The position numbers and the translations under genes were made by a program. Under the pieces are notes generated by a model. That model ran no database searches. It was not told where the DNA came from and saw only the letters and a list, made by a program, of their open reading frames with translations. A DNA stretch of 64,000 bases from Chytriomyces cf. hyalinus JEL632 (lineage: Eukaryota; Chytridiomycota; Chytridiomycetes; Chytridiales; Chytriomycetaceae): positions 186,001-250,000 of the forward strand of contig JAIWWG010000040.1 of the NCBI GenBank assembly GCA_025435555.1, given 5' to 3'. Positions 1 through 64,000 of this stretch are shown here, one piece after another (the stretch's first letter is position 1; every line of letters begins with the position of its first letter).

Positions 1-539
1 GTCAGATTGCTGCTGCGCTGTACCACTTGCACAAGCGTGGATACTACCACGGGTGCGTGTTCTTTTTATGAGCGTGATTCAAGCCCTTTGAAATTAAAAA
101 TTTACATTCTTCCAGGGACATTAAACAGGAAAACATTCTTGTGCAACTGCCCGATGCACCACAGAGCTCCGATGAACGCGCCGACGTCGACCGACCCCGT
201 ATCCGACTCGCCGATTTTGGCCATGCGCGCCTAGCCTCTCTCGGTTGCGCCCGATACGGCACACGCGCAACTTCAGCACCCGAATTTAGCCGAGCCTCAC
301 TTTTCCACGGCAATGAATTGGAATTGGACGGGCGATGCGGCGACGTGTTTGCGCTTGGACTGATTTTGTACTCGTTGCTTGGATCCACTGGGGAATTGCC
401 ATCTTCCGATTGCATGGAGGATGATATTCCTGATCTTGAAGAAGCGGCGTGGGAGCTTTTGGATGGCATGTGTTGCCCGGATCCCGCGAAGCGTGTCAAG
501 ATTGATCAGGTTCTTGTCAACGAGTGGTTAAGCGAGTAG
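1..539 (+). CDS. Protein kinase, C-terminal part (5' end outside window)
   Basis: This is the C-terminal lobe of a serine/threonine-type protein kinase. Exon 1 ends at 52, a 63-nt intron runs 53-115, and exon 2 ends at the TAG at 537-539. Seen in order: an alpha-E helix region, a catalytic loop reading YYHGDIKQEN, the metal-binding LADFG, a short activation segment, APEF, an ELDGRCGDVFALG helix-F region, and a CCPDPAKR motif. The catalytic loop has HGD where most kinases have HRD, so this is a non-RD type kinase. Asp, Lys and Asn of the loop and the DFG Asp are kept, so activity is plausible. It is clearly a paralogue of the kinase at 1409-2614. Substrate unknown. Confidence 0.85.
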
Positions 540-856
540 TTCCTCTATTTCGTATCGATCCTTTTTTTTTTTTCTTTTTTTATTACGTCATTCCATCTTC
601 TTCATTTCTCATGGAGTGCATCACTTTCTTTCTCTTTTTTATTTGCTGTGTATATGTTGGGTTGCTGTTTACCTTAATTTTGTTTTTGGAACCCTTTTTT
701 AGTTTGGGTTTTTTGTGTATATGCCTCAGCATCCGTAGTACCTCATAAGTTATGGGGGCATTTGCACTTTCTTCAAACAGTTGACCTAGCATTGGTTTCT
801 CATTCTCTTCTCCCCTTTTCTTTTATTTCTTTCTCTCTGATCATCTCTCTTCTGAT

Positions 857-857
<1 letters not shown>

Positions 858-888
<31 letters not shown>
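858..888. repeat. (CT)n microsatellite
   Basis: A perfect CT dinucleotide run of about 31 bases lies in a pyrimidine-rich stretch (about 780-970) between the two kinase genes. The rest of 540-1340 holds T-rich sequence and no credible gene. Confidence 0.9.
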
Positions 889-891
<3 letters not shown>

Positions 892-1165
892 CGCTGTCTG
901 GCTCGCCCTTTCTTCTCTTTCTTAATTCTCTCTCGCTGGACAGCTTGCATCTTCTCTTTCTCTTTCAGTACACGCAATAAAAAAGGATCTCATACGCACT
1001 GTCAGTGATTACATAATGCACTTTAAATGCATATATTTAGAGTGTATTTTTAACAACAAAGTCACGACAGCGTCACGAGAGAGATACTCACAACCGGATA
1101 CAGTCTCTGTCTGCATCATCCCATCTACTCTACATCCCACCCTCTCTCTACACCCAATAAGTGGA

Positions 1166-1208
1166 ATGGATGTATGGATGGATGGATGGGTGGATGGGTG
1201 GTTGGATG
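1166..1208. repeat. GGAT/GGGT tetranucleotide repeat
   Basis: Imperfect tandem copies of a 4-base unit (GGAT, GGGT) lie about 200 bases upstream of the second kinase. It is a simple repeat and not coding. Confidence 0.8.
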
Positions 1209-1344
1209 TGCTTTTGGGGGTGAAAAAGACACAGGTGGAACCTTCATGAATTTTCCATCCCAAAAAACACACTCAAAAATTGCGAATAAAGCTCCACATC
1301 ATTCTTTTGCTTTTCATATATTACAAATGCCACCCACCACAGAG

Positions 1345-1350
1345 TATAAA
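1345..1350 (+). promoter_or_regulatory. TATA box of the second kinase
   Basis: TATAAA stands 59 bases before the chosen ATG at 1409, a spacing expected for a core promoter. This supports 1409 as the start rather than the upstream in-frame ATG at 1280, which precedes the TATA box. Confidence 0.55.
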
Positions 1351-1408
1351 ACCCACAAGCGCCCTTCTCTTCTCCCTCAAACACCTACCTAGACATCACA
1401 TCCAAGCA

Positions 1409-2614
1409 ATGCTGGCCATCAACAACACCAACACTCCACTGCAAACAGCCACTCAGCTGCACTTTACTATCAAGCAGAGTCCGCTCTACGACGGTCTCTC
1501 CAGCGACACGAAAGCACGTACAGCCGTGCGCAACGCCTTCACACACAGTCCCGCGAAAATGCACCGAGTCTACTCCATCGCTCGTGTGATTGGGTTCGGA
1601 TCCAACGGCGTTGTGCTTGCCGCGAGAGCTGCCAACGGGACCCCAGTTGCCATCAAGATCATTTACAAGGAATTTGCTGGGAAGATGGGCGGTGCGCTTT
1701 CAGAGATTGAAGTGCTCAAGTATCTGTCACGTGCGGGACATTCGGCGCATTTGTTGAATATGGTGGATCATTGGGAAGACTCGCACCACAACTATATTGT
1801 GACGGAGCTTTTTGGTATGTCCGATTTGTTTTATATACACCAACTATACGAAAAAGATGACTGACAAGATATACTTCTAGGCTCTGACTGGTCGCAAGCT
1901 TCTGATGCTCAGTTCGAAACACTGGAACCAGTCACTTTCCGCTCTCGATTCAGCGGCAAAGTCACCGAACACAAGTTTCCCTTCTCGGCTGGGTCAAGTG
2001 ACTTATGGAGCTGGCAGCACGCCCACAGATCGCACATGCAGAACACGGAGGGCCACTCCCTCCTCCCCATCGAACCCGTCAAACAAATCATCAAGCAAGT
2101 TGCCATGGGTCTGCAGTCCATGCATGCAAAGGGTTTTTACCATGCTGACGTCAAGATTGAAAACATTCTTGTCCAGTCTGCAAGCTCCGATGCCATGAAC
2201 TCCACCTCCACAGGCGTGAAGCTTGCTGATTTTGGTCACGCACGTCATTTCAGCCACGGGATTCGTAACTATGGAACTGCTCAGCTGCAAGCACCCGAGT
2301 TCCTCAGTGACAGCCCTTTTTCTTCCATGGAACTGGACGGACGCGCCGCCGATGTGTTTGCCCTCGGAATGGTTCTGTACGCCTTGCTCAGCGAGAACGG
2401 ATACCTGCCGTCAACTGCCCAAGCCCTCGCCATGAGTTCTACGGGTTACGAGTCTCTCATGTCCAGTAACGGCGGATACTACCCGTTTGACGCGATCGCC
2501 GACTTGGACCATCACGATGAAGCGTGGGGTTTGTTGAATGGAATGTGCCGCGTTGATCCAGCTCAGCGGTTCACGATGGATCAAGTGCTTGCGCATCCGT
2601 GGTTATCTGACTGA
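1409..2614 (+). CDS. Protein kinase, complete paralogue of the kinase at 1-539
   Basis: Two exons, 1409-1814 and 1881-2614, with a GTATGT...CTAG intron. The N-lobe has a glycine loop (VIGFGSNGVV), the VAIK lysine and an E-rich helix C. The C-lobe has FYHADVKIEN, LADFGHAR, APEF, ELDGRAADVFALG and CRVDPAQR. As in its neighbour the HRD Arg is replaced (HAD), so both are non-RD kinases. An Asp/Ser/Phe-rich insert separates the N-lobe from the catalytic loop. The DFG-to-APE segment is unusually short, about 25 residues. The close match of C-lobes and the same strand point to a tandem duplication. The physiological role cannot be told from the sequence. Confidence 0.85.
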
Positions 2615-2998
2615 TGACTTTTGTTTTATACAATTGGAACCGCTCTCCCTGACTCTCTCTGGGACTTGTAACTCTCTCCTGTGGAAACTCGTCTTGTCAA
2701 CGCACGCATATCCGAAAGACCAACTCGCAGCGAAACCGTCGAAAAAAACACCACACGCAAAAAAAGATTCAAAAAACCCATCTTTAAAAAAAAAAAAAAG
2801 ATGCGAAAATATCTGGCAAAGAGTTCGTTGCTTCACAAGTCCTGTAACTTTTCCCCTTCTCTCGTTTCTCCTTTTCGATTCCCCTTTTCGATTCCCCCTT
2901 TCCGTCCATGTCTGACTGTAAAATAAAAACACGTCTTGATTGCTTATGACTGGTTTATTCCCATGCCTTCAAAGCTGTTAAAAAGAAAGGGGTGATAA

Positions 2999-3931
2999 TC
3001 ACATAAACGCAATACGCGCTCCCACATGCTTGCACAACTCCAAATCCGTCACTTCATCCGGATGATGCGCCATCTTGAAACACCTCGCACAATACAAGTC
3101 ATCGTCACAATCGGGACAACACACTACAGCGTCCTCAGAGCAAATGCAGCAAAACGCGTCATCTTTTGGAATGCGGCGTGGCTGAGAAGGACTGAGAAGG
3201 TCTTTGACTGTTGGGACTTTGGGTGGTGGGCCAAGCAGCAGCTCGTTTGTTGCATTCTTTGGATCTGTTGTTGTTGATGGTTTGGATTTGAGGACTTTTC
3301 CGAGAGGTTCGAGGTTCATGAATCGGCGTGAGAGGGCGGCCATGTCTTGATCGGCGGCAGAGTCCGTGTCGTGGGTTGATGAACCGATAGATACTCTGCG
3401 TTCCAATGCCACCTCTTGAGCCACCTCCGACAGCAACGCGTCCACTTCGTCATCTAGAGAAATGTCGAAATCAATCGAGTCCTCTGAATGCGTTGGATGG
3501 TCATGCTGCTGTGAGTCGGTGGCTGGTGTTGGAAGAAATGCTTTTGACGGCGAAGTGAGGACAAGTTGCGTGTAATCCACGTATCCTATGGACGGATTCA
3601 TGTGTGGCTCTGGAGCAGTAGTAGTGGTGCTGATGTTGATGTTGTTGGATTTTGTGGGGGAGGCTGTCGCGACTGGCTCTGACCCTGTGAGTTGTTTGAG
3701 CCGTTGAGCCATGATGGCGAGTTCTGCTTGAGTTTCATCGGGTTTTGGATTCAATGTTGTGTTGGATGCCTTTAAGCGTTCGAAGCGTGCGATGATATCC
3801 GCGTCGTCTGTCATTTTGTTGGGTTTTATTCCATATGCCTCATTTTTGAAATCAACATTGATCTGTGAAGACAACATACCCGACTCTTTGGGTATCAATG
3901 TTACAGACTTTGGATGTTGGTCTGGTCCCAT
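2999..3931 (-). CDS. ANCHR/ZFYVE19-like abscission checkpoint protein
   Basis: Single-exon gene of 310 residues. The last 60 residues form a cysteine-rich module with spacing CCICSEDAVVCCPDCDDDLYCARCF...HH, as at the C-terminus of ANCHR (ZFYVE19). In animals ANCHR holds VPS4 in the NoCut abscission checkpoint. An acidic helix in the middle (about residues 150-180, DEVDALLSEVAQE) resembles the other conserved ANCHR element, and a possible MIM-like helix follows near residue 190. Residues 20-100 are low complexity. The family call rests on the zinc module and the acidic helix; the cellular role is inferred. It converges on the kinase at 1409-2614, leaving about 380 bases of AT-rich 3' flank. 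Confidence 0.65.
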   Translation of the reverse strand: MGPDQHPKSVTLIPKESGMLSSQINVDFKNEAYGIKPNKMTDDADIIARFERLKASNTTLNPKPDETQAELAIMAQRLKQLTGSEPVATASPTKSNNINISTTTTAPEPHMNPSIGYVDYTQLVLTSPSKAFLPTPATDSQQHDHPTHSEDSIDFDISLDDEVDALLSEVAQEVALERRVSIGSSTHDTDSAADQDMAALSRRFMNLEPLGKVLKSKPSTTTDPKNATNELLLGPPPKVPTVKDLLSPSQPRRIPKDDAFCCICSEDAVVCCPDCDDDLYCARCFKMAHHPDEVTDLELCKHVGARIAFM

Positions 3932-4120
3932 CTTCCGAAGTGCAAGACGACCATTAGATGCATCAGAATCAGGATCGCTTAAAACAATCTCATAATTTTA
4001 ATAAACCACTGGCTAACGGCAACAAAGGGCTAAGCTTCATCCAGGCATTGAAACCCACTGGGAAACTGTTGCAAGTCAATAACTGTTGGTGTTGACTGAG
4101 GGGTTTAAAAATAATAAATC

Positions 4121-7100
4121 ATGTTCGAAAAGGTGTGTTCAGCGAGACCATCTTCGCCCCATTCTAACGCGCTGTTTCCCTGAGTGCAGTCGCTCCATGA
4201 TTTGATCCGCGGCATTCGTGCGAATGCTTCGCAGGAAGAGCGATTCATCCGGACTTGCCTCGATGAGATGCGAGGTGACTTATTTCTATTCTTCCATCTC
4301 TCTCCTTCCTCTCATCATTGCCCAACCACCATTCCCACTCACCAACCACACATTCATGCACAACCCCAGCCGAGGTCAAAAAGACCGATCTCGACATCAA
4401 AGCCACCGCAGTCGCAAAACTCTTTTACCTACACATGCTTGGATACGACATGAACTGGGCCGCCTTCCACATTATCGAAGTCATGAGTTCGCACGTATTA
4501 TGGCATAAACGAATCGGTTACATTGCCGCCGCCATCTCATTCAGACAGGACACGAATGTTCTCATGCTCTGCACAAACTTGATCAAAAAGGATTTGCAGT
4601 CCAACAACTATCTCGAGGCTGCGTTGGCTTTGAATGGACTTTGTACGATTGTGACGCCGGATTTGGGGCGGGATTTGTCGCCTGATTTGATTGCCATGAT
4701 GAACCATTCGAGAGCGTATATTCGTAAAAGGGTCATTCTTTGTCTGTACAAGGTCTTTTTAAAGTATCCTGAGGCGTTGAGAGTTGCTGTTCCGAGACTG
4801 AAGGATCGGTTGGAAGATTCGGATCCATGTAAACTACTGTTTTTTTTCTGATTTTCGCGATTTTGATCCTGACCCGGGCTTTTTGCTTTTTTACAACAGC
4901 CGTTGTGTCTGCCGCTGTGAACGTTGTTTGTGAACTTGCGCGCAAGAATCCCAAGAGTTACCTGCCACTGGCGCCGCAACTCTTTACAATTTTGAACACG
5001 TCAACAAACAATTGGTTGCTCATCAAAATTGTGAAACTGGTAAATCACTGAAAAAAAAAACCAAAACCGTTGTATTTTTATTCTCGTGTTCTGATCCAAT
5101 GCTCCATGCGTTTTTAGTTTGGCGCGCTGTGTCCACTTGAGCCGCGGTTGATCAAAAAGCTTGTGAACCCAATCACAAACTTGATTCAAACCACCTCGGC
5201 CATGTCCTTGGCATACGAATGCATCTTGACGGCCATCACGGGCGGCATGATTTCTGCTGAACATGACGCGAGCTTGAGCGTCGACGGTGCAAATGCAACC
5301 TTGTCAAACACGGACCGTCCAACCGATTCCATTCTTGCCAAAATCTGTGTTAGCAAGCTTAAAGTTTTTATTGCAGATTCGGATCAGAATTGTGAGTGTT
5401 TTTTTTTTTTTTTTTTTTGGATTTTTATTTTTTGTTGTTTTTTGATGAAGTGAATCTTTTGTGTTGGTAAACAGTGAAATACCTGGGTCTTTTCGCACTG
5501 TGCAAGTTGCTTCCACTCCGCCCAAAAGCCGTCGGAGAACACCGAGACATTATCCTAGACTGCCTCGAAGACAATGACATTTCCATCCGCATGCGCGCGC
5601 TGGAACTCGTTTCAAGCATGGTTTCGAAAAAAAATGTCGTCGTCATTGTCGAATACCTCATCAAACAGCTTATCCCGAGCGAAGAGGACGAACATGCAAA
5701 TGACATGCAAAAATTTGCTTCTTCAACTTCTTTACACCATCAACAGCCGACGAGTGCCAAACTCACGCTTGCCAGTGACAGTACGTATGGGAATGAAGTC
5801 ATTTCGCGGATTCTTTCGTTTTGTTCGAAAGACACGTATGCGCTTGTGTCGGACTTTCAATGGTACGTGGGTGCTTTGATTCGGTTTGTTAAAGTGCGCG
5901 GTGCAGTTGTTGGGTTGGAAGTTGCTGGGCAATTGATGGATGTTTGTGTGAGGGTGGAAGGTGTGCGCGATTTTGCTGTGAATGCTTTGGTAAGGGTTTT
6001 CCGTTTTTATTTTTATTTTTATTTTATGGTTTGATGAGAAAACTGATGTCGTGTCTGTGCGTTATTAGACGGCTCTTATTATGGATGAATCCTTTTTGGA
6101 GTCAACTGCGTGGGAAAAGAACAACACGGACGTTCTGTTTGCAGCTGCTTGGATTGTTGGAGAATACTCAAGGTTTGTTGATTCGGCAGCACCACTTGCA
6201 TGCTTATTTATTGATGCATTTTTTAAAACAAGATATGTATCGAACCCGCAAGAGTTGATCCAGTATCTCATCAACCCCCGCATGACGAGACTGTCAGCGA
6301 CAGTTCAGTCGTCTTATGTCCAAGCTGCGCTGAAAGTATACGCAGCGTGGTTGAGCGGAAACACGAAGCAGCCACAGAATAGCGATCTGATGGTTTTGGA
6401 TGAATCTGCTCATACAAAACCGAGTATTAGCAAAGAAGAATTTGCGGGTGCAAACCAGTATTTGTTGCAAGGCATGTCGAAGCTTTCGGGAAGCATTGAT
6501 TTGGAGGTTCAAGAGCGGGTGGGTGCTTTGATTTCTTTTTATGAATGTTTTTCAATCTTTCCACGATCGACTGACCCGATTCTTCAAAAAAAAAAAGGCA
6601 TCCAACGCGTTCCAAATCTTGACCCTCATCAATTCCCTGGAAGCACCACTCAGTTTGGACGGATGGACTGTCCCAGACGCCGCGCTTGACTTGGCCACAC
6701 TATTTGTTGGCGAGTTGAATCCTGTCAACCCGCAAGCACAGTCACTCGTGCCTGTACCTGAAGGATTAGATTTGGATGCTTGGATTCATGACCCTGAGCC
6801 TGATGTTGCTTTGGATGAAATTTCGGAAGTTGAAGGGTATGGCGATGACGGAGAGGGTTCTCTGTTTGGTGGCGAGAAAAAGAGTGGAAAGAAGGAGAGT
6901 CGTAAGGCTGCGGCGGATCGGAAGAAGGATGATCCGTTTTATATTGGGAATGATCAAACTTCGTTGGACAAGGACGACGAAGGTAATTTATTTCATGACA
7001 GGAGTTGTGTGGTTGTGGTTTGCTCACGATGTTTGTTCTTGACCAGCATCCAAGACCAAAACGAAAAAGACAAAGAAATCAACCCAGATCAGAGACCTTA

Positions 7101-8624
7101 ATTTGTTTGACTCTCCTCCAGCTCCGAGCACCGAATATGCCATCAACCGAAATGACGAGCTTCCGAAAGGAGCTGTGGTTAAATCTCTCAAAGACAAGCT
7201 CAAATTTCTAGAAGACGAAGACACTATGGCGGTTCGAAGTGTTGACTTGAGTTCCCCGGCATCTGCCGCGTCGGACACGCACCGTTTGGGTTGGGAAGTG
7301 AACCGTGCCGCGTTGCTGTCTGAGCCTACGCCGCAGCTAAAGGACGTTGGTGTCGAAGTTGTGCGCAAAAAGAAGGGCGGAAGCAGCAAGAAAGACGCCG
7401 AAAGCGAAGTGTCGGGAGGGAAAAAGAAAAAGAAGACCAAGAAGGCGGAAGAACAGAATGGACTTGCTTCTGCAGCTGTGTTGGATAGTCATCGGCAGTA
7501 CGATGAACCTGCAGTTGGGGCGAGTCATGGGGACGAATTTTTTGACGTTGAGTTGAATAAGAAGCCGAGCAGAGGCGCTAGTATCTTGTCGGAGACTTCG
7601 AATGTGGCGCTGATGAGTAGTACCGTTGCCGTTGAGCCAGAACCGTTGCCTCCTCTGCTCGCCTCCGTGTTTGAGACGATGGAGGCGGATGAGATTGCTG
7701 GGCTGTCTTCGTTCAAGTTGTGCCTTGAAAAGGAGGAGTTTTTGCTTGTGAGTTTGCCTTTTCTATTCTCTATTTTTTTTATTGGATAGGATGCGCTGAC
7801 GATTGTTTGTTTAGGGCTTTGATTGGACTTCGTTGGGTCGTACATCGGAGGATGAAATTTGCCTGTCTGCCTGCCTCCTTGTTTACAATAGCTCCGAAAT
7901 TGCTTCAAGCAGTTTCACATTTACAATCGCACCTGGATCCAATTGCAGAGTTACTTCTGTCGATGGTTCTGATTTGGTCAAGTTGGAGAGTGGACCCGTT
8001 CCTGTCGCCGGATTCGGGAAAATGTTGCTGAAAGTTTTTCTGAAAACAAACTCGGCGCTTGAACCTGCTTCAGTAGGCGCGACTTGTATGACTGAGGTTT
8101 GTTTCTATTGAATGCTTATTAGACGATCACCGTGATTAATGTTGCGGTTTCGATTTTTGCAGAGTGGGGTTGACACTTTCGCACTGACGATCCCCGCCAT
8201 GGCACACTTTGCGCCGGCTTGTACAATCACCCCAACGGGTTTCGCCGAATGCTTGTCGAACCCAGCAAACTGCCCGCACGCGTCATCCATCCAATTCCCA
8301 GTGCCTTCCGTAGACGACTTTTCAACGCTCGTCCACACACTCGCGAAACGCCTGCGTCTCACAATTGTCGAAGAAGTGTCGATGGCCGTGTCCGTATATG
8401 GACGTAGTATCGGCTCGAAAGGCGGTGTTGTGCATGTTGCTGGGTTAATCAAGGCGCGTTTGAAGGCTCCGAAACCTGCAAATGCCATGATGAAGGCGCT
8501 CAGTGCGAGTGCGAATGCTGCAGGTTCTGCTGGAGGCATTGTGAGCTTTGAACTTAAATGCGGGAGTGCTGCGTTGATTGATGTTTTGATTGAGGAGGTG
8601 AATGACTTTTCATCCACTCTGTAA
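4121..8624 (+). CDS. APL5: AP-3 adaptor complex subunit delta
   Basis: Eleven exons: 4121-4132, 4190-4274, 4370-4828, 4900-5039, 5118-5391, 5475-5989, 6069-6518, 6598-6982, 7047-7747, 7815-8096 and 8163-8624. They sum to 3765 nt, or 1254 residues. The N-terminal 600 residues are an adaptin trunk with delta-specific blocks (LHDLIRGIRANASQEE, LGYDMNWAAFHIIEVMS, STNNWLLIKIVKL, SDQNLKYLGL). A Lys-rich hinge (KTKTKKTKK and a KKKKTKK stretch, about residues 790-920) and a C-terminal ear-like part follow. AP-3 sorts cargo from Golgi or endosomes to the vacuole/lysosome. Exon 1 codes only four residues (MFEK) and was chosen because it gives a proper start in phase with the conserved second exon. Confidence 0.93.
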
Positions 8625-8785
8625 AAGATGGTATTGGTCAATGTGGTTTTCAATAAATGGCGCGGGTTTCCCGTTGCGATGATGATGACAAGAGATCATT
8701 GGGTGTGCTTTTGCTTTCAAAAGGTGTCATTCCGATGGCGCAGCTGGCCGTTTATTGCGTATTTTTTAAATAGTGTCAGGTAGAA

Positions 8786-9961
8786 TTACTCATCATCAGC
8801 AAAGTTACTCGCACTCAATGGCGGCAACTCTTCAATCCCGCCTGGCAACATGCCATCTGACACAGCCGCGCCCATGACTGAATTTGAAATAGACTGCGCC
8901 GTGCGAAACATGGCATCAATTTCCGTCGTCTGAAGAATTTCGTTTCGAATACGTTGAAACTCGGGGTCTGATGTAAACTGCTCATTCGCGGTCTGCGACG
9001 CGCGATGGAAATCCACGTATTTGTTGCGTAATCGGGTGTCGTCCAAGACAGCGGCGTGTGCAAGACGGCTGCTTTGGAGTCTTCTGAAGACCATTTTTTG
9101 TTGGTTTACAATGTTTTCCTGTTTGTTTTTTCGTCCCAATATTTTCGTTAGTTCTGACTTCTTTGAGAACCTGGCTCAACAGAGCAACTCACAAGACGCT
9201 CGTGATCTGTGATTTCCCGATTCGTTGGATTATCCCAAATCCCAAAGCCCACAATAAGAATCGCAAAAATCAGGCGCCTATAAACTCCAGTAGATTCAGG
9301 CGTGAAAGGGTTGAAAACAGGCCGATCGTTTTGGTTGATATCGTTGAAGTATCCATCGTGAATTGCGAGAAGGAATGCTTCGACAGATGCCACTGCCACG
9401 AGCGCAGCCAAACTCAGCAACCGACTCTTGTTTGCATGTGATATCGCTAGAACGACAGCGGCGAGAATGTATTCGGCGGCAATGGAAGGGAAGAGGAAGA
9501 TTACGTAGTCGGAGAAGTCTTGATGCGAGCACCACGAGCATTGCGTGTACGCGGCATGGCCAACGCGTTTGTAGGTAAATCGGGCGTGTTTGTTTTTCAA
9601 AGACTGGAGGAGAGCCGAGTCTTGTGGAGATGACTTCAGATGTCAATCAAGTTGAATATAAAAGCGACTCACCTTCATACACGCATGATGCCACTCGCTG
9701 CGTCACAAGGCCAGCATGGGTGTCTGTGCCGAAGCCACATTGTGTCATTGCGTCTTGCGCCGGTTGTGATGCGAGGGCAAATGCGGCAATGACAAACATT
9801 GTCGTTGCCAGCGACTGCAATGCCAGCACTCCAAACGCGAGCGTGCCCCAGTTTGTGCGATTGTTCTTGCGAGCTGCTTTCTTGCCGCGGCCGTTGTACC
9901 AACTGACTGCGAAGTTGATGGCGTACGGAACGGCGACGTACAACAGCAGTTTATAGTCCAT
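8786..9961 (-). CDS. Fungal multi-pass membrane protein of unknown function
   Basis: Three exons (9961-9673, 9620-9193, 9118-8786) give 349 residues. The second intron carries a textbook AACTAAC branch site. It merges what otherwise looks like two small genes, because the ENIVNQQKMVFRRLQ reading continues in phase. There are about five hydrophobic segments: the N-terminus, LAFGVLALQSLATTMFVIAAFALA, YVIFLFPSIAAEYILAAVVLA, LLSLAALVAVASVEAFLLA, and LIFAILIVGFGIW. The loop motif FTYKRVGHAAYTQCSWC resembles a block I associate with an uncharacterised fungal membrane-protein family. The C-terminal ~110 residues are soluble and end in DDE. No function can be assigned. Confidence 0.7.
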
Positions 9962-10187
9962 GTCCAGAATGTAATTAAGATTTATTCAGTTTTGGTTTTC
10001 ACTGCTTATTGCGCACGAAGCTGAAGGAACATGACACACCAGTGATGGACACGTATTCCAAACAAGCTGTTACCATCATTGACCAGCTTGAACACTCATT
10101 CTGAGGAAAGGCTTAAAATCGCGTTCAATACTTAAGTGATCTTTATTTTGGTGCAAGACGTCTGATTATGCTGAGAGTCCGTTCTGT

Positions 10188-10925
10188 CTATTTTGTTGCG
10201 TACCGCATTCCCGCACCGAGTCCGATAGCAAACACTGACGCCACAAGTCCGCCGACTGCCATCTTGTTGCCGTTGGACATTCCGCTCAAGAAGCCCGTCT
10301 TCTTGGCCTTCAAGTCGTCCCCATCCTTGACATAGTACATTGCAAAAAAGTCGTTCTGGATCCATAGCAGCTTGCTCAGAGCACCGAGAACTTTCCCCCG
10401 CGCGGCAGGGTCCGCTTGCAGCTGGGGAAGACCGTTCAAGGTCTCGGCAAGGAATCCGTGCAACCATCCAAACAGGGCGTTCACGTGCACGTATTCGACG
10501 TTGATGGTGGATTTCTTTTCGGGAGTGTTGGTGTGGATTTTGCCAACGTAGTCCAAGTACTTCACGAATTTGGCGTCGTATTCTGCAGTGACGAGCTTGA
10601 CGAGATATTTGGAGAGGAAGTTTTTGCGGTGCTTGATTTGCTCGTCTTCGGTGGTCATTGCAGCCAGGTTTTTGGCAATGTGGCCGTGGAAGCCTTCGCC
10701 TCGCTCAAGAAAGACTTGCTTGGTAATGTCGAATGAAAAGAGGCGGTCGTAGACAGCGTCTGCGATGACTGGCACGAGAGGTGCAATCAACGGGGCGGCA
10801 TCCTTCAGGGCCTTGATGTCTGTGTCGTCGAAGCCGACAAAGTCGGACACGTACTGGTAGCGGTACATGATGTCTGTGTAGAGACGGTCGCGGTCGACGT
10901 TCTTGATCGGAGTTCTTGGGGCCAT
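10188..10925 (-). CDS. Protoglobin with C-terminal membrane anchor
   Basis: Single exon, 245 residues. The body (about residues 15-195) reads as a protoglobin/globin-sensor fold: YVSDFVGFDDTDIKALKDAA at the start, a likely proximal histidine within IKHRKNFLSKYL (about residue 98), and VNALFGWLHGFLAETL further on. The protein ends in a hydrophobic helix (GGLVASVFAIGLGAGMRY) and a short basic tail, so the haem domain is probably tail-anchored to a membrane, perhaps mitochondrial outer membrane or ER. No output domain (GGDEF, kinase, methyl-accepting) is present, unlike bacterial globin-coupled sensors. Oxygen, NO or redox roles would be guesses. Confidence 0.82.
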   Translation of the reverse strand: MAPRTPIKNVDRDRLYTDIMYRYQYVSDFVGFDDTDIKALKDAAPLIAPLVPVIADAVYDRLFSFDITKQVFLERGEGFHGHIAKNLAAMTTEDEQIKHRKNFLSKYLVKLVTAEYDAKFVKYLDYVGKIHTNTPEKKSTINVEYVHVNALFGWLHGFLAETLNGLPQLQADPAARGKVLGALSKLLWIQNDFFAMYYVKDGDDLKAKKTGFLSGMSNGNKMAVGGLVASVFAIGLGAGMRYATK

Positions 10926-10992
10926 GGTTGCAGTTGTAGTTGTTTAACTGGTAGTTTGTTGGTTTGGTAGTTTTGAGGCTTTCTTGAACCGC

Positions 10993-10999
10993 TTTTATA
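10993..10999 (-). promoter_or_regulatory. TATA box of the protoglobin gene
   Basis: TATAAAA on the minus strand lies about 70 bases upstream of the protoglobin ATG at 10925. Confidence 0.5.
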
Positions 11000-11009
11000 C
11001 CTGTGCTGT

Positions 11010-14000
11010 TCATGCATGTGCCGTGACTCAGAATCCGCCCGACAATTTTTTCAATTTTCCCATTGAGGGTGTGACTCACTCTTGGTATGGACCGACCAAT
11101 GCCCCAAGCTGCGTTTGTTGACGAGACAAAGAAGTTTCGAATCCCTTTCGAATCCTCGCTGGATGGATGAGCAGGTCTTAACTTGAGGCTGTCGTCGACT
11201 TGCATTCATTGCGTTTATCCACGCATGGCAACGTGCGTGGCAGTTGCACAACAGTGGGCCTGTCCTTCACGGTAATACCGCTCGCTGCTGGCAATGGCGA
11301 TTTCGTGACTGCGGTTGCGGGCATTGAGCGGCAGTGCATGGCTCGCGACGCGGTTTACTGTCGTTGCTGGCTGTGAAGGAGGACTAAGGCTAAGGTGTCA
11401 GAATGTCGAATGCAGAAAAAAATATTTATCGCGACTCTCACGTGGATGAGCCTCTGATCTGCATTTTGCTCAATTGCCTCTTGTCACGTCTAAAATGCCA
11501 CTCGCAGCAGTTGCTGTATTTCCAAAACAGCATCTGCAGGTGCAAAAAATAAACGAGCCGTGTCTCGCTGCTGCAGAAGTAATTGCGCACAAAATGTATC
11601 AGCATTCCTGCAAGTATTTTATTGGAATCACGCGCTCAAAATTGGAAGCAAACAACGCACGCTTGGAATCGCGAAGAGCAGTGAAGGTGCCGGGTTGTCA
11701 GTGGGTATCGTTAACTAGGAAGATTGGAACAGGATGTCATGAATGGAGAGTTTGCATCGGATCTGTGCAGCGCAACAGTCACACAGATGGAGATTATAGT
11801 TACTAACATTGGTCAAGCCAGCATGGGTTGAGTGGCGCAATTGGGAACGCGTGAGACAAGAGAGAAAGACTGCCACTCGAGAAATCCAGGGTCGAATCCC
11901 AATAAGGCTTAAGCAGGGGAGCGGACGAGTCAATTTGGGAGAAGTAAATGGGAGGGGAGGCTCAGACAAGCGACGACTTCTTTTTAATTGGTCGTTCAGA
12001 TGAGTCCCAGAAGTGTTGTCTTCATCATTGCCCGGAGTGAAGCCCACAACGCAAGACCATTTGGCCAGGCGCACTCGACCACGAACGAGCGCAGGAATGG
12101 GCCATCATTCTCTTTCTGGTGAGTTTATGAAACTCCTTTTTGATGGGCCACGTCGCTGATTATATACCCGCTTTTGCTTTTTTGAGCCCATGAAAATTTT
12201 CACATTGGATTTGGTAAAAATTCCAGGTTCCTGGTTGTCACATGGGATCTTGTGGAGTGGTGGCATGAGACGCAGTGAGGGAGAGGGAGTGGGTGTGAGA
12301 CAGGCGCATGGACGAGAGAGAGAGGATGCATGGACGGGAAGGGCGGGAGAGTCGGGCATTCTGGTTGCTGAATGGGTGCCAACAGTCGGAATGCGTTTAA
12401 CAAGAACAACGCGTGCTTGAACGACAAAAACAGCCGGCATTTGGTGATAAGAAATGATTCCTTTTGCAAGTCACTCAAACAGCAAAGCATGCTAACCAGT
12501 GAGACGACAGCAGCAAAGAACTGGCCGCGTTTTCAGCGGCTCATGACATCTAACACGGCAGAATGACAGGACCTTTCGAACTTCGAACATCGATATATCC
12601 ATTTAGACTTTCAACTATCGCTATGCCCACACCCCCGCTGGCCAGATTCTAAACTTGGCTTGCACCCAAAGTACGTATCACGTTCAACGGTTTCTTGTTT
12701 TAAACGAGTTTGCTTGGTCTGTGAACAAAAAAATCAAAATCAAAAATAAAGGAGCTGCAACTGCCTGTCTCGATCCCACACAGCTCTGCTGGAAACTCCG
12801 CGAGCATGCCGATAACCTTCTTGTTGACTGAATGCCCGAGCGAATGACCAGCCTTCTCGAGAGGGCTCTTTGTCGCATCCTACTCGTCAAGCAATCCACT
12901 CGCACTGCCCACGTAGAGTTCAGAGGACCGGCACCAGTTTCACGATAGCCAGCATGCAGAAGAGGTCCTTCGCACGTACACAGTCCGGTGCAACGATGCC
13001 GGCGCTTCCTGATGGCTGCAGCTTATTTTAATTGCGCGTGCATCGGGCAGCGGCAAGCAGCGTGAATTGAAGAAAAGACGAAATTGGAACCAGTTTGCCT
13101 TTTCCTCATTGAGAATACTCGCGCGTACGCGCTTTAGTTTTTCCGGGAACAAAGCCTGGAACCTGCAGCGTGAGCGACAACGAGTCAGTATGCAACAGCC
13201 AAAAACAGTCCATACTCGTTCCCATTTCGTTCAAAAGATGACGCACTTTGCACTCGGATTTCAGGTTGTGTTCACTGTCCCTTCCCTTGTTGTTTTCTCA
13301 AGCGGAAGGGCGACGATGGATTCTTTGAATGTATGGATGCAAAGTGGGAGAATACGTTGATGCCCGCAAACTATTAGTTGCGTGCTCTGCCGGAAACGTG
13401 GTCATTAATTGATGGGATGCAATCGCTGCAAGTTTGAGCGATATTGGTACGATCAATAAACGTGCATTTATTCAACGAAGAAGAACACCTGAATGTACTC
13501 GCAATGAAATCACCTGAGTAATGGTGAACTCTCCCAATGAACTAATGGTGAACTGCAAGTGATGTTGGAAGCAAATATGGTTTTTATTCGAATGAGCAGA
13601 CACGCGCTCCAAGGAATTCAAGACGATCCAAGGCCAAAGAACACAGCCAAACAAACTCCCACCAGACTCCACTTTTCCATCAGCCTTCCACCCAACATCA
13701 TCTTCCCATACAGACTCCGGCGCCGTTGATGATTTCGTTGCAAAACAGGCATCCGTTGACGCTTGCCATGGCGATTCTGTTCAGGTTTGTTTTGGACTTG
13801 TTGTTGACCGGTTTATCCGTTGGCGCTTGTGTTGTGTTTTCCGTTGCAACTGAGCCCAGTGGATTATGTTGATGTTCTTTGTTGCGTTCAACGCGTTGTA
13901 TATCTTTGAGAGAGAGGGCTATGCAAAAGGAGTGGTCCCTGAACGGGCAAAACAAGAGCGGGGAATGTTTCATCATTTGGTACCACTTTTTTTGAGGACG

Positions 14001-14690
14001 TGCTGCATCGACACGCTTGCCACTCCACGGACGGGATTGCGGAGGGCAAAAAGTGGGGAAAACCGGGGATCGCGGCATGATTCAAGAATCAAGCAGCAGG
14101 GGTGGGAAGACTCCTCATCCGAGATGATGGAGCCGATAAAATATATTTGGTAGCCGCAGTGAAGCAGCCGCCATGTTGGGAGTATGAGTTTTGGGGTTGA
14201 GTTTTTGCGGTTAGAATATGAGAGCGGATGGCTTCCTTTTATGCGTTTTTTATTTGGGTTTGTCAGGCGCCACCTTAACGGACCAATCAGGATACGCGAG
14301 ATGACTGCGCACGGCCTTGCAGCTGCTGCTGTCACGAAACGACACTGAGACTTCTACGCGACGTTGGCGATGGGTGCCTCTCACGCTGGCTGTCGAGAGC
14401 CACGTGTGACACGCTCCTGCACTGCATGCGAGACGTGCAAACAATTGGACGTGAAAGTCATGTGACTTGCTTGCTTGGCTGGTAATTTTCAAGTGTGGGG
14501 TATATTCCAATATATATTTATGCTTATTTTAAGTAAATTTTTGAACTGAAAATGCGGAGAATGCACCCACAATACCACCACCACTGGGATGCTTTATGCA
14601 GTATTCCCGGATTCTCCGATGGAATTTGGAAATCAGCTTTATTTAAACATTCATATCCACGGAGGCGGCAGTTGTAAGAATAATTGACAA
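11010..14690. other. Gene-poor stretch
   Basis: Apart from the repeat copy at 11580-12040 I find no supportable gene in 3.7 kb. Open frames here are short, lack splice partners and match no family I know. A minus-strand frame at 13698-14078 codes a low-complexity 126-residue peptide followed by a short hydrophobic frame; it was not accepted. No tRNA or rRNA gene was recognised. Confidence 0.6.
11580..12040 (+). repeat. SINE-like repeat, copy A (tRNA-like promoter)
   Basis: About 460 bases, nearly identical to the inverted copy at 26771-27226. Inside is a tRNA-like segment with an A-box-like GAGTGGCGCAATTGGG (about 11831-11846) and a B-box-like GGGTCGAATCCC (11889-11900), spaced as in a polymerase III internal promoter. 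The flanks carry no open frame of note. Copies differ by scattered substitutions and a few short indels, so both are fairly recent. Termini and target duplications could not be fixed. Confidence 0.65.
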
Positions 14691-14695
14691 TGACA

Positions 14696-15799
14696 TTAAT
14701 GGTTCACAAAGAAGGTCTTGAGCCCAGCCAGGCAGTCCGTATACGGCTTCTTGGGCAAATTCGCGTCCTCCAATACATCCTGGAATATTAGATCCAGCAC
14801 CACCTTGTACTCGTCAAACGAGAACTGTCCCGGATGCGTTTCCATATACTGCAGCATTTCCTGTGTGCGGGGTATGAAACAACGCGTTCAGCAGCAGCCA
14901 CTTGAGTACATCAAGTGTCAAACTCACGGGTCCGTCCGAATTCAAGAGTTCGAAATAGATGCGAACATTCTCCAGTCCCTTCTCATGCGCGGCGGCAATG
15001 TTGGTCAAGCTCTGCTGCAGAGACTCCACGTTTCGAAGCAGTTTCTGGACTCCAAAGTGGTTGATGCGTTTGACGTATTTCAGGTTCACGCGGAGGACAT
15101 GCATAATTAGGTATGAAAGGCCGTCATACAAGAATCTGATATGCGCTGTTAAAAACGTCGAGTGTGGATATGCATGGTTATGCAACTTTTACCTGACTTT
15201 GCGCAGTGGAAATGCGACAGCAACCGTCTCTTGAATCATGATTAAATCCTGGTTCAAGATGTTGACATACGAGTCGGGTTCATACGGCTCATGCTCCAGA
15301 AAGTAGCTGCCCTCGCGCATTGCCAAGTCCAGATAGTACATGGCGTGACACCGGATCTCGACATGAAGCGCAAACAGGTACGTCTCGGACAATTCGTTGT
15401 AGTAGTTGAGGATAGAGTCAAATCGGCCAGTCATTTCAGCATTGAGTGGAAGCTGGACATCGTCTTCAGTCTCAAAGGTGAGGGGAGGAAGACTTTCGGT
15501 GGACTTGCTGGGATCATTCTGAACAAGAGGTGAGCATCCTCACGCGTATAATTTTCTTTTGAATGCGTACCAGGGCATTTGATGAATCCGCAGACTCCTT
15601 CACCCGCGGTTTCAGAAGCGGGGGAATCTTGCGGATCGACTTTTCCGTCACCCGCAAGTGTCCGATCTGGGCAATGAACCAGTCCTGCGGTTTTAAAGCT
15701 TTAATACCTGCTGCATCGCATAACCCAAATAGCTCGAGTACTCACGATGCTGTAATGCATGTGTGCAATGGCTTGCAACGTCCTCGTATCGAACAACAT
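14696..15799 (-). CDS. SEC8: Exocyst subunit Sec8 (EXOC4), C-terminal part only
   Basis: Five exons (15799-15746, 15684-15571, 15518-15193, 15135-14928, 14860-14696) sum to 867 nt, or 288 residues. The sequence matches the C-terminal third of Sec8: GRFDSILNYYNELSETYL, then RFLYDGLSYLI and VQKLLRNVESLQQSLTNIA. Full Sec8 proteins are about 950-1,070 residues, so roughly 700 N-terminal residues are missing. Upstream on the same strand lies only a possible tiny gene, then the divergent demethylase gene at 16518. The first exon has an acceptor-like CACAG four bases before the ATG, so it may once have been an internal exon. It could be a displaced 3' fragment or a split-off piece with the rest elsewhere. 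Confidence 0.8.
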
Positions 15800-15936
15800 T
15801 TCTCTGTGATCAAAGAGAAATAAAAGTCACCACCATTGGGATGCTTTCAAATACTCCATGGTTTCTCATTCCTCATTCGGTGGGCCATCTGTGTATATGA
15901 GTGGAAAACGGCCGCAGACCTCAAGTCCCTAAACCA

Positions 15937-16180
15937 CTACGCCATCATCCACTTTCGATACGCGGCAAAACACTCGGGCCCCTTCTGCCTCATATTGTGA
16001 GAATCCAACTCCTTGCGCCCCTTGCCAGCCAGCTCCTGAAGCTCTTTGCGTAAATCCACACGGTGCATGAAAGACCCATTAAGGGCACCGTTTTAAATGT
16101 ACGCGCACCATTCTGCGAATCCTGGAATGTATTTCGCGTTTTTGGAAGTTGGTGATCATTGCGAGTGTTTGTGTCGACAT
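15937..16180 (-). CDS. Possible 56-residue protein
   Basis: A two-exon reading (16180-16109, 16035-15937) joins in phase through a GTGCGC...TTCAG intron. It yields a basic, helical 56-residue protein starting MSTQTLAMITNFQKREI and ending FAAYRKWMMA. It lies between the Sec8 fragment and the demethylase gene. Its size and charge recall small mitochondrial or assembly-factor proteins, but I do not recognise a family. It could also be chance. Confidence 0.3.
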
Positions 16181-16517
16181 CACGTGCTGAATCTGGCCGT
16201 CGCTTGGGTAGTTGCATGATGGAGTGCGCGGGTGGATCTACTTATGACAGGCCGTGTTATTGCATTGTTGAGCGGACCCCAGCGCGAAGGGGGAAAGGAA
16301 GTCACGGATTTATAACCACTGCACTTTCAATTCGCAAAGACAGGCTTCAACGGTGGCCACAGGCTCAGCTGGCACACGCGCAGGTATTGCTACTATTTCA
16401 CTGCTGGTGATACTGTTTGGACTACAAAAATGCTCTTGAGCTGGTCAACAAGAAGTGTGTGTGGGCCGTTCGTCGAAGGTAGAGTTAATTATTTAACTTT
16501 AAAAAACAAAATACACC

Positions 16518-19052
16518 ATGAAAGGCGACCGGTTCTGCTACTGCCAAAGCACGTGGGAGAGCAGTCGGCGCTTCATGCTTCAGTTGAGTTGATTGATGGG
16601 GAGCTCGCAGGGCACGTTACTGACGCTGGGAAACAGGTGCGATGCATGCAAGGAGTGGTTCCACGGCGATTGTCTCCGTCCATCCATCTCAGAGGAGGAT
16701 GCCTTGCGCTTTGCTCGATTTCACTGTCCAGAATGCACAGTGCTTTCAGGGCCATCCATAGGTAAGTCAGTGCATCCATTTGCGAACTGTTTAGTTTGCT
16801 TTGGAGTCAACTACTTATGTGCATGTGCAGAGCGACAGCTGGTTGCGCGGGCAGTTCGAGAAACGCGAACAATGATTGACTACAACGAGGCCACTTCTCT
16901 CGCCCAGGACGAGCACAAGTACGGTGAGTCACGACCGACGCATCTTGAGTCAACCTGTTTTTCAACTGAAAAACTTGCTCGCAGCAAAGTTATTGCGAGC
17001 AAAGCGTTTTGCGCCGAATCGGTTTCCTTACGTGAATGGCGACACGGTTTCTCTCGAATGGCTTCGATGCACTGGGATGCGCGATCCATTTCTCATCGAG
17101 GATCCTGAGGGACTGGACATGCGCATGCCGCCAGCTTCCTTAACTGTAGACCAAGTTGCTGATGCATGCGGTACTTGTCAAAATTACGTCGTGCTGAATT
17201 TGATCCCAATCGAAAGAACTCACTGCATCCCCAGGCCGAGACATGATTGTTGAAGCGATGGAAGTCCTCTCTCAGCAAGACAAACAAATGACGCTGGACG
17301 AATGGGCCAAATATTTCACACAGCCGCCCGAAAAACGGAAACGTTTGCTAAACGTGATCTCCCTCGAAATCGGATCCACGAAACTGGCGCAAATGATTCA
17401 ACGGCCTCGCATCGTTCGAGAACTCGATTGGACCGAGACCGTATGGCCCCCGCGGAATTTGAAGCCGGAGTTTCCGCGCGTGCAGTTGTATTGTTTGATG
17501 AGTGTTAAGGATTGCTACACTGATTTCCACATTGACTTTGGCGGTTCGTCCGTCTTTTACCATTTGCTCTCGGGCGAAAAGCATTTTTATTTTGTCCGCC
17601 CGACTCCCGTCAATCTGAAAAAATACGAAAAATGGTCTTCTTCGCCGGACCAGTCGACCACATTTTTCGGAGACGAAGTCAAAGAATGTGTCGAAGTCCG
17701 CATCACAGCGGGAAACACGTATGACAATTATCAAAATTTGAAGACTTCACCCGTTGACTAATTCTGTTTTATTGCAGGATGATAATTCCCACGGGTTGGA
17801 TTCATGCCGTATACACGCCCAAAGACTCGATCGTTATTGGAGGAAATTTTCTCCAAGGAATGAACATTGGCGGCCAGTTTGACTGCTACGAAGTTGAAAA
17901 CAGGACAAATGTTCCTCTCAAATTTCGGTATCTTCAATTCTCTTCTGACCATTCATGTTTGCCCGTCCTGATAAATACTCTCTGGTTTCCAGATACCCAT
18001 ATTTCGTTCAAATGCAATGGTTTGCTGCAAAGCACTACCTTACCGTCCTCAAATCCAACCCGCAACCCCAAAACGAATCCTATACCCATTCTGCGCATCC
18101 ATTCTCCAAATGGGAAATTGAAGGACTACGGCGTCTCGCTGATTTCTTGATCACCGAAGTCAAACTTCTCAACGACACGCGTCTTAGTGACCCCAAAACG
18201 CGCAGACGGATACGCGAAAACATTCCATCCGAGTTGAAAAATGTTGCCAAGATGGTGCAAAATTTGCGCAGCTTGGTTGTAAAGGAACAGATGCGGATTG
18301 CTGCGAGCGAAATGAACGCGTCGTTGGCGGGGATGGCGGCCGAACACGCAAGCGATGAAGATGATGGCGACGAGGGTAGCATTGGCGCTTTGAAGGATGA
18401 GGTTCTGTTCAAGGAGGATGAAGAGGAGCCTGAGAACGACTCGGTGGACCAGGTTGTGATTGTGGGCGAATCCAAGTTTGGGAGGCCCATCAAGCTTAAA
18501 CTCAAGTCTCCAAATGCGCTGCCGCAGAAAGAAGCGATTCACTTGGACCTGGAAGACGATGAAGCCGACTTGGAGCATGTTTCAGAATGGAATAGTGACG
18601 ATTCAGAGGCAGAAGTTTACGATGATTACCAGGATGTGGACGATGATGAAGATGATGATGCTGCTGCAGTAGACGATCCCGATGAATCTGCCTCAGATAA
18701 CGAGCAAACGGCGCGACGAAAACGGAAACGAGATGGGAGAAATGGAGCAGAAGCAAGCAAAAAGGTTTCTATTGCAGCGCCAACATCGTTCAAACCTCTC
18801 GCTGTAATAGCTTCTAGCAGTGGAATCACGCCTCAAATGGAAGTGCCATTGGCACAAAGGTCACTCCCCACTTCAAATGTTTACCCGTCAAATAAGGCCC
18901 AGTTGGAAACAGCTCATATCAAAAAGAAACTGGCACCACAGCCGTCAGAAGCCACCAAACAAGCGCTCGCCGCTGCAAAGCCGGCACCACCAAAAAAGAA
19001 AAAGATTGGCGGTTTTCTAGGCCAATTGCTTGCCAAGTCCAAAAAGAAGTAG
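16518..19052 (+). CDS. JHD1: PHD-JmjC histone lysine demethylase, JHD1/KDM2-KDM7 type
   Basis: Seven exons: 16518-16582, 16637-16761, 16831-16923, 16985-17170, 17235-17718, 17778-17927 and 17993-19052, giving 720 residues. An N-terminal PHD finger (residues 5-60: [30 protein letters not shown]) would bind methylated H3 tails. The JmjC domain (about 200-350) carries the iron ligands His and Asp in [10 protein letters not shown] and the distal His in [11 protein letters not shown], plus [10 protein letters not shown] and [10 protein letters not shown] blocks. These residues are intact, so it should be an active Fe(II)/2-oxoglutarate demethylase; family members act on H3K36, H3K9 or H3K27. The C-terminal third is acidic and then Lys-rich, probably a nuclear tail. 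The intron splitting the PHD finger uses a weak GTTGAG donor. Confidence 0.92.
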
Positions 19053-19136
19053 CACACACCCACCCATTAAAAATGCTGTTATTTATTTCCTTACTTGAGT
19101 AAACGTATAGAAGAACGTCCTCTATGTATTGGGTGC

Positions 19137-22100
19137 TCAGTAGATGTTCTTGAACTTTTTCCGAGTTCCTCCAACCAACTTCTGAACACCACCATCGCCA
19201 AACTCACTTGCAGCAGAAGAACTGCTTTGAAGTTGGTATGCCTTTCGCTTCAAGTTGGGAGTTGCACTTGACTTTTTATCGTTGTTTGGTTTCTTTGCGC
19301 CATTATGTTTGGCGGGTGCAGATGGAGCGCCCATGGCCATTCCAGGAGCGTCACGGAGACCAAAAGACTTGGCAACATGACCTAAATGCAAATGTTTGAG
19401 ATTGAACAGCTGCCGCTCCGTTGAGACGTGGGTGGCATAGGCGCGAACGTGAGACCGGAATGCACTTCTTGCAAGTTCCAAGTTCTAACAAAACATAAAT
19501 GAGTGTTGGTGCTCTCTTAATAAAAGCAGGGTAACGAAATAAACGCGAATCCCACCTTTTCATCCGCCATAATGAACCGCTCAAACATCATTTGCACATC
19601 AGTCGCCCAATCTTCAAGTGACCTCTTTTTCACCCGCTTCCCTTTGGAATCTTTGTCTGACCCCTTCCCTTCCGGTTTCGCTGCAGCGTCTGCACCTTCA
19701 ACCGGTGCGCCCGCCAAGTGCTTCAACACGGCCATACCGTCTTCTGGAGCAACAACAACTCCTTTCCGTTTCAATAAATCGACATATTTGGCTTCACTTG
19801 GAAGAAGCAAACTAACAGCGCTACCAGCCCGCCCCAAACGCGCCGTTCGTCCAATTCGGTGCACATAGTCTTTCACATCGCTCGGCATGTCATATTGAAT
19901 GACGAAACTGATATCTGGCAAATCGAGACCACGTGCGGCAACGTCCGTGCAGATAAGGAGACTGTGTTTATGTTTCTTGAATCCAGTGTATGCTTGCTCT
20001 CGTGCCTTTTGCGACAAGTTTCCATGCAGTTTAAATATGGTTGTTGACGGGAACAGAGGAGATTCAAGGCCACTGGATGTCAGTGCTTCTGCTGAGAGCG
20101 GAGCAAGTGGAGCCGGTTCAGGCTGCGCTGCTTCGGCCTCAGCGTCCTTATCGTCGGCGGATTTTGCGGAATCTTTGGATGCACCTTTTTTACCTTTTCC
20201 ATGCGCTTTGGAGTCCTTTTTATCTTTTGTGGCAGGTTTCGGGTTATTTGCAGCAGCTTCTGCTTCATCGCGTGACGGGCCCTTATGCCCATTCGCGAGC
20301 ATGTGGAACAAGAAATCAACAGAATCGCATGTGTCTGCAAACAGGATTGCCTTGAATCCTCCATACGCAGCACCGCGATTCGCAATTTGCCGAAGAATTG
20401 CAACCAGCGTAACCAAGCGTAGCTTTGCTGGAACTAGAACGTACGTCTGCTTCAATTGCTCGGGAACAGTGAAAAGCCCCTCTTCGTCTTCGTCCATTGC
20501 AGTTGTTGAGGAAACTGCATTCGCTTCTTCAGCTGATGCAGTGTCTTTGTAACCAGACAGGAGGTCAGTAATCTCCTCATCGTCATTCTTGTCTTTTTCT
20601 TGATTGTCCCAGAAATCTTCATCCGAGTCTTCAGCATCGTCCTTCTTTTTTTCAATGATAAAGTCTCGTCCTTTGGAGGGCTTTTTGGCGAGATCAAAGG
20701 TATCTTCGGCTGCGGCAGATTTTTCTTCGTCCTCGGCGGCTTTGATAAACAAAGGATCTTTTAAACTCGTTTCGGCGAGTCGCTGGACACTGCCTTTGAT
20801 TGTTGCTGAGGTGAGCAGAATCTGTTTGTGGACTGGCCAGCATGGGGCTTTCAACCGCTTTTGGATTGAGATGCATGTTTTACGCTTATCATCGATAATT
20901 GCCAACAGTTCTCGAAGAGTTTCTGTGGATCGATTCAAAAAAAAAAACGGATTAAGCTATTTCTTCGAGTGAATCGAGTTTCAGGTCTCTCACCTTCAAA
21001 TCCAAGCTCCAAGAATCGATCAGCCTCATCCAAGACGAGCCACCTCAAATTTCCAATTTCGAATGCACGCGTGGTTTTCAAGTGGTCAATTAAACGTCCA
21101 GGAGTTGAAACTAGAATTGTGCAACCCTTCCGCAAACGCGCTTTTTCGGACTTTTTCTTGTCACCGCCTACAACTAAACCGGGAACAATCCAATGCCGCG
21201 ACGGTTTCGAAGAAGTTGGCTTTGATTTGGTTTCGGTATCTTCATTGCCGTCTTCATCTTCGTTGTCGCTGGCGTCGTCTTCTTCTTTTTCTGCGTTTTC
21301 AACTTGGGTCGTGGATTTACCGTCTGCGGCCGATGCCGTAGAGTATTTGAGTAGAGTTTCCAAAACTGCGCAAATTTGTTTCGCGAGTTCACGAGTCGGT
21401 GCCAGAATAATAGCGACTGTTCCAAGACTTCGATTCAGCTGATTCTATATCACCTCAGACAAATCATTGTTAATTAACAAAGATGGCTTGTATGCTGAAT
21501 GCAATATTTCTAACCCTTTCCGCTTCTGAGCACTGAGTTTGCGCCATAATCAGGGAATGAACAATTGGAAGCAAATACGCAAGAGTTTTTCCAGATCCCG
21601 TCTGCGCCTGGACAAGCGCATCTTTCGAAAACGATAGCGATTTCAAAGTTGCAGCGTTACGTGGAATCAAGGCAGCAAGCGTTGCACGTTGGATTTGTGT
21701 GGGAACTGTGACACCCATTTTCGAAGACAAGTGAGAAATCAAAAATGGGTTCAAGCCAAGTCCAGTGAATGAGTTTATGTCGGTTGCTTCGGGGACTGCG
21801 TTTGAAGTTTGTTTTGGTGCCAATGCGTCGGGGTCCTCCGTTTGGACAGGAAGAGTTTCAGGGGATGGGTTTCCGCTAAAGAGCGAGGAGACAAATGAGG
21901 TGCTCTTTTTGGCGGCACCGTTATTTCCAGCGGCTCCTCCTTTATTGAACGGCGCACCGGGCTTTCCATTCGCAGCTGAAGATTTGTTTGTGGGTCTTGA
22001 CACTTTGACAACGCCTGACTGGAAGGGTTTCTTGAAGGCAGGTTTCTCGGTGGTAGTGGTGGGAGCGACAGAGAGTTGGTCTATGGGACGGTTGTCCCGC

Positions 22101-22258
22101 GGTGCGCTGACCTTCTCTGCTTTGCTTTTGGCAATCTTGTTGACGATGCGCTTCTTCTTCCACGAGCCCTTCCCGACGCCGAATACGGATGCAGAGACAG
22201 ACCCTTGGGTCGGTGCCGTGGGCATGGCGAAGTTCATTTGGAGTCCGTCGTCATCCAT
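19137..22258 (-). CDS. DBP7: DEAD-box RNA helicase DDX31/Dbp7
   Basis: Four exons (22258-21515, 21444-20994, 20922-19556, 19484-19137) give 969 residues. Helicase motifs are all visible: Q motif PTQIQRA, motif I AQTGSGKT, Ia [38 protein letters not shown], and [15 protein letters not shown]. The C-terminal [10 protein letters not shown]...[17 protein letters not shown] block is the DUF4217-type tail typical of DDX31/Dbp7, a nucleolar factor for 60S ribosomal subunit assembly. Two acidic/Lys-rich inserts (after motif Ia and after motif III) make it longer than yeast Dbp7. The N-terminal 150 residues are Lys/Ala-rich and probably disordered. Confidence 0.93.
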
Positions 22259-22329
22259 TTCAGGTGTTGTGTATTTGTGAGGACGGGGAAAAAAAGAAAG
22301 AAAGCAACTCTCGACTCGCGGTTTTATTA

Positions 22330-23164
22330 TCACCAAATCTCATTCGCAGGACGAACAGTGAGTTCGAACGTCCAAACGCTCTTTGGCTGTCTGTGCAGCA
22401 TCAGGAACGTGTCTGCAACTCTCGCTGGCTGGATCAAGTCATCGGGGCCGGCGTCGGGCTTCCAGCCTCGCGCATTCTCGCTGTCGACGATGCCGTCGAG
22501 GACTAAGTGCGACACGTGAAGACCGAGGGGCATTAGCTCACGCGCTGTGGACTCGGCCAGCGCTCGAGTAGAGAAGGCGGGTACTGCGACATACGCGAAG
22601 TTGGCGCTGCCTCGGAGCGACGCCGTTGCTCCAGTGAAAAAGACACTTCCTTCCTTGCGTTCAATCTTGGCCGAGTTTTTTGGATGTGAGAGTTTGTGGT
22701 TAACTAGGCATCAGAAATACTCACCATCGAAGGGAGGAGGTGCTGCAGCAGTCGAAGGGGTCCCACAGTGCGAGCAGAGACAGCCTTTGCCAGATCATCG
22801 GCGTCCATGTCAAGCACGGACCCACGGCGGAATGTGCTTGGGCCACCGGCATTCAGCACAACCACTTCGACGGGAGGCATCCCGCTGATTGCACGCGCCG
22901 CCGAGGCAACACTATCCTTTTCAGTCAAGTCGCATTGAACTGCTGTGGCGTTGCCCAGTTCATTCGCTAGTGACTGTTTGAGACACGCGTTCTTTCAGTC
23001 TGATCTCACAAGTTGTCGCCCGGCCCACTTACACTGAGATAGTCCATGGAGCGAGACAGCAAAGCGACATGGTATCCCTCTTTCTGGAATGCCCGAGCCG
23101 TGGCAGACCCGACCCCGGGCCCCACTCCCGCAATGACCACTGTCTTCAACGGGTTATGTGCCAT
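22330..23164 (-). CDS. Atypical short-chain dehydrogenase/reductase
   Basis: Three exons (23164-23033, 22973-22725, 22665-22330) code 238 residues. The Rossmann signature is present (VVIAGVGPGVGSATA near the start; VVLNAGG in the middle). The usual YxxxK catalytic pair is not: the region reads AYVAVPAFSTRALAES, with a Tyr but no Lys four residues on. The fold and cofactor binding are therefore well supported, while classic SDR catalysis is doubtful. It starts only about 40 bases from the divergently transcribed TPGS2 gene, so the two share a promoter region. Confidence 0.85.
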
Positions 23165-23203
23165 TTGTAATGTTTGGTAAAGTTGTTTGAAAATCAAAAC
23201 AAC

Positions 23204-24310
23204 ATGACTCGTAAAAGCAACGCGCTCGACGCAATGCTTGGCGGCTGCGTCGGATATCTCGAGAGTTGTATAGGTGTGTCCCGCGTAACTGTCGGGACAG
23301 GAGATCCGCTTCCATCCACAGCGCAGGCTGTCAGACAGTGGGAATCTGCCGCGTCAGAGCGAGTTCAGTGCGGCTGTCCGGATCTCCCAACCATTCGCAT
23401 AAAAATGCCGTCAGATTTGCTCGCGTTCTATGAAATGACAGATGGTTTATCAGTGACTTGGGCGAGTCGATTCAAAGCCGCAGAGCCACCCAACCATCAA
23501 ATTCAAGGAAAGCCAATTCAACTTCGCAACGCGCTTGGAAATATACACGTGAATAAATTGGAAGCAGTCACGATGGTTCCTATTCAGGGATATGGAGCAA
23601 TCTCTCTTGATGGTGTTGATCCCCAGGCATTTGTTGGCATTGCGTTGCCTCCTGGCCCAGCATTCCTCCTGCATGATATGGGTCCAGCTATTGGAGGCGT
23701 ATGCCTTTTGTATCCCTTGCCAGTGCCGGATGATCAGCAACATCAGCTTGACAACCCCCAAATTTGGTTCTGTTCAACCCGTTCGCTGCAATGGTACCAT
23801 CTGACAAATTCATTTTCAAGCTACATGCGGCTTGCAGTTGCGCACCTTGGGATCTGCGGATGGCCGCTAATATTCACGGACATGGGGGTCCCACAAGAAG
23901 TGCTTGACTGGCTCAGTTTATATTCTCCAGCCCAGGCAAAATCGGTGCGTCATTTGAGAGCAAAACTGTTTGCCAGTGTTGCAGAAACTACCACGCATGC
24001 AACGATATCAAACGCACACTTGGCATCAACGGATAAAGCGAAGGAAGACTCGGAGTGGGATTTGGACGCGACGCGGCAAATCATCAAAAATATGCAGACA
24101 GGCAAAACTCGGAAAGCTGACGTGACTAGCAATCTCAGCATAAACAGCAATTTGAGTGTTCGCGTTGCACTGAATGGGTCACTGCCTGATGGCGCATCCA
24201 CGGCTTCATCTTCCCTCCCGCCCTCAATACCTGGCACCGTGTCTGCCAATGCCACGCCGACAAGCACAGGCATGAAAGTGGGTGGAGTATCTTCATCGCT
24301 GTTGCGGTGA
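23204..24310 (+). CDS. TPGS2: Tubulin polyglutamylase complex subunit 2
   Basis: Single exon. The first in-frame ATG is at 23174, but the one at 23204 is preferred because 23174 falls 10 bases from the divergent SDR start. The protein has the TPGS2 pattern: FYEMTDGLSVTW (about residues 65-75), a LGNIHVNKLEA block, IWFCSTRSLQWYHLTNSFSSYMRLAVAHLGICGWPLIF and LDWLSLYSPAQ, then a Ser/Thr-rich tail. TPGS2 is a non-catalytic subunit of the TTLL1 complex that adds glutamate chains to tubulin in axonemes and centrioles. Finding it means the organism makes flagella. LRRC49, a second subunit of the same complex, follows 38 bases downstream on the same strand. Confidence 0.85.
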   Translation: MTRKSNALDAMLGGCVGYLESCIGVSRVTVGTGDPLPSTAQAVRQWESAASERVQCGCPDLPTIRIKMPSDLLAFYEMTDGLSVTWASRFKAAEPPNHQIQGKPIQLRNALGNIHVNKLEAVTMVPIQGYGAISLDGVDPQAFVGIALPPGPAFLLHDMGPAIGGVCLLYPLPVPDDQQHQLDNPQIWFCSTRSLQWYHLTNSFSSYMRLAVAHLGICGWPLIFTDMGVPQEVLDWLSLYSPAQAKSVRHLRAKLFASVAETTTHATISNAHLASTDKAKEDSEWDLDATRQIIKNMQTGKTRKADVTSNLSINSNLSVRVALNGSLPDGASTASSSLPPSIPGTVSANATPTSTGMKVGGVSSSLLR

Positions 24311-24347
24311 AAGCGTTGAATAAAAAACAGAATTAAATTCAAAGTAA

Positions 24348-26714
24348 ATGCGAAAGACAAACTCGCGCGTTTCGTCCGCATCGCAATCAACGGCATCCGC
24401 AGCACTCGCAGCAACACAACGACAGGCGTGGATGGGGTTTGCCCCGCCAGAAGGAATTCGAGGGACTCAGCCGTCATCATCGCGTTCTCGCAGTGCCGAC
24501 CTTGTCAAAACAAAGCAGGACTCGGGCGTGGGAATCGATGTACCAACACACGCATTAAACAAGGAGGACATTCTTCATCAGGTACCTTGGCTGTCATTAA
24601 ATATATTGCATACACTCAGATTGCCAACCATTCTCGCTGTGTGTGCCCAGAGAAGCGATGAAGAGCGAGAGTTAAACCCAGAACGCGTCAATTTAAACCG
24701 CCAAGACCTCCGCAACTGCATTTACCTTCCCAACGAATATCGCCTCCGTTTGCTCAATTACCAATCCAATTTTATCGCACGCATCGAAAACTTGGATAAC
24801 CTCACAAACTTGGTCTTTCTGGACTTTTACAATAACAGCATCCACAAGTTGGAAGGCTTGGATCGGCTGGCGAATCTGCGTGTTTTAATGGTGCGCTATC
24901 CATGTTTCAGTGGTGGTGGTGGTGGTTGATGTACTGACACGCTGTCTCGCAGCTGGGTCGCAACAAGATTCAACGGATCCAAGGGTTGGATAAGCTTCTC
25001 AAATTGGATGTGCTCGACATTCACTCGAATCAAATATCAAAGATTGGTTCGGCGCTCGTACTCGGAAAATTACCAAAGCCAACTAAAATGAGAATCTATC
25101 CAGAAAACCTGAGCCACTTGGCGCATTTACGCGTTCTCAATTTAGAAGACAACACCATTTCATGCATGGAACGGCTTCCGTCAGCGTCGTTGGCCGAACT
25201 CAATCTCAAGCGAAACCAGGTACGCATACGCATACAACAACCACACTAGAAACTGAATGCAACAAAGAAACAAATAGATTGCAAAAGTCACCGGAGTGCA
25301 AACTTTATCCCACTTGAAACGTCTAATCCTCTCCCATAACCACCTGTCCGCGTTCGAGAACATGGTGGATCTGCTCCTTTCCCCATCACTGCTTGAACTG
25401 AGCATGGAACAGAACCCAATCACAACAGACCAGTACTACCGACTCATCCTTGCAAACCGAATCAAATCGTTGAAGTACTTGGACGGCAAACGAATCAGCG
25501 AGGAGGAAAAGCGGACAGCCACTCGCATTGCGAAACGGGAAACTGAGCGGCGAAAAGAAAGCGAGCGAGTTTTGACGCTTGCGGAGGAAAGGAAAAAGGC
25601 GATTGAAAATATTCAAGGTCGCTGGGAACGCGAAATGGAGGCTGAAAGGCGAAAGTTTCGTGGATTCGAGGATTATGTTTGTGTGGGTGATAAGGATGAT
25701 AGCGACAAGGACAAGAGAACTTTAACGAGAAAGGGACTGGGGCCGCGTGTTGGTATGCTTCGCTGTTATGTGGATTCAACTACTCACTCGCTTATTTTCG
25801 TGATCCTGCTTTCCATCAGATGAGAAGGGGGCTGGCGGACTCATGTTCACCGACAGCGGCCAAATGTTCATGTAAGTTTCTTATTCCTTCTATGATTCAG
25901 AGATAACCATTATTGGTAGGTATGGCGTAGATTCGTTGGCGTTGGGGGAAAAAGCGGACCTTTCCACAGTCACATCCCTCTCATATCAATACATTGACAT
26001 GGGCAAACTTGCCGGGTCGTTTTCTCGCCTGAAACGCGGGACTGACTTGGAGCTCATTACCTTTTCAAACAACAACATCAACTCGCTTAAAAAGGTGGAT
26101 TATGATTGACATGTCCATGAATTGAGGGCACTGAACCCACCAACAACTCCCTCTCAGATTGACCCACTCTCTGCACTATGCCTGCCACGCCCCTTCTCCG
26201 TTGTGATTGAAAACAACGCAATCACTGAATCGCCATTCTTTTTCCATTACGCGCTGTTCCGGCTAACGCGCTTCTCAAACCAAAACTTTGTCAAGACTCT
26301 GAACGGAGTCGCTGTGACACCAGAAATGGCCCAAGAAGCACAGCATCGATTTAGTAAGTTTGTTAATTTGTTGAAATGCATGTGAGCCTTGCTTGACGGA
26401 ACAGGTAAACTTGTGGCAAATGCAGGCTCTCTTCGTATTGGGAGTACTGTTGATGGTGATGCTGCATCCAAACTAGCCTTTACAGAAGCGTGCGATGATC
26501 AAGCGGGTACATCAGCGAGTGAGAAGGTGACAGCAAGTTCATGTGAGTTTGAGTTTTTCGAGGATATGGATATTCACGATGAGTACTGAACAAGCAAACA
26601 ACAACGCGTTCAGTCGTTGACGCGTTAATGAAGGACGTTGTGGAAACAAACAGGCGCAGGCATGAGTTTGACCGGCTGCTCCCTGAAGTGCTCCAGGCTT
26701 GTCTGACTGAATAA
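24348..26714 (+). CDS. LRRC49: Leucine-rich repeat subunit of tubulin polyglutamylase complex
   Basis: Ten exons: 24348-24581, 24651-24890, 24953-25046, 25104-25219, 25278-25752, 25820-25871, 25920-26094, 26158-26353, 26405-26542 and 26614-26714, giving 606 residues. After a Ser-rich start come ERELNPERVNLNRQDL and a run of SDS22-type leucine-rich repeats (LDNLTNLVFLDFYNN, LDKLLKLDVLDIHSNQISKIENL, LRVLNLEDN, LKRLILSHNHL). A charged coiled coil follows (KRTATRIAKRETERRKESERV). The C-terminal half ends in YALFRLTRFSNQNFVKTLNGVAVT. Order and motifs match LRRC49, a scaffold of the TTLL1-TPGS1-TPGS2 complex. The 57-nt intron 25047-25103 has no stop, but removing it restores a continuous repeat. 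Confidence 0.88.
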
Positions 26715-26770
26715 AGATGGCAAGAATCCATTTCAAAAGAGGCAATTGCCCATGTTTGCCAGACCACAAG

Positions 26771-27226
26771 TCACTCCGGGGCTATAATGACAACACTTCT
26801 GGGACTCATCTGAATGACCAAAAGAAGTCGTCGCTTGTCTGAGCCTCCCCTCCCATTTCCTTCTCTCAAATTGGCTCGTCCGCTCCCCTGCTTCAGCCTT
26901 ATTGGGATTCGACCCTGGATTTCTCGAGTGGCAGTCTTTCTCTCTTGTCTCACGCGTTCCCAATTGCGCCACTCAACCCATGCTGGCTTGACCAATGTTT
27001 GTGACTATAATCTCCATCTGTGTGACTGTTGCGCTGCACAGATCCGATGCAAACTCTCCATTCATGACATCCTGTTCCAATCTTCCTAGTTAACGATACC
27101 CACTGACAACCCGGCGCTTTCACTGCCCTTCGCGATTTCAAGCGTGCGTTGTTTGCTTCCGAGAGATTTCCAATAAAATAAATACTTGCACTGAAAAAGG
27201 AAGGCTGAAACATTTTGTGCGCAATG
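26771..27226 (-). repeat. SINE-like repeat, copy B, inverted relative to copy A
   Basis: The reverse complement of this stretch matches 11580-12040 almost base for base, including the A-box-like and B-box-like tRNA motifs. It sits between the LRRC49 stop and the 3' end of the RabGGTase gene. One edge carries a short insertion relative to copy A near 27190. Confidence 0.65.
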
Positions 27227-27423
27227 ACGTCAGCAGCAGAGACATTCACCTCGGCGTTTGCAGGTGTGGCTATAGAGATACAAAAGTTTCGTAAGGGTCG
27301 GGACAGGCTGGATAACTGGCACCGTGTTATTCAGCAATGCGCGCTGGAGCTGGAAGAGCGCTTTTACTTAATCACGTTGCTGGATTTAACTGGATCATAA
27401 CAAAGAACTGATCGCTTTCGTGT

Positions 27424-29649
27424 TTAATAATGAATTAAAACTCCTTCAACGTCAACCCGTTCAACTACAGCATCATTTTCAGCGACCCACACCTCTTTCA
27501 GACCTTTTCCCACCTCTAATCCTCGCAAACTTGTCAGCATGTTTTTCTTGATACTCAGTCGCTGCAAGAGAGGCATCATGTCCAACCGACGCACTCTTTG
27601 AATGAAGTTATTGTCCAAGTTCAATTCGCGGAGACATGGAAACAGAGGAATGTCAGTCAATGCATGATTGGGCAGGTTCAGAATTGTGAGGATTGGGGGA
27701 AGAAGATGTGGAGTTATGATGCGCGTAAGTTTCCATGGCGTGGGTGGGATTGCGGTTGATTCAGAAGGGGTTGGTTGTGTAAGCTTGTGGAGCGTTTGAT
27801 TCCAATGAAAGTCACTGACTGTTTGATGGTTTTGGGTTAGAGACATCAACATCCAATCGAAGCGAAAAAACGCTCACCAGTATCGCGGTAATAATGCTTT
27901 CGGTCCGGATCCAACCTTTCCAATGTATCACAAACAGAAATGGCTTCACGCACGTTGCTTTCACCCCCCAATTCTCTCAAGCAATGCACAAGCGCCATCC
28001 ACGGCCATTTACTCTCAGGCTCAAACTCAGCAAGTTCACGAATCGATGTCAGCTCACGTTCCCAAATTTCGCGCGGCTGGTACTGGTTACTTTGTAGCGT
28101 ATTGTTTGTTTGGGCGTCGGATTGGGTTGCGATGGTTCCTTCCACACGCATCGCGGTTCGAGTCGCGTCGAAAGACAAACTGACGTCTTCCAATTGAGAG
28201 TTTGATGTGGGCAGGTTGAAGCAATCTGGCTTCAAACAGATTTCGAGATTCAAAGGAGTGTCCGCTTGAGGGGCGATTATTGAGACTGACACCACATGGC
28301 TTGGTGTGATTGGAGTGTTTGTAGCGTTGTGTTCGAAGCGATATTTGGTGTCAGAGAGAATCACCTTCGATGGGTTCATCTGTCATCAATGCTGGTTATT
28401 TTACATGTACAAAAACTGGATGGAATGTCCGGCTTACCGAAACTGCCGTGTTGAAGCAAACGAATACGATGAATTTTGCATTAGAAACACGCTCTGCGAT
28501 CGCCCATTCGACAGTCAGATTCGAAGGCTCTGATGAAGAAAACGATACATTGAGCAACCAAGTTATATTTCAATCGAAATGGCTTACTTTGACCCAAAAG
28601 CCATCTCTGATACAACCAAGCACTCTGGTCGGCAGGCTCCGTATAAATAGCATTTCGCACCGTCTCGAAATCTAACAACGAAGTCAGATCGAAAAAGCCG
28701 CAGTAAACTGACAAAATTGGTCTTCGCAGGAACGCACCTTTTTGAATTATCGAATCACGTTGTTCGAAATCCTCGCCAGTCACACTCGGAATCAATCGAC
28801 TTCGATAGTGCCAGGCGCTGTAATTTGAAAAATTTTGACGAATTTTCGCGCTTGTATATTCGATTTCGGCGAGGTCTGGTAAGCGGCCTGCACTTTTGAG
28901 AACAGAGCGACGATAACTCCAGCCATGGACTGGCATGAATGAATGAACATCAGCTTAGGAAGGTGGCAGGTATAGCAGGGGCATGGTGGGAAAGACTTAC
29001 AATTGCGAGCATCAAGATCCAGCATCATTTGCGAAATTAGCAGTTCTCGATCCCAGTCCGGCGCTAACAAAGCAACAGTTCATCAGCACGCAGCAAACAT
29101 GATTTCGAATGTCAAGCTCACACGGCATATTTTCAAGAACCCAGCGTCTGTGCACCCAGAGCCAATACGACTTCGGGTGGATGCGAATGAGCTTTTCAAG
29201 CAGTTTTAAATCCTTTTTCGCAAGCAAGACACGATCCTTTTCATCACTGCCAGGATATTTTTGAATGCGACCCGGAGTTTCTTAGAATAAACGATACGCA
29301 TCCATTGTTGTATTACGTTCTTACGAGTGCGATGTGGCGAACAAGTGTGTCAGAATACGGCGGCGGTAGTTCCAGACAGTGTATGCATCTGGATTTAGCT
29401 CCACAACGGCCTGGGTTGCATCCAGTGCGGATGGATCGAATGGATCGGCCGAGTCCTGTGATTGTTGTTTGATGCAATTTCTTGTGGTCAGAGTGGTTTG
29501 CTGAAACTGGTGATTCCAATGCTTACCCGCATCGTTGCCATGACCGCCCACGTGTCAATGTATGTCTTTGTGCGCCGCTTGTTGGCTTCCGTCTCTGCGG
29601 CAGACAAGACTGCGCTGCTCTTTTTCTGGTTGTGCGAGCCATCGGCCAT
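27424..29649 (-). CDS. RABGGTA: Rab geranylgeranyltransferase alpha subunit with LRR domain
   Basis: Nine exons: 29649-29527, 29455-29325, 29246-29122, 29063-29001, 28929-28738, 28671-28588, 28529-28438, 28379-27878 and 27818-27424, giving 568 residues. Prenyltransferase alpha repeats are plain: NPDAYTVWNYRRRIL, HPKSYWLWVHRRWVLENM, DARNFHGWSYRRSVL, NFSNYSAWHYRSRL and DQSAWLYQRWLLGQ. A middle beta-rich part follows, then a helical return (WPWMALVHCLRELGG) and a C-terminal leucine-rich repeat block (LTILNLPNHALTDI, LRELNLDNNFIQRV). It would pair with the beta subunit to prenylate Rab GTPases. The middle and LRR domains are features of the animal protein and are absent from yeast Bet4. Confidence 0.92.
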
Positions 29650-29702
29650 TCTTCAGTTTATTTGCAGCGGTTAAATATATTAATATAAATATTTACGAAC
29701 AA

Positions 29703-32700
29703 ATGGACATTGTGCAGCCCCTGTTCGCAGCCGCTGCCAACGCCAATGCAGCACAACGAATGGTGTGAGTGCATGTCTGCATTCGAACGGAATGGAACGA
29801 ATTCGAAAGATGGATTACAATTAGCTAATACTGCTATCAAACAACCCAGCATCGACCGCGCGGGTCGCTGCGTGTCCGAGCATGAATGGGTCTCGCTGGT
29901 TGTCGGTCTCTCACGCGCCGCAATGCATGCGTCTGTCGCGACACCCGTGCAGGTGGCTGAGATGCTCGTGGCTATTCAAATGGACAAGAACTGCAACACA
30001 GACTCTGTTTCGCTGCCCTCGCTAGCAACTGACGCTCTGTGGCTGATGGATACTGAGATGTGCGACGAGGACCAAAGTCTGCGCCCTAGGCTGCTCGCTT
30101 TTGCAAAGAGACTTCATGTGAAATATTGCTTCTGTTTTATTCCCTTGTGCCTAAACGTGGCTTATACTCCCATCCTCAGTCTCTTGCATTTATTCCTGTC
30201 GTTATGCTATGCGAGAGACTTGACTTTGACTTTCTCGAAGCAATGGGCGTGATTCAGTCAGCGCAGGCCATGAACAGAAAGTACATTCGCACAAACACCG
30301 CTATCGTGTATAAGCAGCAGAAGTTCAATTTATTGCGCGAAGAAAGCGAAGGATTCGCCATGCTCGAAACTCATTTAGCTTCTGTCTTGCCGCCAAGCTA
30401 TCAGGTACTACATCAGTGCATTCTCCAAAATACACACACCTTAACAACGAGGTCAACAACAAGGTGTTCTGGCAAAAGTATCACTCTAAATCCGAGACGA
30501 GAGAATCCATGGCAGAGCGATACCAGTCCCATCTCGTCGAAAAAGCAACATCCGTCCTCGAACACATCACATCCCTGATTGGATACTTCGATTTGAATCC
30601 AAACAAAGTGCTGGATCTGATTCTGGACGTATTCATTGCAAATGTCGTCGACAACTGGGACTTTTTCGTTGTCCTTCTGTCGCACAGTCATTGGCAGCCG
30701 AAACCGTCTGATTCTCTCAACGGACCAGGCGTGATGGAGCCAAGCGCTGTTTTGGGACACATTTTGGGCTTTAAATTCGATTACTACAATCATGTGGCGA
30801 ATACGCATGTCACGACGCCGCAGTTGATTTGGGTCACAGCAATTTTGGTGAAACACAAACTCGTGAAGTTGGAACATGTGTATCCCCATTTGGCGCCGTT
30901 AACGGATGTTGAAATGGATGCCGAATGGACTGCGTTTAAGGAAAAGATCAATTTGGCCAAAAAAGGCGCTGGAAAGTACAAGGACACCAGTGTATGTTCG
31001 TCGGAGCTTTCCTTTTTTTCCCGGTTCATTTATCAAATTTGCTCTTATAGCTTGCAGAGGCGGGTGCATTGGGAGATGGAGGTGGTAGCGAAGCATACCA
31101 AGTCAAAGAACGCGGAAGCAACAATGAGCCCGTTCCAGCCGCATCATCGATCGCGTCCGCAGCAACTGATCCCGCATTGACCGCACCCATACCAAAACCA
31201 CGTAAAACGAACCAGAAAGCAGTGTTGGCGTCGTATTTGTTTGCAATTGGTGCTATCACTCCGGCCCGTCAAATCATTGACAAACACCCGCTTCTGATTC
31301 AAATGCATCCGGATATCGGCGAATACATGTCTCGAATTCTTCATGTCGTCATTGAACCCGTGTACAAAACTCTGCGCCCCATTCGAAGCCGCGTGAAACC
31401 CGAAATCCCAGCACATCAGCCGCCGCCCATGAACACGCTCAACTACAAGTACGCGCAAGAAGAAGCACATATCGGAAAACGTGGGGTTGTACATTACCCG
31501 AAACTGCAGTTTTTCTATGAAGCTTGGAAAGAGGGATTGCCAGCTTGCAAAGACTATGACGAAGTTGTCAAATTGTTGCGCGTTTTGCTGCCGTATATTT
31601 GCGTCACGACGGATGTTATACTTGTTTCCAAGATTGCGCGTATTGGAAAAGCTCACGTCAATAGTGTAAGTATTTTCTCACATAGCGACACTGTGAGAAA
31701 CCTTTGAACGTTGAAAATGGTTTTAGGCTCCCTCTGAAGACAAAGTTAAAAACAACTGGATGTCAATCACGTCCAAATTCCTTTTCCCTGCCCTGTCCAT
31801 GACAGATCAAAACCCCGCCCTCAGTAACGATATTTGGGGCCTGGTCAAACTATTCCCACACGACCGCCGCTACGCCCTCTACGGCGAGTGGAAACACAAA
31901 ACGTACACAACAAATCCCCTGCTTGGTGTTGCAAAAGCCGGATGTATCAGCGACGTCAAATACACCATGCGTCGACTCAGTAAAGAGACAGTGAAACGGT
32001 TTGGCAGATACGTTGGCAAAATCGCGCACGGCAATCCGACCATTGCATTCCACCACATTCTCAATCTCCTCCAAACTTACGAAAATCAAAACGCCACGGT
32101 TGTGGAAGGAAGCAAATACATGAGCGAGCTTTCGTTCGATATCGTTGCCTATACGCTGATTGAGCAGTTAAGCAGCGGAGGAAGTGATGGTGCAGGAAGT
32201 ACAGCAAAAGAGCGCATGCAACCTGGCGGTATCGGTGTGCGAACATGGCTCAAATCACTCAGTTTCTTTGCGGGTGCAATTTTCAAGAAGCATTCAATTG
32301 AAATGGGTGGATTGCTGCGATACCTGTATGCGCAGGTTGTGCACGGAAACACGCTGGATTTGGTCATTTTGCAGGAAATCGTGGCACAAATGAGCGGCAT
32401 TAAAGCCATTTGCGATGATGTGACTACAGACCAGTTTGGAGCGCTTGGTGCAGGAGAGACGCTGAAACGGGAATGTTTTGGAAATGAGCCTGTGCGCGTT
32501 TTGAAAAAGTTTTCGGCGCGGCTTTTAAAGTCGATTGTGGAAACGGATCTTGTGGTGGGTTTTGCGGTGTTGATGGGCCAGCATTGCGCTGGGAGTGTGT
32601 TTGATGAAGGGGTGGGTGAGATTAAGGTGTTGGGTTGGCTTTTGGACAATGTGAGGGGTTTTTTTTTCGGCGGTGTTTAATTGAGCATGTTGTTTACCTT

Positions 32701-35700
32701 CTGATGCTGACTAGATTCGGGCTACATTCACGCAATACTTGGACTTCGTTGTTACCAACATGGACAAAGACGCTTTCGCAGCGGCTGTACCTGCAATTGA
32801 TGTTCTTCGTGTCAGTTATGGACTCATGCCAGATGTTGCGTTTACGATTCTGAGACCAAAACTGAATACAATCCTGAAGGTAAACAAATATTTGTTTGTA
32901 TCATTCAGTCTTACTGACACCCATTCCATCTGCAGACGAAACCAGAAATCTCTGGCGAGTCCATGGAAGTTGATGGAGAAATTGCGCAACCGCAGTATCA
33001 CCCGGGGTTGGAAGGCACGATCCAAAGCGTCCGAAAAACACTCCCGAGCCAAGTTTGGGATACAATGTCACCGCACTTTTACATCACCTTTTGGCAACTC
33101 AGCTTAAGCGATATTGCGTTCCCAAAAGACAAATACTTGGCTGAAATAGCAAAACTGAAAGCCACAGTCGAAGCCCTCGCGAGAGAAAAAGGAAACGTAC
33201 CTCCCAATAATACACCAGCAAAAAGAAAGAAGGATCGGGAGCGTCATCTGGCCACCATTTTGCTGCTGGAGAAAGAAATGGAAGTGCAATCCGCCGAGTC
33301 GGCGAAAACTTTGGCGAGGCTTAAGCATGAATGCTTGACCTGGTTTCAGCCGAACGGTTAGCGCTGACTTTTGACTACATTGTTTTTTGATTCTCACTGT
33401 GTTTCTTTGCCGATAGAATCCGTTCAAGACTTGAAGGCTTTTGGATTCCAGCTCGTTGATTTGATTATTCAACACTGCTTGGTTCCTCGCTGTCTTTTCT
33501 CTCCGGCAGACGCGATTTATACTGCCAAATTCATTTATTTGGCGCACTCTTTGGGTGCTCCTAACCTGATGACCGTCCCTGTGTTTGACAAGGTTTGACA
33601 ATCTGCAACTGATTGAAACTTGTGCTCACTCATTTCCCAAATGTCGCTCTTTCAGATTTTAGACCGCAACAATCTTCAATCAATGATTTACATCTGCTCT
33701 GAAATGGAAGCAAGAAACTACGGCCGTTTCCTTTGCGAAATCCTCACCACGCTGACTCAGTGGTTCACAAAACTGCACCAATACACTCAAGAATGCATTG
33801 GCGATGGATTGCCTGGTTTCGCGCTCCGTTGGAACCCGGACGCAGACACAAGCACTCCCATAACAAAACTCCCAATCAGCGATCTCATGAAGCACGAAGA
33901 ATTCAGCAAAGTCATGTTCAAATGGCACAGTAAAATGCATCGCGCATTTACACTGTGTCTTGAAAGTGGCGAGTACGCGCAAATCACGAATGCAGTCATT
34001 GTCCTGGACAAAATCTCGGACGTTTTCCCGCTGATCCGTGAACATGCCATTCAACTGGATGAGAGTTGTCGTGGCGTGGCTGAGAAAGAAGTGGACCGTA
34101 AAGATTTAAAGCTCATGTGTACCGCGTATTCCGGGAGGTTACAAGTGATGGCACGAAAGTTGATGACAAAGGCTGCATTTCAGAATGGAGGTGTTGACCC
34201 GAATCCACAGGCTTCCCAGCCATTGGTGACGAATAGTAGAAGCTCATCGGGAATGGAAGCGCCAGGGAGAGATTTGAGAATGAGTCGAGGAATGTCGAGC
34301 GACCAATTAGACATGCGGAGTGACCGGGATAGAGGAAGTCGGGGTGACAGAGATGCAGCTGGAAGAGATACCAGAGGAGGGTCTGGGTCTGGATCTGGAG
34401 GGACACGTATTGAGTTCCAAGAGCGTCGTTCTGACAGAGACCGGGATGCCCGTGCTCCGCCTGCGCGTATCCAAGAACGCAGCGATCATCGTGACGATCG
34501 ACGCGGTGCAAACGCTGCAGTTGTTGAGGCAAAGATTGTTGAGAAAGACTCCCGCTCCTCTGTACTACCTGTCAAGGATTCTCCTCGGAGAAGTGGGCGT
34601 GATGATGCTTTTCGTTCTGGTGAAGAGACCAAGAGGGTAGAGGCCGTGCGCATCAGTGAGAAGAAGGATGATACAAGGAGGGTTGATGAAGAGGCAAAGA
34701 GAGGAGAGTCTGCACGTCCTAGTGAAAAGAAGGAAGATGGGAGGAGAGTCGATGAAGAGCCCAAGCGTGACGAGGTTAAAAAAGAGGATTTGAAGAAGGA
34801 GGAACCAAGGCGTGAGGAAGCAAAGCGTGACGATACCAAGCGTGATGAAGTCAAACGAGATGACACTAAACGCGACGATCCAAAGCGCACAGACAGACGT
34901 GACAAGGACCGAAGAGGAGACAGGGACGAGCGGCGTCAAGATGGAAGAGACGATAAAAGAACGGATCGAGACCGTGACAGAGACCGCGATGACTCACGGC
35001 GCAAGGAAAGAGGCCGAGACAGGGTCCGAACCGAAGAAAGCAGTTCTATCGCAACTTCGAATTCTCCACCTAAGGTTGTCAGCAGTTCTGTGAATGCCCC
35101 TATCGATGCACCGGCGGCTGTTGTTGAAAAGAAGGCAACAGATGATATACATCTTCGCCAGTTGCGCGAAAAACTCAAGCAAAGCAAGAATGCGGCACAT
35201 TCAACGGATGGGGAACCAAACCCGATTCCGGGCCTCCCGCCGCGTCCATCTATTTCTCTCATTGAACGCCGCCCAGAAGGACCCGACAAGGCACCTTCCC
35301 CTCCCCCTCCGCCGCCAATTGCACATAACGCCAATGTTCCGCGGGCTGACATGCAACCATCTGATACCCAACAGAAAACCGCTCCAAACGCGGGTTCTCC
35401 AGCAGAAAGACCGCGTCTTTCCATCATCGAACGTCTCGGGAAGCGGTCGGAGTCATCCACCTCGACTCCGGCCTCTACGCCAGAAAACGATCGCTCTATT
35501 CGAAAAGAGCGGGACGAAGGTGCATCACCCAAAGATCGTGGTTCTGGCGATGTTGACAGATCTCGCGACCGTTCAGACAAGGGAAGAGATGGCAGGGATC
35601 GCGGTGATCGAAGGGAGCGCAAGAATCGTGATAAGGTGCGTGCTTTTTTTTGGTTACTCTTGGTTCAAAATCCTCAAATTCTTCCTTTTAAAAACAGGAC

Positions 35701-36312
35701 GACTCTGAGCAACGAAAGCGTGATCGCGATCAATCGAATTTAGAAAGAGAACCAAAGCGACCTAAAATGGATGAGATTGAAGGGCTACCTTCAAGACCCG
35801 ATCGAAAGAGACAGTCTGACGATGCAGCGCCCGCATCTGTCGGACATGCAACTGGCGATCAAAAACTAGATCCTAAAGCTGCATCAACAGGCGGTGCTCA
35901 AAGTGCAAACTCAACCGCAATTGTGACTGACGCTGGCACTGCCGACACGACACCTGCAACAGCCGATAACGCCACTAAGCGCTTCAAGATTGATCGCTCC
36001 TCACTTGAAAACAATGCTGGTTCGCAGGAATCTGTCGCACCGCCAAGCATTGCAGAAAGACTCGGCGATCCTAGTCGTCAAGATGTTCGAGAGGGTGGAG
36101 GCGAAATGGGCCGGGGCAGGAATGGTGATGGTCGTGGAGGACGCGGTCGAGATGATCAGAGCAATAGCAGCGGCGGTTATGGCGGGCGTAACGGGGGCGG
36201 TGGTGGTCACAGACGACATGATAACCGGAATCGCGATGGTGGTGGTAACAACAGAGATGGGAACGGAAACAGAGATGGAAGAAATGACAGAAATGATCGC
36301 AAGTACCGTTAA
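29703..36312 (+). CDS. THO2: THO complex subunit 2
   Basis: A large gene with about eleven exons and roughly 1,950-2,000 residues. Good junctions are 29764/29850 and 30117/30180; introns also lie near 30404, 31000, 31665, 32650, 32880, 33358, 33592 and 35635. The edge after 30403 is uncertain. Diagnostic blocks are LCERLDFDFLEAMGVIQSAQ, YKQQKFNLLREESEGFA, LILDVF, GHILGFKFDYY, YGEWKHKTYTTNPLL, SKETVKRFGRYVGKIAHGNP and AVIVLDKISDVFPL. The last ~700 residues are Arg/Asp/Lys/Glu-rich (many KRDD/RDRD units), with proline stretches and a Gly/Arg/Asn-rich RGG-like end, typical of RNA-binding tails. THO couples transcription to mRNP packaging and export in the nucleus. Its ATG is 53 bases from the divergent RabGGTase start. 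Confidence 0.92.
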
Positions 36313-36408
36313 GTCCAATGAGTTTGAAATAAAAGCTGCAAATGCCCCATGCATTGGTTTCTGAAGTTTTATTGTCAATAAGCTCTATCAACACCCGCAA
36401 AGGTTCCG

Positions 36409-37375
36409 TTAAACCAAAAGCACTGCATTGATACATCCATCATTCTCCGGGTTATTTGTGACTTGGGCGTATTTTCCCCACACAACTTTTCCGCTTTGCG
36501 TGACCAACCCAAGTTCTGAAACATTGACTTCAACGACCGTTCCTTTAGTAATTACTCCAAGCTGTGTGTACATGGGACTACTTGGGTTCTTTTTCACTCC
36601 AAGAATTGGAAGACAGAATGTGGCGCCAAGTTCCGGGTGGGTAACATGTGCTTTTTTGTAACGAAGGGCCATCGGCCTGATGAAACGCTCGTACTTGGGG
36701 GGCTTTCTCGTGAAACCTTCGCCAACAAAGGTAGCTTTTGTGATCATACGTTTCCATTCCTTACCTGGGGTAAGATAGGAAGTAAGAAGACAGGGTGATG
36801 AGAGAACAAAACGAATAACTCACTCTTCCTCTTTCCAGACTTGACAACCCGGAACACTTCTGCTTCATCCATACCCTTCACTTTGGGAATGGGCACGTCC
36901 CACTTGCCCGCCTTCTCCTTTCTCTTTTGCTTGATCATGTTTGACAACACTTTTGCCCGAGACTGGTTCTCACGGTCGAGCAGATACGTTGGAACTGCAC
37001 CCTCTGAGACAGGTTCCTCTCCCGTTTTCTGCTTGTTGTTGCGTTCATCGTGCATCTTGATACTGAATGAAGGCGTGTGCTTGAGCAAACGGAATGATGG
37101 CGGGCAAATTCAAGTTCTGCAAACTCACGTCTTCTTCATCTGAATCTTCTCATTGTGTCTCTTCTTGTTATGCAGTTTTGCCTTGAAACCGCGCAGTTTC
37201 TGCGCCATCTCTGAGGACTTGTGTGCCTCACGAGCCTCTCGCTTACGCCTGGGGGACACTGTCAATCACAGGGCATTGCAGCTATGGAGAAGGGGATAAC
37301 TCACTTGCGGTCATCGTGGTCGAAGCGGCGTCCGTGCTTCTTGATGGACTCGTCGATATATTCGTTCTGGGGCAT
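36409..37375 (-). CDS. NSA2: Ribosome biogenesis protein NSA2
   Basis: Four exons (37375-37305, 37248-37129, 37062-36824, 36764-36409) code 261 residues, exactly the length I recall for the yeast protein. It is near-identical to the family throughout: start MPQNEYI, then [52 protein letters not shown]-type [17 protein letters not shown] and the end [13 protein letters not shown]. Nsa2 acts in maturation of the pre-60S ribosomal particle in the nucleus. It converges on THO2, with about 100 bases between the two stop codons. Confidence 0.97.
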
Positions 37376-37447
37376 CTTTTGTTGGCTCTGAAAAAATAAA
37401 AAATAAAAAGATTTTCGACATTTTTATTGCAAGAACGCCTGTGCCCT

Positions 37448-39370
37448 TCACGATGACTCCCAGGCACGCACAGACAGTTTGTGATGCGCCAGTTTCTCTT
37501 CTGGGACTTCTTCGAGAATCTGCTCTTCGATTTCAGCCGCGTCGAGAAGCGTCGCGGCAGAATCTGCGGAAACTACGGGGACCCGCTTTGCAACGGGTTC
37601 TTCATCCACAACTTCAACAATAGCCACTCTCCTGGACTGTTCCTGGATAAGTGTTCTTACACCAGGGACAACATCATCGACTTCATCCTCCATTTCCGAT
37701 GTTTCAGCCGTCTTAAACAATCCTGTGGATGGTCGCGTTTCCGCGTCAAAGTCCGAAATAACAATCGCTGGTACAGGGCAATTTGAGGCAAGATTATTCG
37801 TTTCGTCATAAGCAGTATCGACAGAAATATCGGCCGAATCTTTGAGCAAGTCTGCTTCGTCTTCTGTGATTTCCTCAATTCGGGATTTCTTGGCTTCGAA
37901 TCTTGTTCCTGCAGCTGCTGTCACTTCTTCGAGCAAAGGAACTTCGTCGTCATCCTCAATTTCTTCGATACGCGGTGTAGGCTGAGCAGGCATGTCCACC
38001 AGCAAATCATCTTCAGCCATTGTGACTGCCTCAATGCGCGAAATCTGTCTGGGCTCCATATTCAACATGATATCTCCCTCCAGTTGAGCTTGAGGCAAAT
38101 CTTCAATTTTGGACAGCATTTCATCGCGGAATTTGGCGAGTTTCGGCTCAAACTCGGGCTCCTTGTCTGGACCGTATATTTGTAATCTTCTTGCGCGGGC
38201 TTCTTCTTGCAACTGCTTCAAAGCTGGGACAATTGTGATATGAGTTGGTAGAACACGGGATGAGAGATTCCCACCTTCAAAGTTGCGATCATGCTCGCGG
38301 CGCTCTTCGTCTTTTTGGCGCTGGCGCTCCTCGCGCTCAGCTTCCAAGCCTCCAATGGCCCTGGTTGTTGTTTGTTTGATCAATGGAGAGCTGGAAGTAT
38401 CCTGTACCAAATCTTCTCACCATGCCTCTGTCGCGAGCCTCTCCTTGTCAAACACTGGACGGTCATCGAGATATGTCAACTTCTTGATTCGCGAAACCAT
38501 GCTTCGTCTGTAATTTTGGATCTTTGAAATGACTGGGTTGGACATCAAGTTCAGGACAGACTGGCCAAAAAAGTTAAGATTCAATGTGAAGAGGCGGGCA
38601 CAAGTATTCACATGCACAACGGAGACTCCTCACCAACTCAGGCATCTGCTCAAACACCTCCACAACCCCGATATCCTCAATATGATTAAACGAAAGATCC
38701 AGAATCGAAAGAAACGGACATTCGCGCAAATGCGCCAGATCCTCCGCCGTCTTTAAATAGTTGTGGTCAATTTGTAAAGTGCGCAGTTTGGGTAAATTCG
38801 AGAGCCCTTGAATGCGCCTGATGAGGTTGTTGCCGACATTGAGCGTGTCCAGATTCACGAGCGCGTCCAAGTTTTCGATGGTTTCGATGCAGTTTTGGTG
38901 CAGAAACCTGTTGACTTGAATCAGGGGACAGTTCTTATTTGGAAAAAAACAAAGAGATTAACGCGTTCATACAAGCAGCGCAGTTCAATCAGCGTGTCCA
39001 AGTTTTTGATGGCGCTGAGTCCGTTTCCTTCGAGCCAAAGAGACCGAAGGCCCGTGTAGCCTTCCAAGTTCTCAATGTCTGCGAAACCTGTTGTTGAAGA
39101 CTCGTCAGCAGTTGTACTGCTTGGCATTGTATCTACAAACAAGAATACCTTTGAAGTGGAGGTAGATCTTGTCGTTTAGAGAAGCTGTGGAGTACGCGTT
39201 CTGTTCCAGACAAAGCTGTTTGAGGTACTTTGGCGTCATTTTTGTGTTTCTGTAGTGCGGGGGTCTGAGGATGCGTTGCTTTGATTGGATGTGATGATCG
39301 CTGTTTACCCCTTATCATCGACTTCTCGCGCGTCGCGTCCAAAGAATCTGCGAGGTGGTCGAGCCAGCAT
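37448..39370 (-). CDS. DNAAF1: Dynein axonemal assembly factor 1 (LRRC50/ODA7)
   Basis: Six exons (39370-39309, 39249-39149, 39087-38973, 38907-38634, 38560-38421, 38360-37448) code 534 residues. The pattern [16 protein letters not shown]...[80 protein letters not shown] and [20 protein letters not shown] is that of DNAAF1. DNAAF1 is a cytosolic factor for preassembly of axonemal dynein arms. The last 300 residues are acidic and poorly conserved, as in the family. Reading straight through 38418 gives an in-frame TGA, but a 60-nt intron (38420-38361) removes it and restores the conserved EAW-GG junction. Divergent from the MDR gene across about 150 bases. Confidence 0.9.
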
Positions 39371-39523
39371 TTTTGTTTTGTTATTTGTCAACAACGCGCT
39401 TTTGATTTCAAACTTAATAAAAACTGAGGAAAAGAAATGAGAAAGAAAATAGAAGAAAAAGGAGAAAGATGGAAGAAGTGAAACAAGAGAATGAGGTCGG
39501 TCCATTTCAAAAACAGTCAAGAA

Positions 39524-40922
39524 ATGATGGCCGTTGTTCTTGCCGAGCCATTCCGCGTCGAAGTCCGCAATGTCGCCACTCCTGCTGCAGAGGACCTGGC
39601 ACCAGGCGGAGCCATCGTGAAGGTGACTCTGGCGGGGTAAATCCAACTCTGCTGTATCCCTTTGAAGCGAGGCAAACACTTGGAACAACTCAGTCTCTGC
39701 GGATCGGATCTGCATGTTTACCGCGGTAGTGAGCCAGTTCCGCCTGGCGTAGTGACAATGGGACATGGGTTTGTTGGAACAGTCTTTGCCTGTCGAGACA
39801 TCACCGGCAAGGACGCAAGCAGCGCAATAAGGGTCGAATCCATTGTTGTGGCTCCATTCACGACATCTTGTCTCCGCTGCGTTGCATGCCAAAGAGGATT
39901 CACGTCTCGCTGCGGCAAGTCAAAGCTGTTTGGCAGTGTTTCCCTCAGCGGCGGCCAAGCCGAGTTTGTGACTGTTCCAAACGCGGAGGGCACCCTTCTC
40001 TGCGTCGACACGCTTCATGTCGAATCACTACACTAAACGCTGCTTTATGCTGACATCTTGCTTCTACGCTGTGCTGCAACCTCTGACTCACGATAACCTG
40101 TGTGGTGTCCTCAGGGCCGTCAGTCCAGAGAATTCAATTTGGAGTCCTCAACGTGCGCTAAATGAAGCATCGCCAGTTCAAGCCTTGGAAGTTCCTGTCT
40201 TAACTTTCGCTATTGTGGGACTCGGCCCCGTTGGAACATGTGCGCTTGTCTCATTGCTGGATGTGCTTCTGAACCCAACTGCCGCGCCACTGCGTCTGCC
40301 GAATAACTCGCTTGTGGAAACGCGACGTATCCGTATCCTCATGAGTGATGGAGTGAAGGAGCGAAGAGATGCAGCTGTGGGAATCGTTGACTGTATCAGG
40401 AAGACTGAGGGGCCTGCGTTTTTTAAGAATGCAGAGTTCTTGGCGATGGACATTGACGAGGCACATGCATGGAGTGTGGCTCAGGGTGACAATAATCGGG
40501 CTGATGCTGTTGTTGAGGTGCGCAAGACGTCCCGCATCAATGTGGATGAAACTAAACTTCCATCTTGTTATCCGAAATAGGCCGTTGGAGCAAATGAAGC
40601 CGTCTTACTGGCTTATGGACTTTTGCGATCTTTCGGAGTTCTCTCAAGTGTGGGTGTCCACACCGCCCCAACGTTCCCACTCACCGGGGACGACTTTTAC
40701 AACAAGAACGTTGCGCTGAGTTTTGGACGCTGCCCCGTTCGTGGTATCCTGCCACTGGTGCTTGAAACTCTCGGGCGCAGACAGGACATTTTCGCAAAGA
40801 TTTCAAGCCAAGAATCGGATGGAATCGGGTTGATTGATCGGATTGTGGATATGGGTGAGGCTACAGAGATGTACAAGCAGTTTAACGATCGTAAAGTTGG
40901 AAAGGTTTTGTTTCAATTTTGA
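39524..40922 (+). CDS. Zinc-type MDR alcohol dehydrogenase-like protein
   Basis: A medium-chain dehydrogenase. Exon 1 (from ATG 39524; a second ATG follows at 39527) joins exon 2 near 39640/39693, producing LAGLCGSDLHVYRG with the catalytic-zinc Cys. A structural-zinc loop reads TSCLRCVACQRGFTSRC. The NAD(P) fold carries GLGPVG (about 40219-40236). A last intron near 40518-40579 leads to the end LFQF. Two oddities: the usual GHE catalytic-zinc motif reads MGHGFVG, and the second exon (ending near 40005) does not join the Rossmann exon in phase with standard splice sites around 40005-40115. Either a nonstandard junction or a frame-breaking change lies there. Family placement near formaldehyde/threonine-type dehydrogenases is tentative. 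Confidence 0.72.
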
Positions 40923-40924
40923 GA

Positions 40925-42385
40925 AGGGACGATCATGGCAAATAAAAAGTTGACTGTTTCGCGAAGGGCTCTCAACATGTTTTATGGAGCAATCTTTGGT
41001 TACTGGGACGAAAAATTGTGATAGAACAAAATCTTTAAAGTTTTTTAGCGCCAACGTTTGCCCAACAGCAGATGCAACCCCCATAGTGACACGGTATTAG
41101 TTGTGGCAGATGGGTCTGGTGTTGAATAGGGTGCTTGGTGCCCTGCTTTATTCCAAAGGAAGCCGCCATTTTTAAGGCATTCAAACTCTCATCCTCTGAC
41201 GGCTCTTTTTTGGGGCACTTTCTTGCAGTTAGTGCATTTCATCTCCCTTGAGTGGACAGCTTGTGATCACATTTTAGCAGAACCGAGGTTACTGAATCTG
41301 CTCTACTCTAGCTTCCTGCACACAAAGTGCGGATCCTGGTCAAGGTGGACCAGCAGTACTCAACATAAAGGAGAGCTCAATATCTCTGGAATACATGAAG
41401 ATGTGGGAAACAGGTGTTTGAGCACCTGCAGACCCCATACGTAATAAAGACATGAAATCCATGCGACTTCATGTAAGTATAGACAAGCCATGGGGACAGT
41501 AACACACCGTCAATCACACACACAGGTCTCTGGCACATCTGTCAAGTCCTACGAGCACCCACGTGCCATCCACGGCTATTTATTGTCACTGGATGAAAAG
41601 TTGTAAGGCATACTGCCAAGACCCCAATAAATAACTTGTATTGACTGGTTGGGGGTGGTCCAGACTGATTTACACACAGGTGGCTGCTGCTATGACTGAG
41701 ATCGACAGCAGGAACGTAATATGAGTGTATAGTTGAAGAGGGGCAGATATTAATTTGATGCAGAGCCATGAAGAGACAATCGAAGCAAAAAAAAAAAAAA
41801 TCAACAACTACCAAACAAAAAAAACAGAGAGCCAGCAATCAGAGCTCTCCACAAAGATATTTGGAAATCCCCTGGCATTTCGATTTTCCGAACGACAATG
41901 TTGCTACAGCATGATGGTGTCGAATAAAAGCGTCTACATCACTTGAAAAATGAAGGAGTAATCAGCCCAAGATTGGGCGACACTGGTTAGCAAACAAGCA
42001 GGCCCCATTAGTCAGGTCGGAATCGGAAGGTGCGCTGGCCAGAATTTTGCTGATTTTCCACAGTTTTGCTGCTCCTTTCAGATTCTTCACTCTGTGTCGC
42101 TTGTCAAGATCAATCTCGCTGCCTCGCTTTCATTTCAGAGGAAGAGCCACTGTCGGCTGCACAGGTGGAGGGGCCACAGTCCTCTGAACGATGATTGTCC
42201 ATGTATGCACAATGGTGTGTGGCTGAGAGTTTACTTGATTCGAAACTGGTGAGGTGCTGATGGTGGGCATTTCGACTTGAGCAGATGGCATTGGGTTTGT
42301 TTCGATGCTCTGTGGAGTTGAGCTAGGCAGATTGATCCTACTTGCATCTGTGTTCAAGTTGGAGTCAGTTGCTGTTTGTTTTAAG
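40925..42385. other. Left part of the transposon island, no gene recognised
   Basis: About 1.5 kb with only short frames. A minus-strand open frame at 42130-42450 is Thr/Ser/Pro-rich and may be the tail of the decayed recombinase element to its right. Poly-A runs occur near 41790. No terminal repeats were recognised. Confidence 0.5.
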
Positions 42386-44329
42386 TTAAATACATACATG
42401 ATGCAATTGAATAAAACATGTTTGCTCAAGCGTATTTTGCACCGATCCAACTGTTGAGCGTCCTAAATCGTGGCTGATTGTAACTGTGTCTATCTGATTG
42501 ATATCCTCACCAACATCAACCACCTCCTCATCTTGATCAAACTGAATTACAACTGGCTCCACCTCATTGCTCTGATGTCTTGCATCTGTTATGAGATGTG
42601 ATATGAGCGTGCCAAGCCTTTTTGCAGTTTCAGGATCAAGCGTGCTCAGAATTTGATCAAGCTCTTGCTTGAGCGTTTTGGTTCTGGAAGTGTTTAGAAT
42701 AGCATTCGAAAGGTAGACTGGTGTGATGATTGGATTATTCATTGACACCTTGCAATCATGATTGATGAACTTGAGTGCAACTGAGTAAATACTGCTGTCG
42801 GCAGGAATTCTCAGGTCATGTGAGCGGTTCACACTGTGAGTAAGCTGAAGATCCTGCACAAAGATCAGCTTAAATTTCGGCGCAATAATATCGTGCTCAT
42901 TTGGGCATTTGCAACAGCCATTAAGCCCAATGCATCCCTTTTATAATTTGCTCCCATACTTGCAGTTTTGTGTCTTGCACATTTGAACATGTCACTATCT
43001 TCTCCCCCACCCCAAAATGCAAGCAGATATCCAGTTTTCCTCATGCAATGTGTGCCAAATGGCCCACTCTGGTAAGGGATGCTGACGGCACACATAGACT
43101 TGATTTGACTGAGAACAGTGTCATATGAAATTCCCTCTTTGCAGTGGATGCAGCAGCTTGGATCATTCTTGCACGTTTCTACAATACGGTCCAGCTCATC
43201 CTGTGAGGGGAATAGATAGCCACTTGATATTCTTGTCAGATAAATCCATGCCAGAAGATGCTTCAGCAGGCAAAGCATTGGTAGGTCATCGATTTGCCAC
43301 GTTATGACATGAACAGGAGTGGTGTCTGCTTTTCCAAGGAGTGTGAAGCCCAGTCCCTCAATTTCGCCATTTGGAGAGAACACGGTAATGTCCCAGTTGA
43401 TGCAATTATATTCAGTTCTGCTTCTGCATTGAACAGGTTCAGTTTTGAACTCTGCAATTTCGAACTCTTGACAAAACAGAAATGAGCCACAAAGCAACAT
43501 TTTCCTGAAAGCCTGACAGACCTTTCCCCATCAAATGCTGCCAGATGTTCAGCAACTCCTGTGGTGTGAGCGGTGAGTCCCCAAGTGCTTGATATCCAGC
43601 AGCATTTTGAGTGCTTTGTGCCATTATGTTTTTTACGTCTATATTTCTGCAGGGATTCCCCCTTCTCCACAGATGAGGCCCACCCCTCCCGCGGCAGCTC
43701 TGACATCCATATCACTCTCCAGACTTGTCACAAGCAATGCATCTCAATATGGGCCATTCTCCTCCACTCCCCTTGCTTCATGGACTGAGGTGAGAGCTGT
43801 CAAAAGCTGCACAACGATCTTGGGGTCATTCCATCCACCTTGGCACACAACTGGAATGCCATAGATGTCCAGAACCAGTTCATTGTTGTACAGAAGGGGA
43901 GTCCCCTCTTCCTCTCTCTTGAACTTGATGAACTTGACAATTGACTCTTTATTCATAGATGGTGGGCATGGAGGTGGATTGTCCATCAGCATGAGCTGAC
44001 TGTCATGGTCTCCAATTAGTGCACACAAGTAACGCATGCCTGTTGACAATGAAATGTTGTTCAATAAATAATAAAATGCAACTTGATGAACCCATACTGT
44101 TGATGTGCTTTTGATACGTTACAACAGAATTGCATTTCAAAGGCTTGCTGCCATGTACAGGAAGGGGTGTGGCACTTTGCATTAAGCTGAGCCATTGAAG
44201 TGATGCCTTGATACCCATCTCCATTGCCCTGTGACATGGTGGAGGAATTTTGAACCACTGGTTCACTCTCCCTTTTTGTGCAATTTGTGCAGTGCATGTG
44301 GTAGGTGTTGGTGTGTCTGTTTCAGGCAT
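42386..44329 (-). pseudogene. Decayed Crypton-like tyrosine recombinase
   Basis: Read on the minus strand, pieces in different frames line up as one protein. Piece 1 (44329-44100) and piece 2 (44038-43744) join through a regular intron and look like a DNA-binding N-terminal domain. Next comes a cysteine-rich RCIACDKSG and GCQSC section and a GDSPLTPQELLNIW block (43624-43440). A catalytic part (43500-42865) carries SGYLFPS, then HCMRKTGYLLAFWGGG, ARHKTASM and NYKRDAL, where H-x-x-R, a later His/Lys and Tyr fit a tyrosine recombinase site. The frame changes near 43745 and 43450, and a TGA lies in the cysteine-rich section, so it is probably dead. The frame at 42859-42386 is a likely C-terminal extension. 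Confidence 0.6.
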
Positions 44330-45316
44330 CTGTCGCTGATTACAGGTGACTTTGCACTGTTTTTTTGGATGAGAGTCTGAAAGTTGGTCTAGGTTGAGAA
44401 TATTTCAAAAATATTTAAGGGTTGAGAGGCAAATACATCTTTATTTACACAAAGTTGGAACTTTAAACAATCCACCACAATAACACACTATCACATGACA
44501 CCCTCACTGTCGGTGTAGGAGGGTCTAGCATGCGGTACAATGGTTATAAATTTGAGTAGTAGTTCAAGTTGATGTTTATTGCCTATTCTGAGGTGCTACC
44601 TTTGTACCCTTTTCACATAAAACAGTTTGTCACAACTTTAAGGGACATATCTCCACTTTTGGGCACAGCCAGCCTTCACATGGGGTGAAATCACCTCAAA
44701 TTGGGTGGCAGGGCCCATGAGTCGTGGAGATTGTTCCCTAGAGTGCCTTTTTGCCTTGGCGCTGCTCTGTTGGTGATTAAATTGAAAACTATCCAACCAA
44801 TGTACAAAGTGACTCTGAGTGATGCCCAACACCTGCTAGCGTGGCCGCTGCACCTGGCAGCGGTAGCCCTGATGTCTGGCTATCGAATGCTGACTGGTAG
44901 TGCTGCCTACCATGTCTGCACGTTGCAGTGTTCTCATTTTACTTTGTGTACTGTATTCAGATCCCTGATCCCCTCTGTTCCAGAGGGTCTGGTGATCCCT
45001 ACTTCTCAAATAGCGCCCATCCGGGCTCAAACCTTTGTTTCAACTACATAAGCTATGTACTGTATGTGTTTTCAGCCAAGGTGTTTAGATGTGTATGCAG
45101 TATGACTGGTTTTCTATAGAGGATAGATCCGACACCCTTGATGGTGTGGTGAAGACCTCAAGTGGTGTGTGTTAACAGAGTTCAACAGGCTGGCGGTGTT
45201 GCTAGAGGCTCGGGTAAGTGCTAGTGGTCAAAACAATGAAAGTCGGTGATGGGTATTGAACCGTGGTTCAATTGTGCCAACCGTTATGTCTTAACCACTG
45301 CGCTAAACAAGTGATG
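44330..45316. other. Intervening stretch of the transposon island
   Basis: No coding sequence recognised. Near 44520-44580 there is a weak tRNA-like pattern (TCTAGCATGCGG, then TAGTTCAAGTT), and a clearer one lies at 45251-45308. The rest looks like old repeat debris. Confidence 0.45.
45251..45308 (-). repeat. tRNA-like SINE head, minus strand
   Basis: On the minus strand the sequence shows an A-box-like GTTTAGCGCAGTGGTTAAG and, about 30 bases on, a B-box-like GGTTCAATACCC. A proper cloverleaf with paired acceptor stems cannot be drawn, so this is more likely the promoter of a tRNA-derived repeat or a tRNA relic than a working tRNA gene. It lies directly beside the LTR retrotransposon insertion point. 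Confidence 0.45.
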
Positions 45317-45321
45317 GAGTT

Positions 45322-45642
45322 TATCACGTAATCTACAGATTCCGTCACGCACGTCCAGAAGCTTCGCCACGCCAATCAAAATTCCCACAGACACAAAATT
45401 TACTCACAGCAATTCCAACACTCTAACACTCCCCAGACACGATCGCGTCTTCGTTATTACTTTTTCTATCATTTCAAGTGCCACTGTTGTCTTCCTTACA
45501 TTTGCCACAAAGGCTATTTAAGAAGGCCTTTCTTGATTCAATAAAGGGAAGTCTCTCAATAATCTCTTAACTCTCTCAACTCCTCTCAAAGTCCTCTCCC
45601 AGTCTTGAAGCTGCAATCGAGCTCCTGACTACTTCCGTAACA
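45322..45642 (+). repeat. 5' LTR
   Basis: 321 bp, identical to the 3' LTR except position 2 (TA instead of TG at the terminus) and one G/T difference near 45480. Contains a TATA-like TATTTAA (about 45517) and an AATAAA signal (about 45540), as expected for U3-R-U5, and ends in CA. Confidence 0.93.
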
Positions 45643-45644
45643 AT

Positions 45645-45657
45645 TGGTAGCATCGGC
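45645..45657 (+). other. Primer binding site
   Basis: TGGTAGCATCGGC begins two bases after the 5' LTR. A TGGTAGC start is typical of priming by initiator methionine tRNA; the rest should pair with the host tRNA end, which I cannot check here. Confidence 0.65.
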
Positions 45658-45727
45658 AAATTCCTCCAAGTAACTACCGACCTCCAAGAAAACCCCAAGA
45701 AAAACGCGTCCCATCACGAATCAAGAA

Positions 45728-46858
45728 ATGAATCCAGAAGCCCCAAGTGAACAAGTCCAAGTCCAGTTTCAAGCAGTAATCCAGAGGTACGAAGACCAAC
45801 TCTCCGAGTACCGTGAAGCCCTCCACAACCTCTACAACGAAGTAGCAGCCCTCCGCACACCTCCAGTACCAGTCCAGACCACCCCAAGCGAACCTCCTGC
45901 CACCATCCAACGTCCATTGCCTCTCTTCAGAATGCCAGCTGTCAAGCCCCTCATCTTCTCTGGGAACCACCGCAACCGTCCCGCTCATGAAATCCAGAAC
46001 TACCTCGACGATTACCTCGAACGCTCCTGTGAAATCTGTACCCTCTATGGTTTTGCTCCTTCCACCAATGACCTGACCCAACAGAACCAGCCTACCTACG
46101 TCCAATTTGTTTCCTCTGGTCTCTCTGAAACTGCACGTGTTGCCTGGCGCCGTTTCCCCGAACAAGAACGCCACCACATGACCTGGAATGACTACGCCGC
46201 ATGGATCCAGAAAGCCTTTGGTTCCCACCTCACTCTCAAGCAAGCCATTGAAGCCATGGAAGACCTCCAACAGACCAGCTCAGCCACCCTCTACACCTCC
46301 AAGTTCAATGAACTCGTCTCTGCTATCGCTGCCTCAAGTGTCCAGTACCCAGTCAAGCATCTCTGCGTCAAGTACCTCCAAGGCCTCAAGTTCCACATCC
46401 GTACCAACCCAGCCATCTTTGCCATCGACGAAGACCTTGACCACCTCCAACAAGAAGCTGAAAAACTTGATGACCTCACTTTCCGTCACAACAAACGCAA
46501 CGCCGCTGAAATCCGCAAGAACCCCTCAACGGCCTCCACGTCCCGCGCTTCAACCAATCAGTCCTTTCGATCAGCCCAAGGCCACTCCTTCAAAACAGCC
46601 ATCCCCGAAACCAATGACCCGATGGACCTTGGGAACACTCAGCAAACAACACCCTACCCACGTCTCACCCCAGAACAGAAAGCACTCTACCATTCCAATG
46701 GCTGGTGCGTTTACTGTCAAGCCAGAGACCACGATACCGACCACTGCTCCAAACTCCGTAACAGTCAAGCCCAGCTTGCCACCAAGCCCCCAGCCAGAAT
46801 TAACAATGCCTCAACTCAAGCCGAAGGTACAGAAGCAGACAGCGAAGTCGAACTCTAA
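45728..46858 (+). CDS. gag: Gag of the LTR retrotransposon
   Basis: 376 residues. An N-terminal coiled-coil stretch (QFQAVIQRYEDQLSEYREALHN-like heptads) leads into a capsid-like retrotransposon gag domain (about residues 75-230, with YVQFVSSGLSETARVAWRRF and LYTSKFNELVSAI). Near residue 335 lies a CCHC zinc knuckle, WCVYCQARDHDTDHCSK (Cys-x2-Cys-x4-His-x4-Cys). It ends at a TAA just before the protease frame, which lies in the +1 phase and overlaps the whole 3' part of gag. Pol must therefore be made by +1 frameshifting or another recoding step. Confidence 0.9.
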   Translation: MNPEAPSEQVQVQFQAVIQRYEDQLSEYREALHNLYNEVAALRTPPVPVQTTPSEPPATIQRPLPLFRMPAVKPLIFSGNHRNRPAHEIQNYLDDYLERSCEICTLYGFAPSTNDLTQQNQPTYVQFVSSGLSETARVAWRRFPEQERHHMTWNDYAAWIQKAFGSHLTLKQAIEAMEDLQQTSSATLYTSKFNELVSAIAASSVQYPVKHLCVKYLQGLKFHIRTNPAIFAIDEDLDHLQQEAEKLDDLTFRHNKRNAAEIRKNPSTASTSRASTNQSFRSAQGHSFKTAIPETNDPMDLGNTQQTTPYPRLTPEQKALYHSNGWCVYCQARDHDTDHCSKLRNSQAQLATKPPARINNASTQAEGTEADSEVEL

Positions 46859-49800
46859 TTGGTTCTCTGCCCTCCCCTTTGACAATCCACCCGACCACCT
46901 GACCCCAGTTACTGTCCCTGCTCCTTCCGTTCAAGTCCACTGTCCCAAGCTTCCCCTGTTCCAAGTCCAGACCCAGCACTCCACGCCCTACGCCGACAGT
47001 CCCGGCCTCCTCGTCTGCCAAGGTACCATCAATGAACACCCCATCTCCATCCTCATTGACTCTGGAGCCAATCCAAGTTTCATCAACTCAAGCCTACCGT
47101 TCCTCCAAAACAAGTCCCTCGTTCCTCAAGCCTGCAAGATCAAGCTCGCCAACAGTTCTGTTGTTAAAGGCCAGCGTACCGAGCCTCTACAAGTGAAAAT
47201 AAACAATACTTCCTTCCAAGACTACCGTTCTTTTACTACTGTCCCTGACCTTGCATACGACCTGATCCTCGGAAAAGACTGGCTCGATGCCCACAATCCC
47301 TCCATTGACTGGCCAACAAACCATGTCCGCATTGGTCCACACAGCTGGAAATGCCGTTCTCCGCGTTCCTCTCCGGAAGTCCTTACCGCGCAGCAATTCA
47401 TCAATCTCCTCCAGACCCTCCAGCCCGACGATTTCCTCGGAGCCATCCTGCCTCAAAAGATAAAGGTTACTACGTCTGGCAGTGACAGAGCCGATGAATC
47501 TATACGTACCTCCCTCCCGCCAAACCTCCAGACGATCGTGGACCGATATCCAGATGTCTTTGCCCCATTCGAGGGCCTACCGCCATCCAGACCTACCGAC
47601 ATGAAGATTGATGTAGATCCTTCTGCTAACTCCAGCCCTCCCTACCGACCAATCTACCCAATGAGCGCCCCAGAACTCAAGGCCATTCCAAGAAGAAATC
47701 ACTTACCTCCTCAAGCACCAACGCATCAGAGCCTCCACTTCCCCTTACGGAGCTCCTGTCTTCTTTGTCAAGCAAAAGGATAAACTACGCCTTGTCTTCG
47801 ACTACCGCGCCGTGAACAAACTCACCGTCAAGAATCGCGCTGCCCTCCCAAACATCCTCAAGTCCCTCGACCGCCTCTCCAAAGCCAAGTACTTCACCAA
47901 GATCGACCTCTCCTCCGGCTTCCACCAGATCCGCATCCAAGAATCCGACATCCACAAGACTGCCTTCCGCACCAAGTATGGCCACTACGAATGGGTCGTT
48001 ATGCCCTTTGGCCTTGCAAATGCTCCCGCCGTATTCCAGACTACCCTCGGCTCCATATTCCGTGACTTCATTGACGCCTTCCTCACTGTCTACATTGACG
48101 ACCTCCTCATCTTCTCCGAGACCCTCGAAGACCACCTCAAGCACATAGACCAAGTACTGCAACGCCTCCAAGCCAACAAGCTCCACATTCGCCTTTCAAA
48201 GTGCTCCTTCCTCCAGCAAGAACTCGAATACCTTGGCTATTGGATTGCTAGAGGTTCCATCTCTGTCCTACCATCCAGAACCAGCTCCATCACTGACTTT
48301 GAAGAACCTTCCAACTACTCCGAACTTCGTTCCTTCCTGGGACTCGCCAACACCGTCCATCGCTTTATCAAGCACCACGCCGCCCTCATTGCACCTCTCT
48401 CAGACATCCTCCGTGACCACAAGACTACCTCCTTCTCCGACAAGTGGAATGACACAGCCCGCAGCCATTTCATCAACATCAAACGGATCCTTGCCTCTCC
48501 AGAATTGCTCGCCATCTTCAACCCTGAACTTCCTGTCCATCTTTACACCGACTGGTCCGCCCGCGCCGTCGGTGGCTACATCGCCCAACCAGACTCTACC
48601 GGAACTGACCAGCCCATTGCCTACTACTCCCGCAAGCTCAAGCCAGAAGAATCCAAGTACCACCCCTACATGGGCGAAATCCTCGCTCTTGTTGAATGCC
48701 TCAACCACTTTCGCCATTACATTCATGGCAATCAAATCCTCGCCTTTACCGACCACCAGTCCCTTCGCCACATCCTCACCCAACCCAAGCTCCGCCCTGT
48801 CCACCATCGCTGGTTAGCCGACCTGCTGGCCTACGATTTCCAGATCCAGTGGACTCCGGGGGAGTGGAACACCATTGCTGACGCACTGTCAAGAAGAAGA
48901 TTCGCAACTGATGCCTCCGTTCAAGTCAACCTCCAAGGAAACACTGTCCATTCTACCGTCCAGATCCCAGAATCTTACCTCCTGCTCAACACCACGACCC
49001 TGACCATCACTGATAACCTCATGAACGATATCAAGGACATGAACACTACCGACCCCCAGTTCTTAGAAATAGCGCAGTTTTTAGTTGACCCACTGGACCC
49101 AGAAACCTACGACCATGACCCATCCAAGGCTCCCAAGAACCTCCTCCCTCAGATCTCAAGATATCGACTCCGCGACGGTTTCCTCCACTACGTTGACAAA
49201 ACCCACGCAAGACTCTACGTTCCAGCCCCTCTCCGCAACTCGCTACTCAAGAAAGCTCACTCCTACGGTCCAGCAATCCACAACAACTGGGAACGCACCT
49301 CCGAACGCCTCACCAGATACTTCCACTGGCCAAAACTCCATCGCGATGTCCAGCGACTCTGCCAGAACTGCGATAACTGCCAACGCCTCAAGGTAGCACG
49401 CCACGCCCCTTATGGACTCCTCCAGCCTCACGACGTCCCGCCCTTCCCATGGCACACTTGCTCCATGGACTTCATGACCAAGCCCCCTCTCACCAAGTCA
49501 GGATACGACGCCCTCATGGTAGTTGTCGACTCTGGAACCAAACAAACAAGATTAATCCCATGCCACACCACCTCAACTGCACGCGATATTGCCAATCTCT
49601 TCGAAACTCACATCTTCCCGCACCATGGTATTCCAGTCCATTTCATCTCTGATCGAGACACCAAGTTCACCTCCAACTTTTGGCAAGCACTCTGCAAGTC
49701 CCTCCGAATCAAGCTGACGATCTCCAGCTCTTCCCATCCTCAAACTGACGGCCAGACAGAACAAAAGAACGACTGGATCCTCCAAGCACTACGACACTTT

Positions 49801-50523
49801 GTTGCTCCCTACCAAGACGACTGGGACATCCACCTACCCAAGATCGAATTTGGGATCAACGATACAGTCAATTCAAGTACTGGTTACACACCTTTCTTCC
49901 TCGAGTACGGTCGCCACCCTCGCTCCATGATCAACATCAACCTCCCGCCTGACACCTCCCTCTCTATCAAGGACATCCGCGCAGAATACCAAGTTGCCAA
50001 GGATCGAGTTCGTGACTCTCAAGACAAGTACGCTGCCATCGCCAATCGCAAGCGCCTCGAATCCCCCTTCAAAGTTGGAGATTTAGTTCTTGTCTCAGCC
50101 AAGGAATTCAAGCCTCCCAACCTTCGATACCGACAGACCAACAAGCTCTCTGAACAGTACTCCGGCCCCTACAAGATCATCGAACTTGTTGGACCTGTCC
50201 CGTCCTGCAAGCTAGCTCTTCCCACAGATTGGGGAGTCCACCCTGTCTTCCACCCTGAAAAACTTCGACCTTACTTCTTCGACACAGCCAAACATCCTCT
50301 TGACAACCAGCCCATTGCTTTACGCGTCATTGACAAAGTCCTCTCTTCTCGTATTCTTGACGGTCACAAGCAAGTCCTCATCCAATGGAAAGACCACCAC
50401 CCTGTCTACAACTGTTGGTTAAACGCGACTCCAGAACTCATGCAACGCGTCAAGCAAGACCAACCTCCGCCAAGTTCACTCCCCTTTTCATCGCGTACGC
50501 TCTTGGAGGCGGGTGTCACGTAA
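46830..50523 (+). pseudogene. pol: Pol of the LTR retrotransposon, one frame break
   Basis: Protease is in the first part (ILIDSGANPSF near 47050, the Asp-Ser-Gly active site). Reverse transcriptase follows with STSPYGAPVFFVKQ, FDYRAVNKL, and the catalytic VYIDDLLIF at about 48088-48114. RNase H (LYTDWSARAVGGY) lies near 48545, then integrase with its zinc-binding head (near 49260-49400, ending CQNCDNC) and the D,D-35-E core (MDFM, SDRDTKF, HPQTDGQTEQ). The last 50 residues (LDGHKQVLIQWKDHH...NCWL) look like a chromodomain. An apparent extra C at about 47688-47689 shifts the frame between protease and RT, so this copy should not make full Pol. The stop lies inside the first 10 bases of the 3' LTR. 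Confidence 0.88.
50505..50513 (+). other. Polypurine tract
   Basis: GGAGGCGGG abuts the 3' LTR, where plus-strand DNA synthesis would be primed. It is still part of the pol reading frame. Confidence 0.65.
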
Positions 50524-50834
50524 TCTACAGATTCCGTCACGCACGTCCAGAAGCTTCGCCACGCCAATCAAAATTCCCACAGACACAAAATTTACTCACA
50601 GCAATTCCAACACTCTAACACTCCCCAGACACGATCGCGTCTTCGTTATTACTTTTTCTATCATTTCAAGTTCCACTGTTGTCTTCCTTACATTTGCCAC
50701 AAAGGCTATTTAAGAAGGCCTTTCTTGATTCAATAAAGGGAAGTCTCTCAATAATCTCTTAACTCTCTCAACTCCTCTCAAAGTCCTCTCCCAGTCTTGA
50801 AGCTGCAATCGAGCTCCTGACTACTTCCGTAACA
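50514..50834 (+). repeat. 3' LTR
   Basis: 321 bp with canonical TG...CA ends; see the 5' LTR. Followed by the GAGTT target duplication. Confidence 0.93.
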
Positions 50835-50839
50835 GAGTT

Positions 50840-51425
50840 GTTTGGGAATAACTTCACTAGCCTTGTGCAATCAGCACGTGTGGGTTCTGCTTTTTGTTGC
50901 ACTTGCTGTATGTTGAATATCAGTCTCAAGTGATGGAGCACTGTTTACTTCAATAAAGGTTAATTCTCCCTGATTCATCTCTTATTCTCTACTGCAGATA
51001 AAGAAGAGTCACGCACCTCACCATTCCACCAACCTCAATACATATGGGCATGAATTATGACATTGAGTAGGGTAAACGTCTAGTTGATACTATAACAAGG
51101 AATGAATACACGAATACTCATATTCTATAAAGGGTGCAGACTTGTAGATGATGATAGCTTATTCTACTACATGATTTCAACTATTCTTGCTCTGATCAAG
51201 CATAAACATTGTTGAAAGTAATTGTTAGGAATTTATATGATTCTGGCTTAGTTGTTAAGGTTCGCGACCAAAGACCCACAGGTCACTGGTTCAACCCACA
51301 CTGCTGCCAACTTCATGCAGCTATCTTCTGATCTATATAGAGAAATAAGTAGAAGAAGAAGAAATAGAAATCAACTTGGAAAAGTATTCTATTGCTACTT
51401 TTGTATGACTAATATGTCAAGCCAG
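50840..51425. other. Right part of the transposon island
   Basis: No gene. At about 50926-51000 a stretch resembles an LTR remnant: CAAGTGATGGAG, then TTCAATAAAGG and a pyrimidine-rich run. The same CAAGTGATGGAG occurs just left of the 5' LTR at about 45308. A tRNA-like repeat starts at 51244. Confidence 0.4.
51244..51420 (+). repeat. tRNA-derived SINE-like sequence
   Basis: An A-box-like TGGCTTAGTTGTTAAGG (51244-51260) and a B-box-like GGTTCAACCC (51288-51297) are followed by an AGAAGAAG-rich, AT-rich tail up to the broken end of the OTU1 gene. It is not the same family as the pair at 11.6 and 26.8 kb. It could be a tRNA relic, but the anticodon and acceptor arms do not pair properly. Confidence 0.5.
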
Positions 51426-52010
51426 TCAAGCAATTAATCTGTTGTATTCAATTGGGTCTTGTGCGATTGCGTCTGCAACAAGATTGCGCATTTTTGTGGC
51501 TGCAAATGCATTCCTTTCAAAAATATACACAATGCTGTTGAAGAGACAGCTGTTGTCGTCGGCTATTTGTCGCACAAGAACAGCACCGCCCGAAACGGGA
51601 ATGAGTTCGTCCGATTTTGAAAGCGATAGTGACTTCTGCGATATGGGTTTGCTGGGTTTGGAGGGATAGCAGATTGCTGCGGAGCGTCCTTGTCGATGAA
51701 GACCGTCAACTGGTCGCCATCTTTGATTCCGCATTGGGACAGCGTGTCGTCATTGTTGTTTGCAACAAGGCGAGGCGGAAACCCCACTCGAACTGTCAAG
51801 TTGAAGACATGAACCACGCGTCAAAAACGCACAATGCTCTCGATGAATGAAAAGAAGTTATACTTTGCACGGGAAGCCCGTTGCACATTTCGGTTAGCTC
51901 CGTCTTCAGCTCTGCGCGACTCGACTGCGGCGTTAGCTTGAGTCCCACAGCTTTGATCTCGTTCTCGAAGCGTGCTCTGAGGCGCTGGTCGAGTGGAGGA
52001 TGCAGGTGAC
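51426..52010 (-). pseudogene. OTU1: Truncated OTU1/YOD1 deubiquitinase
   Basis: The N-terminal UBX-like domain is visible (ELKTELTEMCNGLP, then across a GTATAA...GACAG intron IRVGFPPRLV and IKDGDQLTVFID). The start of the OTU protease follows, with the catalytic cysteine in IADDNSCLFNSIVYIFE. The two parts are in different frames, with a shift in the linker near 51640. The OTU domain stops after about 50 of its ~170 residues at a TGA-like end (YNRLIA) that borders the transposon island. The catalytic His and the C-terminal zinc finger are missing. The fragment is likely dead; OTU1 normally works with p97/Cdc48 in ER-associated degradation. Confidence 0.7.
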
Positions 52011-52079
52011 GTGAGCATGTGTGGCTGTGTGGTTTGCATGTCGGAGTTTTGTCACCATGGGTTTTATTTTATTCTCCAA

Positions 52080-53133
52080 ATGGACATTGGACCGCAACTT
52101 CCGCCTGGATTCAGCGCAGGGCCGTCATCTCCCAGTCCCGATGATCTGGCACCTTCGATTGGACCCTCTCTTCCACCTCAAAATACTGATTCAGAAGCAT
52201 CCATCGGTCACTCTCTTCCGCCTGACCTCGCTCAAAGCAATGCACAAACGAAGCGACGACGGATGGGACCCTCAATGCCCTCAGCACCCATCACGACATC
52301 GTATCATACAACTCTCAATTCGCAATCAGATAGTGATGACGACGTTGGACCTATGCCCATTCCACAAGAATACGCGGATGTTGTGGTGAGTTCTTCTCAC
52401 CCTACACAGGAATCGCATAACCTCCCAACCATCTAACAACCCAAAAATAACTACAGAAAGAAATGGAACTCGCTCGAACACGTCAAGAGATTGAGTCTCG
52501 CATCGAGAACCAACGAAAAGCCGACGAAGATGCAGCTGGAACGCGTGACGGCGTTGCAGTCAGAGGGGACTGGATGTTGGTGCCGCCAGAAGTGAAGAAA
52601 CTGACTGCGATTCGTGAGTGTTTTTGGAGTTAGTTGTGAAGACCCCTTCGGTGCTCATTTCGCTACTCCACCAGTTGGCACGGAAATGAAGAGCAGGCAG
52701 TTTCAGAGGGCCACAACAAAGGAGGAAACGGTCGATCAGTCGGGATGGACAAAGCTGCCAGGAGAAAAGAGTTCGGACTCATCCAGTCGACCCTCGAAGC
52801 GGAAACTGGAGGTGCGGACTCCAACGGCTCCTCAGATGGATCCAGCCACACAGGCAGCAATCGATAGCTACGTAGGTTCATTTTTGCTTGTATCTGTGTC
52901 TATGTTCGAATTGACCGGTTTGTTAGAACAAGGCTAACAGGCCCAAAACTCTCATGGAAATGCATACCACCGAGTACGTGCAAAGCAGCAAATTTGCAGA
53001 CAACGATGCTAGCGCAAGAACGTTTGATCGAGACCGCGATCTGAGTTCTCGGCGCACCGATTCAAAAGCGCGTCGCGATTTGGTTGATGGTGCGAGAAAC
53101 TTGTCGAGCAGGTTTTCTGGAGGCGGAAAATGA
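52080..53133 (+). CDS. GPALPP1: GPALPP motifs-containing protein (DUF3752)
   Basis: Four exons (52080-52385, 52457-52613, 52675-52871, 52927-53133) code 288 residues. The N-terminus carries repeated GP-x-LPP motifs (IGPQLPPGF, IGPSLPP, IGHSLPP), the hallmark of GPALPP1. The C-terminal half has the DUF3752 pattern: RGDWMLVPPEV, then KSRQFQR, SGWTKLPGE and a Lys/Arg/Asp-rich end. Function unknown; family members are probably nuclear. An antisense gene starts 150 bases downstream in convergent orientation. Confidence 0.85.
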
Positions 53134-53286
53134 ACACCGGCTCCATTTTGTTTTAAGCGGCGTCTCTAGTGAGAAATCTGAGGATTGAACTCCGCCAGTG
53201 ACGGCTTCGGATTGGGATGAATGGGTGCATAAATAAAACACAACTAATGATACATACAGAAGTAAATACATGCACACTCAGCAGCT

Positions 53287-56200
53287 TTATTTTGCCAGTC
53301 TCTCTAAACACTCGCGCATAATATCATTCAACGAGTACAGTTTTGGGATTGCAAATCCAGGATCCAAAATCCGAACACCGTGCACAGTTATGCGTTCGAC
53401 TTCGAGCTGTTTCTCCTCTACCACTTTCGCATCCGTTTCTTCACAGACTTTCGCATGCTGATTCGCTAGAATGCAGTGATGCAAAGATACATGCTGTCTC
53501 TGAAGCTCATCCAATCTGCAGTCCCAATTCTCATCGGCCCTTCGAACAACAGCAGCATTCGGATTCACAATCCCAGAATTCCCTGACAACACTTCCTCAC
53601 TCCATAAATCGCTCTGCGAAAATCCAACTTCCATTTCCACCTGCGTTGTTGCATCTGAAACCCCGCTTCGTCCAGTCGACCTTACACACCCAGACATTGC
53701 AAATTTGCTCCATCCAGAGTGAGGAGGATCATCCTCTTCACCTTCGTTTTCAACGTGGTTGTCTGTTTCCATGGCATCATCATCGTCTGCTCGTGCGGGA
53801 ATGCTCTTGATGGGGGTATCTTGATGATTCTTTTGAGATTCATACCCCGCTTCTGCGTCCCACTCATGACCAACTTCAACCAGCGACTGTGAAGACCGAA
53901 GTAGACTCATTTGTGGAGAAGAATCTTGGCGCAAAGATAAATCTCGTTGAGATTCAAATTGGACTTCCATGTCATCGTCATCATCTTCATCAGCGATTGC
54001 TGGTGCAGTACAACCTAAATCCATCGGATAGAGAGCATCTGATTCGAACGAGTCTTCCTGCGATTCCAGCAGTACGCTGATGGTTTTTCTCTTTAGTTTC
54101 GGAGTGGAATTTGTGCTCGACATGGGTGAAGATTCGTTTGGGGTTGGTGATTGTTTGTCAAAATCGAGTAACTCAGCAGCCGGGGGATGAATTGGGCTTG
54201 CGTTGGCATTGGATAAGTTTTCCTTCAATTGAACATGCAATTCATGAGCATGTGATCGCGATGATTTTGAAGGTGAACCTCCTGCACGCGAATTTGCGCG
54301 TGGTATGCGAACAGCGAATATCGGAGATGGATCTAAAGCTGGTACTGAGTCTGGAATCGTTTCTTGAAGAGATTTGAGGTTTTTGATCAGAGGAGTTGCC
54401 ATCGTTGGGGGTGATGGATTTGGTCGTATCATTTTGTTTTGGGGGTAGTCTGATTCGTCTTCGGAATCTTCCACGATTTTACGCTTTGATCGAGTTGAAG
54501 CGGGGACTGGACTTGGGGGGAAACATTGGGTTGCCATTTGCAACGATTGTGCTGGAATATTCATGCGAGGGCTGAAAATGTCGTCATTCGAAAGCTTTTT
54601 CATGAATGTGGCAGTGTTCAGAAAAGTTCAAATGGGGGCGAAAACAACAAGTGTGATCCAAGAATACCTCTGGTTCGATGATGGCATTGCCCTCCTTTTC
54701 ATCCACAGATTCTTCCAAAGCCTGAGAGTAAAACTCGGTTTCTTCAATCTCAGTCTCATTATCGATCGATTTTTGCTCCTCGATACGATCCTTTTAAAGA
54801 ATCTAAAGACATTAGTAGAAAGCATGGGAATCTTCGAAGAGCCAACATTTTGAAACCTGTTCAGCCACGAACGATTTCACTGCAAACTCAAGATGCACAT
54901 AGATATCCAAGTCTGAATTGTTCTCATTTCGCGATTCAACCTCTGGTGCCGCTGCTCTTTCAGCAGCGTGTTTCGACAATCCCAAACCCTGTAAATTCGA
55001 ATGCGTCCCATCTTTGGGAGAATTTTCGAAGCATTGAGTGGACATTCTCAAAACGCGCGGATCGTCCATATCCGCTTGCGTAAGAAAAGAGTCTGTCGCA
55101 TCAGAGAAATCGCTCGCTGGAACAACATTGGAGACTTTCGCATCGATTGACTCGGCAGCGTCATTTTTCGATGCAGGATCTGCTGTTTCTGCTGCATCAT
55201 CCTCCTCTGAATCATCTGCAACAATTTCGTACGCGGCCTCATCGTTTTGATCGTCTTCTTCCCCTTCTTCCCTCTTTTCGAGTTCAGCTTTCCCGGTTCC
55301 TTTGTTCTCGATCGCAACTGCTCCTCCCTTTTCAACGCCAAATTCCTCATCAATAAGCTGCTCCGCGAATTTGGCGATGTCGTTTTGAAGTATATCAAGT
55401 GCGGAAGTTGCTTCTTTCGAAGCATTGGATACGTCTGCTATTGATCCTTGGGGTAGCGTCACATATGCAATGGGTTCAACAGCATCAGGAACGAGCATGT
55501 GGGTTTTGAGGATTTGATCGACAGGAATTTTGCATTGGTTATCGCGCAATTCAAAATCCTGGGGAAAAAAAAACAAACACGGCGACCAGACGTTTAGCCC
55601 CATACGAAAAGAAGGCATAAATAATTCAACGCCTGTGACATACCCCCCAACCGACATGTCTCCCCGCTGTCCAAAGCTTCACTTCGTCTCTCTTATTCCC
55701 ACGAAAGACGGTAAGGCTGTCCAATTCATCTGGGTCTTCCTCCAGATGCACACACGCCCGATTATCCAATTCCAGCATTGGAGCAACGCGTGTCAAAAAG
55801 TCTTCGTCTTTTGAAATAAGTTTCGGAGTGTTGATCGTGTGGTTATCCTCCGCGCCCACATACGAAGCCTTCTGTATTGCGAGATGGTACACGAGTCGAT
55901 TCTTTTGGATCGTGTATGCAAAAGCGGCGAGTGAGATGGATACGATGGCGCCGCGTTTCTGTGTAAAGTGGATTCCTGCGAGTCTGAGCTTCGTTTAGTT
56001 TTTTGGTGTGGGTGGATGAGTCAGGGTGAGAAGTTCTCAACTGCTCCATATGCTCAACGGTTTCTGCATCAAACATTGCGTTGATGGCATGTGTGCCGTC
56101 TGAGATGAGTACGTTGAAGCGGGAGTCTGAAATGCACCTTGGAGCCTGTTGTATGCGACGTCAGCAAGAGATATACGATGAGTGAAGATAAAGAAACAGA

Positions 56201-56416
56201 AGCACGTACAGTCATGAGCTGCACTCGCCGACACTTGGCTGGTGTTTGCTGGAGGAGCACTTGCTTGTTGTCCAGCGCTCCTTCTACTTCTTTTCCGTTC
56301 TCATTCTCCCTCCTTCGACGAACGGCGGCTGCCTTTTCCTCGTTACGTTTCCGAGTCGCGTCAACGCAGTCGAGCAGGGACTTTTTGATCCACGCATTGC
56401 GCAACGCTGCTGCCAT
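53287..56416 (-). CDS. TPP1/ACD-like telomere OB-fold protein
   Basis: Six exons (56416-56210, 56145-56042, 55983-55644, 55558-54857, 54790-54668, 54594-53287) code 927 residues. The first ~215 residues form an OB-fold-like domain. An ALRNAWIKKSLL start, RRVQLM, FNVLISDGTHAINAMF and GIHFTQKRGAIVSISLAAF follow the layout of the TPP1/ACD (Tpz1) OB fold, whose SDGTH motif is well known. The rest is long, acidic and Ser/Pro-rich, with SQ and SP sites, as in shelterin scaffolds. Predicted role is telomere protection and telomerase recruitment with POT1. This is inferred from one domain; another OB-fold protein is possible. Two introns use weak donors (GTTGAG, GTTTCA). Confidence 0.55.
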
Positions 56417-56455
56417 TTATTAATAATTTAAAAGCAAATAATATTGAATATTCCC

Positions 56456-58633
<2,178 letters not shown>

Positions 58634-58702
58634 TTTAAACACAATATTTCGTAAATATTTATCCAGGATTTATATTTGTTGTTTATTTAAATTACAGTTG
58701 GC

Positions 58703-59104
58703 TTATTTGGAAGACTGGTACTTGGTCACTGCCTTGGTGCCCTCAGACACAGCGTGCTTGGCCAGCTCGCCAGGCAAGATCAGTCGCACACTAGTCTGGA
58801 TCTCACGCGACGAGATCGTGCTACGCTTGTTGTAAGCCGCAAGCTTGGACGCTTCACCGGCAATACGCTCAAAAATGTCGTTCACAAACGAGTTCATGAT
58901 GCTCATGGCCTTGTTGGAGATTCCAGTCTCTGGGTGCACCTGCTTCAGCACCTTGTAGATGTATGAAGAGTAGGTTTCCTTTCGCGTCTTCTTGGACTTT
59001 TTGCCGACGCCGCCCTCCTTGGTCTTCTTGGCTGCGGTTTTGGCGGGTGCTTTGCCTGCTGGCTTCTTCTCTGCTGGTGCTTTTCCTCCTTCCTTTGGTG
59101 GCAT
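58703..59104 (-). CDS. HTB1: Histone H2B
   Basis: 133 residues, no intron. Lys/Ala-rich tail, then the histone fold with [43 protein letters not shown] and the end [12 protein letters not shown]. The lysine near the end (AVTKYQ) is the usual ubiquitylation site. Divergent from the H2A gene. Confidence 0.98.
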
Positions 59105-59160
59105 TGTGTGAATGTGTGGATGTGCTGGTTGATGTTTTGTTGATCTGAAGTGTCCCCCTT

Positions 59161-59250
59161 TTTATACCTTTTGTAAATATCCTTGTCAAGAAAATCCGAA
59201 CGCATGCATCTGATTGGTCCATTTCACTTGACAAAAAACAAATGCATAAA
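59161..59250. promoter_or_regulatory. Shared H2A/H2B promoter
   Basis: The 217-bp gap between the divergent histone genes holds a minus-strand TATAAA at 59161-59166 (57 bases before the H2B ATG). It also holds a CCAAT-type GATTGG near 59211-59216 and a plus-strand CATAAATA near 59245 (about 75 bases before the H2A ATG). Confidence 0.55.
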
Positions 59251-59321
59251 TAGGCCACCCACGAACACAATCACATCTTCCTAAAAACCCCTTCAGCTAC
59301 TCTCTCCAACAAACACAAACA

Positions 59322-59720
59322 ATGGCTGGTGGTAAAGGAAAATCTTCTGGAAAGGCCAAAGGCGGCGCCAAATCCCGCTCCTCCCGCGCTGGACTCCAAT
59401 TCCCCGTCGGTCGTATCCACCGTCTCCTGCGTAAGGGAAACTATGCCCAACGTGTCGGTGCCGGTGCCCCAGTCTACCTCGCCGCCGTGCTTGAATACCT
59501 CGGTGCCGAAATTTTGGAACTCGCCGGAAACGCTGCACGAGACAACAAGAAGACTCGTATCATTCCCCGTCACTTGCAACTTGCCATTCGTAACGATGAG
59601 GAGTTAAACAAGTTGCTCGGATCTGTCACGATTGCGCAGGGTGGTGTGTTGCCAAACATTCAGCCTTCGCTGTTACCAAAGAAGTCGGAACTTGAGGCGA
59701 TGGGCGGAAAGATGGATTAG
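59322..59720 (+). CDS. HTA1: Histone H2A
   Basis: 132 residues, no intron. Start [15 protein letters not shown], then [43 protein letters not shown] and [10 protein letters not shown]. The tail ends LEAMGGKMD and has no SQE/SQD phosphorylation motif, which the main H2A of most fungi carries. The acidic-patch residues look normal. Confidence 0.98.
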
Positions 59721-59813
59721 ATCACCAGAAAAGTACTTTCTCCTGTTTATATATATTTGGGAATAAACTTCCGTTTTTCTTGTACCCTCATCGCATGCGT
59801 TGTTTATTATTTT

Positions 59814-62800
59814 CTAAATTCGCCCTAAAATCATGTGGACCCTTTCCCGCTGAACCTGAGACAAGGTCGGCACCGCGTCCCTTATGATCCCGATAAACGC
59901 ATGTTTTGCTGGTTGAATACAAGTAAGCACCGTCACCGTCGCATCGGCGCACAACTGCATCCAAAGAATCAGCACACGGATGCATTCTCAGCTCACGAAA
60001 TACAACACTCACCTTGAACAATTCATAGTTCTCGCTACTCTGCTTCAAAGTCATCAGTAAACCCGCACTGCAAAGACTCGGCAACGACTTGACAAGCGCA
60101 CTATCAACATCTTCAGATTGCAACACAACACCATGTCCCACGATCGAAACAATCACAGTGCACAGTCCGATATACGAGTCGAGAGTTTTGAAATTATCCT
60201 AGTGGTTGAATAAAAGTGTTACAACATCATACGTATAAATTCACACATAAAAACCTGGAGAGCCTCAAACGCGTCAAAAACAAACCGCAACGCATCCAAA
60301 GAATTCAACATATGCTGCAGCAACGCACGAGCAGACATTTGCGCAAGATACACGCGCCTTCGAATAAACTCAACTTCCATCGTTTTCACAGCTTCACATT
60401 TTTCAAGCAAATCACTGCTCATGTCTTCCGACACTGCATCAACCAAGTCTGCATATGACAACAGATTGCTTTGCTTGTCAATCAAGGCAGCCGCGGAAGA
60501 TGTCATGCCAATGATTCCGACGGTGAAAATGAGTCCATAAAATGAGTCCCACTCCAATCGAGTTGCGGGATAGTTTTGACGTTCAATTGTAATCTCAAGT
60601 GCTCTTGATGAAATTGTGATTTCCATGGCAGGACCTTTTTGATTGACTGAAATGAGTGACCTATACATTATGTTTGAATGAGCGAGACTTACATGTCAGA
60701 CAACTTGCCAGTGCATTCAGAAGCTTTGGAGACCATACAGGAAGGTAGAATAAAAGCTCGACCGCAGATTTCTGGCACTCTACTGGAAGGAGCAAGAATG
60801 GACCATAGATTGGACCTTGATGATATTCAAGCACATGTTTAGAGTCGTCCAGTGCCATTCAACACACATGAGGATACCTTTCTGCGGAGTAACGACATGG
60901 AAGAACGGAACCAAGCCATTCAGGATGTTGTTGTTGATAAGCTGGAATCATGTGTAAGCATAAAGCTGCAATTCTATAACCGCGAGAATCACCATTGACA
61001 CTTCAGTTTGCAGTGACACACTCCGCAAGACTTCCGACAAATAGCAGAGAATATCCTGCAATAACAGTTAAATCAGTTGGCTGCTCTCATCAAAAACCCC
61101 CAATGAAAGGCAAACCTTGCTGACGGATGCATTCGACGCGCTCAGACTCCACAATGCTCTTGGGAGATGCGAAATCCACTCAGACTTGACCTTATCATTC
61201 ACACTGGGATTGATCCGCTGTCAAAAGTGGTTAAAGTAGTCAGATACAGTCACGGTTGAGCTTGATTTGTTACCGAGAATGCACGTCGAATGAAATGAAA
61301 CATTTCGACCCACATGGCCGTTTTCGGTGGCGTTTCTTTGTGCTTCCGAACGAGTACCTACGTTGTTGGCTTGCATATTAGTGTGGTCTAAACGCAATGA
61401 CTCCAAAAATGTAGAAACCTCAATCAAGTCAGACCCACGAGGAGAGTCTTTGATCGTCGACGCGCAAAGCGGGAAAATCATCTTGAGCGACTGCAGCGGC
61501 AAAAGATCACCCTGGTTGTCATTTTTTTTCAACGTCAGCGCTTGACCAACACAATTCAGTGTGAAAATTTTGAAAAAACCGAACCTTTGCAGCCAGAGTT
61601 TTAAACATATATTCATACATGGCTTCCTCCCAATTCTCATCCTGCTGTGCCGAGACCAACAGTTCCTTTTGGAACAACGACAAAATTTCGCACGTTTTGA
61701 TGCTCATTTCTTGAAGGATTCGTTCACACTGCGTTGTTGCAGGCGTAAGAAGACGGGTTTTGCTTTTGATGCTTCACCGCAAAAACTCACGTTTTCAGTT
61801 TTGATACCGACGGCGTTGTGTCCGTACGGAAATGAAACAAGAATATGCTTAGCAAAAGATTGAATCACACTTTTCCGCTCAGATTCAGACAAACACTGTC
61901 GGTTACAAAAACACGCGTAAGCAATCGAAGAAAAAGTGCCTCCACTGTGCGCATACCTCAATATTGCTCAGTAAAGATTGATGCAGGATGCTCATTGCCA
62001 AATGCAGTTTTTCGAGCGCAGAGTTTTCATTAATCATTGCACCGGAGAGAACCAACGGTGACGCTTCAAGCCACACGTCTGTACAGGCTGGAACAATCGC
62101 TTCCAAATAATCCTTATTTTCACGTCAATTTTCGATTTGATTTCGATAAAAGGATGCTGGTTAACGCACCTTGGGTCCATACACAACAGCAGCAGGTTTC
62201 GCCGAAACCGTCGTTTCCCCCAAACTCAATTCAATACGACCTGACGCTGGTTGCGAAGCGGTTGTTCCGCCAATGGGTATACTGAAAATATCGAGCTTCC
62301 AGTTTGCTTTTTGGGCCCATCGACCAACGTTCCTTGTGACAGTGATGTCCTGCATATGTCAAGATCCACTATTTAGTTTCGAAATCTTCGTTTTCGAAAG
62401 TCTTACTCACGTGTCGAAAGTATAAAGAATGCATCGATGGTTGCCTAAAAGTCCAGGCGGGTGAATACATATCAAGCACATCAAAAAAAAACAAAAAAAC
62501 ACCACTAACGTCGATTGCGCGATCGTTGAGTTCTGACCAGAAAGTCGTAGCAACTGATTCAAGCTGCTGAGGACCGTCAATTGGTCCTGAAGAGCGTTGT
62601 TCGACGTCAGTTTTCGAAACGCGCTTTCAAAGTAATATGAAACAATGTTTACACTGTCCATCATCGCATCTTTCGACTTTTTAATGTATTGATCCTTCCC
62701 TGATGACAGCATGCATTCAGTATGCAGAGATGAAATGCGCGAGAGTGCGAGACAGACGACTCACCCGATACTTTCTGCTTTTTCAAATTCAGCAGTGACA

Positions 62801-63632
62801 TGTAGTTTTGGATAATCTGATGGGGCACGTTCTTTTGTTAGCCTTTGCGGGCATTTCAATGTTGAAAGAGATCTCACTTGGCTGGCACTCGCGGCAAACG
62901 ATTCTGGGAACACGTCAATCCACACATTCATGAACCGCACCGCATCGAATCGAATCTCATTCACAATATGGTTCATGGCCGAGCATGAGTACGTGACAAC
63001 GACAGGCACAAATGGAAGGAGAAACGTCTGAGCAAAAACGAACATTTGGTTTCCGTGAGCCTTAGTTTGAGAACCAGCCTTCTCCAAGGAATGATCAACA
63101 CTGTACCGATGGAATCAGCTTCACCAACACTTTTGCAAACTGAACCAGCCCTCGTCGCACTTCAAATTCCCTGTCAAGCAGCAATGGCGCAACAGCGCTG
63201 ATAACCTGGTTCATGTGCAGCACTACAACCCTCCATTCGTCTGAAACAAGATCCTTCAATCGAGCAAGCGCATCTGAAGTGACAAAGGAATCAGCCTTTC
63301 GAATCGCAAGCATCATTCTCGCAAGTTGTTGTTTCTTTTAGAACCTTTTCTGTTTGGGGCCGAAAAGTGCGACAGCATGGAAAGCGTGTTTCTGAGGTCC
63401 AAATTGCGCTTCAAGTTTGCGTCCGATGCATTGTCGGTGTCGTGGTCGGCCACAGACTGCGAAGGTACTACGATTGTTTTGGACTTGAAGGACACGTTTG
63501 TTTCATTGCCTTGGTCCTTCAGCCCTCCAACCTTGAGTCTCTTTTTCTGTAAGGAATCGTGTTAGGAGAGACGGAGAGAGAGGGAGGAAGAGGGAGAGAT
63601 GCCTTGAAGTCCTTCTCCTTCTTTTTGGCCAT
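59814..63632 (-). CDS. IPI1: Pre-rRNA processing protein IPI1/TEX10
   Basis: A many-exon HEAT-repeat protein. The start MAKKKEKDFKKKRLKVGG and NETNVSFKSKTIVVPSQ match the conserved N-terminus of Ipi1/TEX10. After a second intron comes SAPNRKDALARLKDLVS, then FEVRRGLVQFAKVL and FLLPFVPVVVTYSCSAMNHIVNEIRFDAVRFMNVWIDVFPESF. The C-terminal part (to TAG at 59816-59814, with FIGIIRDAVPTLSQVQRERV) is helical and more like animal TEX10 in length than the short yeast Ipi1. It belongs to the Rix1 complex, acting on ITS2 processing and pre-60S maturation. The first intron (63602-63547) begins with GC instead of GT. Exon edges between 60200 and 62700 were not all fixed. Confidence 0.82.
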
Positions 63633-63752
63633 TTTAAATAAAATAAAAAACAAAAACAAAAGGAAAAGGATAAGTCATCCGTTGCCCGTTCAATCACACA
63701 AAATCACACAAAAACGCGTCTCAAATCACGGCCAAGTACCAACAAACACAGG

Positions 63753-64000
63753 CATGGACGGATTCATCGATGACAGCAAAGAGGCGCAGGTGCTGGCAGT
63801 CGTCATTGACATGCTCGAGAACCTGCCGGAAGATGGGGTGTGCATTGCATTCTGCCAACATCTACCCATCCTCATCATGCTAAAACTAATCCCTCTTCTA
63901 GTCAACAAGCGTCCAGTTCCACCGCCTCATCCAAGAAGCCAAAGAACTGCTTGTGACAATGGCCCTCAACAAGATCAACATGGCCTTCAACTTTGACGAT
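63753..64000 (+). CDS. Unidentified protein, 5' end only
   Basis: Begins MDGFIDDSKEAQVLAVVIDM, has an intron from about 63837 to 63900 (GTGTGC...CTAG), and continues STSVQFHRLIQEAKELLVTM to the window edge. The visible part is helical and acidic. The family is not recognised from about 60 residues. It is divergent from IPI1 across about 120 bases. Confidence 0.5.

What the first reader, a model, noticed from the sequence alone, without database searches (positions are those of the whole stretch)
23204..26714. TPGS2 and LRRC49, two subunits of one tubulin polyglutamylase complex, are direct neighbours
Two non-catalytic subunits of the TTLL1 complex lie head-to-tail 38 bases apart on the same strand. 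Eukaryotic genes for one complex rarely sit together, and this complex is little studied in fungi. It suggests co-regulation in zoospores and a conserved fungal polyglutamylase.
Basis: partly seen in the sequence, partly recalled or inferred. Interest (0 to 1): 0.78.

Follow-up and report, generated by a model that had tools for sequence, protein, structure and literature searches.

The report
Neighbouring tubulin polyglutamylase subunit genes, chytrid
In a chytrid fungus, the genes for two helper proteins of the enzyme complex that adds glutamates to tubulin sit side by side; the two genes are real and correctly named, but it is not yet shown whether their closeness is functional or just a feature of a tightly packed stretch of genome.

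Summary
A single-exon TPGS2 gene (23204-24310, 368 aa) and a ten-exon LRRC49 gene (24348-26714, 599 aa in my model) lie head to tail on the + strand, 37 bp apart (not 38). Both assignments survive profiles that hold no named fungal sequence. Each is single-copy in this 37.8 Mb chytrid genome, whose nearest named relatives are Chytriomyces. A TTLL1-type ligase gene lies on another contig (TTLL1 named from recalled motifs). TPGS1 and NICN1 were not found, by weak tests.

Conserved order is supported only indirectly: C. hyalinus TPGS2 and LRRC49 have the same source-contig length, 22,464 bp. Five animals likewise show both genes on contigs of equal, chromosome-scale length. No chytrid TPGS2 outside Chytriomyces was named among the 120 of 254 rows shown, so order in other chytrids is untested. 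The two preceding gaps are also tiny (71 and 39 bp), so 37 bp is locally ordinary. Co-regulation is unproven.

Verdict: new member of a known kind, with an untested possibility of ancient linkage.

The parts
23204..24310 (+). TPGS2 (tubulin polyglutamylase complex subunit 2) gene, single exon, 368 aa
24311..24347 (+). 37-bp spacer between TPGS2 stop and LRRC49 start; contains AATAAA, a possible polyadenylation signal
   Evidence: sequence; signal assignment is inference
24348..26714 (+). LRRC49 gene, ten exons: 24348-24581, 24651-24890, 24953-25046, 25104-25219, 25278-25752, 25820-25871, 25920-26094, 26158-26353, 26426-26542, 26614-26714 (599 aa)
   Evidence: splice sites chosen by GT-AG and by alignment to Chytriomyces proteins, no transcript data
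23165..23203 (.). 39-bp gap to the divergent upstream gene; possible shared 5' region
22330..23164 (-). divergent neighbour, short-chain-dehydrogenase-like gene (by eye from its Rossmann-type N-terminus)
   Evidence: family recalled, not scanned

Best explanation
These are the chytrid orthologues of TPGS2 and LRRC49, two non-catalytic subunits of the TTLL1-containing tubulin polyglutamylase complex. In the cell they most likely help assemble and target the TTLL1-type ligase, which glutamylates tubulin tails, probably of the zoospore flagellum and basal body. The genes are separate: each has its own conserved end, and they lie close because this stretch of the genome is very compact. LRRC49 is probably transcribed from a promoter inside the 3' part of TPGS2. 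Shown: the identities, the single copies, the adjacency. Inferred: assembly into one complex, the flagellar role, the promoter position. Whether adjacency is selected for is open.
For: Named close homologues; profiles without named fungal rows; single copies; TTL-domain matches on eight contigs, one with TTLL1-type sequence (recalled motifs); a paper passage stating that TTLL1 does not bind microtubules itself and needs the complex (PMC13121839, passages). Separate genes: C. hyalinus TPGS2 ends and LRRC49 starts at the same residues as here. Compactness: gaps of 71, 39 and 37 bp in a row.
Against: TPGS1 was not found with a recalled human sequence (best E 1.05) or with Pfam TPGS1_C (where the 14 controls were silent too). 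NICN1 was not found with a recalled sequence. The window TPGS2 is diverged: no Pfam hit even at E 10, and its AlphaFold model is poor (mean pLDDT 56.5). The next gap, after LRRC49, is about 700 bp, so compactness is local (three gaps measured). There is no expression or interaction data.
Confidence: 0.78

Rival explanations
1. The pair is a selected, co-expressed unit: one read-through or bicistronic transcript, or one shared regulatory region, that keeps two subunits in step during zoospore formation.
For: Same strand, 37-bp spacer; apparent retention in C. hyalinus (equal contig length 22,464). Bicistronic transcripts occur in fungi: in budding yeast at least 27 of 367 bicistronic pairs were called functionally related (PMC8573964, passages), and a short intergenic sequence from Glarea allows re-initiation (PMC10352335, passages). 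One X-box-like site with one mismatch lies at 22897-22910, 294 bp before the TPGS2 start, and 2 of the 3 two-mismatch matches lie within about 510 bp before it.
Against: The spacer holds an AATAAA, and the two preceding unrelated genes are packed about as tightly. X-box-like sites are not enriched: 3 matches against 5.85 expected, 16 against 17-37 in five plain shuffles; the site noted lies inside the neighbouring gene. Spizellomyces ciliary promoters also showed no enriched motif (PMC10530576, passage). No transcripts are available.
Confidence: 0.2
2. The adjacency is an ancient linkage of TPGS2 and LRRC49 inherited from the common ancestor of fungi and animals.
For: Among the listed rows (120 of 361 and 120 of 254), all 5 animal species that I find named in both lists have TPGS2 and LRRC49 on a longest contig of the same length: Mactra, Branchiostoma, Dreissena, Saccostrea echinata, Liolophura. 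Recalled, unverified: human LRRC49 and TPGS2 lie near the related genes CELF6 and CELF4.
Against: Equal contig length is indirect, and those contigs are 34-145 Mb, so distance is unknown. Chromosome content is conserved among bilaterians (recalled), so five animals may be one event of about 1 in 20. In humans the genes are on different chromosomes (recalled). Other chytrids are untested.
Confidence: 0.12
3. One fused gene: an intron joins TPGS2 and LRRC49 into a single protein.
For: Very short gap; introns are short here and two of nine are open in frame (24582-24650, 25047-25103).
Against: In-frame stop; both ends conserved with separately listed C. hyalinus proteins; the TPGS2 profile found no TPGS2 part in any of the 120 listed LRRC49-search proteins P0004-P0123.
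Confidence: 0.02

Closest known systems
TPGS2 (PGs2, C18orf10) of animals
   Same: Profile match over N-terminal and core parts; 22-27% identity to the nine animal rows of A4, with conserved Trp, Arg, His and Gly positions
   Different: Core motif GLPQWQYAFT of most animal rows reads GICGWPLIFT here; long Ser/Thr/Pro-rich tail; no Pfam SMI1_KNR4 hit, though many listed rows show none either
LRRC49 (PGs4) of animals
   Same: LRR block plus the LRRC49 C-terminal region
   Different: Shorter and diverged outside the repeats; 599 aa in my model, against roughly 700-900 aa for most animal rows listed
TTLL1 tubulin polyglutamylase complex (TPGC) of mammals
   Same: Three components have candidates here: TTLL1-type, TPGS2, LRRC49
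   Different: TPGS1 and NICN1 not found; CSTPP1 not searched; two subunit genes adjacent

Membership tests
TPGS2 | Match to a TPGS2 profile without named fungal sequences | tested here: met
   E 4.9e-27, the only hit at E 10 or better among 691 window ORFs
TPGS2 | SMI1/KNR4-type domain | tested here: inconclusive
   No Pfam hit; low-confidence model, Knr4 core has the highest Foldseek probability of the 50 rows shown (0.63) but at E 0.3; many listed TPGS2 rows also lack PF09346
LRRC49 | Leucine-rich repeats | tested here: met
   PF12799 and PF14580 above cut-off in two exon ORFs
LRRC49 | LRRC49-specific C-terminal region | tested here: met
   E 3.7e-15 to an HMM from 14 chosen animal proteins
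TTLL1 complex (TPGC) | Catalytic TTLL1 in the genome | tested here: inconclusive
   TTL domain found by PF03133 on C21; TTLL1 rather than TTLL9 rests on recalled motifs (L018)
TTLL1 complex (TPGC) | TPGS1 in the genome | tested here: inconclusive
   No significant hit; the 14 controls were also silent, query recalled
TTLL1 complex (TPGC) | NICN1 in the genome | tested here: inconclusive
   Nothing with a recalled human query
TTLL1 complex (TPGC) | CSTPP1 in the genome | not tested
   No query used
TTLL1 complex (TPGC) | Physical assembly and glutamylase activity | not testable with these tools
   Needs biochemistry

The most novel reading that the evidence does not exclude
TPGS2 and LRRC49 have stayed linked since before fungi and animals split, and in Chytriomyces-type chytrids they form a co-transcribed pair, a rare eukaryotic 'complex operon' for a flagellar tubulin-modifying enzyme.
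Probability: 0.08. Interest if true: 0.7.

Novelty: new member of a known kind. Interest (0 to 1): 0.36.

Why it matters
It places two accessory subunits of the TTLL1 complex in a flagellated fungus, a group where my paper searches surfaced no study of this complex in the titles and abstracts listed. No solved structure of either subunit turned up by sequence (TPGS2: none at E 1 or better; LRRC49: none named so among the best 60 of 103). The adjacency gives a simple, testable question about whether gene order carries co-expression of a complex in early fungi.

Tried and rejected
Fusion with LRRC49: rejected (stop codon, conserved separate ends). Structure of TPGS2: AlphaFold on a 12-row alignment gave mean pLDDT 56.5; Foldseek found nothing at E 0.001 or better. 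RFX X-box: no excess, with one one-mismatch site 294 bp before TPGS2 noted as a weak lead. TPGS2 relatives in prokaryote and viral contig collections: 39 and 30 stretches matched a pattern, none confirmed. A bacterial promoter/terminator scan around the spacer does not apply to a fungus. A hexamer coding scan recovered little beyond its own training ORFs and was not used. The TTLL1 neighbourhood was fetched but not analysed. My first LRRC49 model (629 aa) kept one intron (24582-24650) and used another acceptor in the eighth; searches used that first model. Deeper gene order: the third protein search listed 120 of 254 hits, its named rows animals apart from C. hyalinus, so chytrid TPGS2 proteins ranked lower, if any, were not seen. 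Against conserved order: two other Chytriomyces LRRC49 rows (P0005, contig 13,997; P0006, contig 37,468) have no TPGS2 row of matching contig length (3 hits in all); missing annotation, a merged gene model outside the length limits, or contig ends could explain this, but so could loss of linkage.

Full report
What is there. The window lies in contig C178 (186001-250000) of an unnamed 37.8 Mb, 242-contig genome. Its closest relatives by these two proteins are Chytriomyces hyalinus and C. confervae at 84-87% identity, so it is a chytrid of that kind. At 23204-24310 on the + strand an uninterrupted ORF encodes 368 residues. At 24348-26714 a gene of ten exons encodes 599 residues in my revised model. 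The stop and start codons are 37 bp apart.

Identity of the first gene. The best named homologue is C. hyalinus 'Tubulin polyglutamylase complex subunit 2' at 85% (3 hits in all, one of them the window's own). A search seeded with the window protein and a metagenomic relative (P0003) returned animal TPGS2 proteins (120 of 254 hits listed). Because that profile was partly seeded by the animal-like metagenomic sequence, I tested without both: an HMM of 106 proteins from that list (of 117; 11 dropped for length; the named rows are animals, some are unnamed metagenome rows) against all 691 window ORFs of at least 50 aa gave one hit, this ORF, E 4.9e-27. Pfam gives no hit at all.

Identity of the second gene. 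Homologues named LRRC49 are listed from Chytriomyces, Geranomyces, Thoreauomyces, Dinochytrium, Terramyces and Chytridiales sp. JEL 0842, and related proteins under other names from Rhizoclosmatium, Obelidium, Spizellomyces and Batrachochytrium (120 of 361 hits listed, only the 7991 candidates sharing most words scored). Since LRR proteins resemble each other, I tested the part outside the repeats: an HMM of the C-terminal regions of 14 animal LRRC49 proteins that I chose matches the window C-terminus at E 3.7e-15. Both genes are single-copy in their own genome: TPGS2 has 1 match in all. Of 33 matches to the LRRC49 query, 9 are this gene's exons and 24 lie elsewhere, the best of those at E 2.0e-10 and 39% identity in the LRR part, as expected for other LRR proteins.

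The rest of the complex. Pfam TTL matches (22) fall on eight contigs. Reading six of these regions and the other two, the C21 gene carries the sequence I recall as TTLL1-type (with DKHCFECYGYDIIVDADLRPWLIEVNASPSL) and the C1 gene the TTLL9 type; the names are from recall. TTLL4-like and TTLL5-like genes (also recalled) each occur as a pair on two contigs, 89.7% and 86.6% identical in DNA, which may be duplicates or divergent haplotypes kept apart in the assembly. TPGS1 was not found by a recalled human query (best E 1.05) nor by Pfam TPGS1_C, where controls were silent too. NICN1 was not found. Given how diverged TPGS2 is here, these blanks do not show absence.

Is the adjacency meaningful? 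For: C. hyalinus TPGS2 (P0002) and LRRC49 (P0004) both come from a single contig of length 22,464 bp, so almost certainly the same contig. Against: two other Chytriomyces LRRC49 rows have no matching TPGS2 row, and at 85% protein identity shared order is expected for most genes anyway (inference). Local packing is tight: the helicase-to-dehydrogenase gap is 71 bp and the dehydrogenase-to-TPGS2 gap 39 bp; the gap after LRRC49, to the next recognised ORF at 27424, is about 700 bp. A 37-bp gap therefore does not by itself point to an operon. X-box-like sites (consensus from PMC10530576, passage) are not enriched in the window, but one with a single mismatch lies at 22897-22910, 294 bp before the TPGS2 start, inside the neighbouring gene. 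I take it as a weak lead only.

A lead beyond the finding. I find five animal species named in both result lists, and in all 5 the two genes have the same longest-contig length: Mactra antiquata 41,966,991; Branchiostoma 34,052,543; Dreissena 145,370,454; Saccostrea echinata 54,306,292; Liolophura 58,388,612. So they very probably share a chromosome in these animals, at unknown distance. Because bilaterian chromosomes tend to keep their gene content (recalled), this may be a single chance event of roughly 1 in 20. It is worth a look but proves nothing yet.

How it probably works. In mammals TTLL1 does not bind microtubules itself and needs the complex (PMC13121839, passages); CSTPP1 loss disrupts assembly and stability of the complex and ciliogenesis (PMC12376688, a review, one passage); TPGS1 and LRRC49 are treated as members in a Commander interactome study (PMC11189303, passages). 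That TPGS2 is a subunit is recalled and carried by the protein names. The chytrid pair most likely supports the same complex in a fungus whose zoospore has a flagellum; this is inference from orthology. The literature searches surfaced no study of this complex in chytrids in the titles and abstracts listed; the one paper that holds all three terms (PMC6406257) was seen as a listing only.

Noticed in passing
46182-50520: Ty3/gypsy-type retrotransposon: gag-protease ORF and RT-RNase H-integrase ORF. Described only.
   Followed up: no
27424-28936, - strand: Convergent neighbour with prenyltransferase alpha repeats (PF01239) and a leucine-rich repeat, like a Rab geranylgeranyltransferase alpha subunit (name recalled).
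   Followed up: partly
19517-22258, - strand: DEAD-box helicase gene upstream (PF00270, PF00271).
   Followed up: partly
33617-35743, + strand: THO2-like gene (PF11262).
   Followed up: no
17949-19052, + strand: Weak RRN6-like C-terminal match (PF20639, 24 bits, just under the curated cut-off of 26.1).
   Followed up: no
L001/L002 and L015/L016: Two TTLL genes each occur as a pair on different contigs of the genome, 89.7% and 86.6% identical in DNA over more than 3 kb: duplicates, or divergent haplotypes kept apart in the assembly.
   Followed up: partly
22897-22910, + strand: X-box-like (RFX) site with one mismatch, 294 bp before the TPGS2 start, inside the divergent neighbour gene; such sites are not enriched in the window.
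   Followed up: partly
26870-26985, - strand: A stretch that looks to the eye like an intron-bearing tRNA; ARAGORN in bacterial mode reported none in the window.
   Followed up: no
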